Positions 1-64,000 of a stretch of DNA of 64,000 nt are shown here, in pieces. Origin of the DNA: Phycisphaerae bacterium (GTDB lineage: Bacteria; Planctomycetota; Phycisphaerae; Phycisphaerales; SM1A02); the NCBI GenBank assembly GCA_002705085.1, contig PAHO01000032.1:1-64000 (forward strand). The letters are read 5' to 3'. The notes below the pieces were generated by a model, which saw only the letters and a program-made list of their open reading frames with translations, was not told the origin of the DNA and ran no database searches. The position numbers were made by a program, and so were the translations under genes. Position 1 is the stretch's first letter. Each line of letters begins with the position of its first letter.

Positions 1-2418
1 ACTGACACCAACGGTGATACTGTCACGGATACCCCAGGGTGGTGGACAATTGGCGAGGCGTGGAGTGATTTCGGTATCGATGGTGAGCAAGCGGTTTACC
101 TTGGTGGCGCAACAATTCCTATTCCTGTTGATTGCTTCCCCATCCCTGTGAACCTTGTAGCATTGGCTGAGGCTGTCTACGGACAAGATCAATTCTTCGA
201 TGACCCTTCGACTGACGACATTGAATGGCTTGATGCGGACAATAATCCCATCACCATTGGATTCGAAGATCCAATCCCTTGCGAGGTGCTTGGAATTACA
301 GTCGAAATCTGTGGAGAAGAGTTTCCTGTATACCGTCGTAGCTCAACTGCAGATTTAGGCGAATGCGATGGTCTGTTTACAAGTGGAACTGGCGGCGCTA
401 ATTTCGCAGTTCGAATCGCCCGGGACTTCGATTACAACGGCGGGATTGAGCCAATCTTCGATCGCAGCGGTGTCATGTCCTACGACGGCACCTATCCCGA
501 CGGCTCCTTGGTGGATCGAGGGGATGAGCTGTTCCGTGGTCGTGGTGCCAGGGTCGCGGTCATTGATTTCGCCTATTGGAAGGGGCACGAAGATCTCGAT
601 CAACGCAATCAGGATGGAACCCCTCGGTACCAGTGGAAGCGGTTTGTAGAAGCCCCTGGAATCGCTGGTGCTGCCAACTACGCCCCACGGTTGCCTTACG
701 TCATCAATGAGCCTGGCCAGACCATGATCGAGTTTGCTGAGATTGGTTATCCAGATCACGGGACGGCTGTCTTGGGGCAGCTTTGTGCCTTGGATGAGCA
801 GCGAGACTGGGTCGATGCAGACGGCAATCCGTTTGCTCGATCCTACGGGGTCACGGGCATTGTTCCTGAGGCCCAGCCCTACTTTTTCCCTCTGATCTCA
901 GTCGAAGAAGGCCCCCGCGAACTGACGGCTTGGTCTAACGCGATCGCTGAGTTTGGTCCCGGTGACATCATTTGTGCACCCTATGAGCCCGCTGGAGTGG
1001 GCACCAGTCTGGTCGGCAGTCCTGATGTGGTGCTGCTTACTCAGGTGGCCTTTGACAAGGGCATTTTTGTCGTGGTGCCAGCCGGTAATGGGAAGCAAAA
1101 TATTGACAACATTGCTGAAGACGCCGGTGTCGAGGATGAGCTCGGCATGTGCATCGTGGCAGCATCCAATTTCCTTGAAGTTGGTCAAGGGGTTCCGCCG
1201 GCTCAAGCGCCGATCGTACAAGACGATGTTCCTGCAGGCTACCGTGCGAATGGCTCCAACTATGGCACGCTCGTTGACCTTCACTTCTGGGGTGAATACA
1301 ACGTGTCATGTGGTTATGGGGATCTCTACAGTTCCATCACTTCGCGTGCACCACAAGACTTGCAGGCCGATCGTCGTCGTTCGTATACCGGTCACTTCGG
1401 TGGCACTTCTGCTGCAGCCACCAATATTGCGGGTGCGGCCTGTGCGTTGCAGGGCTTGGCTAAGCAGTTCTATGCTGTCCCGGCAACCCCCGGCGGACTG
1501 CGCGATGTGGCCATGAAGCCTTACACCGTTGATCAGGAATACGCGAGTAACGTGACCGCCGGTGATGATGCGAACCCAGTTGGCTTTCAATGCAATAGTA
1601 TTGCCACCAATACTTTGGGCCAAAATCGTCTCGCGAACGTTCTTGACAATTGCTCTTGTGAGAACCCTGAGTGCCCCGAAATCATCAGCATCGGTTGGCG
1701 CCCCCGCATTTGGGAGTTTGGTCGAGATGACACTGCGGTTGTCCAGCTCGTGTCCAACATCACCGACGCCAATGGTGACTCTGCAGTCTTTGACAATGAT
1801 GCAGAAAACCTCCTCGGGTCATTTGTGATCAAGGGTGAAGGGCAAGGGAACTTCTTCTCCTTGAAGGGTGATGACGGCGGCCGATTCCGCATCCTCAGTG
1901 AATTTGCACTGGGTGGTTCAGCTGGTAAGGGCAGTTCCACGGACTTCAGCCAAGGATCATTTGGCACACCTGCTCTTCCATCCTCATTTGAAAAAGTTGT
2001 CAACGAGGCCACTCGCCCTGTGACGGGCGATGTCACTGATTTGCTGCTGCTTACTCGATGCCCTGTTGATCCAGGCATTGTGACTTCGGTTACTGCTGAG
2101 GTTCAGTTGCTGCAGCCTGATTCCGAGTTCGTGCTGTTCGGCTTCCAGCTTTGGAATACGCAAACGAATCGCTGGGCCCTGGTGGATGTGGCCACCCTTC
2201 CCGACGAACCGGGTGACCCAGATTTGGTGATCGAATTCGAAACCGCTGCGGGATTGGGTGGCGCGAGCAGATACGTTGATTCAGAGAATCGAGCTTGGGC
2301 GCGAATCTGGACCTGGAGTCTTGGCAGTCTCTTCGGATCCCCCGAGGGCTCCTATGGCATCGATTACGACCTCACCGATGTGCAGTTCAACTTCGGGCCA
2401 GATCCTGATGGGCCCTAA
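1..2418 (+). CDS. subtilisin-like (S8) serine protease, exported type, 5' end outside window
   Basis: The frame is open from base 1, so the N-terminus lies upstream of the window; about 805 residues are visible. The S8 catalytic triad can be read in order: Asp in VAVIDFAYW (codon at 565), His in DHGTAVLG (codon 757) and Ser in GGTSAAATNIAGAA (codon 1408). The VVPAGNG segment in between fits the oxyanion-hole Asn. About 330 residues follow the catalytic Ser and match no domain I recognise; they are acidic and beta-rich, as in exported proteins. Spacing between the triad residues is larger than in compact subtilisins. The gene overlaps the next one by 11 nt, so the two are probably co-transcribed and coupled. 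Substrate unknown; extracytoplasmic action is inferred. Confidence 0.85.
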   Translation, partial: TDTNGDTVTDTPGWWTIGEAWSDFGIDGEQAVYLGGATIPIPVDCFPIPVNLVALAEAVYGQDQFFDDPSTDDIEWLDADNNPITIGFEDPIPCEVLGITVEICGEEFPVYRRSSTADLGECDGLFTSGTGGANFAVRIARDFDYNGGIEPIFDRSGVMSYDGTYPDGSLVDRGDELFRGRGARVAVIDFAYWKGHEDLDQRNQDGTPRYQWKRFVEAPGIAGAANYAPRLPYVINEPGQTMIEFAEIGYPDHGTAVLGQLCALDEQRDWVDADGNPFARSYGVTGIVPEAQPYFFPLISVEEGPRELTAWSNAIAEFGPGDIICAPYEPAGVGTSLVGSPDVVLLTQVAFDKGIFVVVPAGNGKQNIDNIAEDAGVEDELGMCIVAASNFLEVGQGVPPAQAPIVQDDVPAGYRANGSNYGTLVDLHFWGEYNVSCGYGDLYSSITSRAPQDLQADRRRSYTGHFGGTSAAATNIAGAACALQGLAKQFYAVPATPGGLRDVAMKPYTVDQEYASNVTAGDDANPVGFQCNSIATNTLGQNRLANVLDNCSCENPECPEIISIGWRPRIWEFGRDDTAVVQLVSNITDANGDSAVFDNDAENLLGSFVIKGEGQGNFFSLKGDDGGRFRILSEFALGGSAGKGSSTDFSQGSFGTPALPSSFEKVVNEATRPVTGDVTDLLLLTRCPVDPGIVTSVTAEVQLLQPDSEFVLFGFQLWNTQTNRWALVDVATLPDEPGDPDLVIEFETAAGLGGASRYVDSENRAWARIWTWSLGSLFGSPEGSYGIDYDLTDVQFNFGPDPDGP

Positions 2419-3523
2419 GGCAACTTTTGGGGCAGTTGGCGTCGCGCTGTTTGCTGGACTTTTTCTAGGCAAAAGTTTTCTCGCAAACCAATCGGGACCG
2501 CCGGCAGAAGCCAACAACGCTCTGGAGCCCGCATCAGCGGTCGATCCTCAACTCTCCAACACCGGGACCGAAATCCCGGTGTTCTTGGATGAAGCCCAAC
2601 TTGATCTAGGCCCGCATCTTGTTGGTGCCAGCCCATCAGGTGAAATCCATTTCACCGTCCTTGGCGATCGCCCCCTCTCGCTGCTGGCCGCTTCTCCGAC
2701 CTGCGGCTGTCTTTCAACGGACTTCAATGGAAGAGTTGATCTCCAGCCAGGTCAGCGTCACACCATTCGGGTCGAGTACCGGCCAAGGAATTTCCCTGGT
2801 ACCGCCGAAGAGAGCATTCGTTTGGTCTTCGCCGGATCGCCGGAGATCATTACGGTTCCAGTCCGGGCTTTTTTCTCACGTACTGTCGAGGCCGACCCGC
2901 CATCCATTGATGCAGATGCTGACTTGACTGGCGCCATCACCCTTCGCAGTTTGGACGGCGTTCCTTTTGAAATTTTGTCGGTCAATGGTCTCCTTCCCAT
3001 TTTTTCTGATTCGGATGGCGCATCTTCAGTTACCCATGATTTGATTTGGGACTTACGTGCCTACAACAAGGACTGCCTTGACGAGTTCGGTGATTCGATG
3101 CCTCGCTGGCTGGTTTTTGAAACGACCCACCCATCTGTTCCATTTGTGGATGTTCGCGTTCGAAATTCCGAGTGCACGAAGTTGGACGTTCCGCTCTCTC
3201 CAACCCAAGAGTGGTACTTGGGAGATCACCGATTCATTTTGGGATACATCGCGCCGGGTGCTTCCTTGGATTTTGTTCTTCCGATCCGTTACTTCCCCCG
3301 GGCCAGTCGCTTGGAACCGATTTCCTTGGTTGCGACCCCAGACTCGCGGTTCACACTCGAAGTCCAAAAGATCACCCAGCAATTTGACCAGCGAGACATC
3401 ACCCTCAGAATCCAGGCCTCTGATGCTTTGGAGCCGGGATTTTACCGCGTGCCCCTTATTGTCCGTTCTGCGGAAACCGGTGACTCGCAAACCTGCGTTG
3501 CCTTGCTCACCGTTCCGTCGTAA
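2408..3523 (+). CDS. membrane-anchored DUF1573-like protein
   Basis: I chose the ATG at 2408, inside the end of the protease gene, because it gives a short N-terminus followed at once by a hydrophobic segment (residues 6-22, AVGVALFAGLFLG), a signal anchor. Residues about 58-140 resemble DUF1573/ASH-type beta domains: LDLGPHLVGASPSGEIHFTV, then the family's Cys pair in PTCGCLS (Cys99, Cys101), then a QRHTIRVEYRP strand. The rest, to residue 371, is beta-rich and may hold further Ig-like domains. DUF1573 proteins are common in Planctomycetes and Bacteroidetes, and their biochemical role is not established. The 11-nt overlap suggests a functional link to the upstream protease, such as a partner or surface anchor; this is inference. 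Confidence 0.65.
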   Translation: MGPKATFGAVGVALFAGLFLGKSFLANQSGPPAEANNALEPASAVDPQLSNTGTEIPVFLDEAQLDLGPHLVGASPSGEIHFTVLGDRPLSLLAASPTCGCLSTDFNGRVDLQPGQRHTIRVEYRPRNFPGTAEESIRLVFAGSPEIITVPVRAFFSRTVEADPPSIDADADLTGAITLRSLDGVPFEILSVNGLLPIFSDSDGASSVTHDLIWDLRAYNKDCLDEFGDSMPRWLVFETTHPSVPFVDVRVRNSECTKLDVPLSPTQEWYLGDHRFILGYIAPGASLDFVLPIRYFPRASRLEPISLVATPDSRFTLEVQKITQQFDQRDITLRIQASDALEPGFYRVPLIVRSAETGDSQTCVALLTVPS

Positions 3524-3713
3524 CCCCTTTTCTGGGCTTGCCTCACCAAAGCATTGTGTTGCCTTCATCCCTGAGCATTTCTGGGATGGATCGATCTCCA
3601 TTTGCTTGGCCTGATTGATCCTTCAAGGTGGTGCGTATTGGCCACTAGAAGCAGTTCCCAACCGTCAGAATCCCCCCAAACCGATTTTTTCTTGGACTTC
3701 CCCGCCTGTGGGA

Positions 3714-3719
3714 TAGATT
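3714..3719 (+). promoter_or_regulatory. candidate -10 box (TAGATT) of the downstream exported protein gene
   Basis: TTGGAC at 3692-3697, a 16-nt spacer and TAGATT at 3714-3719 form a sigma-70-like promoter. Only 6 nt separate the -10 box from the ATG at 3726, so the transcript would start at or next to the start codon. The rest of the 200-nt gap after the DUF1573 gene shows nothing I can name. Confidence 0.45.
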
Positions 3720-3725
3720 GACGGC

Positions 3726-5291
3726 ATGGCTTTCCGCTGTTCCCACTGTTTGATCGTGTGCAGTTTGGCTGTGCCCAACGTGGCTTGCGCTGACCACCCC
3801 TCGTGGAATTTCTTGGGCTATTGGGATCTTCAGGATCGTCTTGGCGCGGCAACGCCCACAGGCGCAGGAGTCGTCATCGGTCAAGTAGAAGCCGGCAGTG
3901 GCCAGCAGTATCTCCCGAACCCCAACGAGGCCCAGTTCGACAACCTGATCATCACCCCCATGAGTGGTGCGGGAACCACGTTGAGCCATGCCAACACGGT
4001 AGGGAAGTACAACTACGGATCGGATTGGTCAATCGCCCCGGGAATTCCCGAGACCAAAGTCTGGAACGCCGTCGATTATGTCCAAGGCGGATTTTTGCGG
4101 GTCACCAGCGGGTCCCCTTTGGCCAATCCTGGGTGTCAGGTAATCAACCAATCTTGGCTGGGAAGCTTTGGCAATGTAAGCCTTGAGCGTGAAACACTTC
4201 GGCGACAGGATTACCAGATTGTTCGTGACGGGGTTCTCTCAATTGTGGGCATGCCCAACGGGGGAGGCAGTCTGTCGAGCACGCTGATGTGGGCGGGCTG
4301 GAACAGCATCGCGGTCGGTACCCGAGATGAATCGCACGTGTCTGGTGAAACCTCTTCAAGCACTGATGGGGCTGGGCGGCAGAAGCCATTTATGGTTGCT
4401 CCGGGGAGTCTGGTTTCTTGGTCAGCACCGATGGTGACCGCTTCCGTGGCGTTGCTGCTCGAAACCGTTGAGACCGACCCGATCCTTTCGGCGGATCCCG
4501 ATGCAACATCCCCCGAAGTGCTCAAAGCAATTCTTGGTGCGTCGGCCAGCCATACTCGGCTTGGCGGGGTGAACTGGAGCAACGACCCGGTCGCCAGTGG
4601 TCCGGATCGCGGCCTCAGCACCAAGCCCCTGGACCCGGTGGTCGGCACCGGCAACTGCAACATCGATCGTGCCCATCAAGTCATGACCGGTGGCCGCTTT
4701 GATGGGGAGATCGCGCCCTTCGGGCCGGCGGCTCCGTCTCGCGGATGGGGTTCAGTACCGCTGAGTTTTGGACAATCGCAATGGTTCCGTTTTGATCTTT
4801 CGGAGACGGCGGATACGTTTTCGTTCTTGACCACGTGGAACCGTGACGTTCGAGTCGGTTTTTCCCAAGTCTTTGCGCCCGATCTGACGGTCACCATGTT
4901 CCGCGTGGTTGACGGGGTGTTGGCCCCCATGCTCGGTGAGGCGGGCGCGGCGTTCTACAGCGCCGGCAATGTGGGCAGTGATGCCCCAGTGGACAATGTG
5001 GAACACCTCTACATCGAAGACTTGGCGGCGGGGACGTATTGGGTCCAGATCACCCGTCAAGACACCACGCCCACCGAGCCTTCTGCCTGGCCCTTTGCGG
5101 TGGCCTGGGTGCATCCAGAATTCACCCCCAACTTCGATCCGGCCGACATCAATCAAGATGGGGCGGTGGATTTCCAAGACCTCTTGTTGCTGCTCGGCGA
5201 TTACGGCGCGCCGGGGGGACCGTCTGATGTGAACGGTGACGGAACGGTGGACTTCCAGGACTTGGTCGCATTGCTCGCGGTCTGGAGCTGA
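3726..5291 (+). CDS. exported subtilase-fold protein with altered catalytic Asp and C-terminal dockerin-like repeats
   Basis: 521 aa with an N-terminal signal peptide (cleavage probably near NVACA/DH, residue 23). The central region has the S8 layout, but the usual Asp of the VAVIDTG motif is Glu55 in VVIGQVEAG. His88 (LSHANTVG) and Ser231 (VSWSAPMVTA, in the GTSMSAP position) are kept. Two dockerin-type calcium-loop repeats close the protein: DINQDGAVDFQDLLLLLGDY and DVNGDGTVDFQDLVALLAVW, ending two residues before the stop. Such tails occur on many planctomycete exported proteins, where they are presumed to act in attachment or sorting; no cohesin is seen here. The protein could be a weakened protease or a non-catalytic binding domain. 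It probably has its own promoter just before the ATG. Confidence 0.7.
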   Translation: MAFRCSHCLIVCSLAVPNVACADHPSWNFLGYWDLQDRLGAATPTGAGVVIGQVEAGSGQQYLPNPNEAQFDNLIITPMSGAGTTLSHANTVGKYNYGSDWSIAPGIPETKVWNAVDYVQGGFLRVTSGSPLANPGCQVINQSWLGSFGNVSLERETLRRQDYQIVRDGVLSIVGMPNGGGSLSSTLMWAGWNSIAVGTRDESHVSGETSSSTDGAGRQKPFMVAPGSLVSWSAPMVTASVALLLETVETDPILSADPDATSPEVLKAILGASASHTRLGGVNWSNDPVASGPDRGLSTKPLDPVVGTGNCNIDRAHQVMTGGRFDGEIAPFGPAAPSRGWGSVPLSFGQSQWFRFDLSETADTFSFLTTWNRDVRVGFSQVFAPDLTVTMFRVVDGVLAPMLGEAGAAFYSAGNVGSDAPVDNVEHLYIEDLAAGTYWVQITRQDTTPTEPSAWPFAVAWVHPEFTPNFDPADINQDGAVDFQDLLLLLGDYGAPGGPSDVNGDGTVDFQDLVALLAVWS

Positions 5292-5317
5292 ACCTAAAGC
5301 GCACGGCCCCAAAACAA

Positions 5318-5346
5318 ACCAACCCGCGTCAAAGACGCGGGTTGGT
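5318..5346 (-). terminator. intrinsic terminator of the rplKAJL operon (possibly bidirectional)
   Basis: A perfect 13-bp stem (ACCAACCCGCGTC / GACGCGGGTTGGT) closes on an AAA loop. Read on the minus strand it is followed by TTTGTTTTGGGG, a usable U-tract. It lies between the convergent ends of rplL and the dockerin-tailed gene. Confidence 0.85.
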
Positions 5347-5388
5347 GCAGTTCCAATGTTGGCATTGGAGGCTGGATGAGGAAAGGTC

Positions 5389-5814
5389 TTACTTGACCTC
5401 GACCTCGGCGCCAGCTTCCTTGAGCTCTTCGGCGAGCTTGTCGGCTTCGTCCTTGGAGACCTTCTCTTTGATGGGCTTGGGAGCGCCATCGACGAGTTCC
5501 TTGGCTTCCTTCAGACCGAGACCGGTTGCGCCGCGGACGGCCTTGATGACGGCAATCTTGTTGCCACCAGCAGCGGCCAGAATGACGTCGAATTCGGTTT
5601 GCTCTTCAGCACCGCCGCCGCCTTCGTCACCACCACCAGCACCGGCCATCATGACCGCACCGCCAGCAGCAGGCTCGATGCCGTAGGCATCCTTCATGTA
5701 GTCGGCGAGATCAACGGCTTCCTTCAAGGTGAGGGAGGCGATGGAGTCGCCGAGTTCGGTGATTTTTGCGTCGAAGGTCTTGGCTTCGGCTTCAGTGGTT
5801 GCTTCTTCAGACAT
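5389..5814 (-). CDS. rplL: 50S ribosomal protein L7/L12
   Basis: 141 aa starting [13 protein letters not shown] chose this start, not the upstream in-frame ATG, because AAAGGAG lies 8 nt before it and it matches the family N-terminus. The N-terminal dimerisation helix ([17 protein letters not shown]) is followed by a Gly/Ala-rich hinge (residues about 54-66). The C-terminal domain carries the family signature for binding elongation factors: [20 protein letters not shown] and [15 protein letters not shown]. It forms the flexible ribosomal stalk that recruits EF-Tu, EF-G and IF2. It is the last gene of the rplK-A-J-L operon and is followed directly by a strong terminator. rpoB is not downstream, although it follows rplL in most bacteria. 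Confidence 0.97.
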
Positions 5815-5919
5815 GGTGATTTGCTCCTTTGAGCACTTGGGGTCGATTCCGCCCGAGAGGAGCCGCACGCGCGGCTTTTAACCCGAGGGCCAGTCGGGAC
5901 GGGAAGTCGTCTTGGTGGA

Positions 5920-6468
5920 TCAGCTGATCTTGGCGATGGTCTCGCCGTTTTCGAGCTTCTCCTGAATGGTTTTGATGACACCGAGGACGCGGCCACCGGC
6001 ACCCTTGGCGGCACCCAACACGTTGGCCCCGGGGGCGAGAACGAGTTGGACCACTTTGGCTTGGGCCTCTTCCTTGGTGGGGAAATCGGACAAACGCTTG
6101 ACGCCGGCTTCGCCTTCAAACAGGTTGCCGTCGAGGACGGCGCCCTTGAGGGAGATGTCGGGGTGCTGCTTGATGGCTTTCATCACCGCGCGGGCGGCGT
6201 TCACGACGGAGTCACCGCCGTAGACAAAGGCCGATGGCCCCGTCATCAGGTCGTTGATCGCGCCCAGGCTGTGGTCGGCATCAAAGCTCCCTTTGACCAG
6301 CGTGTTGCGGACCACGCTAATGCGGATCCCAGCTTCGGCGAGTTCAGAACGGATGGCGTTGTTGTCGTTGGCTTCGATGCCGCGGATGTCCACGAGAACC
6401 ACGCCGTCCAGATCGCCAAAGCGAGCGGCATAGTCGTCCATCATCATTTGCTTGATTGGTTTGCTCAT
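5920..6468 (-). CDS. rplJ: 50S ribosomal protein L10
   Basis: 182 aa, starting MSKPIKQMMMDDY with GGAG about 8 nt upstream. The N-terminal rRNA-binding domain shows the L10 pattern GVVLVDIRGIEANDNNAIRS...GIRISVVRNTLVKGSF. The C-terminal helix (VLGVIKTIQEKLENGETI) is the L7/L12 dimer docking segment. L10 anchors the stalk on the large subunit. The gene sits 16 nt after rplA and 105 nt before rplL. In many bacteria L10 with L7/L12 represses its own operon through a leader upstream of rplJ; the short rplA-rplJ gap leaves no room for that leader, so feedback, if any, must act elsewhere. Confidence 0.96.
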   Translation of the reverse strand: MSKPIKQMMMDDYAARFGDLDGVVLVDIRGIEANDNNAIRSELAEAGIRISVVRNTLVKGSFDADHSLGAINDLMTGPSAFVYGGDSVVNAARAVMKAIKQHPDISLKGAVLDGNLFEGEAGVKRLSDFPTKEEAQAKVVQLVLAPGANVLGAAKGAGGRVLGVIKTIQEKLENGETIAKIS

Positions 6469-6484
6469 GATTGTGCTCCCGCGG

Positions 6485-7171
6485 TCAGACCGCGACTTGG
6501 ACTCCGGGGGTCATGGTGGCGCTGATGACCACACGACGGAAATACGCGCCCTTCAATACGGCGGGGCGGGCTTTTTCCATCATCTTGAGGAAGAACTCGA
6601 GGTTCTCAACGAGGTCTTCGTCGGAGAAGCTCAACTTGCCGATGATGCAGGCCACATTGCCACCATCGTCGTTGCGATACTCAACCTTACCGGCCGAGAA
6701 CTCTTGCACCGCGGTAACCACGTCGGGGGTCACGGTGCCGGCTTTTGGAGAAGGCATCAAGCCTTTGGGACCAAGCACACGACCGAGTGGGGAGACCACT
6801 CGCATTTGGTCGGGTGAGGCGATGGCCACATCAAAGTCCATCCAGCCACCATTGACCTTTTCGACCAGTTCGGCACCACCGGCTTCAAGTGCACCGGCTT
6901 CCTTGGCCGCGGCCACTTTGTCATCGCCGCAGAAGCAAATCACGCGGGCGGTCTTTCCGGTGCCTTTGGGCATCGAGACCGAACCACGAACTTGTTGGTC
7001 GGCTTGCTTGGGGTCAATGCCGAGCGAGCACACCACTTCGACCGACTGGTCGAACTTGGGTTGCTTGTAGCCACGCAGAGCGGCGATGGCTTCGGCGGGG
7101 GCGTGCATCTTGGCCTTGAGGGCTTCGTAGATCTCACGGTTGGCTTGGGTTCGTTTGCTGATTTTTGGCAT
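6485..7171 (-). CDS. rplA: 50S ribosomal protein L1
   Basis: 228 aa. The start MPKISKRTQ at 7171 lies one base after the rplK stop (TGA-G-ATG), so translation is probably coupled. L1 signatures are clear: FDQSVEVVCSLGIDPKQADQ, RGSVSMPKGTGK and SPLGRVLGPKGLMPSPKAGT. L1 binds 23S rRNA at the mobile stalk that guides deacylated tRNA out of the E site. In many bacteria it also represses its own operon by binding the rplK leader; the 100-nt leader here (7602-7709) would be the place to look. Length is normal for the family. Confidence 0.97.
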   Translation of the reverse strand: MPKISKRTQANREIYEALKAKMHAPAEAIAALRGYKQPKFDQSVEVVCSLGIDPKQADQQVRGSVSMPKGTGKTARVICFCGDDKVAAAKEAGALEAGGAELVEKVNGGWMDFDVAIASPDQMRVVSPLGRVLGPKGLMPSPKAGTVTPDVVTAVQEFSAGKVEYRNDDGGNVACIIGKLSFSDEDLVENLEFFLKMMEKARPAVLKGAYFRRVVISATMTPGVQVAV

Positions 7172-7172
7172 C

Positions 7173-7601
7173 TCAGAGTCCCTCCACCGCAACACCCATG
7201 GAACGGGCCGTGCCGGCAATGGTGCGGGCCGCGGCGTCCACTTCGAACGCGTTCATGTCAGCGAACTTTTCGCGAGCAATGTCGCGGCAGTCGTCAAAGC
7301 TGATGGTGCCCACGATTTCGGAACCGATCTCGGAAGCGCCTTTCTTGACCTTGGCTTTTTCCATGATCAAAGTCGAAGCGGGCGAACTCTTGATTTCAAG
7401 TTCGAACGAGCGGTCTTCGAACACCGTCACGACACAGCCGACAAGTTTGCCGTTGAGTTCGCGGGTGGCATCATTGAACTGGGTGATGAATTGCCCTGGG
7501 TTCACGCCATTGGCGCCCAGAACCGGTCCCAGAGGCGGAGCGGGAGTCGCTTGCCCACCGGGAGCCATGAGTTTGAATTGAGTCGTGATCTTCTTGGCCA
7601 C
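7173..7601 (-). CDS. rplK: 50S ribosomal protein L11
   Basis: 142 aa from a GTG at 7601, preceded by GGGAGGAG, a strong Shine-Dalgarno sequence. This start gives the normal length and the family N-terminus VAKKITTQFKLMAPGGQATP. Further L11 marks are PPLGPVLGANGVNPGQFITQ and, near the C-terminus, GTARSMGVAVEG. L11 with 23S rRNA helices 43-44 forms the GTPase-associated centre and is needed for (p)ppGpp signalling. It is the first gene of the operon. secE and nusG, the usual upstream neighbours, are absent; the preceding gene is a flavin-reductase-like protein. Confidence 0.97.
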   Translation of the reverse strand: MAKKITTQFKLMAPGGQATPAPPLGPVLGANGVNPGQFITQFNDATRELNGKLVGCVVTVFEDRSFELEIKSSPASTLIMEKAKVKKGASEIGSEIVGTISFDDCRDIAREKFADMNAFEVDAAARTIAGTARSMGVAVEGL

Positions 7602-7716
7602 AGGTGTTTCTCCTCCCACCCGGTGCCGAGATCTGGACCGTGGCGTGGTCCAGGGCATCCGAGCGGTTCGTTCGGGGATGCTGCCCCATGGGGCAACGGA
7701 AGTTGTCGAATCGCCC

Positions 7717-7744
7717 AGTGTAGCGATCCCCAAGCCAATCGCAA
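7717..7744 (-). promoter_or_regulatory. candidate sigma-70 promoter of rplKAJL
   Basis: On the minus strand TTGCGA (7744-7739), a 16-nt spacer and TACACT (7722-7717) give a convincing promoter about 115 nt before the rplK GTG. The leader contains a perfect 14-bp palindrome, TGCCCCATGGGGCA, at 7682-7695, which could be part of an RNA stem or an operator. Confidence 0.6.
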
Positions 7745-7769
7745 CGGTCTGGCGGGAAGTTTGGGGCTG

Positions 7770-8417
7770 TTATCGGGCCTTGGGGACGAACCGATCTTGG
7801 GTTCGGACCCATTCCGGGCCGCCCATACGACCCACCGCGCCCAATTTGTCCGGATCGGGGCGGCCTTTGTCATCCAGAACATCGTCCCGAAGGTGAATGC
7901 GGCGCACCAAGCCGTAGACCAATGAGCCCGTGAACGGCCCATCCCAGAGATGGGCCACCCGTTTGGGCAGCCGGTCAATCACTTCGGCGGTTTCACATTC
8001 CAAACTCCAGGCCGCGCCAGCCAGGCGGGGCGCGGCGATCAGATCGGCCGGCATGGAGCTGAGCCCGGCGTGGTCAAATTCGCTGGCTTCGGGGGGCAAG
8101 TCAGCCGCGGTGGCAAAAACCGCATCGGCATTTTCTTCCGTGGCGGCATTGATGGTGAAGCAGCCGGTGCCCCCATCTTCAGGAGGTCGACAATTCGCCA
8201 AGGTGTCTTTGTCGGTGCCATCGGAACGTTGGGCGGGCCCAATCATCACCGTGAATGGGGTGCTGGTGACGGCGTTGAAGCAGGAGAACGGGGCGAGGTT
8301 CAGCAGCCCGGTCTGGGAAACCGTTCCCACCACCGCAATGGGGCGTGGCACCACCGTGTTGATCATCAGTCCGTAACGATCGCGGGGGGAAAGATCGGCA
8401 GGATCAATCACGGTCAT
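7770..8417 (-). CDS. flavin reductase-like (FMN-binding split-barrel) protein
   Basis: 215 aa. The N-terminal part matches the flavin reductase-like domain: PRDRYGLMINTVVPRPIAVV, then SQTGLLNLAPFSCFNAVTST and PFTVMIGP. In this family the segment binds FMN at the entrance of the barrel. A later stretch of Glu/Asp-rich helices is common to the group of about 200 aa that is annotated only as flavin reductase family. Electron donor and acceptor cannot be told from the sequence. The ATG overlaps the stop of the upstream M20 gene (ATGA), so the two form one transcription unit. Confidence 0.8.
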   Translation of the reverse strand: MTVIDPADLSPRDRYGLMINTVVPRPIAVVGTVSQTGLLNLAPFSCFNAVTSTPFTVMIGPAQRSDGTDKDTLANCRPPEDGGTGCFTINAATEENADAVFATAADLPPEASEFDHAGLSSMPADLIAAPRLAGAAWSLECETAEVIDRLPKRVAHLWDGPFTGSLVYGLVRRIHLRDDVLDDKGRPDPDKLGAVGRMGGPEWVRTQDRFVPKAR

Positions 8418-9604
8418 GCCAGTGGTTCCAGCGCGAGGCGGACCATGGTCTCCACGCCAAGCGGGATGGCGTGGTCGTTGAAGTCAAAGGTGGACTCGTG
8501 GACGTTGGGCATGTCCATCCCCTCGGGGCAGAGTCCCAAGGCAAAGAAGCACGCCGGCACTTTTTCTCCGTAATACGAGAAGTCTTCCGCGCCCATGACG
8601 GGGGCCTCCATGGGGCACACCGCGTCTTGCCCTTTGGCTTCAGCAATTTTGGCGTGCACCAAATCCACCAATTCAGGCACGTTGTTGGTGACGGGATACC
8701 CCGGGAACCAACGCAAGGTCGTTGCGCATCCAAACCCTTCGGCGACCGCGCCGGCCATCGACGCGATCCGATCGCGCATGCGGGAACGGCTTTCGGGAAG
8801 GAGGGTTCGCACCGTTCCGCCCATGGTGGCGGTGCGGGGAATCACGTTGAACGCATCGCCCGCGTGGATCGCGGCCACGGTGAGCACGACGGCGTCCAGT
8901 GGATCCGACTCGCGGCTCACCAGCGTTTGCAGGGCGGTGACAATGTGGGCCGCACACAACACGGGGTCTTGGGCGTATTGCGGCGCGGCGGCGTGTCCGC
9001 CGGTTCCTTCGACCAGCAACTCAAACCGATCGGCGGCAGCCAGCATGGGACCAGGAATCGAACCCGCTTGACCCAGTGGCATCTTGGGCCAGCCGTGCAA
9101 TCCAAACGCGCGAGCGGCCGGCGGGCCAATCACGGTGCCATCAAGGACCCCGTCTTCCACCATCTTGAGTCCACCACCGCCACCTTCTTCCGCTGGTTGG
9201 AAGCAGAAGAGCACTGGATTGGGCAATTCGCCTTCGTCTGACATTTCTTTCAGTATGCGAGCGGCCCCCAGCAAGATGCTGACGTGGCCGTCGTGACCGC
9301 AGGCGTGCATTTTGCCTTCGATGGTGCTGGCGTAGGGGAGTCCGGTTTCTTCGTGGATGGGCAGGGCGTCGATGTCGGCCCGCAGCAAGATGGCCTTCTC
9401 CCCCTTGCCGGGTAGGTATCCCAAGGTCCCGGTGCCTCCACCCAGATCACCCACATGCTCAATCCCAAGTTCGGTGAGATGACCGCGGATGACTTCAGCG
9501 GTTCGGTGCTCGTGGTATGCCAGTTCAGGGTGCCGATGGATGTCGTGGCGGATCTCAATGAGATCGGGAACGATGGGAGCGATGCGTTCTGCGTGCGTGG
9601 TCAT
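8414..9604 (-). CDS. M20 family amidohydrolase (hippurate hydrolase / N-acyl amino acid hydrolase type)
   Basis: 396 aa. Metal ligands of the M20D group are visible: IRHDIHRHPELAYHE at the N-terminus, then KMHACGHDGHVSILLGAA (bridging Cys/His set), then PAEEGGGGGLKMVEDG with the catalytic Glu pair, and MGAEDFSYY near the C-terminus. The family hydrolyses N-acyl amino acids and related amides such as hippurate, IAA-amino acids and N-acetyl-diaminopimelate. The catalytic and dimerisation domains are both complete. The start is preceded by a good promoter with a -10 box only 6 nt before the ATG. It is coupled by ATGA to the flavin-reductase-like gene. Exact substrate not determinable. Confidence 0.88.
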   Translation of the reverse strand: MTTHAERIAPIVPDLIEIRHDIHRHPELAYHEHRTAEVIRGHLTELGIEHVGDLGGGTGTLGYLPGKGEKAILLRADIDALPIHEETGLPYASTIEGKMHACGHDGHVSILLGAARILKEMSDEGELPNPVLFCFQPAEEGGGGGLKMVEDGVLDGTVIGPPAARAFGLHGWPKMPLGQAGSIPGPMLAAADRFELLVEGTGGHAAAPQYAQDPVLCAAHIVTALQTLVSRESDPLDAVVLTVAAIHAGDAFNVIPRTATMGGTVRTLLPESRSRMRDRIASMAGAVAEGFGCATTLRWFPGYPVTNNVPELVDLVHAKIAEAKGQDAVCPMEAPVMGAEDFSYYGEKVPACFFALGLCPEGMDMPNVHESTFDFNDHAIPLGVETMVRLALEPLA

Positions 9605-9610
9605 GCCCTA

Positions 9611-9638
9611 AGGATAGGGGACGAGGCCCTCAGCGCAA
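9611..9638 (-). promoter_or_regulatory. candidate promoter of the M20 amidohydrolase gene, near-leaderless
   Basis: On the minus strand TTGCGC (9638-9633), a 16-nt spacer and TATCCT (9616-9611) are followed after 6 nt by the ATG at 9604. No Shine-Dalgarno sequence fits between them. It overlaps the 3' end of the release-factor-like gene. Confidence 0.5.
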
Positions 9639-10160
9639 GCGGGGCAAACCCATGCTTTGTCGACCTTCGTTGACCAGATCAAACGAGGCTTTGTCATGCC
9701 GAAGCAGCCGAGCCAGTTGGCTCATGGAAACGCCCAGGAGCCCGGCGGTACCCGCGACATCCCAGCGCCGAGCCACGATCACATCCAGCGCTTCGGCCAA
9801 GAGGGCGGGGTATTCGTAGTGCTTGGGGTTCACCGGGAGCATGCGGCCCTGGCGACGCTTTTCCCAGAGATCGCTGGGTCGATAGCGCTCGTGGTGCACG
9901 GAAGTTCGAACCACCCGGGCCAGTCGATCTCGCAAACGACGCAGCGCCACCCGGCGGTTGTCGGCCTGTTTGCGCATCTCAGCGGCATGGGCCATCACTC
10001 CAGTTGGTTCGTGCACGATCTCGCAAGCGGTGGCGACTTTGTTGCGCCGTTGTCCCCCCGGGCCGGTGCCTCGTCCAAATTCCAGTTTGCAATGACGCAG
10101 CAACAGTTCCTCGTCAATCGTGGATGGGTGGGGCGCGTCAACCAGAAGGAATTCTTTCAT
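9630..10160 (-). CDS. peptide chain release factor-like protein (GGQ domain) with HTH-like C-terminus
   Basis: 176 aa. Residues about 14-60 form the class-I release factor catalytic domain: LLLRHCKLEFGRGTGPGGQ with the GGQ loop that enters the peptidyl transferase centre, then RNKVATACEIVHEPTGVMA. Codon-recognition domains are missing, as in ArfB/YaeJ and PrfH rescue factors. The tail is unlike the simple basic tail of ArfB: after a basic middle, residues about 132-155 (DVAGTAGLLGVSMSQLARLL) look like a Fis-type helix-turn-helix. The gene starts 3 nt after tsaD, placing it in a translation-related operon. A ribosome-rescue hydrolase is the best guess. Confidence 0.75.
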   Translation of the reverse strand: MKEFLLVDAPHPSTIDEELLLRHCKLEFGRGTGPGGQRRNKVATACEIVHEPTGVMAHAAEMRKQADNRRVALRRLRDRLARVVRTSVHHERYRPSDLWEKRRQGRMLPVNPKHYEYPALLAEALDVIVARRWDVAGTAGLLGVSMSQLARLLRHDKASFDLVNEGRQSMGLPRLR

Positions 10161-10163
10161 GGG

Positions 10164-11180
10164 TTACCTCGGACTCGCGGCCAACGACAGCGACGCTGGT
10201 CCTTCTTCTTGCAGCCGAATCCAACCCAGCCCCGCCACCATGGCGGCGTTGTCGACACACCATTTCATCGGAGGAATCCGGAGCTCCAACCCTTCTTCTT
10301 GGGCAAAAGTTTCCAGTTCTTTCCGGAGCCGTGAGTTGGCGCTGACGCCACCTCCAATCAACAACGATTGTGCATCGGCGTGATTTTGTCGAGCGCGGCG
10401 AAGTCCCCGAATCAACGTTCGTACCGCGGCCTTCTGAAACGATGCTGCCGCATCAGCACGTTCCTGATCGGACAGTGCATCGGGGTCGCGGTTCGGGGTT
10501 CCGGGTAGGCCCAGCACGCCGTATCGCACGGCGGTTTTGAGGCCACTGAATGAAAAATCAAGGGGGCGTCCCTTTAGGTTGGGCATGGGGAACTGGTATG
10601 CGTCGTCGTCTCCATGTTGCGCGGCCCGGTCCACTCGAACCCCGCCCGGCCATCCCAATCCCAACAGTGCTGCCGCTTTGTCGTAGGCCTCGCCAACCGC
10701 ATCATCAATGGTTCGCCCCAGGACGGTGCAGGAAAATGGCGCATCGATGCGATACAGACTCGAGTGCCCGCCACTGACGACCAATCCCAGGGCCGGCCAA
10801 GGTGGCGAGGATTGTTCAAGCAGTCCCGACCAAAGATGCGCTTCCACGTGGTGCACTCCGATCAGGGGAATGCCGAGCCGCCACGCCACACTTTTGGCGG
10901 CCGCCACGCCAACCAGAACCGATCCAATGAGGCCGGGTCGATGGGCCACGGCGACGGCGTCGATCTCAGAGAAGGAGGTGTTCGCCTCGGCCAGTGCTCG
11001 GTCAACGATTTTCCCGATCCGTTCGGCGTGCGCTCGTCCCGCGATTTCAGGGACCACACCTCCGTAGGTCTGGTGCAAATCGTCTTGCGATTGCACCACC
11101 GAGGCTCGGACGGTGTGCCCATCGTCAACCACGGCGACCGCGGTCTCGTCGCAACTGGATTCAAAACCAAGCACCCTCAT
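10164..11180 (-). CDS. tsaD: tRNA N6-threonylcarbamoyladenosine transferase TsaD
   Basis: 338 aa, normal length. The start MRVLGFESSCDETAVAV is the family N-terminus. The metal-binding HHVEAH motif has His111 and His115. VVSGGHSSLY is the nucleotide loop, GGGVSANSRLR is a second family motif, and CVDNAAMVAGLG carries the third metal ligand, Asp310. TsaD with TsaB and TsaE transfers threonylcarbamoyl from TC-AMP to A37 of ANN-decoding tRNAs in the cytoplasm. Its ATG overlaps the stop of the S41 protease gene (ATGA), and the release-factor-like gene follows after 3 nt. TsaB, TsaC and TsaE are not in the window. Confidence 0.96.
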   Translation of the reverse strand: MRVLGFESSCDETAVAVVDDGHTVRASVVQSQDDLHQTYGGVVPEIAGRAHAERIGKIVDRALAEANTSFSEIDAVAVAHRPGLIGSVLVGVAAAKSVAWRLGIPLIGVHHVEAHLWSGLLEQSSPPWPALGLVVSGGHSSLYRIDAPFSCTVLGRTIDDAVGEAYDKAAALLGLGWPGGVRVDRAAQHGDDDAYQFPMPNLKGRPLDFSFSGLKTAVRYGVLGLPGTPNRDPDALSDQERADAAASFQKAAVRTLIRGLRRARQNHADAQSLLIGGGVSANSRLRKELETFAQEEGLELRIPPMKWCVDNAAMVAGLGWIRLQEEGPASLSLAASPR

Positions 11181-12451
11181 GGACGCACGTCCGTGGTTTG
11201 GGGGAGAGCGTCGAGGCCCCGCAACATTTCGGCATCACCCAGTTGGTTGCGAATCCAATCTTGGCTGGGCAGCAATTGGGGCCAATCGGGGCCGGAGGTG
11301 ATGATGCCAGCATCGGACCAGCGTATGACCAGTTCGGTCCAGTCTTCGGGAGCGTCCAAGACGACGTCCGGATCGACGCCCCAATTTTCCTCGCCTTCCA
11401 CGCGCTGGACGCTGCGGCCGTCGGGAAGGTGATAGGTGGCCGCGGTGTATTTCAACGTTCCTCCATCACCAAAGTCTCGGATTTTTTGCACGGAACCTTT
11501 GCCATAGGTTCGGCGGCCCAGCACGGTTGCGCGTTGGTGAAATTGCAAAGCTCCCGCCACGATTTCACTGGCCGAGGCGGAACCTTCGTCCACCAAGACC
11601 ACCATGGGCAAGTCTGTCGCCACCTTTGATTTGGCGGTGAAGATGGCTTCCACCTCTCGGCGATTTCGGATTTCCACCACGATTCCAGATTCAAGGAACA
11701 GATCGCAGGTCTCCACGGCGGCCGAAAGGGAGCCCCCGGGGTTGCTTCGGAGGTCCAAGAGCAACCCGGTGGCATTGGGATGATTTTCGATGACCGAGCG
11801 CAGATCAGCGGGGGTCTCATCGAGGAACTGATTGATGCGAATCACCAAAGTGCCGTCATCAAGTTGCCATTCCCACTGGCCATCGGTGCGCCGAAGCCCC
11901 AGCACCGTTTGGGTTTTGATTTGACGACGAACCAAGGTGAAATTCAATTCTTGATCGTCTCGGACCACTGTGATTGCGACGGAGGAACCCTCGGGGCCTG
12001 AGATCAATGTCACGATTTCATTGAGCGTCATGTTGTCCAGTGGATGTGAAGCCACGGCAACAATGAGGTCGCCAGCTTTGATTCCAGCTTGCAGAGCGGG
12101 ACTCGCATCAAGTGGTGTTGTGACCAACGCGCCTCGTGGATCGGAGGAAGCGGAGACGCCGATCCCGGCAAATGTGCCTTGAACTTCTTTCACAAATTCA
12201 TCGCGGTCCCGTGGGGGGATCCACACGGTGTACGGATCGCCCGTGCGGTCCACCATTCCTTGGATGGCCCCTTCGCGGAGTTCCTCTGTGGTGAGTTCTC
12301 GGACGAATTCCGTCTCGAGGGTTTGGGCCACCTCGAGCAGGCCCTCGCCCAATTCCGCCCGCAGGGCTCTTTTGGACAGCGCCGTGGGCAGCCGCAACAC
12401 AATGATTGCACTGGCAACAAGCATCAGGATGGTGGGCCAACGGGATCGCAA
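11177..12451 (-). CDS. carboxyl-terminal processing protease (S41A, CtpA/Prc type)
   Basis: 424 aa from a TTG at 12451; AGGAAGGA lies 7 nt upstream and no better start precedes the membrane segment. Residues 7-22 are an N-terminal transmembrane anchor. A PDZ domain covers about 90-165 (GTFAGIGVSASSDPRGALV, SPALQAGIKAGDLIVAV). The peptidase domain has LLLDLRSNPGGSL, the catalytic Ser in DEGSASASEIVAGAL (about 291-295) and Lys318 in GRRTYGKGSVQ. These enzymes trim or degrade periplasmic proteins from their C-termini. Divergent from hflX across 91 nt. The frame stays open far upstream opposite hflX, but that stretch is not coding. An ATG at 12424 is a less likely start. Confidence 0.9.
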   Translation of the reverse strand: MRSRWPTILMLVASAIIVLRLPTALSKRALRAELGEGLLEVAQTLETEFVRELTTEELREGAIQGMVDRTGDPYTVWIPPRDRDEFVKEVQGTFAGIGVSASSDPRGALVTTPLDASPALQAGIKAGDLIVAVASHPLDNMTLNEIVTLISGPEGSSVAITVVRDDQELNFTLVRRQIKTQTVLGLRRTDGQWEWQLDDGTLVIRINQFLDETPADLRSVIENHPNATGLLLDLRSNPGGSLSAAVETCDLFLESGIVVEIRNRREVEAIFTAKSKVATDLPMVVLVDEGSASASEIVAGALQFHQRATVLGRRTYGKGSVQKIRDFGDGGTLKYTAATYHLPDGRSVQRVEGEENWGVDPDVVLDAPEDWTELVIRWSDAGIITSGPDWPQLLPSQDWIRNQLGDAEMLRGLDALPQTTDVRP

Positions 12452-12542
12452 AGTGGTGTCCTTCCTAGAGGGTATCCGTTGTGATGCTCTAAACTCCAGA
12501 CTGGAGACCCGATTGGCCCACCACGAACCGCTGCGAGACACG
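12452..12542. promoter_or_regulatory. divergent promoter region between the S41 protease gene and hflX
   Basis: The 91-nt gap must carry promoters for both directions. It includes the Shine-Dalgarno sequence of the protease gene (minus strand) and an odd-centred inverted repeat, CTCCAG-A-CTGGAG, at 12494-12506 that could be a regulator site. No -35/-10 pair stands out strongly. Confidence 0.35.
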
Positions 12543-13919
12543 ATGAAGGTCGCGACCGAGCGGACCATTTTGGTCCATGTCGGGCTGGCGGGACGTTGGA
12601 GTGACCCCCAAAATCCCTTCGGCGAGATTGCGGCCCTGGTGGAAGCGGCCGGAGCTGAGGTGGTGGGGACCATTTCCCAGAACTTGTCCAAGCCGAGTGC
12701 CAAGACCTTGATTCGAAAAGGGAAGGTGCAAGAACTGGCGGCCGCGGTGAAAGCGTTGTCGGCGGGTTTGGTGGTCTTTGACCACGATCTCACTCCCGCC
12801 CAAATTCGAGAACTTGAGCGGGCCTGCGTGGTGAAAATTTTGGACCGCTCGGAATTGATTCTGGACATCTTTGCCAGCCGGGCCGCGACCCTGGAGGCAA
12901 AGCTTCAAGTTGAAATTGCACAGTTGCAATACACCTACCCTCGGTTGCGGGCAATGTGGGATCACTTGGGGCAGGTCACCGGCGGCGCTCCGGTGGGCAT
13001 CGGCACTCGGGGGCCTGGGGAAACCCAACTTGAGATTGACCGGCGTTTGGCTCGTGATCGCTTGGCCCAATTGCGGCGTGAACTGAGAGAAGTGCAACGC
13101 CGGAAAAGCCGTGAAGTGGCCGATCGAACCGAAGATCATTTCACGGTGGGTCTGGTGGGGTACACCAATGCGGGGAAAAGCACCCTCTTCAATCGTCTGA
13201 CTGATGGCGGGGCCTTCGCGGCCGACATGCTGTTCGCAACCCTGTCCACTCGGGTTGATGCATGGCCTTTGGGGGGTGGTGTGCAAGTTCTGGTCTCAGA
13301 CACCGTGGGCTTTGTTCGAGATTTGCCGCACCGTTTGGTGGCTTCATTTCGCGCCACTTTGGAAGAGACGATTCATTCATCACTGATCCTCCAAGTGTTG
13401 GACGCGAGCGATCCTCATGCGGTGATGCAACTGGAAACCACCGAACGCACCCTTGATGACATTGGGGCGACGAGCCAGCCACGGTTGGTGTTGTTGAACA
13501 AGATGGATCTGATCGAACCTCGGGATCGATTGCTTTGGATGCATCGCTATCCGGATGCGTTGCCCATCAGCGCGGTGGATGGAACGGGCATTGATGAGTT
13601 GTCCGAGCGGGTTCGGGCGCTGGCGTTGGGAGGGGTCCAAGAGGTCGAAGTCACGTTGCCTTACGCATCGGCCAAAGCCATTGATCATTTGGAGCGCCGG
13701 GCCGAAGTGCTTGATCGCGAATACGGCGACGGAACGGTGACCCTCAAGGTGAGGTTGGCCCGTCGCCAAGCCGACGAACTTGCCAGTTTGGATCGAAAAG
13801 CTTTGATCAACGGCGCGCCGGCCTCGGAAGCCGGCATGGTGGTTTGGGGTGAAGTACAAACGCCTTCAGATCTAGGTGTGCCTCCCCATAAGAAGTCACT
13901 TGGAGGATGGACGCCGTGA
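12543..13919 (+). CDS. hflX: ribosome-associated GTPase HflX
   Basis: 458 aa. The start MKVATERTILVHVGL matches the usual HflX N-terminus; the longer frame upstream crosses the divergent promoter. The N-terminal HflX domain (about 1-190) has LIRKGKVQEL, FDHDLTPAQIRELE, VKILDRSELILDIFA and the GIGTRGPGETQLEIDRR signature. The G domain shows GYTNAGKST (206-214), DTVGF (253-257) and NKMD (319-322). HflX splits 70S ribosomes stalled under heat or antibiotic stress. Its stop codon overlaps the GTG of the next gene (GTGA), so the two are translationally coupled. Confidence 0.95.
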   Translation: MKVATERTILVHVGLAGRWSDPQNPFGEIAALVEAAGAEVVGTISQNLSKPSAKTLIRKGKVQELAAAVKALSAGLVVFDHDLTPAQIRELERACVVKILDRSELILDIFASRAATLEAKLQVEIAQLQYTYPRLRAMWDHLGQVTGGAPVGIGTRGPGETQLEIDRRLARDRLAQLRRELREVQRRKSREVADRTEDHFTVGLVGYTNAGKSTLFNRLTDGGAFAADMLFATLSTRVDAWPLGGGVQVLVSDTVGFVRDLPHRLVASFRATLEETIHSSLILQVLDASDPHAVMQLETTERTLDDIGATSQPRLVLLNKMDLIEPRDRLLWMHRYPDALPISAVDGTGIDELSERVRALALGGVQEVEVTLPYASAKAIDHLERRAEVLDREYGDGTVTLKVRLARRQADELASLDRKALINGAPASEAGMVVWGEVQTPSDLGVPPHKKSLGGWTP

Positions 13920-14878
13920 ACGGTGGCCTGCACCGATTTCGAGATCGAGTTGATCCTGATCTGCTTTCAGAAATAGATGCTTGGATCGGTCGTCATCCTT
14001 TGGTTCGGATTCGTTCGGCCCTCGAGGCGCGCACCGATGAAAAAGCATTCTTTGATGCGTTGGCTGAAGCGGTCTTGGCCCGGCATGTGCTTTCGCTGGG
14101 CTTTGATGTTGAAACCGAAGTGCCAACCGTGGGCAACATGACCGCGGACCTTCGCGTAAGCAAAGGGGGGCGCGAGGTCTTTTTGCATGTCAAGCGGGTT
14201 GCGACCGACATCGACAACCGTGCTTCTCGGCAAATTGTCATTTCCCCCCGACTGCGGGCTCTGGAGATGGTGCCACGGCCTTGGTTGATTCGTGTTCGTT
14301 GGAGCTCTGGAGCCACCGATCGTCAGATGCAACGGTTGGTGGAGGAAGGCATGGACTTCCTTCGCCACGCCAGCGTTGGTGATGAGCTCAAAGTGACCGA
14401 CGACGATGGCTCAGATCTTGGCGGCATCCGAGTGCTGGCCCCCCACGATGGTCGCCGCGTAGTGCTGCACATTGGAATGCCCGATGGCTTCATCGATCAC
14501 ACGCCACGAATGCGCAAGCGTTTGGACCGAGCCTTTGCCCAATTCAAGCCCGGCGCCGAAAACGCCATTGTTGTTGCCAGCAGTGACCACCAGGATGGCT
14601 TTGATTTTGAAACGGCGTTGCTCGGCCAATTCGTGGAACGCTGGGATCGGCGACCTACGGACGGTCGCCGGGTTGCTCACGGCCGCGATGATCTTGGTTT
14701 TTGGTCCGGCGGTGCCCATCCCACTTCGCGTGCGGCGAGTTGGTTTCGGTTGTCTCCACATTCGGGTGAATTCTCCCCCCGGATGTGGTTCCGACAAAGC
14801 GACCGCCCTGCTTCCGATGGGGCCCAGATGCTCAGAGCCATTTTTGGTCAAGAAGAGCCACCTGAACCCACGGCCTAG
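13916..14878 (+). CDS. uncharacterised protein with PD-(D/E)XK nuclease-like region
   Basis: 320 aa from a GTG at 13916 that overlaps the hflX stop (GTGA) with GGAGG 9 nt upstream; the ATG at 13907 has no room for a ribosome-binding site. I do not recognise the family. Residues about 45-100 have the order seen in PD-(D/E)XK nucleases: a helix with Glu (FFDALAEAVLARHVL), then GFDVETEVPTVGNMTADLRV with the candidate Asp, then REVFLHVKRV, where the usual ExK is HxK. The remainder alternates beta strands with charged helices. Gene coupling to hflX suggests a role in RNA or ribosome stress handling. An inactive nuclease-like fold is equally possible. Confidence 0.5.
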   Translation: MNGGLHRFRDRVDPDLLSEIDAWIGRHPLVRIRSALEARTDEKAFFDALAEAVLARHVLSLGFDVETEVPTVGNMTADLRVSKGGREVFLHVKRVATDIDNRASRQIVISPRLRALEMVPRPWLIRVRWSSGATDRQMQRLVEEGMDFLRHASVGDELKVTDDDGSDLGGIRVLAPHDGRRVVLHIGMPDGFIDHTPRMRKRLDRAFAQFKPGAENAIVVASSDHQDGFDFETALLGQFVERWDRRPTDGRRVAHGRDDLGFWSGGAHPTSRAASWFRLSPHSGEFSPRMWFRQSDRPASDGAQMLRAIFGQEEPPEPTA

Positions 14879-14881
14879 AAT
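14876..14881 (+). promoter_or_regulatory. candidate -10 box (TAGAAT) 8 nt before the M29 aminopeptidase start
   Basis: TAGAAT overlaps the stop codon of the upstream gene and ends 8 nt before the ATG, with no Shine-Dalgarno sequence in between. No clear -35 is present. It may give a leaderless transcript in addition to read-through from hflX. Confidence 0.35.
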
Positions 14882-14889
14882 GGTCCACC

Positions 14890-16011
14890 ATGGACCCAAG
14901 ACACGAACGGCTGGCTGAACTGCTTATTCATCACTCCACCCGCTTGCAGGCGGGTGAGCACGTGTTGATTGAAGCTTTTGACATCCCGGAATCGATGGTG
15001 ATTGCCGCGGTGAAGGCGGCCAAATCGGTGGGAGCGCATCCCCATGTCACTTTGCGGAACAATCGGTTGCAGCGAGCCTTGATCGAAGATGCCGCCGATG
15101 CCCAAGTGGCCACCCAAGCCGAGTACGACCGCTTTCGCATGGAGAAAATGGACGCGTATCTCGGTCTCCGTGGAGGCAACAACGCCAATGAACTGGCGGG
15201 TCTTGCCGGTGAGGATCAAAAGCGTTGGAGTACGGGCTACCAAACCCCGGTGCATTTTCAGCAGCGTGTGAACCACACCCGCTGGTGTGTATTGCGTTGG
15301 CCCGCACCCGGCATGGCCCAGTCCGCGTCCATGAGCACCGAGTCTTATGAAGACTTTTATTTTCGGGTATGCACCATGGATTACGCCCGCATGGCTCAGG
15401 CGGTTGAACCATTGAAGGCCCGAATGGACGCGGCCGATCAGGTGCACATCTGCGGGCCGGGCGACACCGACCTGACGTTCTCCATCAAAGACATCCCGTC
15501 GATCCCATGCTGTGGCAACATGAATATTCCTGACGGTGAGATTTTTACCGCCCCGATCCGGGATTCGGTCAACGGAGTGATGCAGTACAACACGCCCACC
15601 CGCTACCAGGGCAATGACTTCGCCAATGTTCGTCTGGTGTTCAAGGATGGCAAAATTGTGGAGCACGGTGCCGACAAAGGGGCTGAGCACTTGGGAGCCA
15701 TCTTCGACACTGATGAAGGCGCTCGGTTCATCGGAGAGTTTGCCATCGGCTTCAACCCCTTCATCATGCACGCCCAAAATGACATTCTTTTCGATGAAAA
15801 GATCGCGGGCAGTTTGCACTTCACGCCTGGCAATGCCTACGAAGATGCCAACAACGGGAACACATCCTCCATCCACTGGGACATGGTTCTGATCCAAAGG
15901 TCCGATTATGGGGGGGGGACCATTGCCTTTGATGGCGAGGTCATCCGGAAAGACGGATTGTTCGTGCCCGAAGATCTGCAAGCATTGAATCCTGAGCAGT
16001 TGGGGGCTTGA
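14890..16011 (+). CDS. aminopeptidase, M29 family
   Basis: 373 aa, typical length (T. thermophilus AmpT has about 410). The residues that bind the two metals in family M29 can be matched in order: Glu217 (DGEIFTAPI), Glu283 (IGEFAIGFNP), His310 (SLHFTPGNAY), Tyr317, and His329/Asp331 (SSIHWDMV). The N-terminal half holds the substrate-limiting domain (AGEHVLIEAFDIPESMV). These are cytosolic metallo-aminopeptidases of broad specificity. It lies 11 nt after the nuclease-like gene and may be read with it, or from its own promoter just before the ATG. Confidence 0.9.
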   Translation: MDPRHERLAELLIHHSTRLQAGEHVLIEAFDIPESMVIAAVKAAKSVGAHPHVTLRNNRLQRALIEDAADAQVATQAEYDRFRMEKMDAYLGLRGGNNANELAGLAGEDQKRWSTGYQTPVHFQQRVNHTRWCVLRWPAPGMAQSASMSTESYEDFYFRVCTMDYARMAQAVEPLKARMDAADQVHICGPGDTDLTFSIKDIPSIPCCGNMNIPDGEIFTAPIRDSVNGVMQYNTPTRYQGNDFANVRLVFKDGKIVEHGADKGAEHLGAIFDTDEGARFIGEFAIGFNPFIMHAQNDILFDEKIAGSLHFTPGNAYEDANNGNTSSIHWDMVLIQRSDYGGGTIAFDGEVIRKDGLFVPEDLQALNPEQLGA

Positions 16012-16151
16012 GAAGCGTCCGGTGGCTTTCTCGGACCGCAACCGGGCCAGATCGCCGGAATGATCCGACCCTTCGGCGCGGCCCGACGCGAATTGGATGA
16101 GATTCCGATCCGCCCGTGAATGACCATGGGCTCTCATCCGATGCTCGGTGC

Positions 16152-16610
16152 ATGACGACCAGTACCCGCATTGGAGACCTTCTGTGTGCCGCCGGTGAGC
16201 TTGAGCCGAAGGAATTGACCCGGTTGCTCAAACTTCAAGAATCAGGCCCAGCACGACCGCTCGGCGCGTTGGCAGAGGAGCATGCGGGGGTTGATCCCGC
16301 GGCGGTCGAAGCGGCCTGGGCGGCACAAATGTCGCAGTGGGGGGGAAGGGTTGATCCTCGACGTCTTTATCCAGAGAAGGACGCGATGCAGTTGGTGACC
16401 CCAAGACGGGCTCGGCAATTCAATATTTTGCCGGTCTCGCGGCAAGGGGGACGGCTGTCGTATTGCACCACGCCGCTGGGGTTGGTTTCTGCCCATCGAT
16501 TCGTGACCAATGTCTTGGGGCTCGTCTCCGAGCCCATGTTGGCCATGCGTTCTGATTTGCATGAAGCCATTGAGAAGCACTATCCCGCCTCCAGCTGCGG
16601 TGCGGCCTAA
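16152..16610 (+). CDS. stand-alone GspE N-terminal (MshEN-like) domain protein
   Basis: 152 aa from an ATG at 16152 (an in-frame ATG at 16116 would add 12 residues). The layout matches the N-terminal domain of GspE/PilB ATPases: RIGDLLCAAGELEPKELTRL, a second helix pair with Leu/Ala spacing, then a beta-rich part with PRRARQFNILPVSRQGGRL and TTPLGLVSAHRFVTNVLGL. In MshE this domain binds cyclic di-GMP; whether this copy keeps the binding residues is uncertain. No ATPase domain follows. It could be a c-di-GMP-sensing or adaptor protein for type II or IV machinery. The 140-nt gap before it shows nothing definite. Confidence 0.55.
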   Translation: MTTSTRIGDLLCAAGELEPKELTRLLKLQESGPARPLGALAEEHAGVDPAAVEAAWAAQMSQWGGRVDPRRLYPEKDAMQLVTPRRARQFNILPVSRQGGRLSYCTTPLGLVSAHRFVTNVLGLVSEPMLAMRSDLHEAIEKHYPASSCGAA

Positions 16611-16639
16611 GGCGGGCTCCAGACCTCACAGAAACGCAA

Positions 16640-16671
16640 ATCGCCGCCCCCTTGGAGAGAGGGGCGGCGAT
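16640..16671 (-). terminator. intrinsic terminator of the tRNA-His/tRNA-Phe transcript
   Basis: A perfect 11-bp G+C-rich stem (ATCGCCGCCCC / GGGGCGGCGAT, 10-nt loop) is followed on the minus strand by TTGCGTTT. It lies 7 nt beyond the tRNA-Phe 3' end. Confidence 0.75.
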
Positions 16672-16677
16672 CTGAAG

Positions 16678-16750
16678 TGGCGAGAGGCGGACTTGAACCG
16701 CCGACACCCGCATTTTCAATGCGGTGCTCTACCAACTGAGCTACCTCGCC
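16678..16750 (-). tRNA. tRNA-Phe (GAA)
   Basis: A 73-nt cloverleaf on the minus strand. Acceptor GGCGAGG pairs with TCTCGCC (one G-T). The D arm is GCTC...GAGC. The anticodon stem CCGCA/TGCGG encloses loop TTGAAAA with anticodon GAA. The T arm is GGCGG-TTCAAGT-CCGCC and the discriminator is A. The CCA end is not encoded. Confidence 0.96.
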
Positions 16751-16810
16751 AGAGGTGCACCCGTGGAGGGCAGGTCGTAGAGCGTACGCAGGAATGCGAA
16801 CGTCTTCAAG

Positions 16811-16885
16811 GGCGGCAGAGGGGACTCGAACCCCCGACATCCGGAATCACAATCCGACGCTCTAACCAACTGAGCTACTGCCGCC
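16811..16885 (-). tRNA. tRNA-His (GTG)
   Basis: A minus-strand cloverleaf with acceptor GCGGCAG/CTGCCGC, anticodon stem TCGGA/TCCGG (A-G mismatch at the base) and loop TTGTGAT with anticodon GTG. The T arm is GGGGG-TTCGAGT-CCCCT. An extra G is encoded at position -1 opposite C73, the identity element of bacterial tRNA-His. CCA is not encoded. It is upstream of tRNA-Phe and probably in the same transcript. Confidence 0.96.
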
Positions 16886-16929
16886 AGAGGCAAGGAGCCG
16901 ATTCTACCGAAGCCGCGAGCTTGCGGCAA

Positions 16930-16960
16930 TTGTGCCAAAGCGCTCCTGCGGGCGTAGAAT
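16930..16960 (+). promoter_or_regulatory. candidate promoter of pckA
   Basis: TTGTGC (16930-16935) and TAGAAT (16955-16960) lie 19 nt apart, a little wide. The ATG is at 16990, leaving a leader of about 25 nt. The -10 hexamer matches those seen before several other genes in the window. Confidence 0.4.
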
Positions 16961-16989
16961 GATCGTATCGCGACCCCCCGGAATCAAGC

Positions 16990-18573
16990 ATGCCCATAAC
17001 CGCTGACGACAGACTCATTTTCCTCGATGGCCGGACGGTTCACACCAATTTGCCAGTGGCGGATTTGGTGGAACATGCGGTCCAGCGCGGTGAGGGGCAT
17101 CTGGCCTCAAACGGTGCTTTGAATGTTCACACCGGGTCACGCTCCGGTCGATCCCCTGGTGACAAGTACCTCGAAGACACGCCAGGCATCCACGACAACA
17201 TTGATTGGGGCAAAGTCAACCAGCCCTGCACCCCAGAACAATTCTCAACCTTGGAGTCCATCGTCCGAGAATATCTCGGCTCCTGCGAAGATTTGTACCG
17301 GTTTGATGGATTTGCTGGTGCCGACGAACGCTACCGCTGTCGAGTCAGTGTGGTGGCCAAAGAGGCCTGGCACGCGTTGTTTGCCAGCACACTCTTTATT
17401 CCTTCGGAAGGCGCTGATCCCAGCTTTGCCCCTGACTGGACCATTTTTGATGCTGGTGCTCTGGAGTTGAGTCCTGAGCAGGCCGCCGCCGTGGGGGTGA
17501 GTGGGAAGATCGCCATCTTCCAATCCCTCGAGCGCAAGATGGTCCTCATCGTGGGCACCCGATATGCCGGGGAAATCAAGAAGTCAATTTTCTACGCCAT
17601 GAACCACGACCTTCCGGATTCGGAGGTCTTCCCCATGCACTGCTCGTGCAACGTTGACCGTCAGGATGCTGAGAACGTGGCGCTGTTCTTTGGTCTTTCG
17701 GGAACAGGAAAAACCACGCTCTCCGCTGATCCCGAGCGGGCTCTGGTTGGTGACGATGAACACGGTTGGTCTGCAGATGGCGTCTTCAATGTGGAAGGCG
17801 GGTGCTACGCCAAGTGCATCAGGCTTTCGGAAGAGGGTGAGCCCGAGATTTGGAATGCCATTCGGTTTGGCAGTGTGCTGGAGAATGTGGTCCTGCAGCC
17901 CAATCGGCAGCCGGACTATGACGATGGATCCGTGACCGAAAACACTCGCGTCACGTACCCCATTCGATTTATGGACGGGGCGTTGCAGCCTTCCGTAGCG
18001 GGTCATCCTCGGCATGTGATCTTCCTGACCGCAGATGCCACCGGTGTTTTGCCGCCCATTTCACGATTGACTCCTGAGCAAGCGCAGTACTACTTCGTCA
18101 ATGGGTACACCTCCAAACTCGCCGGCACCGAAGCGGGCGTTACGGAGCCGGTGCCCAACTTCTCGCCTTGTTTCGGTGGCCCATTCATGCCTCGGCCTCC
18201 AGTCTTTTATGCCCGGATGTTGGCGGATCGTATTGCTGAGCATGGCACCAAAGTTTGGTTGTTGAACACTGGTTGGAGTGGCGGTGGATATGGCGTTGGC
18301 TCTCGGTTCCCCTTGGCGCATACACGAGCCATGGTGCACGCCATCTTGGACGGATCACTGGACGATGTCCCTTGCCAGATTCACCCAATCTTTGGCTTGT
18401 TGACCCCTGAATCTATTCCTGGCGTGCCGTCCGAACTTCTTGATCCTCGATCCACCTGGACCGACCCGGCGGCTTACGACGAAGCGGCCACCGCATTGGC
18501 CAAGAAATTTCGCGCCAACGACACCAAATTCACTTTGGATGAGGCTGTTCAGGCTTCTGGGCCTACCGTCTGA
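16990..18573 (+). CDS. pckA: phosphoenolpyruvate carboxykinase (ATP)
   Basis: 527 aa, the normal length of the ATP-dependent enzyme. Signatures include HTGSRSGRSPGDKY, RYAGEIKKSIF (191-201), FPMHCSCN and the kinase-1a P-loop FFGLSGTGKTTLSADP (about 233-248), followed by LVGDDEHGWS with metal-binding Asp residues. ENTRVTYPI and FVNGYTSKLAGTEAG are later family blocks. It interconverts oxaloacetate + ATP with PEP + CO2 + ADP at the entry to gluconeogenesis, in the cytoplasm. The threonine-aldolase-like gene begins 3 nt after its stop, so they share a transcript. Confidence 0.97.
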   Translation: MPITADDRLIFLDGRTVHTNLPVADLVEHAVQRGEGHLASNGALNVHTGSRSGRSPGDKYLEDTPGIHDNIDWGKVNQPCTPEQFSTLESIVREYLGSCEDLYRFDGFAGADERYRCRVSVVAKEAWHALFASTLFIPSEGADPSFAPDWTIFDAGALELSPEQAAAVGVSGKIAIFQSLERKMVLIVGTRYAGEIKKSIFYAMNHDLPDSEVFPMHCSCNVDRQDAENVALFFGLSGTGKTTLSADPERALVGDDEHGWSADGVFNVEGGCYAKCIRLSEEGEPEIWNAIRFGSVLENVVLQPNRQPDYDDGSVTENTRVTYPIRFMDGALQPSVAGHPRHVIFLTADATGVLPPISRLTPEQAQYYFVNGYTSKLAGTEAGVTEPVPNFSPCFGGPFMPRPPVFYARMLADRIAEHGTKVWLLNTGWSGGGYGVGSRFPLAHTRAMVHAILDGSLDDVPCQIHPIFGLLTPESIPGVPSELLDPRSTWTDPAAYDEAATALAKKFRANDTKFTLDEAVQASGPTV

Positions 18574-18576
18574 TTC

Positions 18577-19638
18577 ATGCGTACTTTCCGCAGCGACAAC
18601 AACTCCGGCTTGGTCCCGGAAGCAATCACCGCGCTCCAGACATTGGACCGTGGTCACGCGGAGGGATACGGCGATGACCCGTGGACCCAGCGCGCGGTAG
18701 ATGCCTTTCGTGAATTGTTTGCTGCGGAGGTCGAAGTTTTCTTTGTGGCGACCGGCACCGCGGCCAACACGCTTGCGATCGCCAGCTTGACCGAACCTTG
18801 GCAACGGGTGGTTTGCCATCGACACGCCCATTGGAACGATGATGAGTCCACAGCGCCGGAGCGAATCACGCTGTGCCGTACCACCGTTTTTTCTTCTCAC
18901 CCCTCCAAGTTGGTCCCGGCCGATTTGCAATTCATGGCTGAAAACGGGCGTGGAGATGTGCATCAACCGGCCCCCGGGGTGGTCACGATTTCCAACCCCA
19001 CCGAATTTGGCACCGTCTATCGTCCCGAAGAAATTCGGACCCTGACCGACCAAGCCCACAGCGCGGGGTATCTGGTGCACTGTGATGGCGCTCGATTTGC
19101 CAACGCGGTGGCCAGCCTTGGGGTGGCTCCAAACGCTTTGGCCGGTGAAGCTGGCATCGACGTGTTGTCGTTTGGTGGGACCAAGAATGGGTTGGCTTTC
19201 GGGGAAGCGGTGGTGTTCTTTCCCCAGGGCGATGGTGAAGCCGCACGCCGGGGGGCTTCGCGATTCCCATATTTGCGAAAATCGACGGGGCACTTGCTCA
19301 GCAAACACCGTGTCGTCACCGCCATGTTTGAAGCGACTCTGCGTGACGGGGCTTGGTTGAAGCATGCGGCCCATGCCAACGCCATGGCCACTCGTCTGGC
19401 GGAGGGTCTGACCAGCCAAGGCTTGTGTCCGGTCCACCCGGTGGAGGCCAACGGGGTCTTTGTCTGCCCACCTGACGACCTGCGTGACTGGATGCTGGCC
19501 CGAACCGGCTTCTATCCATTTGGTGATGCCCGAGAGGCCATGCACCGCTTGATGTGCTCTTTTGACACCACCACCGAGGATGTCGATGGATTGCTCGAGC
19601 ACGTGGCATCATTCTCGGACGGTGCCGAAGAAATGTGA
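18577..19638 (+). CDS. ltaE: low-specificity threonine aldolase-like PLP enzyme
   Basis: 353 aa, fold type I PLP enzyme of the beta-eliminating lyase/threonine aldolase family. It starts with FRSDNNSGLVPEAITALQ and has GYGDDPWTQRAVDAF, the loop FFVATGTAANTLAI, HCDGARFANAVASLG with the PLP-binding Asp and Arg, and the Schiff-base Lys203 in SFGGTKNGLAFGEAV. Known members cleave L-threonine or L-allo-threonine to glycine and acetaldehyde. It is joined to pckA by a 3-nt gap. A related beta-elimination activity cannot be excluded. With tdh-kbl further along, the window holds two potential threonine-to-glycine routes. Confidence 0.85.
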   Translation: MRTFRSDNNSGLVPEAITALQTLDRGHAEGYGDDPWTQRAVDAFRELFAAEVEVFFVATGTAANTLAIASLTEPWQRVVCHRHAHWNDDESTAPERITLCRTTVFSSHPSKLVPADLQFMAENGRGDVHQPAPGVVTISNPTEFGTVYRPEEIRTLTDQAHSAGYLVHCDGARFANAVASLGVAPNALAGEAGIDVLSFGGTKNGLAFGEAVVFFPQGDGEAARRGASRFPYLRKSTGHLLSKHRVVTAMFEATLRDGAWLKHAAHANAMATRLAEGLTSQGLCPVHPVEANGVFVCPPDDLRDWMLARTGFYPFGDAREAMHRLMCSFDTTTEDVDGLLEHVASFSDGAEEM

Positions 19639-19728
19639 AATTCGGCACACGTCGACGAAACCTCCCCTTCGAATCAACCGACACAGTTACCAGCCGCGGT
19701 TCCCATGGCCGCACTGGAGTGATTCGTG

Positions 19729-20307
19729 ATGAGCGATTTTCAGGAACAAAAAGAAGTTTTGACCACCGGTGAAGTTGCCAAGATTTGCAATGTCGCGGCA
19801 CGAACGGTGAGCAAATGGTTCGACAAAGGTGATATTGAGGGATACCGAATCCCCGGTTCCAAAGACCGGCGGATCCCCAAGAGCAGCCTGATCAAATTCA
19901 TGAAGCAGCACGGCATCCCATTGGACGGCCTCATGACCGGAACAACCCGCGTGCTGGTGGTCGAGAGCGATGTGGCCACGCGCGACACGTTGCTCAAAGT
20001 GTTGGGTGACAACACTGGCTACGAACTTCGTGGCTGCGAAAATGCATTTGTCGCGGGCATCGAATGCGAACGCTTCGCACCTCATGTCGTGCTCTTGGAC
20101 ACCTCACTGCCTGGAGGACTCGAGATCGTCGAGGCCATCCGAGCCAACGAGGACCGGACCACTGACTTTATCGCGGTTTGCGGGCGTACCGCCGATCCTC
20201 GTAACGAGACCTATCTCCGGAAGGGCTACGCCGGTTGCATCCGCAAGCCATTCACGGTTCGTCAGGTGATTGATGCCATCGAAGATTGCACCTCGATCAT
20301 CAACTGA
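19729..20307 (+). CDS. helix-turn-helix (excisionase/MerR-like) plus response regulator receiver protein
   Basis: 192 aa from an ATG at 19729 (a GTG directly precedes it). Residues about 10-60 are a DNA-binding domain of the HTH_17/excisionase type: LTTGEVAKICNVAARTVSKW, then FDKGDIEGYRIPGSKDRRIP, the wing, and a third helix. Residues about 70-185 form a CheY-like receiver: TRVLVVESD (Glu/Asp in place of the Asp pair), phosphoacceptor Asp in VVLLDTSLPGG and Lys in GCIRKPF. The domain order, DNA-binding domain first, is unusual for response regulators. No histidine kinase is adjacent. A strong terminator follows its stop. Confidence 0.85.
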   Translation: MSDFQEQKEVLTTGEVAKICNVAARTVSKWFDKGDIEGYRIPGSKDRRIPKSSLIKFMKQHGIPLDGLMTGTTRVLVVESDVATRDTLLKVLGDNTGYELRGCENAFVAGIECERFAPHVVLLDTSLPGGLEIVEAIRANEDRTTDFIAVCGRTADPRNETYLRKGYAGCIRKPFTVRQVIDAIEDCTSIIN

Positions 20308-20330
20308 TTGCCCCGTACAACCCCCCTTCG

Positions 20331-20370
20331 CACCGACCGCTTCTTTCCAAGGAGCGGTCGGTGTTGTTTT
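20331..20370 (+). terminator. intrinsic terminator after the HTH-receiver gene
   Basis: The stem CACCGACCGCT / AGCGGTCGGTG (20331-20341 and 20353-20363) is followed by TTGTTTT. It separates the regulator from nadE and rules out the long upstream start of the nadE frame. Confidence 0.85.
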
Positions 20371-20391
20371 GGGGCAAGTCCGGGCTAGAAT
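20364..20391 (+). promoter_or_regulatory. candidate promoter of nadE, near-leaderless
   Basis: TTGTTT (20364-20369, within the terminator's T-tract), a 16-nt spacer and TAGAAT (20386-20391) precede the TTG start at 20400 by 8 nt. No Shine-Dalgarno sequence is present. Confidence 0.5.
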
Positions 20392-20399
20392 TCCGCTGC

Positions 20400-22022
20400 T
20401 TGAAGATCCTCTTTGGTCATCCTGATCCGCTCGTGGGCGATCTCACTGGGAATCGCGAAGGTATTTTGCGTTTGCACGATGAAGCTCGCGCGTTGGGTGC
20501 GTCCTTATTGGTGCTTCCAGAAATGGCCATCACCGGGTACGCCCCTCGAGACTTGTTGTTGCGTGATGGGTTTGTCGCGGCGGCGGAAGCATCCCTCGCC
20601 CAACTGGCTTCGGTCACGTTGGATGGACCGCCCATGTTGGTGGGTACCCCTCGGTCCGTGCCCGGCGCACGAGGTCTTCGAAATGCCGTGGCTTTGCTTC
20701 GAAATGGTGAGATCGAAGCATTCCACGATAAGTGGTTGCTGCCTGGCTACGACGTTTTCGATGAAGACCGCTGGTTTGATTCTGGGGACGAGGTTCTGCA
20801 TTTCGATCTTGAGGGCAAGACCGTCGCGGTCTTGTGTTGTGAAGATCTTTGGCATGGGGTCGACGCTGGCGTTGCGGGTTACAGTCGAGATCCACTCTCG
20901 CAGGTGAACGCTGAATTGATCTTGAGCGTTTCGGCCAGTCCTTTTGTGGCTGGCAAAGCAGAGGTGCAAAAGAGTCGGTTGTTGGCGGTCTCGCAGCGGA
21001 CCAATGCCATGGTGGCGGTCCTGAATCAGTTTGGAGCGCACGATGAGCTGCTCTTCGATGGCCGGGTACTGTTGGCTGAGCCCACTGGGTCGGTCACTCG
21101 GCTCAATGCAGGGTGGGTGCCCGGGATGACGGTTCTGGATGGGGGGGATTTGGTTGGTCATCCCGATCCCGATCCGCTGGACGAGTTGGTGCACGCGCTG
21201 GCGTGCGGCATCGAAGGTTATGTGCGCAAGACCGGACACGAATCGGTGGTCTTGGGATTGTCGGGAGGCCTGGACAGCGCCTTGGTGGCCACCCTGGCCG
21301 CGATTGCACTTGGACCCGAAGCCGTGCACGGCCTTTGCATGCCCAGCCGCTATTCATCTGCGGGTTCGTTGGAGGATGCTCGCGCCTTGGCCGCTCGCCT
21401 TGGCATGGTGCACCTTCATGACGTGGACATTGAGCCCATTCATGAAGCACTTCGGTTGTCCTTGCAGCCGGTCTTGGGCAACGTGGAAGGGGTGACCGAC
21501 GAGAACTTGCAAGCCCGGGCGCGGGGCGTGTTGGTGATGGGGTTGGCCAATGCCCAAGGGCTCCTTCCGTTGGCCACCGGCAACAAGAGTGAACTCGCGG
21601 TGGGCTATTCAACGCTCTATGGCGACATGTGCGGCGCCCTTTTGCCTCTGGGTGATGTGTTCAAAACCAAGTGCTATGAACTGGCCGTCCACATCAATCG
21701 TCACCCCCAACGCTTCGGCTTTGAGGAGCCACCGCTTCCTGAGAACACCATCACCAAGCCCCCTTCCGCTGAACTTCGTCCCGATCAATGCGATGCCGAC
21801 AGTCTGCCGGCTTACGACCGTCTGGACCGTGTTCTTGAGGCATGGATTGAGCACGGAAAGGCTGAGGATGCTCTTCCAGAGTCTGATTTGGTCGGCGAAA
21901 TTTTGCCCATGGTGCAGCGCAGTGAATTCAAACGTCGCCAAGCGCCCGTGGTCTTGAAGGTTTCGCCCAAAGCGTTTGGTCCCGGCCGCCACATTCCGGT
22001 CGTGGCCCGAACCCGCGACTGA
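20400..22022 (+). CDS. nadE: glutamine-dependent NAD+ synthetase
   Basis: 540 aa from a TTG at 20400. I chose it because the family N-terminus (hydrophobic strand, then NPxVGDLxGN) begins there as KILFGHPDPLVGDLTGN, and a terminator lies just upstream. The nitrilase-type amidase domain supplies the triad Glu41 (LPEMAITGY), Lys111 (HDKWLLPGY) and Cys147 (LCCEDLW). The synthetase domain has the ATP PP-loop SGGLDSA (288-294) and LPLATGNKSELAVGYSTLYGD. The protein hydrolyses glutamine and amidates deamido-NAD+ to NAD+, the last step of NAD biosynthesis. mutL follows after 25 nt. Confidence 0.95.
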   Translation: MKILFGHPDPLVGDLTGNREGILRLHDEARALGASLLVLPEMAITGYAPRDLLLRDGFVAAAEASLAQLASVTLDGPPMLVGTPRSVPGARGLRNAVALLRNGEIEAFHDKWLLPGYDVFDEDRWFDSGDEVLHFDLEGKTVAVLCCEDLWHGVDAGVAGYSRDPLSQVNAELILSVSASPFVAGKAEVQKSRLLAVSQRTNAMVAVLNQFGAHDELLFDGRVLLAEPTGSVTRLNAGWVPGMTVLDGGDLVGHPDPDPLDELVHALACGIEGYVRKTGHESVVLGLSGGLDSALVATLAAIALGPEAVHGLCMPSRYSSAGSLEDARALAARLGMVHLHDVDIEPIHEALRLSLQPVLGNVEGVTDENLQARARGVLVMGLANAQGLLPLATGNKSELAVGYSTLYGDMCGALLPLGDVFKTKCYELAVHINRHPQRFGFEEPPLPENTITKPPSAELRPDQCDADSLPAYDRLDRVLEAWIEHGKAEDALPESDLVGEILPMVQRSEFKRRQAPVVLKVSPKAFGPGRHIPVVARTRD

Positions 22023-22047
22023 TTGAATTCGGCATACGCTGTCTGGC

Positions 22048-23790
22048 ATGCCGATTCGTCCCCTGCCCCGTGTTTTGGTGGATCAAATTGCCGCTGGAGA
22101 AGTGGTGGAGCGTCCTGCAGGTGCGGTGAAAGAATTGGTCGAAAACGCAGTGGATGCTGGTGCAACCCAAATCGAAATTCACATTGCCGATGGTGGCCGC
22201 TCGCTGATCTCAGTCCGTGACAATGGTCTTGGGATCGCGCGAGATGAACTGAGTTTGGCAGTTTCTCCACATGCCACCAGCAAGATTGCCACCGTGCATG
22301 ACTTGGATGCCATTTTGACCATGGGATTTCGTGGGGAGGCGCTGGCTTCCATCGGCGCGGTTTCGAGATTGACCGTTCGCTCTCAATGCAAAGACGCCAA
22401 GGAAGGTGGAGAAATCCGCGTCGAAGGTGGTCGCATGGGTGACGTCCGACCTTGGTCTGGTGCCCAAGGAACCATCGTTGAAGCCGAAGATTTGTTCCAC
22501 AACATTCCGGCTCGTGCGGCATTTTTGAAATCACCGCGTGCTGAAGCGATGCGGGTGGGGGAGACGTTGATGGCGATGGCTCTTGCCCATCCGACGGTGG
22601 GCTTGCGGTTTGTTTCCGATGGCAAAGTTCGCTTTGACTATCCGGCCAACGAAGACGCGACCCAGCGCGTGGCCGCGGTGACCGGGATCCCGGTTGAGGC
22701 GTTGCTCAACCTCGAAGCTGAAGAAGCCGCGGGGCAGTTGGTGGGGTGCTTGGCCCGCCCAGAATTTGCTCGGCATGGCACCCGTGGCGTGCATCTCATC
22801 CTGAACGGTCGTCCGATTTTGGACCGGTCGTTGACCCACGCCATTCGAGAGGGTCTTCGCGGTCTGATTGAGCCCACCACGCTGCCGCCGGTTGTCTTGT
22901 GGCTTTCGGTGCCCCCTGATCGGATTGATGTGAATGTTCATCCCACCAAGTCTGAGGTCCGTCTGCGTGATGGTTCAGCGCTCTTCTCAATGATCCGGTT
23001 GGCCGTGCGTCGCGCTCTGGACCAAGCCAACTTGGTGCCAAAAATGCCACTGCCTCAGCAGCTGGACGAAGTGAAGCCAGCGTGGCCCGCCAGAGGTCCC
23101 AACACCATCTCGCAGGCGTCCGTGGCGGCTTCAGAGGCGGGGTTGCCCTCGACCCCAACTTCGGGGGCGGAGCCCGGATTTGATTTTGGCCCGGTCACGC
23201 GCTCTGTCCGGGCCGTGGAACGCATTCTGGTGTTGCGTGACACTTTCTTGGTGCTCGAAGAAGCCGATGCCTTGGTGGTCATCGATCAGCACGCCTTGCA
23301 CGAGCGCATGATGTTTGAGCGTTTGAAGGATCGTGTTGGGCAGGGTTCTTTGCCCCGGCAGGCTCTGTTGGTGCCTGAGCCCATCCAGATTGGTGCAGAA
23401 GCGGTGGAATTGCTTCCCCAGTGGGAGCCGCTCTTTGCGCGACTGGGCATTGAAGTGGTGGAGTTGGGGCCTGGTTCGGCGGCGGTTCAATCCTTCCCGG
23501 TGTTGCTGTTGGAACGCAAAGTTGCACCGGGACCTTTTGTTGAAGATCTGCTGGCCCGGGCGGTGAGCAAGCATCTCCCCCCGGAACCTGAAGCCGCTTT
23601 GGATGAAGTCTTGGACATGATGGCTTGTAAGGCTGCGATCAAAGCAGGGGACCGCCTGAGCGATTCTGAACTCGAAGATCTTCTTGCCCAACGGGAGGCC
23701 ATCGAGCGTTCAACCAATTGCCCCCATGGACGTCCCACCACGATTCGCATTCCGGTGGAGGATTTGGAACGTCGGTTCCACCGGCGCTAG
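22048..23790 (+). CDS. mutL: DNA mismatch repair protein MutL (endonuclease-type)
   Basis: 580 aa. The GHKL ATPase domain is clear: IAAGEVVERPAGAVKELVEN, DAGATQIEI, DNGLGI, HATSKI and GFRGEALASI. The C-terminal domain holds the metal-dependent endonuclease motif DQHALHERMMFE (413-424, pattern DQHAx2Ex4E), the ACKAAIKAGD motif (about 526-535) and CPHGRP (558-563). This marks the nicking MutL of bacteria that lack MutH. It couples MutS mismatch recognition to strand incision. A Pro/Ser-rich linker joins the domains. The stop overlaps the 3' end of the convergent pseudopilin gene by 4 nt. Confidence 0.96.
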   Translation: MPIRPLPRVLVDQIAAGEVVERPAGAVKELVENAVDAGATQIEIHIADGGRSLISVRDNGLGIARDELSLAVSPHATSKIATVHDLDAILTMGFRGEALASIGAVSRLTVRSQCKDAKEGGEIRVEGGRMGDVRPWSGAQGTIVEAEDLFHNIPARAAFLKSPRAEAMRVGETLMAMALAHPTVGLRFVSDGKVRFDYPANEDATQRVAAVTGIPVEALLNLEAEEAAGQLVGCLARPEFARHGTRGVHLILNGRPILDRSLTHAIREGLRGLIEPTTLPPVVLWLSVPPDRIDVNVHPTKSEVRLRDGSALFSMIRLAVRRALDQANLVPKMPLPQQLDEVKPAWPARGPNTISQASVAASEAGLPSTPTSGAEPGFDFGPVTRSVRAVERILVLRDTFLVLEEADALVVIDQHALHERMMFERLKDRVGQGSLPRQALLVPEPIQIGAEAVELLPQWEPLFARLGIEVVELGPGSAAVQSFPVLLLERKVAPGPFVEDLLARAVSKHLPPEPEAALDEVLDMMACKAAIKAGDRLSDSELEDLLAQREAIERSTNCPHGRPTTIRIPVEDLERRFHRR

Positions 23791-24557
23791 CGAGGGCCTG
23801 GGTCGTAGGCTCGGTCATCTTGCGACAGGAAACCGTTGTTGGGGTGATCCAAGATCTGGGCGGCATACCCTTCCTCGTGCCCTCCGTGAGAAGGTGCAGC
23901 CGAGACACCCACCGAACCATCAAGTCTCGAAAAATGGGTCCGGTCTCCGACATGTTGAAATGATTGGGCCCCCGCACAGCAGGTTGCGGCCCCGACAAAC
24001 TCATGGTTGCCGGGCGCCCGCATGTATCGGTTGGTGCCACCAGACCATCCGCCAATCCCAAACATCACAGCATCGGTGTGTTGCCAACCACTGGGCGCCA
24101 CCCCCACCCGGATGGCTTGAAACCCAAGTGCCAGAAAAGGTGCTTCACCACCGACAAAAGAAGTGTTGTAGTTGTACCCCGTGAACGGAGGCTCATCGCT
24201 TTCATCTTCGGGGGTGGGTCCGGTCCACAGCGGGCAAGCCAGAGCAGAGAGGGGCCGATCAAGTCGTTGCCCGATCACCCCGAGCGACCATGTGCCATCG
24301 GGTTGCACGGCCCAATCCCATTGCATCGTGGTCACGCCACCGTCGGCGTGCTCTTTTCGCCATACCGCAGCGGGAGCATGATCAAATGCTTGGGTGTACT
24401 CCAAAGCCCCCATGGTGATGGTTCGGAGGTTGGATTTGCAGACGGTGGCTTTGGCAGTACCTCGGGCTCTTTGCACAGCGGGGAGCAGCAGTCCGGTCAA
24501 AATCGCGATGACCGCGATGACGACCATCAATTCAACCATGGTCCAGCCCCGTCTCAA
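23787..24557 (-). CDS. prepilin-type N-terminal cleavage/methylation protein (type II secretion pseudopilin-like)
   Basis: 256 aa. The N-terminus is a class III signal: MRRGWTMVELMVVIAVIAIL, with cleavage expected after the Gly, Glu5 of the mature protein and one hydrophobic helix to about residue 27. The rest is a globular domain that ends in a Gly/Pro-rich region (PSHGGHEEGYAAQILDHPNN). Planctomycetes encode many such single-pilin proteins, often apart from secretion operons; their individual roles are mostly unknown. It is coupled to the upstream dockerin-like gene by ATGA. No prepilin peptidase is in the window. Confidence 0.85.
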   Translation of the reverse strand: MRRGWTMVELMVVIAVIAILTGLLLPAVQRARGTAKATVCKSNLRTITMGALEYTQAFDHAPAAVWRKEHADGGVTTMQWDWAVQPDGTWSLGVIGQRLDRPLSALACPLWTGPTPEDESDEPPFTGYNYNTSFVGGEAPFLALGFQAIRVGVAPSGWQHTDAVMFGIGGWSGGTNRYMRAPGNHEFVGAATCCAGAQSFQHVGDRTHFSRLDGSVGVSAAPSHGGHEEGYAAQILDHPNNGFLSQDDRAYDPGPR

Positions 24558-25396
24558 GAGCCGGCCAACGCAATCAAGAGATCAGAGAAACCCACTTCGC
24601 CATCGTGATCCAAATCCGCTGGTCCGGTGGTGCCCCAAGCGGCCAAGATTTCCAGAACATCTTGGAAGGTGGTGACGCCATCGCCGTCGACATCTCCCGT
24701 GGCGGGGGCTCGAACATCGGCCACGGCATCGATCTCGATGGCGCTGCCGCCCTCAGGGAGGGTGATCCGGACAAACTGGATACTGTCAAATCCGGTTCCG
24801 GCGAGGTCAACCGGAGTGCCGCCGCCAGAGCGTCCGTAGAACGTCAACAGTTCTTCCCAAGACAGGTTGGATTGACCCACCAAGGTTGGATCGGGGGGGA
24901 GGGTGAAATCAGACGGCACTTGCCCCGGCTCCAATTGATAAGCCGTGGCGTCGAGATAGCCCAGAGTGGGGATGTCACCGTCGGCGGCCCCCAGAACTTC
25001 CGCCCAGAGTTGACCATCTGGGCTCACTTCGATCACCCCGCCTTCACTGAACAGAGAGCCAATGCCCAGGCCTTCCAGAGTCGGGTCGCTGTAGAACGCA
25101 TTCCCAAACACCAACAGGTCGATCCCGAACGGATTTTGGGGGTCGTCGGCCACCGGATGGTCAAAGGCAAGGGTCAATGCACCCCCAATCCCGATCGCAA
25201 CCAGTTCCTCGGGGCAAAAAGCCGGGGCCAAGGGGGTCACGCATCCAGGCAAATTCAGGCATTGGCCCGACAGACGTGAGGGAGCGCCAAGGGCGGTTTC
25301 TGGGTTGAGATACTGTGGATTGGCCCCAACTCCGGGGTCGTAGGCCACCATGGTCTGGGCAAAGGGGGTACTGGAAGCCACGAGGACGCTCAACAT
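24554..25396 (-). CDS. exported protein with C-terminal dockerin-like repeats
   Basis: 280 aa. A signal peptide (MLSVLVASSTPFAQ) is short at its N-terminus; an earlier alternative start is possible. The body (about 15-215) is a beta-rich domain: ALGAPSRLSGQ, GGALTLAFDHPVADD, FGIDLLVFGNAFYSD and GGVIEVSPDGQLWAEV, a pattern common in planctomycete cell-surface proteins of unknown function. The C-terminus has two calcium-loop repeats, DVDGDGVTTFQDVLEILAAW and DLDHDGEVGFSDLLIALAGS, ending at the stop. The next gene, the pseudopilin, overlaps it (ATGA). Co-export or surface assembly of the pair is inferred. Confidence 0.65.
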   Translation of the reverse strand: MLSVLVASSTPFAQTMVAYDPGVGANPQYLNPETALGAPSRLSGQCLNLPGCVTPLAPAFCPEELVAIGIGGALTLAFDHPVADDPQNPFGIDLLVFGNAFYSDPTLEGLGIGSLFSEGGVIEVSPDGQLWAEVLGAADGDIPTLGYLDATAYQLEPGQVPSDFTLPPDPTLVGQSNLSWEELLTFYGRSGGGTPVDLAGTGFDSIQFVRITLPEGGSAIEIDAVADVRAPATGDVDGDGVTTFQDVLEILAAWGTTGPADLDHDGEVGFSDLLIALAGS

Positions 25397-25509
25397 GCTC
25401 CTGAAGTCTATGCCGTCTGGCCTTCCCCGTTGGCAGCAGGGGGGTGTGTCCGGTAGGCTTTGCCGTTCATCCGTCCGGTTCGCGGCGGATTGATGGAGGA
25501 ATCCCGCAG

Positions 25510-27654
25510 ATGCATCCCGCCCGTACCCGTTCGGCCCTGCTTGCCCTTTGTCTCGGACTCATGGCTGGGTGGACGAGCCCCGCTCGTGGACAGGATGCTG
25601 CCACGCTGCTTGAGGAGTTCGTCCACTACACCAACATTGCTCGTACGGACTTGGCGTCGGGATACGCCGAGCAACTGCTGAACACGGCTTCCGCGACCGA
25701 TTTGGCATTGGTTGTGGACGGTCCTGAGTTTGATCGAGATCGTCTAGACACGGCACTACAGCGGGCCTCACGGGTCGATTCGCTGGAAGTGATCGCCGGT
25801 GAATTGACCACCCGCATTGAATCGGGACGTTTGGCGTTGGCCCGTGACCCGCAACGTATTCAGGAAGCAGTGCAGATGATGGCTGGCACCTTGCGCCAGC
25901 GCATGATTGCTGAACGTCGTTTGGAAGCCGCTGGTGAATACGCGGTCCCTGCATTGTTGGGCGAAATCATCTCTGGCAAAGACACCGCGCTTGCGTTGTC
26001 CTGCCGTGACTTGATCGTGAAGATCGGTCGCACCTCGGTGTACCCGCTTTGTGTTGCGATGGAATCTTTGGATGCGGCCACCCAGCAAACCATTTGTGGC
26101 ATGTTGACCGAGATCGGTTACGAGCACGCGGTTCCGGCCCTGCGTGCTCTGGCTGAAGACACTTTGAACACGATGGATGTCCGCACAGCGGCTGAGATGG
26201 CTCTTCGGTCGTTGGGGGCCAACACTTCCGTTTCGCTTTCTGCAGCTTGGGCCGACTTGTCCGTCAGTCATTTCAAGGGGTTTGCGTCCCTGTTGCCCTA
26301 TCCCGCTGACGCGGAGAACATGATTTGGGCGTACGACGATTTCACTGGTCTTCAAGGGACGCCAGTGGCCACCGAGATCTACCACAGCATTCGATCCATG
26401 CAAGCGGCGGCCCGATCCGTCGCATTGGATCCCAACAACGATTACGGCGTGGCGTTGTACGCCGCCGCCAATCTCCGTCGCGAGAATCGCGCGGAAACCG
26501 CCGGAGTCATGGACCCCGTGTACGGCGATCAAGATCGTTCCCCCCAGTTCTACGCAACGGTCTTTGGTACCGGGATTGGCCAGCAGGTTCTGGCTCTGGG
26601 TCTCGGCGACAACGACACCGCTCTGGTTCGAGACGCGTTGGCCGCGTTGGCCATCACGACTGGGGATATGGGCCTGTTCTCTGGAGAAGAATTCGGTGGA
26701 CCGCTCCGGCAAGCTTTGCGTTACCCCGACCGGCGGGTCCAAATTGAAGCCGCCATCATCGTTGCCGAAGCTCAGCCGCGGGCGAATTTTGGTGATGAGC
26801 CATTGGTGATGGCTGAACTGTCCAATGCTATTCGAGGCTACGGACAACCTTCAGCCGTGGTGGTGGCTGCGACCGAAGAAGATGCACAAGTGGCCAGCGC
26901 TGGTTTGGTTGAAGCGGGCTATGCGGTCTTTGCTTCGGCGACCAGCGTTGATGGTTTGGCCGAGGCCATGACAGATGCCTCAGTTGTCGATCTGGTTGTG
27001 ATGGACGTGGACGCCTCGCAGGTTGATCCCAACTTGCGAAGTTTGCGTGCTTCACCCCGAACGGCGGCATCGCCCGTCTTGGTCTTGGCGACCGGCGTTG
27101 ATCTGCCCGCAATGCGTGCCGCCTTCCCGGCTGGTGGCTCGGTGATGGCGATTGACCGCAATGCCTCGGGCTCTGGTCGTCTTGCGGCCATGAATCAACT
27201 GATGGCCCAGGCTTCGGGCGGCATGCTCGATGAAACGGCCGCCATGATCTACGCCATTGAAGCCACTGAAGCGGTGAACGCTCTTGCGGCGGGCACCCGC
27301 GGCGAGGTTCTGGACCCCAAAGAAGCCTTGTCGACCTACCTCGATGCCCTCCAATCGCGTTCCGGCGGACTCCGCATGCTGATCGCTGAGGGACTCTCCA
27401 CCATGGATTCGCCGGAAGCCCAAGTGGCCTTGATTGATGCCGCTTTGGATGCCTCGGGTTCGGAACAAATCGAACTTTTGACCTACGCCACTGCTTCGGT
27501 TCGAAGCTTCGGCAACCAGACCACGTCGGATCAAGTCGCTTCCGTGCTCTCGCTGGTCGAGCTTGCTGATGACTCTGACTTGGCTGACGCGGCGGCCGCC
27601 CTGCATGGGGCCCTCGATTTGCCTGGTGGAGCGGTCTTGCAGTTCGTGAACTGA
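25510..27654 (+). CDS. exported HEAT-repeat-like protein with internal receiver-like domain
   Basis: 714 aa from the ATG at 25510, about 10 nt after GGAGG. The signal peptide is RSALLALCLGLMAGWTSPARG, cleaved near ARG/QDA. Residues about 100-250 are helical repeats like HEAT (VPALLGEIISG, VYPLCVAMESL, AVPALRALAEDTL). Residues about 448-570 resemble a CheY-like receiver: SAVVVAATEEDAQVASAGL, the strand VDLVVMDVDASQ with Asp499 in the phosphoacceptor position, and PVLVLATGVD. The conserved Lys near the end is absent (MAIDRNASG), so it is probably a pseudo-receiver. A receiver domain behind a cleavable signal peptide would sit outside the cytoplasm. Function unknown; it stands alone on its strand. 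Confidence 0.65.
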   Translation: MHPARTRSALLALCLGLMAGWTSPARGQDAATLLEEFVHYTNIARTDLASGYAEQLLNTASATDLALVVDGPEFDRDRLDTALQRASRVDSLEVIAGELTTRIESGRLALARDPQRIQEAVQMMAGTLRQRMIAERRLEAAGEYAVPALLGEIISGKDTALALSCRDLIVKIGRTSVYPLCVAMESLDAATQQTICGMLTEIGYEHAVPALRALAEDTLNTMDVRTAAEMALRSLGANTSVSLSAAWADLSVSHFKGFASLLPYPADAENMIWAYDDFTGLQGTPVATEIYHSIRSMQAAARSVALDPNNDYGVALYAAANLRRENRAETAGVMDPVYGDQDRSPQFYATVFGTGIGQQVLALGLGDNDTALVRDALAALAITTGDMGLFSGEEFGGPLRQALRYPDRRVQIEAAIIVAEAQPRANFGDEPLVMAELSNAIRGYGQPSAVVVAATEEDAQVASAGLVEAGYAVFASATSVDGLAEAMTDASVVDLVVMDVDASQVDPNLRSLRASPRTAASPVLVLATGVDLPAMRAAFPAGGSVMAIDRNASGSGRLAAMNQLMAQASGGMLDETAAMIYAIEATEAVNALAAGTRGEVLDPKEALSTYLDALQSRSGGLRMLIAEGLSTMDSPEAQVALIDAALDASGSEQIELLTYATASVRSFGNQTTSDQVASVLSLVELADDSDLADAAAALHGALDLPGGAVLQFVN

Positions 27655-27733
27655 TGACTTTCGTTCACATCCTGATGCTTGCACCACAGGGGTGCATGAA
27701 AGATGCATCCGGATTGTGAAGACATGCCTTTTG

Positions 27734-27806
27734 GCCGCCTTAGCTCAGTTGGTAGAGCGAAGCTTTCGTAAAGCTTAGGTCACGGGTTCGAGTCCCGTAG
27801 GTGGCT
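27734..27806 (+). tRNA. tRNA-Thr (CGT)
   Basis: A 73-nt cloverleaf: acceptor GCCGCCT/AGGTGGC (one G-T), D arm GCTC...GAGC, anticodon stem AAGCT/AGCTT with loop TTCGTAA (anticodon CGT), and T arm ACGGG-TTCGAGT-CCCGT. The discriminator is T and CCA is not encoded. It ends 20 nt before the GTG of the sigma factor gene. Confidence 0.95.
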
Positions 27807-27826
27807 CTTCTGCGGAGGAGTGCACG

Positions 27827-28402
27827 GTGTCCGAAGACTCCACACATCACAACACAGTTCAGTTGATCCAAGCGGCCCAAGCGGGGGATCGAGATGCTGA
27901 AGGCGAACTTTGGGTGCTGCTCTTGGATGAGGTCAGGCGCATTGCTCACGCTCGTCTCCGTCAGGAGAAGGTCGGTATCACTTTGCAGACCGATGACCTA
28001 GCCAACGAAGCTTTCCTCCGCATGGTGAACCTCCGCGATATGGCTTTTGACTCACGGAAGCATTTCTTGGCCATGGCGGCCCGGGCTGTACGACAAATTT
28101 TGGTAGATCAAGCCCGTGCGAGGAAAGCAGACAAGCGTGGTGGTGGGGCCGCAAAGGAGCAGTATTCCGACACTCGTATTGGTGCTTCCGCGGCGGACCA
28201 AATGGATGTTCTGGGGCTTCATGAGACCCTCGAGGCTTTGGGGCAACGCAGCAAGGTGCAACACGACATCGTTGAACTTCGCTTTTTTGGTGGGCTGACC
28301 ATGGATCAGGTGGCCGCTCACCTGGACCTTCCTTTGAGGTCGTGTGAGCGTGAATTCTCGGCAGCAAAGGCTTGGCTGCGCTCACAGTTGCACTCCAACT
28401 GA
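27827..28402 (+). CDS. ECF-type RNA polymerase sigma factor (planctomycete kinase-linked family)
   Basis: 191 aa from a GTG with GGAGGAG 6 nt upstream. Region 2 is AAQAGDRDAEGELWVLLLDE...LANEAFLRMVNL; region 4 is VELRFFGGLTMDQVAAHLDL followed by CEREFSAAKAWLRSQL. The motif DSRKHFLAMAARAVRQILVD is typical of the ECF-like sigma family that is abundant in Planctomycetes and usually encoded near a Ser/Thr protein kinase. Such a kinase (31341-33920) is found 3 kb away. No anti-sigma gene is adjacent. The tRNA-Thr gene ends 20 nt before the start codon, so the message either begins inside the tRNA gene or is co-transcribed with it. Confidence 0.9.
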   Translation: MSEDSTHHNTVQLIQAAQAGDRDAEGELWVLLLDEVRRIAHARLRQEKVGITLQTDDLANEAFLRMVNLRDMAFDSRKHFLAMAARAVRQILVDQARARKADKRGGGAAKEQYSDTRIGASAADQMDVLGLHETLEALGQRSKVQHDIVELRFFGGLTMDQVAAHLDLPLRSCEREFSAAKAWLRSQLHSN

Positions 28403-28420
28403 TTTTTTCATCCCTTTTTC

Positions 28421-28448
28421 TTGCCTTACGGGCCGAATCCGCGAGAAT
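28421..28448 (+). promoter_or_regulatory. candidate promoter of the FG-GAP/dockerin-like protein gene
   Basis: TTGCCT (28421-28426), a 16-nt spacer and GAGAAT (28443-28448) lie in the 73-nt gap after the sigma factor gene. AAGGA (28462-28466) precedes the ATG at 28476. It may be read by the neighbouring ECF factor, but the elements look like the housekeeping type. Confidence 0.35.
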
Positions 28449-28475
28449 CGGAGACGAGCCGGAAGGATTGTTCAA

Positions 28476-31340
28476 ATGAATCTCATTCGTGTCGGATGGG
28501 TTGTGGTGGCTTCACTGTGCCGGGTTGCCCTCGGTCAAGAAGAGCGGATCGTCGATTGTTCAGGATTCGATTTGGATGGGCCTTCGCTTCGGGCCACCGT
28601 GGCCGGTGTTGATGACCCCGCTGGTCTCGAACAAGTTGTGGATCCCAAAATTGAGCTCAACTTTCTCGTTCAATTGGACGGTCAGCTTCAGAATCCATTC
28701 TCCGAGCCCATAAGCAGTCAGTTGGACCTGAACTTGACCGTGGTCGTGCAGCATCCAGGCGGCACGCTGGAGGTCGAGGACACCGCCAGCGTGGTTCTTG
28801 ATGGCGGACCCATTGCCCCCGGGCAATCCGTTGGTTTCAACATCGACGGGCAAGATCTCGTCCGTCAACTCGCTGGTTCGGCTTTCATCACCGATCTTGG
28901 CGGGGTTGCCCGTCTGTATGCCGACGTCATTTCGATTCGCGTTGCCGGTGAGGTGTCGTTGTTCTCTGCGGCAGGGGGCGTGGTTTCTCTGAGCAAGGCG
29001 GAGGTCACCGAAGGCGTTGTGCGGTTGTTTTGGGAACAGATGACCAACAATGCCATTCGAGATTGGAACCAGACCGCTCCAGCGACGTGGTTCTCAGATG
29101 AGCATTGGTCACCCTTTGGCGTGCCAACCTCCACCCAAACTGCGATTTTTGGTTTCATCAATGACACAGGTGCCGTAGAGGGGAATCTGGAAGCTGTCGC
29201 CAATCCGGCACAGGTGGACATCTTCCGCGGATCGTTCCTCTTCGCATCCGATCTTGAGGTCAATGCCGATCGACTTCGAGTCGGTGTGAACCAAGACAGC
29301 ATTTCCACATCACTCGAACTGCGTTCCTCGAGTCTGTCGTTGGCCGATGCTTCGGCCGGAGCGCCGCAAGGTGGCTTCTCCTCCCTTCGTGTTTTGCCCG
29401 ACTCCGTACTCGCCGCAAGTCGCCTTGACGTCGGTGTTGCGGGGGCCGCTGAGCTGGTTCTCAAAGAAAGTGTGGTGCAAACCGAACGACTGCGCGTCGG
29501 GTATGCACCGATCGATGCCCTCAATGCGTACGAGGGCCGTTTGGAACTTGGTAGCAATGTCACGCTTGGCGGGGGGCTCTTTGAGTTGCAAGGTGATCTC
29601 AAGCTCGTTGGTGATGTTTCCCCGATGCAATTCTCGGCATTTGTCGTTGATGATCTGGGAAAAGCAGCATTCCCAGGCAACGTTGGTGAGGTGGACAACC
29701 GTGGTTTGCTCAAGGTCGCTGGAGGCGGGGCACTGATTTCAGGCAATTACACCCAAGCGGGAGAGGATGAACGCGCTTCGGGTCGGTTGCAAACGGTATT
29801 GAATCCATCGGATGTTGAGCTCAACCGCCTCGAGGTTGAAGGCCAGGCCCAATTGGCCGGAGGGCTTGAGATTGTTTGGCCAGATGGTGTCACGCCAACG
29901 AGTTCCGAGGTGTTGATGGCAAGCAGCATTGTTGGTGAATTCCCAATCCGACATTTTATTGGTGGCGATGGCGCTTCCGCTGTGGCATTCACCGAAGAGA
30001 ATGGACTCGGCGCTCAAGTATTGAGATTGGAAAATGCTGGGGCCGCCGATCCTTTGCCGTTGGTCCTCTCAACGGGATTTGACTTCCCTTCTGGCTTCCG
30101 TGATATCGAAATTGGTGACATCAACAATGATGGCCTGAGCGATGTGGCGGCGGTGGTTTTAGGCGTTCAGGGACTTCCTGAGGTCGAACTCCAGCTTGCT
30201 CAAATGGACGCCGACACCAACCAGTTGAGTTTCGTGAAGGTCAGCGTCGACGCTCCTTCGGACGCGACGGACATCACCTTTGGCGATGCGAACTTTGATC
30301 AGCTGCCAGATTTGTGTGTGGCTGGTTTGGAAGGAACCTTTGCGGTTGCTGCCGCAACCGAAGACGGATCATTTGAGCCATTTCAAGTGGTGCTTGGCGG
30401 GTATGGCGAGGTTGCCGACATTCGGGCGTTCTCGGCTCCGTCTGAGCCTTTGGATGTGCGGTTACTCGATGCGACGAATAGCCGACTTCGCCGCATTCAG
30501 GCGGTGAACACTTTCCTCGGAAGTGGGTTCAGTGATCAGGATGAAGGTGGCACTGATGATGATCCATCCGAAATTGACCCCGTCCCGGGGACCGGAAAGA
30601 AAAATGACACCGCGGTCATCACAAGTTCCGGATCGGTTTCGTCTTCGGCTGGTAGCGGGAAGAAAAAGAGCCGAGGCAACAACGACACTGGTTCCTCGGG
30701 AACCGGGGACATCTCCAGTCCTCTGGCATTGGTCTCGACTCCGGCCATTCACGTGACGCTGCATCGCGATCGGAAGTCGTTCGAAGTGCATCGATTGACC
30801 GCGGGCGGTGAGCTTGGTGGCGGGGTGGAGTTCATGCTGTCGGCCCCTGATGCGGAAGACGAACAGATCCCAATTGACTTGGAGCTTGGTGATTTTGATG
30901 GTGATGGTGATTCGGACATCGCGGTGGCATTTGTCTTCAACGGGAGTGAGGGTTTGTCACAGGGAGCCGTCCGCCTTCTTCGTGCAGATTGGGACGGGAG
31001 TGGCGGAGTGACCTTTGTCGATACGCCTCTTCAAGCGTCGGGCCCACCGATCGTAGGGGTGCGTTCTGGCGATTTCGATGCTGACGGCGCGGACGAATTG
31101 CTGCTGTTCCGTGAATCACCCTTCTTCATCGGCGACGGACTGGTGGTCGAAGTTCTTCGACGAAGCGCCATGATTGGTGATGTCAACGGCGATGGTCAGG
31201 TGGGCTTTGCTGATCTTCTGCTGGTTCTGGCCCGTTGGGGTGAGGTGTGTGGAGATTGCCCGGAGGACCTCAGCGGCAATGGCGTGGTGGACTTTGATGA
31301 TGTCTTAGCGCTCTTGACCAATTGGTCTGGAACGCCCTAA
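28476..31340 (+). CDS. large exported protein with beta-helix-like region, FG-GAP/VCBS repeats and dockerin-like C-terminus
   Basis: 954 aa. Signal peptide MNLIRVGWVVVASLCRVALG, cleaved near residue 20. Residues about 215-500 alternate short strands (SLELRSSSLSLAD, GRLELGSNVTLGGGLFELQG), like autotransporter-type or PEP-associated beta-helices. From about 545 come calcium-loop FG-GAP/VCBS repeats: IGDINNDGLSDVAAVVLG, FGDANFDQLPDLCVAG, LGDFDGDGDSDIAVAF and SGDFDADGADELLLF. A Ser/Gly/Lys-rich low-complexity linker is near 700-750. The end holds DVNGDGQVGFADLLLVLARW and DLSGNGVVDFDDVLALLTNW. Its stop abuts the convergent kinase gene. Probably a surface or extracellular matrix protein; ligand unknown. 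Confidence 0.7.
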   Translation: MNLIRVGWVVVASLCRVALGQEERIVDCSGFDLDGPSLRATVAGVDDPAGLEQVVDPKIELNFLVQLDGQLQNPFSEPISSQLDLNLTVVVQHPGGTLEVEDTASVVLDGGPIAPGQSVGFNIDGQDLVRQLAGSAFITDLGGVARLYADVISIRVAGEVSLFSAAGGVVSLSKAEVTEGVVRLFWEQMTNNAIRDWNQTAPATWFSDEHWSPFGVPTSTQTAIFGFINDTGAVEGNLEAVANPAQVDIFRGSFLFASDLEVNADRLRVGVNQDSISTSLELRSSSLSLADASAGAPQGGFSSLRVLPDSVLAASRLDVGVAGAAELVLKESVVQTERLRVGYAPIDALNAYEGRLELGSNVTLGGGLFELQGDLKLVGDVSPMQFSAFVVDDLGKAAFPGNVGEVDNRGLLKVAGGGALISGNYTQAGEDERASGRLQTVLNPSDVELNRLEVEGQAQLAGGLEIVWPDGVTPTSSEVLMASSIVGEFPIRHFIGGDGASAVAFTEENGLGAQVLRLENAGAADPLPLVLSTGFDFPSGFRDIEIGDINNDGLSDVAAVVLGVQGLPEVELQLAQMDADTNQLSFVKVSVDAPSDATDITFGDANFDQLPDLCVAGLEGTFAVAAATEDGSFEPFQVVLGGYGEVADIRAFSAPSEPLDVRLLDATNSRLRRIQAVNTFLGSGFSDQDEGGTDDDPSEIDPVPGTGKKNDTAVITSSGSVSSSAGSGKKKSRGNNDTGSSGTGDISSPLALVSTPAIHVTLHRDRKSFEVHRLTAGGELGGGVEFMLSAPDAEDEQIPIDLELGDFDGDGDSDIAVAFVFNGSEGLSQGAVRLLRADWDGSGGVTFVDTPLQASGPPIVGVRSGDFDADGADELLLFRESPFFIGDGLVVEVLRRSAMIGDVNGDGQVGFADLLLVLARWGEVCGDCPEDLSGNGVVDFDDVLALLTNWSGTP

Positions 31341-33920
31341 CTACCGGCGTCCGGCACTGATGCGTTGGAGTTCGATTGCGGCGTTGAGTAGGGCCAGGGT
31401 GCGGTTGTTTTGCAAACCTTGGCCGTGTTCAGATTGAACGTGAGCAATAAGTTCTTGCGTCATCTTCTCTGCCAGTTCGTAGTTCTTGCGGTCAAACTGC
31501 AACAGGGCCATGTTGTAGCGTGACTCGGCCCACAATTCGAGACTTCGTACATCTGCGGAGTCACCAAGGTGCAAGGCTTCTGAAAGCGAATGTGCTTCTT
31601 CTAGAAGACTCTGGCTCTCCATTTGCAGCCTGGTGATCTCATCCGGTTCTTCTGAGGTCTTGCTCAGACTTCTGCGCACCAGATAGCCCAAGAACAAACC
31701 CTTCGTCAGATCCCGTTGTGCGGTGGGGGTGTTGTGTTGTTGAAGCAGAACTCGACACAAATTGATGTAGGCCTCACTCTGGATCAAAGCTTCGTCGAGC
31801 CGTTTGGCTTTGCGCAATCCGCTGGCCCAAGTGAACTGCAGGAGCCCCCGGTTTCTCTCGTTGTACCGTTGATTCAGATCAATCGCGGCCTGACTGGCAC
31901 GCTGGTAGAACTTCTCAGCCTCGTTCCAGAAGCCAAACGCTTCCTCCAGACGCTTTTCTTCCGCGCTGTAGGCAATTCGGCCTCGACGCGTGGCAAGATC
32001 TGCGAGTGCATCCAGTCTTCGAACTTCGAATTCTGGCTGGTCAACTCCCGCCGTGACTTGTTGCAACAGTGCTTCAACTTGGTCCAATCGTTCCTGAAGT
32101 TCTGGTTCAGCTTGTGGTGGAAGAGCACCTCGAACCAGAATGGCATCGTGTTTGATTTGCGTCCAGCGCTGGTGCAGGTCGGCCACAACCAAATGGTGAT
32201 CATCTGGTTGTGCTTTGGGTTGCAGCCTCTCGCGAAGCAAAATGGCTTCGTCCAGAGCCGCCAAAGCTTCTGAGGATCGTCCTAGGTTTGAGGAGAAGCC
32301 GCCGAGTACATCCGCGTAGGTGGACCAGGCGTTGGCGAGTTCGATTTGAACCGCCGGGAGTGCTGTGCCGCCTTGAGACAGTGAGCCCATGCGATCGAGT
32401 CGCTGTTTGAGATACTCGGCAATGTAGGCGCGGGCATCGGTGGTTCCCACGATGGTCCTCAGTTTGCGGTCGGCTTTTCCGCTCATGAAGGCGCTGAGAT
32501 CTGTGAGGGTCTCAACCAGAATGGTCTCGCGATCAGATTCAAGCTCTTGGATGGTGCTGGCTTGCTGGATGTTGGTGTTCGCCATGGTTTGCCACGCGAA
32601 CAGTCCCCAACTCAGGGAGACACCCAGCGATAAGACCACGGTGGAAACTTTGTAGCGGTTCCGCCGAACAAATTTCACCGCCGTCGTCATTGCATTGGGG
32701 GGCTTGGCCATAACCGGCCGATCGCAGAGGTAGTTTTCAATATCTTCTCTGAATGCTTCCGCAGTCCGGTAGCGATCAACGGGTCGTTTTTCGAGGGCCT
32801 TGAGAACGATGCCATCCAGATCCCCTCGGAGCTGCCGACCCAGTCGGGCGTCCGTTCCAGTCGTTGGTCCGCCTCCTGGGCTTGCCGTCCCCGCAGATTG
32901 AACCGATGTTTTGGTGTTCCCACCAGTCCCTCCGGTGGTGCCCATTTCGTTGGAATGGCCTTTGTGGATCGAGTTGCTGGGCAGCGGGGGCGGCTTTTCA
33001 CAGATCAACTCTTGCTTCTGGGCGGGACTCAACTCCGTCAAGTCGTAAGGGCGTTGTCCGGTCAGCAGTTCATACAAAATGATGCCAATGGCATACAGAT
33101 CGCTCCCGGCGTTGGTGGGCTTGCCGAGGAATTGTTCTGGCGCGGCATATGCTGGAGTGTGCGGGGCTGCCGCAACCGTCGGATGGATCGGGCCTCCGTA
33201 GGACTCAGGATCAAGGTCTTTGGCCACCCCAAAGTCAATAACCACGGGGCGACCGTTGCGGTCAACCAGAATGTTTCCCGGTTTCAGATCGCGGTGGACG
33301 ATGCCGTGGTTGTGCACTTCTTGGACGGCATCCAAAATGGTTTGAGTCACCCGAAGACGATCCACCAGTCCGAGTCGATTCGCATCGCACCATTGGTCAA
33401 GTGGCTCACCGTCGATGTATTCCATCACGAAAAATGGTCGACCATCCTCGGTTGTTCCCCCGTCGAGACGTCGCGCGATATTGGGGTGAGAGAGCGACAC
33501 CAAAATTCGGTTTTCCCGCTGGAATCGATGGAGCATCTCTGGTGAGTTGTGGCCTTCGTGCAGGACTTTCAAAGCCACTCGTTCTTGTACGCCGCCTGAA
33601 TCTCGTATTGCCAAATAGACCGTGCCAAAGCCCCCGCGGCCGAGCTCTTTGACCACCCGGTAGCCGCCGATGTGGCTGGGAAGTTTTGCCTTGTCCAAAT
33701 CCGACAGAATGCCGCGAAGCAGGGTTGGTTCTCCTTCGAGCAACCCGTCGAGCCCCGTATCGGCTTCTGGGGTGGTCCCCAGCATGGCTTCTACTTCCGC
33801 GCGAAGGTTGACATCATCTCCACATGCTTGGTCCAGATAGGCAATTCGATCTTCACCTTGCAGTTCACATGCGTCGAGATAGATGTCGGTAAGTCGTTGG
33901 TGTCGTGCACTGCTGTCCAT
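31341..33920 (-). CDS. membrane-anchored serine/threonine protein kinase with helical extracytoplasmic part
   Basis: 859 aa. A short N-terminal helical region (1-85) leads into a complete Hanks-type kinase: GRGGFGTVY (94-102), VALK with Lys118, HRDLKPGN (209-216), DFGVAK (229-234) and YAAPEQF. A Gly/Thr/Ser-rich insert (about 315-360) splits the C-lobe before LDGIVLKALEKRPVDRY. One transmembrane segment is at about 424-443 (VSTVVLSLGVSLSWGLFAW). The remaining 415 residues are helical and TPR-like (ALAALDEAILLRERLQPK, RNRGLLQFTWASGLRKAKRL) and would lie outside the membrane. Proximity to the ECF sigma factor suggests one signalling pathway, as known in Planctomycetes. The start codon is an ATG at 33920. 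Confidence 0.92.
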   Translation of the reverse strand: MDSSARHQRLTDIYLDACELQGEDRIAYLDQACGDDVNLRAEVEAMLGTTPEADTGLDGLLEGEPTLLRGILSDLDKAKLPSHIGGYRVVKELGRGGFGTVYLAIRDSGGVQERVALKVLHEGHNSPEMLHRFQRENRILVSLSHPNIARRLDGGTTEDGRPFFVMEYIDGEPLDQWCDANRLGLVDRLRVTQTILDAVQEVHNHGIVHRDLKPGNILVDRNGRPVVIDFGVAKDLDPESYGGPIHPTVAAAPHTPAYAAPEQFLGKPTNAGSDLYAIGIILYELLTGQRPYDLTELSPAQKQELICEKPPPLPSNSIHKGHSNEMGTTGGTGGNTKTSVQSAGTASPGGGPTTGTDARLGRQLRGDLDGIVLKALEKRPVDRYRTAEAFREDIENYLCDRPVMAKPPNAMTTAVKFVRRNRYKVSTVVLSLGVSLSWGLFAWQTMANTNIQQASTIQELESDRETILVETLTDLSAFMSGKADRKLRTIVGTTDARAYIAEYLKQRLDRMGSLSQGGTALPAVQIELANAWSTYADVLGGFSSNLGRSSEALAALDEAILLRERLQPKAQPDDHHLVVADLHQRWTQIKHDAILVRGALPPQAEPELQERLDQVEALLQQVTAGVDQPEFEVRRLDALADLATRRGRIAYSAEEKRLEEAFGFWNEAEKFYQRASQAAIDLNQRYNERNRGLLQFTWASGLRKAKRLDEALIQSEAYINLCRVLLQQHNTPTAQRDLTKGLFLGYLVRRSLSKTSEEPDEITRLQMESQSLLEEAHSLSEALHLGDSADVRSLELWAESRYNMALLQFDRKNYELAEKMTQELIAHVQSEHGQGLQNNRTLALLNAAIELQRISAGRR

Positions 33921-33990
33921 GGTGGTGATTCCGAAGAAGGGTGATCTTCAACAATCATGGCGGAAAAACAATGGAATCCCCGCCAAAAAA

Positions 33991-34821
33991 TCAGTACGAA
34001 GCCCCAGGCTTCGTGAGCTTGAACGTCCGAATGATCCGAGCCAAGAGCCAACGGGCATGGCGTTCGACTCCGACGATGAAGTGCCCAAAAGTGGTCAAGA
34101 TCCGCTCTCGTCGACGGCCTTCGATGGCTTTCACCATGATTCGGGCGGCCCGATTGGTCGACAGCATCATCCAGGATGGTGGGTTTCGCCGGTGCCCACT
34201 GGCCGGCGCTCCGTCTCGACCGATTCCTCTGATTTCCGAGGCCACGAATCCTGGAGCCAAGTGGGTCACCGAGACCCCCTTGGGGTGCATTTCGTACCAA
34301 AGCGCATCCGCCAAGGCTTTCACGGCATGTTTGCTCATGGCGTACACCCCGGTGGAGGCCACCGAGACGAAAGAGTTGACTGAGCCCATGATGGCCAGTC
34401 GGCCCTTGGTGGCAATCAGGTCGTCTTTCGTTGCTCGGACGGTTCGAACGACCCCCATGACATTCACTTCGAGTTGTCGGCGGATTTCTTCTTCCGAAAA
34501 TTGATCCACCCTTCCTTGGGCGGAATATCCAGCGTTGGCCACCACCACATCAATTCGGCCAAAGGTTTCTCGGGACAATTGGGCCAACGCCTCCACATCC
34601 GCGGTCAGCATCACATCACATGATTGGACCAAGCACCGAACGTTGCTGGCTGGTTCAATCTCTTGGGCGAGGGCTTGCAGTCGATCGATCCGTCGAGCTC
34701 CGAGAACAAGGTCGTATCCCCGTTGCGCAAAAACTCGGGCCATGGCCTCTCCGATGCCGGAAGAAGCGCCAGTGATCAGGACAACCGGCCGATTTGATGG
34801 TGGATGGGAGTCAGCGTGCAC
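33991..34821 (-). CDS. short-chain dehydrogenase/reductase
   Basis: 276 aa from a GTG at 34821. Classical SDR features: the nucleotide motif VVLITGASSGIGEAMA, DVVVANAGYSAQGR, a Ser in IMGSVNSFVS and the catalytic YAMSKHAVKALADAL, then LAPGFVASEIRG. The sequence pattern near the N-terminus (GARRIDRLQALAQEI) favours NADP. A C-terminal basic and hydrophobic tail (HARWLLARIIRTFKLTKPG) may touch the membrane, as in SDRs that act on lipids. Substrate unknown. A glycosyltransferase gene lies 51 nt upstream in the same direction. Confidence 0.85.
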   Translation of the reverse strand: MHADSHPPSNRPVVLITGASSGIGEAMARVFAQRGYDLVLGARRIDRLQALAQEIEPASNVRCLVQSCDVMLTADVEALAQLSRETFGRIDVVVANAGYSAQGRVDQFSEEEIRRQLEVNVMGVVRTVRATKDDLIATKGRLAIMGSVNSFVSVASTGVYAMSKHAVKALADALWYEMHPKGVSVTHLAPGFVASEIRGIGRDGAPASGHRRNPPSWMMLSTNRAARIMVKAIEGRRRERILTTFGHFIVGVERHARWLLARIIRTFKLTKPGASY

Positions 34822-34872
34822 ATGTACAGCCTACGAGGCCCAAGACCGGTCGGTTGGGTTGGAGTTGGAGGT

Positions 34873-35679
34873 TCACTGAGTTCCTTGGCAGGTCCCGGTC
34901 GCATCTTGCTTCAGCAACCTCTGTTCGGCCGCAAGGAGGTGCTTTTGCCAAGTGATCATGGCCATGGTTTGGCTCATCAAGAGTCCTCGCCGACCGTCCA
35001 GAAATCCTCTTTTCAAGATCCATTGCTTGCAAAAGGCCGCCAACGGTGAGACCAGCAGCCGACCCAGACCGCCGTTGGCTGGATTCAAATGGGCCTCGAT
35101 GCGGGCGTACCCAAGATTTCTGGACAGCGCGTCTTCCAGATCCACAAAGGCATCATGCATCAGCCTCCCGAGCAGCGGGACGGTCTCACCATCGGTTTGG
35201 ATTTGATCGTGTATGCCCTCGGCCTGCTCCCCGCACGAGCCAACGACGGTGGATCGCTCGGGTCGGACCAGCCGGAGCCGACGTTCTGGCTGGCAGACAT
35301 AGCGCAGGGGTTTGCCATGCAAGATCAGTTGCCGGTTCAACATGGCGCCAGAAACTGCCGGTGGAGCGTCGGCCAAAAAGGTTCCGATCGCTTTCCATAA
35401 CGATGGGTCTGGCCATTCATCAGCATCGAGCATCAAGGCCCAATCTCCGCCTTGGCTGCGACAGTGATCGAGAAGAAATCGCCGTTGCCCAACCATGCCG
35501 TCCCAGGGGCGATGCATGACCTGAGCGCCATGACTTTTGGCAAATTCGATCGTGCCATCGGTTGATCCCGAATCCACAACCCACAGTTGGTTGTGCAAAT
35601 TGGCGTTGGTGATGGCGTCCATGACGACAGGGAGGGTCCGCATGGCGTTCAGGGTGCAAATTCCGATATGCAAAGACAT
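34873..35679 (-). CDS. family 2 glycosyltransferase (WaaE/KdtX-like)
   Basis: 268 aa, no transmembrane segment. The GT-A fold begins with LHIGICTLNAMRTLPVVMDA and the strand LWVVDSGSTDGTIEFAKSHG, which binds the nucleotide sugar. WALMLDADEWPDP holds the DxD motif for the metal. The C-terminal part (GRLMHDAFVDLEDALSRNLGY, ISPLAAF-like VSPLAAFCKQWILKRGFLDG) follows the pattern of lipopolysaccharide core beta-1,4-glucosyltransferases such as WaaE. The product is probably a cell-surface glycan; acceptor and sugar cannot be assigned. Divergent from the DUF1684 gene across 29 nt. Confidence 0.82.
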   Translation of the reverse strand: MSLHIGICTLNAMRTLPVVMDAITNANLHNQLWVVDSGSTDGTIEFAKSHGAQVMHRPWDGMVGQRRFLLDHCRSQGGDWALMLDADEWPDPSLWKAIGTFLADAPPAVSGAMLNRQLILHGKPLRYVCQPERRLRLVRPERSTVVGSCGEQAEGIHDQIQTDGETVPLLGRLMHDAFVDLEDALSRNLGYARIEAHLNPANGGLGRLLVSPLAAFCKQWILKRGFLDGRRGLLMSQTMAMITWQKHLLAAEQRLLKQDATGTCQGTQ

Positions 35680-35708
35680 GCCCTGACCCTACATGGTTCC
35701 TCTATCGT

Positions 35709-36776
35709 GTGGGCGTGTGCGGCAAATTGTCTCAATCTTTGTGCCAACCCCGGGTCTTGGTGGTGATGCTTGTTGGCGTGTTCCTCTCGCCGGCGGGGTG
35801 CCATTGTGGTCAAGACAGTTTCAGTCCTGCAGGGCAGACCTCGGCACCAGAGTGTGATCACGCCATTGTTGTCTCAAGCCTGCGGCCCGCAAAGGATCAA
35901 ACCATCATGACCAATCCTCCCAAATATTCACAAGACGCTTGGCGACAATGGCATTCGGATCGAGTTGGTCGTTTGTCACAGGCCGATGGATGGTTGTCCT
36001 TGGTGGGCTTGGACTTTTTGCCCACCACAATGGGAGAATCCCTCTCGTTTGGTGGCCCGGGTGCTGACCTGTCCCCTGAAGGATTTGGAGCACAGCGCTG
36101 TGGTCATTTTGAACTTCGAGCAGATGGCTGGTGGTTCCGCGCGGAAGCAAATGTCGATTGCACCTTTGATGGACTCACATCCCATGAGAGTCGTCTACAA
36201 ACGGATGCCCATGGGAGATCGACCGAGTTGCGAGTCGGTGGGGGGCTGCTGGTCTTGATCGAACGTGGCGGTCGAGTGGCCCTGCGCTCTCGGCACCCCG
36301 AAGCAACAAGTCGGATTTCTTTTTCGGGGATTCCATGTTGGTCATGGCAGCAGGATGCAGTGGTGACCGGTTCGTTCGTCCCCGCTGAGCCGGGGAGCAC
36401 TTTTCATGCGACAAATGCTCTGGGGGAAATGGAGGAGGCTCCGCTGGGTGGCACCGTCCGATTTGTTTGGCCATCAACCAAATCAGCGCCAGGCGGTGCT
36501 GAAGCCACGACTTACGAATTAATTGGCACGGCCAACGGCGATGGTTCGCTGTTTGTGGTCTTCGCTGATGCCACAACGGGTCAAGGAAGTTACGGAGGTG
36601 GCCGATTCCTTTCCATTGATGCTCCAGATGCTGATGGTCAAGTCACAATCGATTTCAATCGAAGTGTCAATCCGCCTTGTGCATTCACTCCTTTCGCAAC
36701 GTGTCCACGACCTCCGCAGCAAAATCGCTTGCCATTCGCGGTCAATGCTGGGGAGATGACGCCGCGGGAGCATTGA
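35709..36776 (+). CDS. DUF1684 family protein, possible lipoprotein
   Basis: 355 aa from a GTG at 35709. This start includes a hydrophobic segment, VLVVMLVGVFLSPAGC, with a lipobox-like LSPAGC near residue 31, so a lipoprotein is likely. An ATG at 35907 preceded by AAAGGA would give a soluble protein of 289 aa and cannot be excluded. The DUF1684 core is certain from RLSQADGWLSLVGLDFL at its start to VTIDFNRSVNPPCAFTP and TCPRPPQQNRLPFAVNAGE at its end. The family has no assigned activity; the conserved Cys and Pro residues at the end suggest a structured motif. No neighbour hints at a role. Confidence 0.8.
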   Translation: MGVCGKLSQSLCQPRVLVVMLVGVFLSPAGCHCGQDSFSPAGQTSAPECDHAIVVSSLRPAKDQTIMTNPPKYSQDAWRQWHSDRVGRLSQADGWLSLVGLDFLPTTMGESLSFGGPGADLSPEGFGAQRCGHFELRADGWWFRAEANVDCTFDGLTSHESRLQTDAHGRSTELRVGGGLLVLIERGGRVALRSRHPEATSRISFSGIPCWSWQQDAVVTGSFVPAEPGSTFHATNALGEMEEAPLGGTVRFVWPSTKSAPGGAEATTYELIGTANGDGSLFVVFADATTGQGSYGGGRFLSIDAPDADGQVTIDFNRSVNPPCAFTPFATCPRPPQQNRLPFAVNAGEMTPREH

Positions 36777-36829
36777 TGGCCCCCGCAGCGTGCCCGAGCA
36801 TCCCCACTCGATGGTTCCTCACACGTCTT

Positions 36830-37609
36830 TCATGGTCGCCTTCTGGATCGGGCCAAGCCAAGGCCAAGCAGGGCCAGCCCCCCGGGACTTGGGACTGTTT
36901 GACTCCAGCGGATGTGATCAATCAACACACCTTCATCGTTGGCGTTGGTATCGACGGTGATTCGTAGGGCTTCAAATCGGTCTGATGTTGTTGTGAGTTC
37001 CAGCCAGCGACCTTCAAGGTCAAGGTCATCAATATCCATTCCTGAGGTGTCCAGGATGGTCCGGTTGCCCCAAGAGACCCGAATCAAATCGTCCTCCTCC
37101 CACATAGATTCCATGATGAACAGTGAGAGCCGGATGGTGGTTGCTCCAGACACCGGATCGAAAACAAGATCAACCGCGCCGTCAGTGTCGATGATGCGAT
37201 AGCCCTGCTCCCCATCCGCCCATGTGCTGGTGCCGATTTGTCCCACCCCAAAGAGATCACCGTCGGTCAGGCCCACACCATTTCGTGTGTTTCGGTACCA
37301 CGCGGACCAGCCATCATGGACCACCACCGCTTGGCCTGGATGGTTGAGCAAGGGGTGATCTGTGCTCGGATCCATTGGGTCGGTGTATGTCTCAGAGGGC
37401 GAGCTCATTTCGAAACTCTCCATTCGGATGACATCGGCTTGCGCCTGGCCGAACCCAGCGGCGATTATTCCGATGATTGGTGCAATGCAACCACGTCGAT
37501 GTGTGTTTGTGTTGGCAGGTTGTCGTTCATTGACTTTGAGGGGTGGTCCCTTCGGGGCAATCTCTTCAACTCCGCGTGACCGTCTTCGTTGTGTTCCGTG
37601 TCCCAGCAT
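36830..37609 (-). CDS. exported protein with PEP-CTERM-like sorting tail
   Basis: 259 aa from an ATG with AGGAG 6 nt upstream. A long Arg-rich N-region (RRGCIAPI) precedes the hydrophobic core of a signal peptide (IIGIIAAGFGQAQA), cleaved near residue 58. The body looks like a single beta-sandwich with Asp/Trp-rich strands (GYRIIDTDGAVDLVFDPVSG, WLELTTTSDRFEALRI). The last 22 residues read VPSPGGLALLGLGLARSRRRP: a Pro-containing motif, a short hydrophobic helix and a basic end. This is the layout of PEP-CTERM signals recognised by exosortase, in a planctomycete variant. No exosortase gene is in the window. Function unknown. Confidence 0.65.
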   Translation of the reverse strand: MLGHGTQRRRSRGVEEIAPKGPPLKVNERQPANTNTHRRGCIAPIIGIIAAGFGQAQADVIRMESFEMSSPSETYTDPMDPSTDHPLLNHPGQAVVVHDGWSAWYRNTRNGVGLTDGDLFGVGQIGTSTWADGEQGYRIIDTDGAVDLVFDPVSGATTIRLSLFIMESMWEEDDLIRVSWGNRTILDTSGMDIDDLDLEGRWLELTTTSDRFEALRITVDTNANDEGVLIDHIRWSQTVPSPGGLALLGLGLARSRRRP

Positions 37610-37700
37610 GGTGTCTCCTCGCTGCTCTCATTTCGAATGCAGAGCATGCAAGGCTTCGGTGGGTTCATCCCCAAACGATGGATAAATTCTTCGCGCTGGT

Positions 37701-38717
37701 CTAAGACAAGGCTTTACGAATGGCGCTGGCGGCACGGACCCCAGAGCACCATGCTGCTTCCACTCGCGGTCCTTCGCACCAGTCCCCGGCAATGGCTACA
37801 GGAGGAATGCCCTCGGTCTCCGGTGTGGAAGCCGCGGTCGTCTTCTCAACCAAAGCAAAGCGCCATCGATGCCCTTGAAGATGCAGGGGGTGATCAGACA
37901 ATTTGGCCTCGGGGAGTTGCCCAAAGGCTTCAAGCAGCAACGGTGCGAAGAGCTCGGGTTCCGTTTCAAGATGCTCCGTGCTCCACTTGGCCGAAGCGTG
38001 CAAAATCCATCGGGAGGGGCCTTCTGGTTGTTGATGCCCGGGTCGGGCATTGTCTTCAGCAACAAAGCTCAGAGGCCCATCATGGATGCTGGCCGCGCAC
38101 CATTCCACAGATGGCCGCTCCGCAAAGGCGACCATTGCCGCCAAGCAGGGGGCATACGAAGTGGATTCTGCGGCCCGGGCCAGCATGGGGCGAAAGCCCC
38201 CGAGCAGTTGGCCGGTCTGTGGCCCAGGCGCTGTACAAATTGCGGCTCGGAAGGCGCCGATGCACTTGCCCTCTTTGGTGGTGGCCATGATTCGACCATC
38301 TTCCTCATCAAGTTTGGTGACGCGAGTTCCGTACTGCACTCGATCCTGAAGTCGGTCCGCATATTCACGGCAGACTCGGTTCATGCCCGGCCCGGGGGCA
38401 TACCTCAGTCGACCTTCTTCGGGTTCGACGCGCTGCCCTTGGATGCGCACAAATTGACCTCGCCAAGGCGCGATCCATCGATCGCGCTCCCAGGCGTCCA
38501 TGACCTTTCGGAAGCCATCACCGTGCGCGCGAAGGAACTGGGCGCCATGATCGAAAGACATTTCTTTCCCGTGCAACTGTTCGTGTCGGGTGCTCATTCG
38601 TCCGCCCGGTCCCCGTGATTTCTCCACCACCAGAACGTTCTCGCCGAAAGTGCTGAGGGTTTGCGCTGCGGCCAAACCAGAAAGTCCGGCACCGATGATG
38701 AGAATGGGGTCTTTCAT
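37701..38717 (-). CDS. renalase-like FAD-dependent amine oxidase
   Basis: 338 aa. The dinucleotide-binding start ILIIGAGLSGLAAAQTL and the following acidic strand end (VLVVEKSRGPGGRMSTR) are the renalase/amine oxidase signature. SFDHGAQFLRAHGDGFRK and RWIAPWRGQF fit the bacterial renalase-like group. The C-terminal FAD segment GDWCEGPRVEAAWCSGVRAA closes the fold. Known relatives oxidise isomeric NAD(P)H forms or small amines. It is the last gene of the four-gene operon 41572-37701, 12 nt after the second oxidase gene. Confidence 0.85.
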   Translation of the reverse strand: MKDPILIIGAGLSGLAAAQTLSTFGENVLVVEKSRGPGGRMSTRHEQLHGKEMSFDHGAQFLRAHGDGFRKVMDAWERDRWIAPWRGQFVRIQGQRVEPEEGRLRYAPGPGMNRVCREYADRLQDRVQYGTRVTKLDEEDGRIMATTKEGKCIGAFRAAICTAPGPQTGQLLGGFRPMLARAAESTSYAPCLAAMVAFAERPSVEWCAASIHDGPLSFVAEDNARPGHQQPEGPSRWILHASAKWSTEHLETEPELFAPLLLEAFGQLPEAKLSDHPLHLQGHRWRFALVEKTTAASTPETEGIPPVAIAGDWCEGPRVEAAWCSGVRAASAIRKALS

Positions 38718-38729
38718 TCTTCTCTGATA

Positions 38730-39932
38730 TTACGACGTCCGATGATCTGGTCCTTCCGCCAGATCTTCGAGCACCGCTTCGGCCGCAATCCTGCCTGATC
38801 GCAGAGCGCCTTCAATGGAAGCGTGGGTGGTCCAGTCTCCACTTCGGTACACGCCTTCGCCTCTTGGTTCTTGGGTCGCTTGGGCAGGGGATTGCGGCAG
38901 GGCCCGTTTGACTTTGACTGTCGTCAAGTGTTCCGTTTGCGATTCTGGGAGCCCAAACCAGTCTGAGACCGTACGACGGACATCTTCCAACGGTGCGGAT
39001 GGTCGATCGGTTCGAAGGGTGGCATACAACACCGATCGTCCTGGAGGCGCATAGTTTGGGGCCACCAGACTGGGAGCGCAGGCGTGCAAGACGGGTTCGT
39101 TCGGCTTGTCGTGGAGGTCGGCCAAGTGCAAGACTGGTGTGGTGTCGCGCGGGGTTGGGGCACCAAAGACCATCATCTCGGTGGATCGCCACGCGGTCGA
39201 AGTTGGCGGTCTCGTATCGATGACGGCGTCGGCTTGAACCACCTCACCATCGTCGAGGATGACCTTCGTTGGTTCAGCGGCGGAGACGGTGCAGTTGTAC
39301 CTGATGGTGAGGCCCTGGCTGAGGTGTTCTGGCAAGGCCGACATGCCTTGGGCTGGAAGCGCAGCTTCTCCTCGCGCAAACATGGCCAAGACAAACCGAA
39401 CCGCATCCGCGGGGACTGAAAGTGTCTCGTCTAGGAAGATGCCGCCCAGAAAAGGTCGCAAGAAGGCGTTGGTGAAGGTTTCTGAAAAGCCAAGCCGGTC
39501 GAGGAACTCAGGAGCTTGTTCGGCACTGGCCTTCTCAGGAAGGCCACGGATGCCCTGCAGTCCCAAACGCAGGCCCAGCAGTGCTTTGATATCACGCGTG
39601 GTCACCAGCTTCGATCGGAGTGTGCGCCAAAGTTGGCTGGGATGGCGCAGGGGATCAAAGAGATGTTTGGGTTCATGGCCATGAATGATCGCGCCAGCGG
39701 CAAATGGAAAGAGTTCCATCTCATGCTCTGGCCAAACTTCGGCGGCTTCTTGATATGCCGTCAGCAAGACTTGGAAGCCCTTGTCCACCCGGTAGCCATT
39801 GATTTCTTGGGTTTGAACCCGACCGCCCACCTCCGGTGACTGCTCCAGTACCAGAACCTCACGCCCCGATCTTTGAAGGGTTCGTGCTGCCGCGAGTCCC
39901 GAGAGGCCCGCACCGATGACCAACACCGCCAT
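38730..39932 (-). CDS. FAD-dependent amine oxidase / phytoene desaturase-like oxidoreductase
   Basis: 400 aa. The N-terminal Rossmann motif VLVIGAGLSGLAAARTL is followed by the second-sphere GRVQTQEINGYRVDKGFQVL, typical of the NAD(P)/FAD amine oxidase group that includes carotenoid desaturases and protoporphyrinogen oxidase. FLRPFLGGIFLDETL and AMFARGEAALPAQGMSAL are further family blocks; YRSGDWTTHASIEGALRSG is the C-terminal FAD motif. Substrate unknown; in light-regulated clusters such enzymes act on carotenoid- or lipid-related compounds. Its ATG overlaps the stop of the epimerase gene by one base (TGATG). Confidence 0.85.
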   Translation of the reverse strand: MAVLVIGAGLSGLAAARTLQRSGREVLVLEQSPEVGGRVQTQEINGYRVDKGFQVLLTAYQEAAEVWPEHEMELFPFAAGAIIHGHEPKHLFDPLRHPSQLWRTLRSKLVTTRDIKALLGLRLGLQGIRGLPEKASAEQAPEFLDRLGFSETFTNAFLRPFLGGIFLDETLSVPADAVRFVLAMFARGEAALPAQGMSALPEHLSQGLTIRYNCTVSAAEPTKVILDDGEVVQADAVIDTRPPTSTAWRSTEMMVFGAPTPRDTTPVLHLADLHDKPNEPVLHACAPSLVAPNYAPPGRSVLYATLRTDRPSAPLEDVRRTVSDWFGLPESQTEHLTTVKVKRALPQSPAQATQEPRGEGVYRSGDWTTHASIEGALRSGRIAAEAVLEDLAEGPDHRTS

Positions 39933-40831
39933 CAGTTTGATCTCCTGCGTAGGGCTTCACCGAGTGCATCCTGGAGATTGGGGGTTTGAAATGATGGGCC
40001 CGCCTGCAGTCTTCTCTTCGGAACCACTCGAGTTGACGCAAGCAGCGCCTCTTTCGCCATGTCACCAAACAACAATTGCACCGCCCAACGGGGGGTTCGA
40101 ACCCAAGCGGGACGGCCCAGCGCCTTGGCCAGCGCCGAAGCGAAGTCCCGTTGTTGGATGGGTTCGGGGGCAACCACGTTGTGCACCCCTCGGACTTGAT
40201 CCGAAGGTGCGACACACAGATGCATGATGTGGCGCACCGCATCATCGAGGCCGATCCAACTTTGCCAGTGACGGCCATCGCCCAGTGGACCGCCGAGCCC
40301 GAGTTGAAAAGGGGGCAGCATTTTGCCCAAAGCTCCACCAGACCGATCAAGCACCAAGCCAAATCTCAAGCAGGCGCTGGTCATCTTGGTGCTCTGTGCG
40401 GCTGATTCCCAAGCTGCGCAGAGGTCGGCCAAGAATCCATGGCCTGGTGCGGACGATTCGTCGAGGATGTCATGGTCGCGGTGGCCGTACCAGCCAATGG
40501 CGGAGGCGCAAAGGAATCGTTTCGGGGGGTTTGCTCGTTCCTCGAGGGCCCCGCGAAGATGAGCGGTCGATTCAACCCGGCTGCGCCACAGGACCTCTTT
40601 GCGTGCGGGTGTCCACCTCTGATCAGCAATACCAGCGCCCGCCAAATGCACCACGGCATCGAGGTCATCAAGGTCAGGGTGGTCTTCTAGATCCGCTCCG
40701 GGCTGCCAAGCAATACCGGTTCGTGTGGATCCTGGTCGTACCAGAGAAAAGACGTCGTGGCCTTCTTTGGTCAGACGATTCGTTAGAGCTGAACCAATCA
40801 GCCCCGATGCACCAGTGATCAATACACGCAT
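39932..40831 (-). CDS. TIGR01777 family NAD(P)-dependent epimerase
   Basis: 299 aa. Begins MRVLITGASGLIGSALTNRL with the NAD(P) loop. VVHLAGAGIADQRWTPARK and FLCASAIGWYGHRD are signatures of the TIGR01777 (SDR39U1/YfcH) family, with the Tyr of the active site in GWYGH. LCAAWESAA and RFGLVLDRSGGALGKMLPPF follow, and the C-terminal DUF1731 part is present (VRTPRWAVQLLFGDMAKEAL). The reaction is not known for the family. In several bacteria these genes lie within photolyase/LitR-type light-responsive clusters. It sits second in the operon, 10 nt after the SDR gene. Confidence 0.9.
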   Translation of the reverse strand: MRVLITGASGLIGSALTNRLTKEGHDVFSLVRPGSTRTGIAWQPGADLEDHPDLDDLDAVVHLAGAGIADQRWTPARKEVLWRSRVESTAHLRGALEERANPPKRFLCASAIGWYGHRDHDILDESSAPGHGFLADLCAAWESAAQSTKMTSACLRFGLVLDRSGGALGKMLPPFQLGLGGPLGDGRHWQSWIGLDDAVRHIMHLCVAPSDQVRGVHNVVAPEPIQQRDFASALAKALGRPAWVRTPRWAVQLLFGDMAKEALLASTRVVPKRRLQAGPSFQTPNLQDALGEALRRRSN

Positions 40832-40840
40832 GGTTCTTGT

Positions 40841-41572
40841 TTATCCAATACGGATCTGGGCGAGGCCACCATCCACCCCGAAGGTTTGCCCGGTGATCCA
40901 ACTGTTGGATGGATCCAAGAGGAAGGTCAGCATGTTGGCGACGTCGTCCGGGGTGCCAATTGTTCCGAGGGGGTGCATGTTTCGTGAGTGTTCCAAAGTT
41001 CGCTCGGAGGCCGTGATTCGCGAAGCCAGTGGCGTGTCCACCAGACCTGGGGCGATGGCATTGATCCGAATGCCCTTGCGAGCGTAGGTCGCGGCGCTCG
41101 AACGAACCAGGCCTTCCACGCCACCCTTGGCCGCGGCAATGGCTTCGTGGTTCGGAAGCCCCATGGTCGCCGCGGCTGAACTCATCAGGACAATGCTCCC
41201 GCCATCGGCCAGCAAGCGAATGGCGGCTCGCGTGACAGAGAAGGCCGTGGTCAGGTTGCGAAGGATTGTTTCCTCGTATTCAGGCTTTGAGGTCATGGTG
41301 ATTGGCTTGAGCAGAATCGAACCGGCCAAACACGCCACCGCATCCAATCCTCCCATGCTTTGGCTTGCGGCTTCCAGAGTTTTGGTGGTGGCTTCGAAGT
41401 CGCTGGCTTCAAGGATGTGGCCCGCACAGCCAAGGGATGTGGTCGCGGCATGGAGCCGTTCAGGATCTTGCCCGGTAATGCACACCTGCGCCCCACGAGC
41501 CATCAATTGGGATGCGGTTCTGTGGCCAATGCCACCTGAGCCACCGATGAGAACGATTCGCGAGCCTTCCAT
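40841..41572 (-). CDS. short-chain dehydrogenase/reductase, first gene of the FAD-oxidase operon
   Basis: 243 aa. I chose the ATG at 41572 because the SDR fold begins at once (MEGSRIVLIGGSGGIGHRTA); the longer frame crosses the divergent regulator's promoter. The segment LVRSSAATYARKGIRINAIA and the C-terminal SNSWITGQTFGVDGG are standard for classical SDRs. The active-site region NHEAIAAAKGGVEGLV has Ala-Ala-Lys where YxxxK is expected: the catalytic Tyr appears replaced (position of HEAIAAAK). This may be a non-catalytic or altered SDR. It is divergent from the HTH-cobalamin regulator. Confidence 0.8.
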   Translation of the reverse strand: MEGSRIVLIGGSGGIGHRTASQLMARGAQVCITGQDPERLHAATTSLGCAGHILEASDFEATTKTLEAASQSMGGLDAVACLAGSILLKPITMTSKPEYEETILRNLTTAFSVTRAAIRLLADGGSIVLMSSAAATMGLPNHEAIAAAKGGVEGLVRSSAATYARKGIRINAIAPGLVDTPLASRITASERTLEHSRNMHPLGTIGTPDDVANMLTFLLDPSNSWITGQTFGVDGGLAQIRIG

Positions 41573-41706
41573 GTCTGATGCTAGGCCGCCTCGGGAGGAA
41601 TTGGACGAATTGGGCGGGATAACCGATTCTGCCGCGAAAAGGCGGTTGCAGGGCCAAATTTGAGCCAAAATAGAACGATTGATCCTGTACCCAAGGTTCT
41701 GGGTCT
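41573..41706. promoter_or_regulatory. divergent regulatory region with inverted repeat, candidate operator of the cobalamin-domain regulator
   Basis: The 134-nt gap lies between the operon (minus) and the regulator (plus). On the plus strand TTGCAG (41646-41651) and TAGAAC (41671-41676) may form a promoter. Just before the regulator's ATG is the inverted repeat ACCCA-AGGTTC-TGGGT (41689-41704), placed where it could block transcription and so allow autoregulation. Confidence 0.4.
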
Positions 41707-42603
41707 ATGAATGGTTGGTCCATGAAGCAGTTGCTTTCCCCAAAAGATTTGGCCCGAGCCACCGGCGTCAGCGAGTCATCCTTGAAGCGCTGGGCCGACT
41801 CTGGCCGTTTGGAGTGCACCCGCACTGCCGGAGGACACCGAAGGATTCCACTCGCTGAAGCGGTCCGCTTCATTCGTGAATCCAGCATCTCGGTCGTGGA
41901 CCCCTCGATGCTTGGCATCACTTTGCAAAGTCAGCCTCCCTCAAGCTCCGAGGATTCCAACGAGTACTTCAGTGAACTTGTGTTGGCCGGTCGCGAGGAA
42001 GAGGCGATCGGCTACCTCTCGCATGAGTATCTCTCGGGCAACAGTTTCGCAAGTTTGTGTGACGGTCCAGTTCGCCATTGCCTTGAGCAAGTTGGTCATG
42101 CTTGGGCCAGATCTTCCGATGGTCAAGAAAAGAACCTTCGGATCGCCGAAGAGCACCGAGCAGTCGACATCATTTTGCAGGCTCTGCAACAACTGCGTCG
42201 AATGGTCCAGTCGCCAGAGACGGCGCCGGTGGCCATTGGTGGAGCTCCCCCCGGTGATCCTTACTTGGTGCCGTCGCTGTGCGCCGCCCTCTCATTGTTG
42301 GGCGATGGTTGGCGAACCGCAAACTTGGGGCCCAGCTCTCCGTTTGAAGTCCTTCGAACGGCGGCGGTGCGAGCCAAGGCCAAGTTGGTTTGGGTGAGCG
42401 TTTCAGTTGATTCGCCCGAAGCCAACATCCGGCAAGGTCTGGAGATGCTCTCTGAGACCATGTTGGGAATGAATGGTTCGGTGGTGGTCGGTGGCCGAAA
42501 ACTGCCCGAACAACTCACTCGGGGCATCCCTGGCGTCCATGCCGCCACGACCATGCGAGAAATGGTGTTGTTCTCCCGGGGACTTCGCGTTCCAAACACC
42601 TGA
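41707..42603 (+). CDS. MerR-type HTH plus cobalamin-binding-like domain regulator (LitR/CarH-like, degenerate ligand)
   Basis: 298 aa. Residues 8-57 are a MerR-like DNA-binding domain (LLSPKDLARATGVSESSLKR, then TRTAGGHRRIPLAEAVRFI). Residues about 85-170 are the four-helix bundle of B12-binding sensors, with Trp133 and EEH (148-150); CarH has W-x9-EH whereas here about 15 residues separate them. Residues about 175-290 form the Rossmann-type B12 domain: PVAIGGAPPGDPYLVPSLCA, DGWRTANLGPSSPFEVL and VSVSVDSPEANIRQ. The His that ligates cobalamin in CarH (in an HxxG context after PPG) is replaced by Pro/Tyr (GDPYLVP). Light sensing by B12 is doubtful; another ligand or none is possible. Confidence 0.8.
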   Translation: MNGWSMKQLLSPKDLARATGVSESSLKRWADSGRLECTRTAGGHRRIPLAEAVRFIRESSISVVDPSMLGITLQSQPPSSSEDSNEYFSELVLAGREEEAIGYLSHEYLSGNSFASLCDGPVRHCLEQVGHAWARSSDGQEKNLRIAEEHRAVDIILQALQQLRRMVQSPETAPVAIGGAPPGDPYLVPSLCAALSLLGDGWRTANLGPSSPFEVLRTAAVRAKAKLVWVSVSVDSPEANIRQGLEMLSETMLGMNGSVVVGGRKLPEQLTRGIPGVHAATTMREMVLFSRGLRVPNT

Positions 42604-42654
42604 ATTCCACATCTCTCCGGATAAACTCTCCTTTGATCAATTCAAGGACGAGTT

Positions 42655-44505
42655 ATGCCCGAGCCAGAACTCCAAAATGCACTTCTCCAGATGGTTGGAC
42701 GAACCCACCCGCTCTTGGTTCATTTCCCTGTAGCCTTGTTGTTGGTGGCTGCAATGTCTGAATTTGGTGGAATCTGGCGAAGAACTCCGGAAGTTGGTTC
42801 GATGGCGCGGGGATTGGTGTGGTTTGCTTTGCCCGCCACATTCGCCGCCGCTTTTGCAGGTTGGACGATGTCCGAGCGTGAACCTCTTTCTCGTGCGATG
42901 GCCTCAACCTTGGAGTGGCACCGCTGGACCGGGGTTGGTGTTCTTGGTTTGACACTTCTGTGTGTCGTGTTGAGGCGAAAGACTGCTGCGTTTCGGTGTG
43001 TTCTTTTTTGTGGTGCGCTCGGCGTTGCCGTCACTGGCCACTTGGGGGGCACCATGAGTTGGGGTGAGGGGTATTTGTTGGAACCCTTTCAAAGTTGGTG
43101 GCTTGGCTGGAGGAAGGCAACAGTCCCAGTCAGGCCTGCTCCCGCAGCGCTCTTGGGGGGGCCTTCAGAGCTCGATGTGCCTGAAGGAACCGAACCGCTG
43201 GTGAAAGATTCTGAAGCAGATTCCCCACCCGCCAAAATGGAATTTGTCAAAGACATCCAGCCCATCCTCGAGACCTATTGCGTGGAATGCCATGGGCCGC
43301 GGAAGAAAAAAGGGGGGCTTCGTCTGGAGCCCATCGCGTCGGCATTCCCGGAAGGCGACGAAGATTTTTGGACCATGATCCCGGGCGATGGCGCAGCTTC
43401 ATTGTTGGTCCAGCGCATGCTTTTGCCCCGAGAAGATGACGAAGCCATGCCCCCCAAGGGTGATGGAGTTCCGGCCGAAGACATTCAAAGAGTGATGACA
43501 TGGATCAATGAGGGCGCTCACGGCCCAGGCCTCGAACAGATCAAACGGATGTCTCCGAAGATTGCTGATGAACGCCGACTCGACCCTCTGGGGGTGGTTG
43601 AACCGAGCAAAGATGAACAGATTTTGATTGACCGTGCGGTTGCAGCATTGCGGGATCGCGGGGCGGTGGTCCAAGCAGTGGCCCAGCGACATTACGGCAT
43701 TGAAGTCAACCTTTCACTGCTGCGGCCGGCAGCTGGTGACGAGCACTTGGCGTTGCTTCGTGGTCTGGAGCCCGTATTGGTTCGCCTTGATGTATCGCGT
43801 TCGGCGGTGACCGATCGAGGCTTTGCTCGGTTGTCCGGATTCCCCGAGCTCCGAGACCTTCGGTTGGGGGGAACGCAACTTGGCGATGCCATTGCGCCCG
43901 TTTTGCAACGAAGCCCGAAGTTGGGTCGGTTGAACCTTTATGGCACAAAGTGTTCAGATGTCATCTTCACCACCCTGGCCAAGTTTGAGTCATTGGAGCG
44001 GCTGCACATTTGGGGGTCCGACATTTCGGAGCAGTCAGCCATCGATTTTGCCTCCAAGCGACCAAAGCTGCGCATCACGGGACTGTCACCAGTGGTGCGT
44101 GAGCCAATCCCGGAAGTGATCGTTGAACCTGAACCGGTCGTGGCGGCTCCGCCAGTGCCGATTGAGCCAACAACGCCAGCGATCGACCCCAAGGCGGCCT
44201 CGGCGGAGGTGGAATTTTTATCCCAGATCAAGCCAATTTTTGAAGCACGATGTGTTTCTTGCCATGGCCCCAAAAAGAAAAAGGGCGGACTTCGGCTGGA
44301 CCCCATCACGGCAGCTTTTCCCGAGGGGGAAGAGGATTGGTGGACCATTCTTCCCGGAGATTCAGCGGGCAGCTTGCTGGTCGAGAGGATCAATCTTTCT
44401 GAAGACGATGACGGCGTCATGCCTCCGCGAGGTGATCTGTTGACCGATGAGGAAATTACGCTCATCGAGCAGTGGATCCAGCAGGGCGCCAAACACTCCC
44501 AATGA
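42655..44505 (+). CDS. membrane protein with DUF2231-like domain, two planctomycete-type cytochrome c domains and an LRR-like segment
   Basis: 616 aa. Four hydrophobic helices lie in 1-145, starting with TRTHPLLVHFPVALLLVAA, the DUF2231 signature. A cytochrome c domain follows: FVKDIQPILETYCVECHGP with heme motif CVECH (209-213) and a Met-ligand region (DDEAMPPKGDGVP). Residues about 330-480 are leucine-rich (LRLGGTQLGDAIAPVL, KLGRLNLYGTKCSD). A second cytochrome c domain closes the protein: CVSCHGPKKKKGGLRLD (533-549) and DDGVMPPRGDLLTD. Both domains are the PCC/PSCyt1 type that is common in Planctomycetes. It is probably a membrane electron carrier facing the periplasm. Partner unknown. Confidence 0.85.
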   Translation: MPEPELQNALLQMVGRTHPLLVHFPVALLLVAAMSEFGGIWRRTPEVGSMARGLVWFALPATFAAAFAGWTMSEREPLSRAMASTLEWHRWTGVGVLGLTLLCVVLRRKTAAFRCVLFCGALGVAVTGHLGGTMSWGEGYLLEPFQSWWLGWRKATVPVRPAPAALLGGPSELDVPEGTEPLVKDSEADSPPAKMEFVKDIQPILETYCVECHGPRKKKGGLRLEPIASAFPEGDEDFWTMIPGDGAASLLVQRMLLPREDDEAMPPKGDGVPAEDIQRVMTWINEGAHGPGLEQIKRMSPKIADERRLDPLGVVEPSKDEQILIDRAVAALRDRGAVVQAVAQRHYGIEVNLSLLRPAAGDEHLALLRGLEPVLVRLDVSRSAVTDRGFARLSGFPELRDLRLGGTQLGDAIAPVLQRSPKLGRLNLYGTKCSDVIFTTLAKFESLERLHIWGSDISEQSAIDFASKRPKLRITGLSPVVREPIPEVIVEPEPVVAAPPVPIEPTTPAIDPKAASAEVEFLSQIKPIFEARCVSCHGPKKKKGGLRLDPITAAFPEGEEDWWTILPGDSAGSLLVERINLSEDDDGVMPPRGDLLTDEEITLIEQWIQQGAKHSQ

Positions 44506-44527
44506 CCAGACCAAGGCAAGAATTGAG

Positions 44528-45625
44528 ATGACCGAAAATTCTTCGAGCATTCCTAGGTTTATGGTCTGCCCATACTGCGGAAGCATGCACAAAGACCACT
44601 TGCCCGAGGTCTGTGAACATTGCCACGGCCGACTTGACCCTGAGAGTCGAGAGCAGACCAGAGCCGATCTGGGGCCATGGTTTGTGCGAAGCGTCGACCG
44701 GCCATTCTCGCCTGGAATGCGCTATGAGACTTTGGTCCGTCAAGTGGGTTTGGGGCGGATTCAATCAACCCATGTCGTTCGGGGGCCGACCACAAGTCAG
44801 TTTTGGACCGTGGCCCGGAAGGTTCCCGGTTTGTCGCACCATTTTGGTTTGTGTCACGCTTGTCAAGCTCCGGCCTCTCCTGAAGATGAGGTGTGTCAAG
44901 CATGCAACGCCTCGTTCCGGGTCACGCTCGATCGGGATCGGATGGGGCTGGGTTCTGACGATGTGCAGGCTTCAGCATTCATGGAGTCTTCAAGCCCGGA
45001 AGCGGGATCAGATCAGCCTCATGTTGCTCCACCAGCATCTCCCTCTCTGGGGGAAGCATCAGGTCCTGGAACTTCCAACCAACTCCGACGTGAACTTCTT
45101 GCTGCCCGAAGACGTCAGAACGCTTTGCATTGGCTGGTCGGTGCATTGGTGCTTGGGGTGTTGGCTTTGCTGGTGCTGCAAGAACTCAAATCACCAGTCC
45201 CCGTAGCCTCTGCGTCTTCCTCGCCACTGCTTGAACCCGCTCCATCCTCAGTGATCCCAGCGACACCTGTTGATGCCGTCCCCAAGATCAATCCCGAGCC
45301 AATTGACTCTCCAGCGAGCACTGGAACAGAGGATCCATCCCCAATAGGCGACGCGGTTCTTCCTGAAGAGGGAAAAATGTCCTTGGAAGAAGCGTTGCTT
45401 CTTTACCAACGTGCGGTTGATACCAGTCGTAGTCCTCTGACTCGGCAGGCAGAGTTGGGTGGACTCGAAGTTGAACTCGTCTCGTTGGTTGACGCAGCTT
45501 CTCCAGAACGAAGTGCGCAGTGGCAAACTCTGTCGAGTTTGGTTCGTCAGGCCATTATGGATTTGCAGGCGGAACTTCGGCTGGCGCCGGAAGCTTCCAG
45601 AGCGACATCCCCGAATAGTCCCTAA
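44528..45625 (+). CDS. zinc-ribbon and GYF-like membrane protein
   Basis: 365 aa, starting 22 nt after the diheme gene. Residues 13-31 form a Cys4 zinc ribbon (CPYCGSMHKDHLPEVCEHC). Residues about 45-105 resemble a GYF_2 domain (LGPWFVRSVDRPFSPGMRYE, LGRIQSTHVVRGPTTSQFW). A second ribbon is CHACQAPASPEDEVCQAC (about 113-130). After an acidic Ser/Pro linker comes one transmembrane helix (LVGALVLGVLALLVL, about 207-221), then a Pro/Ser-rich stretch and a helical end. The arrangement suggests a tail facing the periplasm with a regulatory cytoplasmic head. Its end overlaps the convergent glycosyltransferase-like gene by 71 nt. Confidence 0.6.
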   Translation: MTENSSSIPRFMVCPYCGSMHKDHLPEVCEHCHGRLDPESREQTRADLGPWFVRSVDRPFSPGMRYETLVRQVGLGRIQSTHVVRGPTTSQFWTVARKVPGLSHHFGLCHACQAPASPEDEVCQACNASFRVTLDRDRMGLGSDDVQASAFMESSSPEAGSDQPHVAPPASPSLGEASGPGTSNQLRRELLAARRRQNALHWLVGALVLGVLALLVLQELKSPVPVASASSSPLLEPAPSSVIPATPVDAVPKINPEPIDSPASTGTEDPSPIGDAVLPEEGKMSLEEALLLYQRAVDTSRSPLTRQAELGGLEVELVSLVDAASPERSAQWQTLSSLVRQAIMDLQAELRLAPEASRATSPNSP

Positions 45626-47369
45626 GCCGGACAGCTTGGAGTTGAGCAAGTCGCGCTTGAACTTCAGGCCATGACCGACCAGGGAGATTCCATGCAGATT
45701 GATCCCACACTTTCAGCATCGTGTCATCAACCAAGACATGGGTCCAGCCTTGGTCCATCAACGTTTTTGGCTCAAGTGTGTCAAAAGGGCCTTGGTCCCA
45801 GACGGTATGGCGTGCCACCCGAGGGAAGCGCCAGCCATCAGCCACGCCAATCCCAAGGATTTTTGCGGATTCCGGAAGGGACCGAACTTCGGCCATGGGA
45901 CTCGGTGGGGTATCAGGGATGGAGGTCCGGCCATCCAATAGAGCGGCTTGCCCAAATGCGGCGGTGGGTTGCCCTTCTCGCTGCTGCAGAAAGGTCGCCA
46001 ATGGCGCCAACAGCAAGGCCCACACCACGACTTGGGGAAGCCGTGACAGTGGCCGAGCCGCAATGAGGGCAAAGAGAGGAAGCATCGGCACCAGAAATCT
46101 TGATTGGGCGTGGGTCAGGAGCACGAAAACCGCCAGCCCGAAGAGAACGGCCAGATGTTCTTTGACACGATCACTCTTGGTGGCCATCCCCAACCCAATC
46201 AACACCAGCCAGGGCGTGACGCTCCATTGCCAATGTCCAAATGATCGATAGGCCAACCATTGGGTCCAAACGGCTGAAAAAGAACCACCGCCGGTATGGG
46301 CGGCTTCCCAATTCGTGCTTTGGACTTCGGTCCAATGCCCCCGGCCAAAAACCTCGGTCAACAATGGAAAAAATGGTGAACCAACGGTGAGCATGTTGTC
46401 CAACAACCACGGGGTTGCAACAAGCATGGCAATGCCAACGGATCGGAGAACCGGCCTGATCTTCCGTCGCTTGGGTTCGGCGAAATACAAGACAGCGAGC
46501 GGCAATGCCAACAACAACGCCGCGCTCGGTTTGGCCAAAGCGATCCCGCCCGCCAGCAGTCCCAGACAGCACGCTTGTTCAGAACCTTGAGATGCACGGA
46601 GATGCAGAAGCAATGCGCCAGCCGGAAGCAGTACAAAAGCTTCCGTGTAGGCCATTGAGCCTGTCACCATGACCCATGGGGTCATCAAAAAGACCAAAGC
46701 GGCGGCCGGAAGTTGTTTGTGCAGCAGGCTGGCGGTGTGGAGCATCAAGATGGCGCAGAGCAGTTGGGCGGCCAGGCCAGTCACATCATGATTGCCCGCC
46801 GACAAGGCGTGGAGATGTAGGAACGCGCTTTCCGCGGCGTTGGGAAGGCCTGAGTAGGCGTTGGTGGTCAATGGGCCCATACGCCCCAGCGTCCACCAAT
46901 CGGTCGGGAGCGCCAGGTGATAAGACAGCACGTCGTAGCCGCCGAATTCGGTATCCCAGAGCCACCCCGGAGGCACGAGGGCGGCGGCCCCCAGCACCGC
47001 CAAGGGGAGCACCCACGTCCATTCCATCTGTGGCCAACGCAGGTGGTTCGGGGGTGTTGTTGACCGGCGATATCCCAGCAGTCCCAAGGCCAACAGCCCC
47101 CAGGCGGATGTGAGGTCCATCAGCCCGAGCCGGCCGAGGCATTGATCCAAAAAGACCAATCCAACCACGCCCACCACGGGTCTCATTTCGGACGATCCGG
47201 GCAACAGCCAATGGCCGTAGCCCCGTGCGGCCAACCACCAAAGCCAAGCCAGCCCAATTGACGGCAGGGCACGCAGCAGACCGCTGCTGATCTCCGTGCC
47301 CCCACCAAGCCACAAAAGGACGGGCACCAAGGCCAACGTGCACAGGATGGGCAGGATTGACCGTGGCAT
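45555..47369 (-). CDS. polytopic membrane glycosyltransferase-like protein (ArnT/PMT type)
   Basis: 604 aa from the ATG at 47369; the longer frame upstream overlaps flgI's start region on the other strand and is not coding. About 12-13 hydrophobic helices are seen (e.g. ILPILCTLALVPVLLWL, LVFLMTPWVMVTGSMAY, LAVLFGLAVFVLLTHA). An Asp/Glu-bearing first loop (GWLWDTEFGGYDVLSYHLAL) resembles the metal/lipid-sugar loop of GT83/GT39 enzymes. A soluble C-terminal part follows. Such proteins move sugars from polyprenyl phosphate to surface acceptors. No family assignment is certain. Its 3' end overlaps the convergent zinc-ribbon gene by 71 nt, which is large. Confidence 0.7.
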   Translation of the reverse strand: MPRSILPILCTLALVPVLLWLGGGTEISSGLLRALPSIGLAWLWWLAARGYGHWLLPGSSEMRPVVGVVGLVFLDQCLGRLGLMDLTSAWGLLALGLLGYRRSTTPPNHLRWPQMEWTWVLPLAVLGAAALVPPGWLWDTEFGGYDVLSYHLALPTDWWTLGRMGPLTTNAYSGLPNAAESAFLHLHALSAGNHDVTGLAAQLLCAILMLHTASLLHKQLPAAALVFLMTPWVMVTGSMAYTEAFVLLPAGALLLHLRASQGSEQACCLGLLAGGIALAKPSAALLLALPLAVLYFAEPKRRKIRPVLRSVGIAMLVATPWLLDNMLTVGSPFFPLLTEVFGRGHWTEVQSTNWEAAHTGGGSFSAVWTQWLAYRSFGHWQWSVTPWLVLIGLGMATKSDRVKEHLAVLFGLAVFVLLTHAQSRFLVPMLPLFALIAARPLSRLPQVVVWALLLAPLATFLQQREGQPTAAFGQAALLDGRTSIPDTPPSPMAEVRSLPESAKILGIGVADGWRFPRVARHTVWDQGPFDTLEPKTLMDQGWTHVLVDDTMLKVWDQSAWNLPGRSWPEVQARLAQLQAVRLRDYSGMSLWKLPAPAEVPPANP

Positions 47370-47422
47370 GGTCTTTGCAGAGTACCTCTTTGGCCACTGG
47401 CCCTGCGGACAAGGAGGTCCCC

Positions 47423-48448
47423 GTGAAAGTCTCGATTCTGGCCATTTTGACCCTGATTTCCACCACAACTGGGGTGCTGGCGCAAGACTTGAGCGCAATT
47501 CCTGCCGAACCCGCGAGCATTCGACTGGTGGATCTCCTGAGATTCCGCGACCAGCAAGCTCGGGTCTTCGAAGGCGTGGGACTGGTGACTGGCCTCGATG
47601 GCAGTGGGGATCGCCTCAAAAGCGAAGATCGTCTGCGCCCGCTCGCAGGTGTTCTGGAGCGTCACAACGTTCCCTTCTTGCAAACTCTTGATTTGCTCAA
47701 GACCGGAAATTCAGCCTTGGTGATGGTTCAGTGCAAAGTGCCGGATTCGGGTGGCACCGAGGGTGATCAATTTGATCTCACGGTCAGCACCCTGCTCGAT
47801 GCCAACGATCTCGAGGGGGGCGTCTTGTTGACCACCTTGTTACGAGATCCGTTGTTGCCGGATGCGACCCCAACCATGCAAGCAAGTGGAGTGATCGAGT
47901 TGGCGGCGGAGGTCTCCAGCCGTGGGTCCATTCTTGACGGTGCCCAACTGTTGAAACCCATTCTTCGAACCGCCATTGGGCACCTTCGTCAGATGCGTGA
48001 TCCCGACGGGTCCATACGGTTGACGCTTCGGGAGGCCTGGCGGCATCCGTTGGTGTTTGAGTACATCAACTCCAAGTTTGACTATGTCTTGCAGCCGGTG
48101 AACGAAGACTTTGGGTCCTTTGTGGTGCCACCTGAAAAGGGGGCAGAGCTCAATGATGTCTTGAAGACGTTGATTCCGATCACCGACTTGCCCGTGGTGC
48201 GAAGAGTGGTGATCGACAAAGCCACCCAATCTATTTTCACCAGCGGAAGCGTCATGGTTCGTCCCTTTCACTTCAGTGTGGACGGCATCAAGCTTCTTCC
48301 CGACCCCAGCCGGGAAGTTGATGCCCAACCACTGGGGGAAGCGTTGGCCATGCTTGAAGATTTGGGGGCCACTGCCGCCCAGCGGATTGCATTCATTCGA
48401 CAAGCTGACGAAGCCAGTGCGCTCTTTGGGGAGGTCGTCGAACAATGA
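47423..48448 (+). CDS. flgI: flagellar P-ring protein FlgI
   Basis: 341 aa from a GTG with AAGGAGG 5-6 nt upstream. The signal peptide is VSILAILTLISTTTGVLA, needed for periplasmic export. FlgI signatures: ASIRLVDLLRFRDQQARVFEG, GLVTGLDGSGD, NSALVMVQCKVP, GDQFDLTVSTLLDANDLEGG and, at the end, LGEALAMLEDLGATAAQRIA. It forms the ring around the rod in the peptidoglycan. A little shorter than the enterobacterial protein (365). Its stop overlaps the flgJ start (ATGA-type). flgH and flgA are not in the window. Confidence 0.95.
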   Translation: MKVSILAILTLISTTTGVLAQDLSAIPAEPASIRLVDLLRFRDQQARVFEGVGLVTGLDGSGDRLKSEDRLRPLAGVLERHNVPFLQTLDLLKTGNSALVMVQCKVPDSGGTEGDQFDLTVSTLLDANDLEGGVLLTTLLRDPLLPDATPTMQASGVIELAAEVSSRGSILDGAQLLKPILRTAIGHLRQMRDPDGSIRLTLREAWRHPLVFEYINSKFDYVLQPVNEDFGSFVVPPEKGAELNDVLKTLIPITDLPVVRRVVIDKATQSIFTSGSVMVRPFHFSVDGIKLLPDPSREVDAQPLGEALAMLEDLGATAAQRIAFIRQADEASALFGEVVEQ

Positions 48449-48741
48449 TGTCGCCTTTGCCAACCATGTCCGATTTTTCTGCTTCGACCTATGAACGGGC
48501 GGATGCGGCCGCCCGGCAGTTGGTGGGGCAAGCGTTCTTGGTTCCCCTTCTGAAAGAAGTTCGGGAATCCACGTCCGCGCATGGAGTTTTCGCTCCTGGT
48601 ACGGCCGAGAAGCGGTTTGGTCCCATCATCGATCACCAGATGGCAGACGCCTTGATGACGAGGCTTGATTTGGATCTCGTCGCCCAAGTCCGTCAAGACA
48701 TTGTGAACAAAGAAGGCCAGAAGGCGGAGGTTACGAGCTGA
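48445..48741 (+). CDS. flgJ: flagellar rod-binding protein, FlgJ N-terminal domain only
   Basis: 98 aa. Matches the rod-binding half of FlgJ: AARQLVGQAFLVPLLKEVRE, FAPGTAEKRFGPIIDHQMAD and ALMTRLDLDLVAQ. The peptidoglycan hydrolase half of enterobacterial FlgJ is missing, as in many bacteria where a separate enzyme does that job. It caps the growing rod in the periplasm. The ATG overlaps the flgI stop, and the flgN ATG overlaps its own stop (TGATG), so three genes are coupled. Confidence 0.85.
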   Translation: MMSPLPTMSDFSASTYERADAAARQLVGQAFLVPLLKEVRESTSAHGVFAPGTAEKRFGPIIDHQMADALMTRLDLDLVAQVRQDIVNKEGQKAEVTS

Positions 48742-49214
48742 TGGCGACCAAGTTGGAACGTTTAAGCAGTGTGCTCGAAGCCCAGCATGAGGCCTGGTCG
48801 GAACTGGAGACTGTTCTCTCGGTCAGAAGACAGGCGCTGCGCGCTGGAGACATAGAGGGGGTGACCAAGGACAGTCGCCGTGAACATGTCATCGCCGAGA
48901 CGCTGCGACAGTTGGACGCAGAGCGGGTCGAGTTGGCTACGGCGTTGGGCGCTTCGAGCATTGATGATGTCTTGGCCCAACTTCCCGAGCGCGAGCAAGA
49001 CAATTTGAACCAACTGCGCCAAGGCATTCAGTTGGCGGCGGCTCGGGTGGCCGAGGCGTACGCCGTGCTCCGCGATGCCACCACCCGCATTTCTGGCATC
49101 GTTCGCGGTGCCGCCCAAACTGTGAAAGAGACCGAGCTTGGGGCGCAGCCGTGGGCCCCTTCGGGTCGAATTCCACAGACTTCTTTTTCTCTTGGACTTC
49201 GGGTGGAGGCCTAA
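48741..49214 (+). CDS. flgN: FlgN-like flagellar export chaperone
   Basis: 157 aa, helical throughout. The N-terminal coiled part (KLERLSSVLEAQHEAWSELE, LSVRRQALRAGDIEGV) fits the FlgN family, as does a conserved Asn/Gln helix (LNQLRQGIQLAAARVAEAYA). FlgN binds the C-termini of FlgK and FlgL and brings them to the export gate. Its position directly before flgK supports the call, since sequence alone is weak. flgK begins 3 nt after its stop. Confidence 0.8.
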   Translation: MATKLERLSSVLEAQHEAWSELETVLSVRRQALRAGDIEGVTKDSRREHVIAETLRQLDAERVELATALGASSIDDVLAQLPEREQDNLNQLRQGIQLAAARVAEAYAVLRDATTRISGIVRGAAQTVKETELGAQPWAPSGRIPQTSFSLGLRVEA

Positions 49215-49216
49215 CG

Positions 49217-50863
49217 ATGCTCGGTGGATTCCAAATTGGTCGATCCGCACTGCTGACTTCCCAGCGGGCGATGCAGGTCACGGGTCAGAATTTGGCCAAT
49301 GCGGCGACGATCGGATATCGACGTCGAACGGTGGAACTCACGTCCTTGGGCGCGAGGAATGGCGTCTTCTCAGGTCAGGGCGTGGGCATTTCATCCATCC
49401 GTCGTGAACTCGATCCTGCTCTGGCTGCCCGATTGCGTGGTGCGTTGTCCATGGAAGTGGCCAACGGGACGGAGTACACCTATTTGTCGCAGGTGGAAGC
49501 GTTGCAAGACGCGTTGGGTGACAACAACCTCAGCACCGAGTTGACGGCGTTCTTTGGTGCTTTCAGCAACCTGGCTGACAACGCCTCTGATGATGCCTTG
49601 CGAGGGCTCGCGGTCTCTCGTGGCACGGCCTTGGCCGATCGTGTGAATCGTTTGCATACCGATTACCTCAACGCCCGAACCAATTTGGATGCAGACCTTG
49701 CCGCGAGTGCGGGTCAAATTGACCAATTGCTGACCGACATTGCCAATCTCAACGGAGAGATCGTTCAATCTCAGGATGGTGATGTCTCCGCTCTGCAGGA
49801 TCAGCGCGACTTGAAACTGGACGAATTGGCCCAGCTGGTGGAGATCGAGGTCATCAGTCAGCCTGCAGGATCGGTGACGGTTCAGGTGAATTCCACCCCG
49901 GTTGTTCTGGGCAACCAAAGTTTGGGGTTTGAGTTTGAACGTACAGACGGTGGGATCGAACTTCGAACCAACGACGGCACCATTCTGAATCCAACTGGCG
50001 GCGAGATCGCAGCGCTTCGTCGCCAAGATGCGGACACCATTCAGCCCGCCATTGATGCTTTGGAGGAGCTGACCAACCAACTGGTGTTCCAAGTCAATCG
50101 TGCTCACAGCTCAGGACAAGGGACGATTGGCTGGGAAGTGGCCCAAGGCTTCAGCTTGGGCGACCGAAGCGTGCCGTTGGCAGATCTCGGATTGCCGGTC
50201 ACGCCTGCTGCTGGTGGGTTTGCACTCCACGTCTTGGATCCGGAAACCGGTGACCGCGTGACTCGCATGATTGACATTGATCCGGCCACGATGAGTGTCG
50301 ATGACATCGTCGATGCGGTGAATGCTGCTGCTGGAGATCTCGGTGTGGTGGCCTCGGCGGATGATGGCGGTCGGTTGACCCTTACCGCACCTACGGGCAG
50401 GACATTGCAGTTCTCTGATGACCCAACTGGTGTGTTGGCTGCTCTTGGCATCAACTCGTATTTCGAAGGGGCGGCCGGTGATTTGGCAGTGCGATCGGCG
50501 TTGGTGGATGACCCACGTTTGTTGGCAGCAGGCTCCAACCTCGAGGAAGGCTCCAACGGCACGGCACTGCTGCTCGCGCAATTGGGAGATGTCGACAACG
50601 AGGCATTGGGCGGACGTTCTTTGCGGGATTTCTGGATCACGCATGTTGATGATGTTGCCGTCAGGACGGCCTCGGCCCGCAATGCGCTGCAAGCCTCATC
50701 GATCGTTCGTGAGAATCTCGATTTGGCCATGCAACAGCGGTCTGGTGTCAGCATGGATGAAGAACTGCTGAATTTGACCACTTGGCAAAACCAATACCAA
50801 GCCGCGGCGCGATTCTTAGAAACCCTTGACGAAACCATGCAGGAGTTGCTCCGCTTGGCGTGA
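49217..50863 (+). CDS. flgK: flagellar hook-associated protein 1
   Basis: 548 aa from the ATG at 49217; the longer frame overlaps flgN. The N-terminal rod/hook motif is LLTSQRAMQVTGQNLANAAT followed by IGYRRRTVEL. LSTELTAFFGAFSNLADNAS and SAGQIDQLLTDIANLNGEIV are flgK blocks. The C-terminal helix (LTTWQNQYQAAARFLETLDE) ends the protein as in other FlgK. It forms the first hook-filament junction layer. Its stop overlaps a GTG of the flgL frame. Confidence 0.96.
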   Translation: MLGGFQIGRSALLTSQRAMQVTGQNLANAATIGYRRRTVELTSLGARNGVFSGQGVGISSIRRELDPALAARLRGALSMEVANGTEYTYLSQVEALQDALGDNNLSTELTAFFGAFSNLADNASDDALRGLAVSRGTALADRVNRLHTDYLNARTNLDADLAASAGQIDQLLTDIANLNGEIVQSQDGDVSALQDQRDLKLDELAQLVEIEVISQPAGSVTVQVNSTPVVLGNQSLGFEFERTDGGIELRTNDGTILNPTGGEIAALRRQDADTIQPAIDALEELTNQLVFQVNRAHSSGQGTIGWEVAQGFSLGDRSVPLADLGLPVTPAAGGFALHVLDPETGDRVTRMIDIDPATMSVDDIVDAVNAAAGDLGVVASADDGGRLTLTAPTGRTLQFSDDPTGVLAALGINSYFEGAAGDLAVRSALVDDPRLLAAGSNLEEGSNGTALLLAQLGDVDNEALGGRSLRDFWITHVDDVAVRTASARNALQASSIVRENLDLAMQQRSGVSMDEELLNLTTWQNQYQAAARFLETLDETMQELLRLA

Positions 50864-50868
50864 GGTCC

Positions 50869-52839
50869 ATGATGAGTTTGAATCCCATTGCATCTCGAGT
50901 TCCCACCCTCATGGCCGGTCGGCTGCTGGGCGGTTCTATCGCGCAAACGCAGCGTGAAATGCTGGATTTGCAGTTGGGATTTGCGTCCGGCACCCGCTTG
51001 CAACGAGGGAGCGATGATCCGCGAGCGACCCGTGCCATCCAGTTGTTGCAGAGTTCGATGGTCCGTCGGGATCAACGTCTCAACGCGATTTCGTGGGGTG
51101 AAGCCGTCTTGGGGCGGGTGGACACCAGCCTGTCATCGTTGACCGATCTGGTCACCGAAGCCCGCGCGTTGGCTGTGGGGCAAAGTGATGATTCTGCGGA
51201 TGCAGATTCCCGCGCCGCTCAAGCTGTGGTTGTGTCATCCATGATTGATCAGCTGTTTGCCGAAGCGAACGCTGACTTGCAGGGCTTGCACATCTTCGGT
51301 GGTCAAAACGGCGGACAGCGTCCTTTCGCTTCGTTCTTGGGCGGGTTCCGCTATCTCGGTTCGGGTGAAGGCTTGGTCAATGACAATGGCTTGGGCCTGC
51401 CGATCACGCTGTCGGGTGATGAAGCATTTGGCGCGGTGAGTGCTCGCGTCGAGGGTCAGGTTGATTTGAACCCCGCCCTTTCGGCGGGGGTGTACCTCGA
51501 AGATCTTGCTGGTGTGGACGGTCAAGGTGTTGGGGGCGGGGTTGTGGAACTCACCGCGGGACCAAACACCGTTGAAGTAGATCTGAACGGCGCGGCCACG
51601 GTTGGTGAAGTCCTCGAACGTTTGCAGGCGGGATTGGACAACGTCGCCCCAGGATCTACCGTTACGACCGATGGCAGTCGATTCAGCGTTACGGTGGCCG
51701 GTGCCGAAGATCTTGTGATCGCAGGTGTGGCGGGGGATGTTGGTTCAGATCTTGGTCTCGAAGGAACCTTTGCCTCAGGAGCAGCCACCACGGGCGGTGA
51801 CACGCAGCCCCAATTGCTCAGCCGAACCCGGATTGCCGATCTTGAAGGGTTGTCGGGAGTGCTGGGCAGCATTCGTCTGGAGAATGGTGGAAATGTGCAA
51901 ACAGTTGACCTCTCGGGGGCGGAAACCATCGCTGATCTGCAGAATCTGATCGAGTCCGCGGATTTGGGAATTCGACTGGAACTGGAGCAAGACGGCACGC
52001 TTTCCATGTTCAATGAAGTCTCGGGAACCTGGATGAGCATCGGTGAGGACGGTGGGGATACCGCCACGCTCCTGGGTCTTCGGTCCATGGGGCTCGACAC
52101 CCCGCTTTCGGTGTTCAATGACGGCGATGGGGTGCCTATTCGTTCCGGAAGCATTGATCCCGAGACGGGGCTCCCTGATCCCGCGGCGGATGTTGATTTC
52201 ACCATTACCTTGGCCGATGGTCGGTCGTTTGAAGTTGATTTGGCCGGGGCTGAAACAGTTGCGGATGTTCTCGCCGCGCTCGAAGCCGCGGCCGGAGCGG
52301 CGACCCCTCCGATTGGCCCGGCCGAATTCTCCGCCGAACTTGCGACCACTGGCAACGGCATCGTGCTGACCGACAACTCAGGTGGTGTCACGGGAACATT
52401 CACGGTGACTCCCGCCAACGGATCACGCGCCGCCGAAGCGTTGGGCCTGCTGGCCCCGGTGTCGGGGAATGTGATTTCGGGTGAAGATCGATCGATGGTT
52501 GCCGTCGAGTCTCTGTTCACCCACTTGAAGGCATTGGAAAGAGCCCTGCTCTCGAATGACAACTGGTCGATCGAGCGGGCGGCCATTGATCTTCAGGATG
52601 ACCTTGATCGGTTGATCGACGTTCGCGGCGCGGCGGGGGCTCGAGGCGAGCGACTCGTGTTGGCCAAAGATCGAGAAACCGAATTGTCCATCATGGAGGC
52701 ATCGTTGCTTGGAGAAGCGCGTGATCTTGATTTGACCGACGCCGCACTTCAACTGACGAATTTAGAACAACAGCTGCAAGCCACGTTGGCGGTGACAGCA
52801 AGAATGCAGCAACTCACGCTGCTTAACTGGCTCGGATAG
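50869..52839 (+). CDS. flgL: flagellar hook-associated protein 3, enlarged
   Basis: 656 aa from the ATG at 50869 with GAGG just upstream; a GTG at 50860 overlapping the flgK stop is an alternative. The N-terminal flagellin-like helix (RLLGGSIAQTQREMLDLQLG, GTRLQRGSDDPRATRAIQLL) and the C-terminal one (LTDAALQLTNLEQQLQATLA, MQQLTLLNWLG) are conserved. The middle, about 170-530, is expanded and contains repeats of the flagellin hook-IN motif type (VELTAGPNTVEVDLNGAATV, VQTVDLSGAETIADLQNLIE, FEVDLAGAETVADVLAALEA). Escherichia FlgL has only 317 residues. It joins FlgK to the filament. Confidence 0.92.
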   Translation: MMSLNPIASRVPTLMAGRLLGGSIAQTQREMLDLQLGFASGTRLQRGSDDPRATRAIQLLQSSMVRRDQRLNAISWGEAVLGRVDTSLSSLTDLVTEARALAVGQSDDSADADSRAAQAVVVSSMIDQLFAEANADLQGLHIFGGQNGGQRPFASFLGGFRYLGSGEGLVNDNGLGLPITLSGDEAFGAVSARVEGQVDLNPALSAGVYLEDLAGVDGQGVGGGVVELTAGPNTVEVDLNGAATVGEVLERLQAGLDNVAPGSTVTTDGSRFSVTVAGAEDLVIAGVAGDVGSDLGLEGTFASGAATTGGDTQPQLLSRTRIADLEGLSGVLGSIRLENGGNVQTVDLSGAETIADLQNLIESADLGIRLELEQDGTLSMFNEVSGTWMSIGEDGGDTATLLGLRSMGLDTPLSVFNDGDGVPIRSGSIDPETGLPDPAADVDFTITLADGRSFEVDLAGAETVADVLAALEAAAGAATPPIGPAEFSAELATTGNGIVLTDNSGGVTGTFTVTPANGSRAAEALGLLAPVSGNVISGEDRSMVAVESLFTHLKALERALLSNDNWSIERAAIDLQDDLDRLIDVRGAAGARGERLVLAKDRETELSIMEASLLGEARDLDLTDAALQLTNLEQQLQATLAVTARMQQLTLLNWLG

Positions 52840-52848
52840 AGCCGATAT
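52823..52848 (+). promoter_or_regulatory. candidate sigma-28 promoter of fliW-csrA
   Basis: TTAACTGG (52823-52830), 10 nt and GCCGATAT (52841-52848) resemble the sigma-28 consensus TAAAGTTT-N11-GCCGATAA, with 7 of 8 matches in the -10 half. It overlaps the end of flgL. FlgL-linked read-through is the alternative. Confidence 0.4.
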
Positions 52849-52855
52849 CCAAGTG

Positions 52856-52930
52856 CCGTGTTGAGCGACCTCGCAACACGGTCAGCAGGAGGCACGTCCC
52901 AATCGCGTTGATTGGGAGTCCAGGAAGGAC
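52856..52930 (+). promoter_or_regulatory. structured fliW-csrA mRNA leader with GGA-bearing hairpins
   Basis: Three possible hairpins follow one another: CCGTGTTG/CAACACGG (52856-52881), CCCAATC/GATTGGG (52898-52916) and GTCC-AGGAA-GGAC (52918-52930), the last with AGGAA in its loop, the form preferred by CsrA. The ATG of fliW follows at 52943. Confidence 0.45.
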
Positions 52931-52942
52931 GAGGTTCAGAGG

Positions 52943-53407
52943 ATGTGTTTGATGTCCAATCTTCAAATCGAGACCACCCGATTCGGTACTGTCAGCGTCG
53001 ATGGAGACCGAGTGCTCGAGTTTCCATCAGGCTTGCTCGGCTTTGCCCACGCAACCCGATGGGTGTTGCTGCAGCCCGATGAAGAGGGTTGCTTTTACTG
53101 GTTTCAATCTTGTGATCAGGAAGATTTGGCCTTTGTGGTGACCGATCCCCAGTACTGGGTTCCAGATTTTGAAGCGATCATTCGTCGCGAGCAATTGGAA
53201 GAACTCGGGGCCAATCAAATTGAAGACGCCCAGGTCTTCGTCATTGTCAATCGGTACCAGAACACTCTGACGGCGAACCTTCAAGGCCCGTTGGTGGTGG
53301 GAACCGCTTCACGCCGTGGTATGCAGTTGGTGTTGGCTGAAAAGCGATGGACCACCCGTCACGTCATTGTGGAACTCGAGGCCGCAAACGCCACCCGTAC
53401 CGCGTAA
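52943..53407 (+). CDS. fliW: flagellar assembly factor FliW
   Basis: 154 aa (an ATG three codons downstream is also possible). Family pattern: ETTRFGTVSVDGDRVLEFPS, GLLGFAHATRWVLLQPDE, FYWFQSCDQEDLAFVVTDP and VVGTASRRGMQLVLA. FliW binds CsrA when free of flagellin, relieving repression of flagellin translation, and binds flagellin otherwise. It is encoded directly before csrA and the flagellin gene, which is the standard arrangement of this partner switch. Cytoplasmic. Confidence 0.95.
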   Translation: MCLMSNLQIETTRFGTVSVDGDRVLEFPSGLLGFAHATRWVLLQPDEEGCFYWFQSCDQEDLAFVVTDPQYWVPDFEAIIRREQLEELGANQIEDAQVFVIVNRYQNTLTANLQGPLVVGTASRRGMQLVLAEKRWTTRHVIVELEAANATRTA

Positions 53408-53478
53408 TTTCGCCTGAATCTTGGTGGTCCACCCGCCACCAGTTCTTCATCTCAGCACGAGAGCCAGGAAGGAACCGA

Positions 53479-53742
53479 ATGCTCGTACTGTCTAGACATC
53501 GTGATGAAACCATCATGCTCGGCGACGACATTGAAGTCACTGTCGTCGATATCCGGGGGGACAAAGTCCGCTTAGGGATCCGGGCCCCTGATGCGGTCAC
53601 CGTCCATCGCAAAGAGATCTGGGAGGCCATCCGACAGGAGAACGAGCGGGCTGCTTCGAGCGACGCCATTCCCCAGTTCGCGGGCGAGCAATCGGCCCAG
53701 TTGCGGATCGCCCCTGCGGGGGTCTCGAAGCGCAAGGCTTGA
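53479..53742 (+). CDS. csrA: carbon storage regulator CsrA
   Basis: 87 aa from the ATG at 53479, 5 nt after AGGAAGGA. The conserved core is complete: MLVLSRHRDETIMLGDDIEV, VVDIRGDKVRLGIRAPD and VTVHRKEIWEAI, with the RNA-contacting Arg of the LSR motif and Arg in IRAPD. A tail of about 27 residues, longer than in E. coli, follows. CsrA dimers bind GGA motifs in mRNA leaders and block translation. Its own ribosome-binding site contains AGGAAGGA, so autorepression is plausible. Confidence 0.96.
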   Translation: MLVLSRHRDETIMLGDDIEVTVVDIRGDKVRLGIRAPDAVTVHRKEIWEAIRQENERAASSDAIPQFAGEQSAQLRIAPAGVSKRKA

Positions 53743-53844
53743 CGGGCATGATCGGTCTCAAAAGCGTCCGATAACCGCAAAAGTCCGGAAAAGTCGATCC
53801 AGAATTCAGGAAGCCTCCAGATTGGACCGATAGAACGACCAGTC

Positions 53845-53863
53845 GACGCGATGTGTTCGCGTC
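53845..53863 (+). other. perfect hairpin between csrA and fliC
   Basis: GACGCGA-TGTGT-TCGCGTC forms a 7-bp stem without a T-tract. It may end or stabilise the csrA transcript. The rest of this 223-nt gap holds the fliC promoter and leader. Confidence 0.35.
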
Positions 53864-53891
53864 ATTCCCGGCGGAGTCCGGGGAGCCGAGT

Positions 53892-53918
53892 CAAATATTG
53901 AGGGCAGGAAGCCGCGTC
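53892..53918 (+). promoter_or_regulatory. candidate sigma-28 promoter of fliC
   Basis: CAAA (53892-53895), 15 nt and GCCGCGTC (53911-53918) follow the TAAA-N15-GCCGATAA layout, with the GCCG half conserved. TCCGATAA at 53767-53774 has a better -10 half but no matching -35. The predicted start would lie near 53925. Confidence 0.4.
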
Positions 53919-53927
53919 CGTTCAAGA

Positions 53928-53945
53928 CCCCCGAAGGAATGGGGG
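53928..53945 (+). promoter_or_regulatory. fliC leader hairpin presenting GAAGGAAT, predicted CsrA-binding site
   Basis: CCCCC (53928-53932) pairs with GGGGG (53941-53945) around the loop GAAGGAAT, exposing AAGGAA as in known CsrA sites. A second GGA lies in the Shine-Dalgarno CGGAG (53956-53960), 5 nt before the ATG at 53966. Two GGA sites 20 nt apart would allow one CsrA dimer to bridge them. Confidence 0.55.
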
Positions 53946-53965
53946 CATTCTCTTTCGGAGCAATC

Positions 53966-55456
53966 ATGTCCAGCATCAACACCAACGTCTCCTCCATGCT
54001 CGCCCGTCGGGTGCTCGGCCAACAGCAGTCGATGATGACCCAAACGCTCGAGCGTCTCTCAACCGGTGTCTCCATCAATCGTGGATCCGACAACCCCGCC
54101 GGCCTCATCGCCTCGGAAAGCCTCCGAGCCGAAAAAGCCGCCATCAACGCTGCCATCGGCAATGCCGAACGGGCCGAGCAAATGGTGAACATCGCCGAGG
54201 GTGGTCTCCAAGAGATCAACAATCTCTTGGTCGAGCTGCAATCTTTGGTCGGCCAGTCCGCCAACGAAGCGGGCCTCTCCTCCGACGAGCGTGCGGCCAA
54301 CCAGCAGCAGATCGATTCGATCCTCTCGACGATCGACAGCATCGCCAGCTCCACCGAATTCAACGGTCAGAAGCTTCTCAGTGGTGGGTATGACTACACC
54401 TTCGACAGCAACTTCAACGACCAGACCTGGACTTACGCCAGTGTGAACAGCGCGAAGTTCTCGGGTTCCTCCCCCATCGACGTCAGAATTTCGGTCCAAA
54501 CTGAGGCCGAACAAGCTCAGCTCTACTTCGAGACCGGGGCAACCTTTGACGCGGATGGCGACGGTGACACCACCGGTACCGAGTCCCGAACGATCGAAAT
54601 CACCACCTCACAAGGTGTGCAGCAATTCACCTTCGTTGAAGGCACCAGCCAACAGCAAATCATTGAAGCTCTGAATTCCTATGGCGAACAACTTGGCTTC
54701 TCGGCCTCCCAAGACACAACTGACACCAATTACATCGCCATCACCAGCACCAACTACGGCTCAGCTGAAAGTGTTCGTGGTCGTGAAATTCAGAACAACA
54801 TTGGTTCCTTCACCACTGACGTGACCGTGGCTTCGGTCGCTGACGCTTCTGACACTGGCGTGGACTTGGGCGCATTGATCAATGGTGTTCAAGCCGTGAC
54901 CAATGGTTTGAACGCACGGGTCTCCACCGGCAACCTCGACCTTGAGCTGACCTTGAGTGGTACGGCAGCCATCAATGATGCCAACAACCCCGCGAGTACC
55001 GACTTCTTCCAGATCACTGGTGGTGGTGCGAGCTTCAACTTCTCTCCATCGGTTGACGATGCCGGGAAGACCGCCATTGGCATCAAGACGGTCGGTACCC
55101 AGTTCTTGGGCGATGGCGTGTCGGGCTACTTGGATGACCTCAAGTCCGGTGGCTCCGCCAGCGTTAATGGTGGCAGTGTGAGTTCCGCTCAGGACATCAT
55201 TGACTTGGCCATCAAGCAAGTCTCGGCACAGCGTGGTCGACTCGGTGCGTTCAGCAAGAACACCGTGGGTTCCACCATCAAGAATCTGGGCGTCAGCCTT
55301 GAAAATACTGCCGCGGCTGAGTCCGCCATCCGTGATACGGACTATGCCTTCGAGACTGCAGAGCTCACCCGCTTGCAGATCATGAACCAGGCAGCGACCC
55401 AAGCTTTGGCCTTGGCCAACAATGCACCCACCGCGGTGCTTAGCCTTCTCGGCTAA
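53966..55456 (+). CDS. fliC: flagellin
   Basis: 496 aa from the ATG at 53966 (MSSINTNVSSMLARRVLGQQ). The D0/D1 N-terminal helix with ERLSTGVSINRGSDNPAGLI and the SLRAEKAAINAAIGNAERAE block is highly conserved. The C-terminal partner is IRDTDYAFETAELTRLQIMN...QALALANNAPTAVLSLLG, the filament core. The central 170-390 is the variable, surface-exposed domain with Asp/Gly-rich segments (GATFDADGDGDTTGTES). It is exported unfolded and polymerises at the filament tip. A single flagellin gene is present here. It ends before a very strong terminator. Confidence 0.97.
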   Translation: MSSINTNVSSMLARRVLGQQQSMMTQTLERLSTGVSINRGSDNPAGLIASESLRAEKAAINAAIGNAERAEQMVNIAEGGLQEINNLLVELQSLVGQSANEAGLSSDERAANQQQIDSILSTIDSIASSTEFNGQKLLSGGYDYTFDSNFNDQTWTYASVNSAKFSGSSPIDVRISVQTEAEQAQLYFETGATFDADGDGDTTGTESRTIEITTSQGVQQFTFVEGTSQQQIIEALNSYGEQLGFSASQDTTDTNYIAITSTNYGSAESVRGREIQNNIGSFTTDVTVASVADASDTGVDLGALINGVQAVTNGLNARVSTGNLDLELTLSGTAAINDANNPASTDFFQITGGGASFNFSPSVDDAGKTAIGIKTVGTQFLGDGVSGYLDDLKSGGSASVNGGSVSSAQDIIDLAIKQVSAQRGRLGAFSKNTVGSTIKNLGVSLENTAAAESAIRDTDYAFETAELTRLQIMNQAATQALALANNAPTAVLSLLG

Positions 55457-55482
55457 TTCCGGAGGGAAGAGAGAGTCCTCCA

Positions 55483-55518
55483 CGCGGCGGCCCAACGGGC
55501 CGCCGCTTTTTTTGTTTT
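55483..55518 (+). terminator. intrinsic terminator of fliC
   Basis: A perfect 10-bp G+C stem (GCGGCGGCCC / GGGCCGCCGC, loop AAC) is followed by eight T, G and four T. It lies 26 nt after the fliC stop and also touches the end of the convergent metabolic gene. Confidence 0.95.
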
Positions 55519-56713
55519 ATGAGATTTTGCTTAACGCACGATCAACGTCATCCAGCAGATCGTCGGCCTCTTCGATACCACAAGAGAATCGCACGAGGCC
55601 ATCGTCTATCCCCAACGCCGCTCGGTCTGCAGCCGGTACCGAGGCATGGGTCATGATGGCCGGATGTTCAATCAAGCTTTCCACTCCGCCCAAGCTTTCG
55701 GCGAGAGTAAACAGATTCACTGACTCCAGGAAGGTTCGTGAAGCGTCGAGACCACCCGCTAAGGTTGCGGTGATCATCCCACCCCCGGAGCGCATCTGCT
55801 TTTGCGCAATTGCCTGCTGAGGGTGTGAGGCCAATCCGGGGTACACCACGCGTTCGACTTTGGGATGCGATTCGAGCATGGTGGCCAACTTCAGACCCGT
55901 TTCAGCATGCCGGGACATCCGGATGCCAAGCGTTTTGGTGCCACGCAAATTCAGATAGGCATCCATTGGTCCAATCACGGCCCCCACTGAGTTCTGGAGG
56001 AACCGTAACTTGGTCGCGAGTTCAGCATCTCCAGTCACCAAGACACCACCGACCACGTCAGAGTGGCCTCCGAGGTATTTGGTCGAAGAGTGCATCACGA
56101 CGTCTATGCCGTGGGCCAGCGGCTGTTGGATGGCGGGGGAGCAGAAGGTGTTGTCACAGGCGGTCAAAATGCCATGTTCTTTCCCGATCGCCGCGATGGC
56201 CGCCAGGTCCACCACCTTCAGCATGGGGTTGGTTGGGGTTTCTACCCAAATCAACGCCGTCTCGGCGTCCACGGCATCGGCCACTTTGTTGGGATCGCTG
56301 GCATCGACGAATTCAAATCGAAGACCGGCGGATCGAGCACGCACTTGACGGAAGAGGCGATGCGTTCCCCCATACAGATCATCAGAAGCCACGACTTTTG
56401 CATTGGCGGGGAGGTGGTCCAACAAGGTTGCGATGGCGGCTAGACCTGAGGCAAAAGCAAATCCGCCGTAGGTCACATCATCGGATTCGCTCAGCTCGGA
56501 ACCTTCCAGTCGGGCGATGCATCGCTCCCAGGCGTAGCGGGTGGGATTGTGACTGCGTGAATATTCGAAGCCGGCGTGCTCGCCAGGTGAGGACTGCGCA
56601 TAGGTCGAAGCAAATGAAACGGGCGGCATCACTGCGCCAGTTACTGGATCAGGAGATTGCCCAGCGTGGATGCAACGGGTAGAAAAACCGTGATGGGATT
56701 CAATATGGGCCAC
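55517..56713 (-). CDS. cystathionine gamma-synthase/gamma-lyase-type PLP enzyme
   Basis: 398 aa of the Cys/Met metabolism PLP family. GFSTRCIHAGQSPDP opens the protein. YSRSHNPTRYAWERCIARLE, FASGLAAI, DNTFCSPAIQQPLAHGIDVV and the Schiff-base Lys212 in HSSTKYLGGHSDVVGG follow. SLGGVESLIEHPAIMTH is the substrate-carboxylate block. Synthase, gamma-lyase and beta-lyase cannot be separated by sequence alone, but with the CBS-type gene just upstream (10-nt gap) a reverse transsulfuration role (cystathionine to cysteine) is most likely. Confidence 0.85.
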   Translation of the reverse strand: MAHIESHHGFSTRCIHAGQSPDPVTGAVMPPVSFASTYAQSSPGEHAGFEYSRSHNPTRYAWERCIARLEGSELSESDDVTYGGFAFASGLAAIATLLDHLPANAKVVASDDLYGGTHRLFRQVRARSAGLRFEFVDASDPNKVADAVDAETALIWVETPTNPMLKVVDLAAIAAIGKEHGILTACDNTFCSPAIQQPLAHGIDVVMHSSTKYLGGHSDVVGGVLVTGDAELATKLRFLQNSVGAVIGPMDAYLNLRGTKTLGIRMSRHAETGLKLATMLESHPKVERVVYPGLASHPQQAIAQKQMRSGGGMITATLAGGLDASRTFLESVNLFTLAESLGGVESLIEHPAIMTHASVPAADRAALGIDDGLVRFSCGIEEADDLLDDVDRALSKIS

Positions 56714-56723
56714 AGCAATTTCC

Positions 56724-58109
56724 TTATTGGGTTTGCCGGAGGAAGTTCAAGAGGTCGATCCGTGTGATCAACCCAAAATACTGATTTGGGGAGGCCACGA
56801 TGGCCACGCGATCTTGGGCAAAAATTGGCAGCAAGTCGTCGGTGCTTGCTTGCGGAAGGATGGTTTCAAGATTGGTTGACATGATCTCACGGACCGGACG
56901 CTCCCACGCCGCTTGATCGGCGACCACCGATCGCAGCACGTCTGAGTCATCCACGATACCTATGGGGTTCTGTCCTTCCAAAATCACCGCTTGGGAAATA
57001 TCGTGAAGGCGCATGGTCCGATGCACTTGGGCCAGCGGCTCGTCGGGATGGAAGACATGGTCTTCACCGTCTGTGTGGTTGCAACCGATCAAGTCTCTCA
57101 AGTCGCCAAAAGTTTGCTTCTCGAGGAGCCCTTGGTCGCGCATCCAGACATCGTTGAACAGTCGATCCATGTACTTGGCGCCAAGATCGCATACGAATGT
57201 CACACAGGTTTTGGGTTCGGTTTGAGCTCGGCACCATCGAAGTGCTGCGGCCACCAACAACCCAGTCGATGATCCCCCCATGATGCCTTCGGCCCGAAGC
57301 AATTCGCGGGCGGCGAGGAATGATTCTTTGTCATCCACGGTGATCGCTTCGTTTAACAGCGAGATCTCCGCAATGTCAGGCACAAAATCTTCGCCAACTC
57401 CTTCCACCAACCAAGAGCCAGCTTCGACGGTCTTTCCTTCGTTGATCAGTGGCGCCAAAATGGACCCGACGGGATCCGCCAAGACCAATTCGATATCTGG
57501 GTTCTTTTCTCGAAGGTAGTTGCCGCAGCCACTGACGGTCCCGCCCGAACCAATGCCGGCCACAAAGCAGTCGATATTGCCTTCGGTCTGGGCCCAGATT
57601 TCTGGTCCGGTTGTTTCTAGGTGTGCTGTGGGGTTGGCGGCGTTCTCAAACTGGTTGATGAAAAATCCGTTCGGATCGTCTTGGGCCAGAGCGCGGGCCA
57701 AGTCCTGGTAGTACTGAGGGTGTCCGCGGCCTACGTCAGATCGGGTCAGAACCACTTCAGCGCCAAGAGCTTTGAGGTGGGAGATTTTCCCGGCGCTCAT
57801 TTTGTCTGGCATCACCACTTTGACCCGGTATCCGCGACTGATGCCCACCAGCGCCAACGCAATTCCGGTGTTGCCGGCGGTGCCCTCATAAATGGTCCCA
57901 CCAGGTTTGAGCAGCCCTTCTTCTTCGGCCCGGTTGATCATGCTGACCGCAATTCGATCTTTGATGGAGTTGCCAGGGTTCTGGCACTCCAGCTTGAGCA
58001 AGAGGGTGCATGGCCCGGTGTCCAGGTTCCGGACCCGCAGCATGGGGGTGCCGCCAATCAAGGCGGTGATGTCCTCCGCAATTCTGGGCAGGGTTTCATT
58101 GGTGTTCAT
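56724..58109 (-). CDS. cystathionine beta-synthase (PLP domain plus CBS domain pair)
   Basis: 461 aa. The PLP fold type II domain starts with IGGTPMLRV, has Lys50 in NPGNSIKDR and EGTAGNTGIALAL, the glycine-rich SGGTVSGCGNYLR loop for phosphate and GGSSTGLLVAAAL. From about 340 two CBS motifs follow (LAQVHRTMRLHDISQAVILE, NPIGIVDDSDVLR, PVREIMSTNLETILP), which in eukaryotic enzymes bind S-adenosylmethionine. The order matches true cystathionine beta-synthase rather than CysK. It makes cystathionine from serine and homocysteine. The ATG shares bases with the ruvB stop (TGATG), so ruvB, this gene and the gamma-lyase-type gene form an operon. Confidence 0.9.
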   Translation of the reverse strand: MNTNETLPRIAEDITALIGGTPMLRVRNLDTGPCTLLLKLECQNPGNSIKDRIAVSMINRAEEEGLLKPGGTIYEGTAGNTGIALALVGISRGYRVKVVMPDKMSAGKISHLKALGAEVVLTRSDVGRGHPQYYQDLARALAQDDPNGFFINQFENAANPTAHLETTGPEIWAQTEGNIDCFVAGIGSGGTVSGCGNYLREKNPDIELVLADPVGSILAPLINEGKTVEAGSWLVEGVGEDFVPDIAEISLLNEAITVDDKESFLAARELLRAEGIMGGSSTGLLVAAALRWCRAQTEPKTCVTFVCDLGAKYMDRLFNDVWMRDQGLLEKQTFGDLRDLIGCNHTDGEDHVFHPDEPLAQVHRTMRLHDISQAVILEGQNPIGIVDDSDVLRSVVADQAAWERPVREIMSTNLETILPQASTDDLLPIFAQDRVAIVASPNQYFGLITRIDLLNFLRQTQ

Positions 58110-59137
58110 CAGTCATCTTCTCCGAACAGTGATTGTGCATCGGGTGGCGTCCACCCGATGTGGCGTGCTCCCGCGTCCGTCAATCGACGGCCCGAACGCG
58201 TTCTCGCCACCATCCCTTCCTGCAGAAGGAACGGCTCAACCAGATCTTCGAGGGTGCGGGCATCTTCACCAATGGTCGCGGCCATCGCTTCGACGCCAGC
58301 GGGGCCGCCCCGATAGGTCTCGGCCAGGGTCATCAGGTAGCGCCGGTCCAACTCGTCGGTCCCGGCGTCGTCAATGCCCCACAGTTCCAGGCAGGCTTTC
58401 GCGGCTTCGAGGTCAATGGAGCCGCTGCCTCGAGCCCTCGACCAGTCGTCGGTCCTTCGCAGAAGCCGAATGGCAATACGCGGGGTGCCGCGTGATTTGC
58501 CCGCCAGCTCCGCCAACGCTTCCGCGGTGGCGTTCAACTTCAAGCGAGCCGCGGCGCCTTCCAGAATGGCTTGGAGCCCTTCGTGGTCGTACAGCGTCAT
58601 GTGGTGCACAAGGCCGAACCGACTGCGAAGGGCGGAAGTCAAACTCCCGGCCCGAGTGGTGGCGCCAACCAGAGTGAAAGGTTGGAGTTTGAATGATTCG
58701 GTTGTGGCATGCAGTCCTGAGTCGATGGTCACATCAACGTGGAAATCTTCCATCGCGGAGTACAAGAATTCTTCAACTGGGGCGGGCAGGCGATGGATCT
58801 CGTCGATGAACAGCACATCGCCAGCCTGCAATTTCAACAGCATGCCCACCAAATCCTTGGGTTGCATCAGAACCGGCCCAGATGTCGCATGAGGTGTGGT
58901 GCCAAGTTCATTGGCAATGATCCGTCCCAGAGTCGTTTTGCCAAGCCCGGGGGGGCCATGCAAGAGGACGTGGTCCAAGGCGCCACCTCGGTCTTTGGTT
59001 GCTTCGAGAGAGACCCGAAGCCGTTCCACCAGTTCTGGTTGCCCGAGGTAGTCCGACAAATGTTCGGGACGAACCGATGGTTCTCCGCCTTGGTCGTCGG
59101 GGGTCAGCTCCGGCGTGATGATTCGCTTTCTCGCCAT
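58109..59137 (-). CDS. ruvB: Holliday junction branch migration ATPase RuvB
   Basis: 342 aa, normal length. RPEHLSDYLGQPELVERLRV opens the AAA+ domain; Walker A GPPGLGKTT is at 61-69, Walker B LFIDEIHR at 109-116, and VGATTRAGSLTSALRSRFG contains sensor 1 and the arginine finger. KSRGTPRIAIRLLRR is sensor 2. The C-terminal winged helix ends LQEGMVARTRSGRRLTDAGA. RuvB hexamers drive branch migration with RuvA. ruvA and ruvC are absent. It precedes the transsulfuration genes with overlapping codons. Confidence 0.97.
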   Translation of the reverse strand: MARKRIITPELTPDDQGGEPSVRPEHLSDYLGQPELVERLRVSLEATKDRGGALDHVLLHGPPGLGKTTLGRIIANELGTTPHATSGPVLMQPKDLVGMLLKLQAGDVLFIDEIHRLPAPVEEFLYSAMEDFHVDVTIDSGLHATTESFKLQPFTLVGATTRAGSLTSALRSRFGLVHHMTLYDHEGLQAILEGAAARLKLNATAEALAELAGKSRGTPRIAIRLLRRTDDWSRARGSGSIDLEAAKACLELWGIDDAGTDELDRRYLMTLAETYRGGPAGVEAMAATIGEDARTLEDLVEPFLLQEGMVARTRSGRRLTDAGARHIGWTPPDAQSLFGEDD

Positions 59138-59156
59138 GAGGTGTGATGGTATCGGT

Positions 59157-59191
59157 CAAAACGAAGACCGGCGTCCCAAAGGACGCCGGTC
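59157..59191 (-). terminator. intrinsic terminator of the pseudopilin gene
   Basis: A perfect 11-bp stem (GACCGGCGTCC / GGACGCCGGTC, loop CAAA at 59177-59180) is followed on the minus strand by TTCGTTTTG. It lies 26 nt after the pseudopilin stop and insulates ruvB. Confidence 0.85.
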
Positions 59192-59217
59192 GGTGGATTC
59201 CCGAATTTTGGCTGGGA

Positions 59218-60393
59218 TTAGTCAGCCAAGATGTCCCGACCGCGAATGCCTTCGGTGGTCAGGACGTGGAAAGAGGTTTGAGCGAAGTCGTATGCGGTAT
59301 CGCTGTAGTACCCATCGGCCCCAAACGTGGTTTGTTTATGCCACAGACCAGCGGGGAACTGTCCAGCTTGTTGTTGCTGGGCAATGACTCGGCCGTCGGC
59401 CCGCTCTGCTTTCCGAACACCAACGGTTTCCGTGTGGGCGTCGTAGAAGAGCGTGGCTGGGTTCGATTCCCAAGAGCCGTTGAAGTAATAGGGCTCACAG
59501 CCACCGTAGGTTCCGGGCTGGAAGCTTGGGTTGCACTCGGCCCGTCGGGCTTGCAGCCAGTGGTGCTCGGTCATGTGGGTCTTCAGAGCTGAGTACTTGG
59601 CTTGATCCATCCCGGGTGACCGGAAGGTGCCTGGCCTTACAAACGGGTTGCTGAAGGGCTGGCCCGCGGACGGGGTCATGAAGTTTGGTGAGTACATCGC
59701 AGATGGGGAAAGGATGTACGAAGACCACACTGGGATATCACCGATTGCTCCGGGAGGAAGGTCGCAGTATTCCCCGGGGTCTTGGAAGCAGTCACAGCCC
59801 GAGGCGCCATTGGATACGGCTTCTTGGACCACGGTGTCTTTGGGTGCGTAGAAGGACTTGTCGTAGAACCGTCCCGACACGTACTGGTTGAACTGGCGGC
59901 AGTTCACCAAGCGGAATGCACCGAAGTAAGGAATGCCGTTGCTGCCTTGGAAGACAATGGGTTGGATCAACGAGACGTTGCCACCTTGGCCTGGTTGTTG
60001 GAAGTACCGGAAATACACGGTGTTTTGGGAACCATCGCAGTCGGGATATCCCCAACCCAGGTCGACTGGGGGGTGCCAAGAGCCGGTGCCTTGGTTGCCA
60101 TGGGCTTGGGCGTATGCCGTCTGAGCGGCAACCGCAGAGCCGCCGTATTGGGCGAAGTTGTCGTCAATCAAAGTGAACTGACGGTTGTTCCATTCGGCTG
60201 CATATGAAGCATGGGCTTTGCCCATTTGCGAAAGGTTGGACAACGATTGGGTCAACTTGGCTTGATCTCGGGCCTTACCGATGGCAGGCAAGAGGATCGA
60301 GACCAAAAGGGCAATGATCGCGATCACCACCAGCAGTTCAACAATGGTGAATCCACGAGTGGTCGCCATTTGTGGAGTCTTGGTTGAAGACAT
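59218..60393 (-). CDS. prepilin-type N-terminal cleavage/methylation protein
   Basis: 391 aa from the ATG at 60393 (AAAGGA about 9 nt upstream). After a 13-residue leader comes [20 protein letters not shown], cleaved after the Gly by prepilin peptidase, then the [20 protein letters not shown] helix. This is the classic planctomycete version. The large globular part is Tyr/Pro/Gly-rich ([38 protein letters not shown]) and has several Cys that could form disulfides. It ends in a conserved-looking [13 protein letters not shown]. Probably surface-assembled or a minor pseudopilin; no secretion ATPase is near. It has its own terminator. Confidence 0.88.
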
Positions 60394-60540
60394 GTGCGAG
60401 AATCCTTTCGGGGTACTCCAGAGAGTGATTTCGGGGTTTGACATCGTACCCGGAACCAAGGGCTGATTTCAGACGAAATCCACTTTCGCAGGAATTCAGA
60501 AAGGGTTCCAGTCTTCGATCGGCCGAACTCTGTCAGCCAT

Positions 60541-61005
60541 TCAGAGAATTTCGACGATCTCGAACCGTTTGGGCCCCCGGCGAAGATCGACCCGGATGAT
60601 CTCTCCCACGCGGGCCCTCATGAGGGATTCGCCCATCGGCGAGCCCGTGGTGACCTCGATTTCATCAGAGTCGAAGTCTCCCGAGGCCTCCCCGACGAGT
60701 TTGTAGATGGATTCTGCCTCGGTATCCGTGTCTCGAAGCTTTACACGGGCCCCGAGGAAGACCATGTCCTCAGGCATGTCGGAATTCGACATCACGAGTG
60801 CGTTTTCGAGACGCTCCTCCAAGTCCCGAATCTTGGCTTCATTCATGCCCTGGTCTTCGCGAGCGGCGTGGTATTCCGCATTTTCCTTGAGGTCTCCGAG
60901 GGCCCTTGCTTCGGCAATGCGTTCCACGATTTTGGGGCGCATTTCGATGCAGGCTTTCAGTTGCTCCTCAAGGCGATCTTTGTCTTCGGAAGAGATGTAA
61001 TCCAT
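60541..61005 (-). CDS. greA: transcription elongation factor GreA
   Basis: 154 aa. The N-terminal coiled coil ([39 protein letters not shown]) carries the acidic tip residues that enter the RNA polymerase secondary channel; IRDLEERL closes the hairpin. The C-terminal FKBP-like part has [20 protein letters not shown]. GreA rescues backtracked polymerase by stimulating RNA cleavage. Spacing from the upstream region includes GAGGAA before the ATG. No terminator is obvious in the 147 nt between it and the pseudopilin start. Confidence 0.95.
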
Positions 61006-61084
61006 GGTGGTTCCTCGCGATGGAAATTCATTCTATCCCACAGTCCCCATCGGCTCCGGATGCGCCTCCAACCGGTCTGAGGCC

Positions 61085-61090
61085 TAAGAT
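61085..61090 (+). promoter_or_regulatory. candidate -10 box (TAAGAT) 9 nt before the zinc-ribbon gene start
   Basis: TAAGAT lies in the divergent gap opposite greA, 9 nt before the ATG at 61100, with no Shine-Dalgarno sequence. No strong -35 was found. Confidence 0.35.
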
Positions 61091-61099
61091 CGCCCCCTC

Positions 61100-61495
61100 A
61101 TGACCATCTATGGCATTCTTCGAGCGTTGCGGGGAGGCTGGGGGCTGGCCTGCTTTTGGCTGTACACCGTTGCCTTTCTGGTTGCCTTGCCCACCGTGTT
61201 CTTGTTTCCTCCCGCCACGATCGTGTTGTTTGGCTCGGCCCTGCTGTCTCTCCCCTTTGCGGTCTTGATCGGCATCCTGATCCGCGTCAGCTACCGAGCA
61301 TGGTGCCGGCGGGCGCTTGCCGCCGGCCGGTGTCCAGCCTGCCGCAAGCGGATGCAGTCACACCGTGATCCGGCAGCCGATTGGAAATGCGAATTTTGCA
61401 ATCGGGTCTTCGACCCCGACGCAGAGGAGCAAATGGCTCGGACCAATTTGCCCTCTCGAGCGGCAGATTCTGCGAAGTACACTGCCCTGCAATGA
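61100..61495 (+). CDS. small membrane protein with zinc ribbon
   Basis: 131 aa. Two hydrophobic helices occupy about 13-68 (LACFWLYTVAFLVALPTVF, PATIVLFGSALLSLPFAVLI). A Cys4 zinc ribbon follows in the cytoplasm-side tail: CPACRKRMQSHRDPAADWKC and CEFCNRVF. I do not recognise a family. Its stop overlaps the ATG of the tdh gene (ATGA), so the two are coupled, but no functional link to threonine breakdown is evident. Confidence 0.6.
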   Translation: MTIYGILRALRGGWGLACFWLYTVAFLVALPTVFLFPPATIVLFGSALLSLPFAVLIGILIRVSYRAWCRRALAAGRCPACRKRMQSHRDPAADWKCEFCNRVFDPDAEEQMARTNLPSRAADSAKYTALQ

Positions 61496-62550
61496 CGCGT
61501 CCTGACGCACAACTCTTGAATCCCGACGCGCCAGGTGTTTTGGTCACTGGAGCAGCCGGAGAAGTTGGCCATGCCATCTTGCGCGGCTTGGCTGCCGGGG
61601 GGGCCCAGGAAGTTGTGGCCACCGACCTTCGCTCTGTCGACATGGATGGTGCATCCTGTGTTCAGGGGGACCTTCTTGATCCATCTTTGGTCGAGTCGCT
61701 CTTTACCGGGCGAATCGGACTGGTGATTCATCTTGCGGCGCTCTTAAGTTCTGCCGGAGAGCAGCATCCTGATTTGGCATGGCGAATCAATGCCGACGCC
61801 ACATGGAATTTGATGCGGGCATCCATGTCCCATGCCGAGGCACATGGCCACACGGTTCGGTTTGTCTACCCTTCTTCCATTGCGGTCCACGGCCGAAAAT
61901 CAACCGAGCAGCATCCACTCTCGGAAACTGAGGCGCTTGCCCCACGCACGTTGTACGGCGTGACCAAACGGGCCATGGAGCAAGCTGGTACGTGGTTGTC
62001 CAAAGAGTATGGGCGCATGCTTGGCCAGACTCCGGGCGGCACGTTGGATTTTCGTGCGATCCGGTATCCCGGCTTGTTGTCCGCCGAGACCCTTCCTTCC
62101 GGAGGGACCAGCGATTACGCGCCCGAGATGGTGCACGCCGCGGTTCGGGGCGAGAAGGCGAGTTGCTTTGTTGCTCCGCATGCTCGACTTCCATTCATGA
62201 CGATGCCCGAAGCCGCTGAGGCCACCTTGGCCTTGGCTTCAGCCCCGCGTTCTTGTTTGCAGCAGAACGTGTATGGGGTTGGTGGCTTTGCCCCCACTGC
62301 TGCAGAACTTGAAGACGCGCTCCGAGACCGGTTCCCTGATTTTGAAGTTGAGTACGACATTCATCCCATTCGATCGGACATCGTTGACTCATGGCCGGTT
62401 GATGTGGACGACTCTGCCGCCCGGCGTGATTGGGGATTCCAGCGGGGACTCAACTTGGCCTCCGCCCTGGACGAATATCTCATCCCCGGCATTCGGAATG
62501 CACATTGCCAGAGCACGGACGAATGCGAAAAAACCCCAAGGACCTTGTGA
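61492..62550 (+). CDS. tdh: L-threonine 3-dehydrogenase, SDR/epimerase type
   Basis: 352 aa from the ATG at 61492, overlapping the preceding stop. The NAD loop is VLVTGAAGEVGHAILRGL, followed by VIHLAALLSSAGEQHPDLAW, PSSIAVHG and the catalytic TLYGVTKRAMEQAG. LDFRAIRYPGLLSAETLPSG and the DYAPEMVHAAVRGEKASCFV segment match the short-chain-type threonine dehydrogenases. These oxidise L-threonine to 2-amino-3-ketobutyrate with NAD+. The next gene encodes the matching KBL ligase and begins inside its stop codon, which strongly supports the call. Confidence 0.9.
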   Translation: MTRPDAQLLNPDAPGVLVTGAAGEVGHAILRGLAAGGAQEVVATDLRSVDMDGASCVQGDLLDPSLVESLFTGRIGLVIHLAALLSSAGEQHPDLAWRINADATWNLMRASMSHAEAHGHTVRFVYPSSIAVHGRKSTEQHPLSETEALAPRTLYGVTKRAMEQAGTWLSKEYGRMLGQTPGGTLDFRAIRYPGLLSAETLPSGGTSDYAPEMVHAAVRGEKASCFVAPHARLPFMTMPEAAEATLALASAPRSCLQQNVYGVGGFAPTAAELEDALRDRFPDFEVEYDIHPIRSDIVDSWPVDVDDSAARRDWGFQRGLNLASALDEYLIPGIRNAHCQSTDECEKTPRTL

Positions 62551-63779
62551 TGCCGACGTCCGCCGCCAATGAACACTTCGAATTAAGAGCCCAAACCCTT
62601 CTGCAAGGGGTCAAGGACTCGGGCCAGTGGAAGCATCTACAAACCATCGAAAGTGCGATGGACCCAGAAATCACGCTTGAGGGACACGGCAGGGTTTTGT
62701 GCTTTTGTTCCAACAATTACCTCGGGCTTGCCAATGAACCCCGCGTGGTCCAAGCCGGCCATGAAGGATTGGATCGACACGGTGGCGGTACGGCATCCGT
62801 CCGGTTCATTTGCGGGACCTTCGCCGCCCACCATGAACTTGAGCAACGCATCGCTTCCTTTTTTGGCTTTGAGTCCAGTTACACGTTTGTTTCGTGTTGG
62901 ACGGCAACCGAGGCGTTGTTCCCGACGCTGTGCACTCCTGCTGACGCCATCATTTCCGATGAATTGAATCACGCGTGCATCATCGATGCCATTCGGCTGG
63001 CCGCAGGCATGCATAAGGGCCTGCGCAAGACCGTGTACCGCCATTCGGATATGGATCATTTGCGAGAGCGACTCGCCGCGCTTCGAGCTGACACTGATTT
63101 CGATGGGGTGATCTGGGTGGTCACCGATGGTGTCTTCTCCATGGAAGGCGACATCGCAAAGTTGGTTGATATGCGAGCGCTCTGTGATGAGTTTGGCGCC
63201 ATGTTGGTGGTTGATGACTCTCACGGTCATGGCGTGATGGGACAGACGGGCCGCGGTACCCATGAGCACTGTGGCTTGCGTTCCGATCAGGTTGATGTTT
63301 TGACCGGCACCCTTGGCAAGGCTTTGGGCGGTGGCGCCGGGGGCTTTGTGGCGGGTTCGAAGACCGCCATTGATCTGTTGGTGCAGCGAGCACGCCCAAC
63401 ATTGTTCTCCAACGCGCTGCCGACCACGGTCGCGGCCAGTGCGGAGATGGCCATCAGGATCTTGCAGGAAGAGCCGGAACGTGTTGAACGTCTGCGGGCC
63501 AATGTGGAACGGGCTCGATCGGGCATTCGGGACGCTGGGTTTGAAGTGCTCGAGAGTCCCACCGCCATCTGTCCCATCATCGTGGGGGATACCGCTCGCG
63601 CGATTCGTCTTTCGGAGCGATTGCTGGAAAAAGGTGTCTTCGTGATTGGCTTTGGTTACCCCGTGGTTCCGGAGGGGGAGGCACGGCTTCGTGTCCAGAT
63701 CAGTGCCGCTCATACGGATGAACACATCGACCGGTTGGTCGAGGCCTTGCGGGAACTCAAAGCCGAAGAGGACGCCTGA
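62550..63779 (+). CDS. kbl: glycine C-acetyltransferase (2-amino-3-ketobutyrate CoA ligase)
   Basis: 409 aa from the ATG at 62550, sharing one base with the tdh stop, with AAGGA about 8 nt upstream. A fold type I PLP enzyme of the alpha-oxoamine synthase family: FCSNNYLGLANEPRVVQAGH, GTASVRFICGTFAAHHELEQ, DELNHACIIDAIRLA, VVDDSHGHGVMGQTGRGTHE and the PLP Lys in TGTLGKALGGGAGGF. It splits 2-amino-3-ketobutyrate with CoA into glycine and acetyl-CoA. Coupled to tdh, it completes threonine breakdown. Its end lies 3 nt from the convergent BtpA-type gene. Confidence 0.95.
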   Translation: MPTSAANEHFELRAQTLLQGVKDSGQWKHLQTIESAMDPEITLEGHGRVLCFCSNNYLGLANEPRVVQAGHEGLDRHGGGTASVRFICGTFAAHHELEQRIASFFGFESSYTFVSCWTATEALFPTLCTPADAIISDELNHACIIDAIRLAAGMHKGLRKTVYRHSDMDHLRERLAALRADTDFDGVIWVVTDGVFSMEGDIAKLVDMRALCDEFGAMLVVDDSHGHGVMGQTGRGTHEHCGLRSDQVDVLTGTLGKALGGGAGGFVAGSKTAIDLLVQRARPTLFSNALPTTVAASAEMAIRILQEEPERVERLRANVERARSGIRDAGFEVLESPTAICPIIVGDTARAIRLSERLLEKGVFVIGFGYPVVPEGEARLRVQISAAHTDEHIDRLVEALRELKAEEDA

Positions 63780-63782
63780 GCA

Positions 63783-64000
63783 TCACCCTCGGTGGGCATC
63801 CCGGGCGGCGATGACAGCATCGATGGCCTTTCGATCGAGGGGTTCGCGCCAATCTTGATGGCATTTCAGGCTGGATCCCACGATGCAGGCTTGTGCTCCC
63901 GCGTCGAAGCACGTTGAAAGGCTGGATGCCGTCACTCCGGAACCAACCCAAGTGGTCCCGCTGGCCGCGGCGGTGGCGATGTGCTCTGGATCGGTGGGTT
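63783..64000 (-). CDS. BtpA/SgcQ-family TIM-barrel protein, C-terminal part only
   Basis: Only the last 71 residues are inside the window; the start lies beyond base 64000. The visible part reads TTWVGSGVTASSLSTCFDAG, then ACIVGSSLKCHQDWREPLDR and KAIDAVIAARDAHRG. VGSGVT and VGSSLK are the two phosphate-loop-like motifs at the end of BtpA/SgcQ barrels. BtpA is known for photosystem I assembly in cyanobacteria; non-photosynthetic members have unknown activity. The partial view limits the assignment. Confidence 0.65.
   Translation of the reverse strand, partial: PTDPEHIATAAASGTTWVGSGVTASSLSTCFDAGAQACIVGSSLKCHQDWREPLDRKAIDAVIAARDAHRG

Follow-up and report, generated by a model that had tools for sequence, protein, structure and literature searches.

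The non-coding leader of the flagellin gene fliC (approximately 53780-53965) in a member of the Phycisphaerales appears to act as a translational switch that is read by CsrA and relieved by FliW, a reading to which a probability of about 0.78 is assigned from the sequence. Such a CsrA-FliW-flagellin circuit in a planctomycete had been proposed in an initial annotation of the same DNA, and it is now well supported because hairpins displaying GGA in their loops are enriched across the order, on non-homologous stems, in the leaders of three genes. The reading is further favoured by a covarying Shine-Dalgarno hairpin in relatives, by selection on the non-coding leader within the genus, and by a CsrA that carries FliW-binding residues; from these patterns we infer CsrA binding, repression, relief by FliW, and the role of an outer stem around the ribosome site.

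The window, the whole stretch of 64,000 nucleotides analysed, carries on its forward strand fliW (52952-53407; PF02623, E 5e-33; PDB 5dmb chain A, E 1e-13), then csrA (53479-53742; PF02599, E 1e-23), then fliC (53966-55456; flagellin, PF00669/PF00700), so that the placement of fliW and csrA just 5' of fliC in the initial annotation is borne out by domain matches. Its assignment of the host to the planctomycetes also holds, the closest relatives with names being Phycisphaeraceae/Phycisphaerae MAGs. The fliW-csrA-flagellin synteny is general among Phycisphaerales relatives, and 57 of the 61 have FliW. Aligned to its B. subtilis counterpart, the window CsrA shows 51% identity and has the FliW-type extended C-terminus, including I51 and N55, residues with a demonstrated part in binding FliW in C. 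jejuni and, for N55, also in B. subtilis (PMC7829508). Its best solved relatives include PDB 1t3o and the CsrA-FliW complex 5dmb, which the window FliW matches as well. The same genome encodes a second, divergent CsrA-like protein of 74 aa (contig C10, L061:3369-3593, reverse strand), its gene lying between NfuA-like and MraZ-like genes; it has a short insertion near position 16, lacks the FliW-type tail, and is probably outside FliW control.

Besides flgL, fliC is the sole flagellin gene found in the genome, whereas many family members have at least two flagellins. The encoded protein is an orthologue of the second of these (fliC2), with up to 59% identity compared with about 40% to fliC1-type flagellins, and the first flagellin, fliC1, was not found in the window genus. 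The genus appears to have lost it when compared with family loci L136-L161, many of which keep the order fliW-csrA-fliC1-fliC2. Among fliC2 leaders (e.g. L144, L149, L150, L155, and L161), an ACGGATT element recurs about 40-60 nt 5' of the second flagellin gene.

The hairpin closest to fliC, H3 (53928-53945), is a putative CsrA site read directly from the sequence as CCCCC-GAAGGAAU-GGGGG, with five C (53928-53932) and five G (53941-53945) enclosing a loop GAAGGAAT (53933-53940) of 8 nt rather than 6, the GGA of which occupies 53936-53938. Its 3' end lies 20 nt before the fliC ATG (53966-53968), and 18 nt separate its GGA from that of the Shine-Dalgarno sequence (21 start to start). In fold ensembles of several lengths, its pairs have probabilities of 0.97-0.99 and its GGA is unpaired at approximately 1.0. 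Coordinates, folds, and conservation thus confirm the 5-bp G+C hairpin with a GGA loop described earlier before fliC, while the exposure of GGA holds for the H3 loop but not for the Shine-Dalgarno GGA, which is predicted to pair within an outer stem (53914-53920/53956-53961). H3 is identical in all four species of the genus, whereas the part of the gap adjacent to csrA is only 13% identical; this same invariance leaves covariation unable to test H3. When the csrA-fliC gap is shuffled with dinucleotides preserved, 0.25% of the shuffles contain an all-GC stem of 5 bp whose loop includes A-N-GGA, and 1.8% contain such a stem with any GGA loop. Counting against a CsrA site, besides the loop length, is that the C5-G5 stem is stiffer than those of most SELEX ligands, which have at most 4 pairs (PMC7652899). 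A repeat element was ruled out, H3 being single-copy in the genome with one occurrence even when two mismatches are allowed. Translation from an in-frame ATG at 53939 within the loop (MGAFSFGAIMSSINTN) was also rejected, because flagellins of the family start MSxINTN, the Shine-Dalgarno spacing suits 53966, and the nine codons that would be added include one that switches from F to L in two species.

Upstream, a second putative CsrA site that the initial annotation did not contain, H1 (53865-53884), forms UUCCCGG-CGGAGU-CCGGGGA with 7 pairs around the all-GC core CCCGG-CGGAGU-CCGGG (53867-53882). It folds with a probability of 0.94-0.98, except in the longest fold, the one that takes in 53780-53839, where the value decreases to about 0.37, and it changes only once in the genus, to CCUGG/CCGGG in one species, the pair being kept as U-G. 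The fliC leader thereby holds at least two GGA sites in hairpin loops (H1 and H3), and two separate all-GC GGA hairpins of this kind occur in 0.01% of shuffled csrA-fliC gaps. Between them, H2 (GGC-AGGAA-GCC, 53903-53913) is weak, with a probability of only 0.02-0.31, and may be a minor site. The outer stem, in which GC-UCCG (53914-53920) pairs with CGGAGC (53956-53961), encloses H3, belongs to the minimum-energy structure in all folds, and is invariant in the genus. It takes in the fliC Shine-Dalgarno GGAG (53957-53960), 5 nt before the ATG, with its GGA predicted to pair with 53917-53919 (unpaired probability at most 0.1), and the predicted fold therefore hides the ribosome site and shows a GGA at its tip. 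For a 101-nt segment, the total folding energy is unremarkable (z 0.21), a measure judged insensitive to short hairpins, and the Rfam families gave no match, only a sub-threshold CRISPR repeat match on the other strand, in csrA.

Identity among the four species across the non-coding leader (53766-53965) ranges from 79 to 100% by segment, the successive values from 53766 being 88%, 79%, 96%, 86%, 100% (H3), and 95%, compared with 13% for 53743-53765, 76% for csrA coding sequence, and 84% over the opening 300 nt of fliC. Because the leader is conserved as much as, or above, the adjacent genes, its alignment indicates that it is under selection in the genus. At the 5' edge of the conserved leader, GTCCGATAA (53766-53774) is kept in all four genus members and resembles the sigma-28 -10 element GCCGATAA, which makes it a candidate sigma-28-type promoter; the four-species alignment has no conserved -35 with it, and no sigma-70 promoter was seen in 53700-54000. 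The sharpness of this edge suggests a transcription start near 53780, with the hairpins included in the mRNA. The genus has its own leader type, in which H1 and H3 each present a GGA at the tip and the outer stem contains the Shine-Dalgarno sequence. It lacks the Shine-Dalgarno loop typical of most Phycisphaerales fliC leaders, a loop of the fliC1 type, and this absence accords with the window gene being a fliC2 orthologue and with fliC1 not having been found.

Across the order, approximately 200 related leaders were searched for hairpins of at least 5 bp showing GGA in the loop. Against shuffle expectations that ignore relatedness, and with most genomes being MAGs, such hairpins occur in 25 of 56 fliC leaders (3.4 expected; 0/200 shuffles), 5' of the Shine-Dalgarno hairpin, in 59 of 80 fliW leaders (10.1 expected), which are the richest class, and in 45 of 79 csrA leaders (7.0 expected). 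The enrichment persists when only 75 nt are considered, when the genus itself is left out, or when a single genome set is used. The hairpins use 22, 49, and 40 distinct stems, respectively, fliC examples being GGCCCCGA-AGGA-UCGGGGCC and GAACGA-CGGA-UCGUUC. GGA ranks first among the 64 loop triplets in fliC leaders, second in fliW leaders, and first in csrA leaders, and its complement TCC shows no comparable excess (2/56, 9/80, and 6/79). Coding controls are at expectation (6/65 versus 6.9 for fliC, 10/80 versus 10.4 for csrA), while leaders of other genes lie slightly above it (9/60 versus 4.6), as would be expected if some of these were targets too. Exact ACA(N)GGAUGU cores number 19 in fliW and csrA leaders, with about 0.1 expected, and by sequence fit the CsrA SELEX consensus RUACARGGAUGU, which is shown in loops and can be bridged between sites 10-63 nt apart (PMC7652899).

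In most relatives, a hairpin of the form CAAUC-ANGGAG-GAUUG lies over the flagellin Shine-Dalgarno sequence, directly 5' of the start codon, in flagellin leaders that follow csrA. In an alignment of 48 distinct sequences, which took the Shine-Dalgarno sequence and not the pairing as its anchor and left out the window genus and three fliC leaders whose start is of another type (L037, L073, and L076), its covariation score is 0.146, compared with 0.101 in shuffles (0/500 reaching it) and 0.044-0.053 when slid. Five of its seven pairs change on both sides, for example to GACAAAC/GUUUGUC in L048.

The leaders of the two regulatory genes in the window have hairpins of their own. Before fliW, GUCC-AGGAA-GGAC (52918-52930) is a putative CsrA site, invariant in four species and present in the minimum-energy fold with its GGA unpaired at 0.8-0.9, and a further hairpin, CCGUGUUG...CAACACGG (52856-52881), has a loop without GGA and shows compensatory changes in the genus alignment (UUG/CAA, CUG/CAG, UCG/CGA). 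The csrA leader has a weak hairpin, CC-AGGAA-GG (53464-53472), at the ribosome-binding site, invariant in the genus. The fliW leader of Phycisphaerales (e.g. 52841-52951 of the window) is a structured element, and at least two separate GGA hairpins are found in 55 of 80 such leaders. At 24 further loci used for a check across the phylum, two planctomycetes outside Phycisphaerales have textbook, hag-like site pairs: L175 carries GCCGGACA-AGGA-UGUCCGGC, then AAUCAAGGAGGAUU, and L179 carries CCCGCGCA-AGGA-UGCGCGGG, then AUCAAGGAGGAU. CsrA-type sites on fliW, by contrast, seem characteristic of Phycisphaerales and their near relatives, because GGA hairpins are mostly missing from fliW leaders outside the order.

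In the mechanism proposed, a CsrA dimer would grip the GGA of the H3 loop and a second GGA, most likely that of H1, which begins 63 nt before the first, or else that of the Shine-Dalgarno sequence. Holding H3 closed would stabilise the outer stem and keep the Shine-Dalgarno sequence hidden, so that ribosomes could not start on fliC. FliW free of flagellin would then bind CsrA in its C-terminal part, near I51/N55, and take CsrA off the RNA, and flagellin would thus be made once earlier flagellin had been exported. A GGA at the Shine-Dalgarno sequence that is open to CsrA is usual, though not universal, among CsrA targets. Given that the window lacks the Shine-Dalgarno loop of most Phycisphaerales leaders, repression may work differently in detail from that in relatives; a direct block of the kind seen in hag or flaA (PMC4894983) is possible by analogy, as 18 nt separate the GGAs of H3 and the Shine-Dalgarno sequence.

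Other readings of the leader have been weighed against this one. H3 could be a weak intrinsic terminator or attenuator before fliC, perhaps controlled by another leader fold, and a pattern scan does find H3 plus CATTCTCTTT terminator-like (0.3 expected in shuffles), with a short GC-only C5-G5 stem and then a T-rich tail, CAUUCUCUUU. The stem, however, has only 5 pairs, the tail contains no unbroken T run longer than 3, and termination would leave unexplained the choice of GGA among 64 triplets in the order's fliC and csrA leaders as well as the Shine-Dalgarno hairpin of relatives; we consider it highly improbable. There is a slight chance that the leader is structured for a purpose independent of any protein, as a ribosome-binding-site hairpin, RNA thermometer, or mRNA stabiliser whose fold tunes translation or half-life, the loop GGA being incidental. 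Pairing of the Shine-Dalgarno sequence in the outer stem and the strong conservation of the leader would be in keeping with this, whereas the enrichment of GGA loops on unrelated stems, with the complement not in excess, and the adjoining fliW and csrA are not. The abundant flagellin mRNA might also serve mainly as a decoy for CsrA, as is reported for flaA mRNA of C. jejuni, repression weighing more at fliW and csrA, as could be read from the wealth of GGA hairpins in fliW leaders (59/80, at least two separate ones in 55/80) and from the regulatory role of C. jejuni flaA mRNA (PMC4894983); this too is very unlikely, for in most relatives one site lies over the fliC Shine-Dalgarno sequence, which points to repression of fliC.

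The switch read by CsrA and relieved by FliW may be part of a wider arrangement. Since GGA hairpins precede both genes throughout the order, CsrA probably also limits its own synthesis and that of FliW. A proposal for which the odds are about even is that, in Phycisphaerales, GGA hairpins in the leaders of fliW, csrA, and fliC put the entire cluster under CsrA control; CsrA would repress its antagonist FliW while FliW inactivates CsrA, and a double-negative loop would thus sit atop the flagellin homeostasis loop. Further systems must restrict the amounts of FliW and CsrA in B. subtilis (PMC6529632), a remark on which the candidate sites on fliW and csrA bear. If true, the double-negative loop could fix the amounts of both proteins or give the flagellin switch two states.

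Experimental work on CsrA-FliW control covers few lineages, namely Bacillota, Campylobacterota, and some others. Gene content alone had already led to Planctomycetes being counted among the probable users of FliW (PMC4682653), and in the open literature, most subscription papers being outside the scope of the search, no description was found of RNA sites in Planctomycetes or of CsrA acting on fliW mRNA. The evidence at the RNA level thus appears to be new, the prediction at the gene level having been known before; it turns that prediction into something concrete in a further phylum and suggests that the circuit is old. As in the Hag-FliW-CsrA system of B. subtilis, fliW and csrA lie beside the flagellin gene, CsrA is of the N55 type, and the leader has two GGA sites, but one hag site overlaps the Shine-Dalgarno sequence, whereas in the window that GGA is predicted to be paired and the second displayed GGA lies upstream, in H1; for the GGA hairpins before fliW and csrA in Phycisphaerales, no B. 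subtilis description was found. The C. jejuni flaA leader, where CsrA binds two ANGGA stem-loops (SL1 and SL2; PMC4894983) and FliW is the antagonist, likewise has ANGGA loops before a flagellin gene, with AAGGA in the loop, and relatives in the order share its layout, in which SL2 lies across the ribosome site. The window lacks an SL2-type loop at the Shine-Dalgarno sequence, and its leader, in the gene order fliW-csrA-fliC, is probably about 185 nt long compared with 45 nt for flaA. The nearest mode of action to the one proposed is found in P. aeruginosa, where binding of RsmA to psl mRNA stabilises a hairpin that sequesters the Shine-Dalgarno sequence (PMC7652899), albeit on another gene and with no link to FliW.
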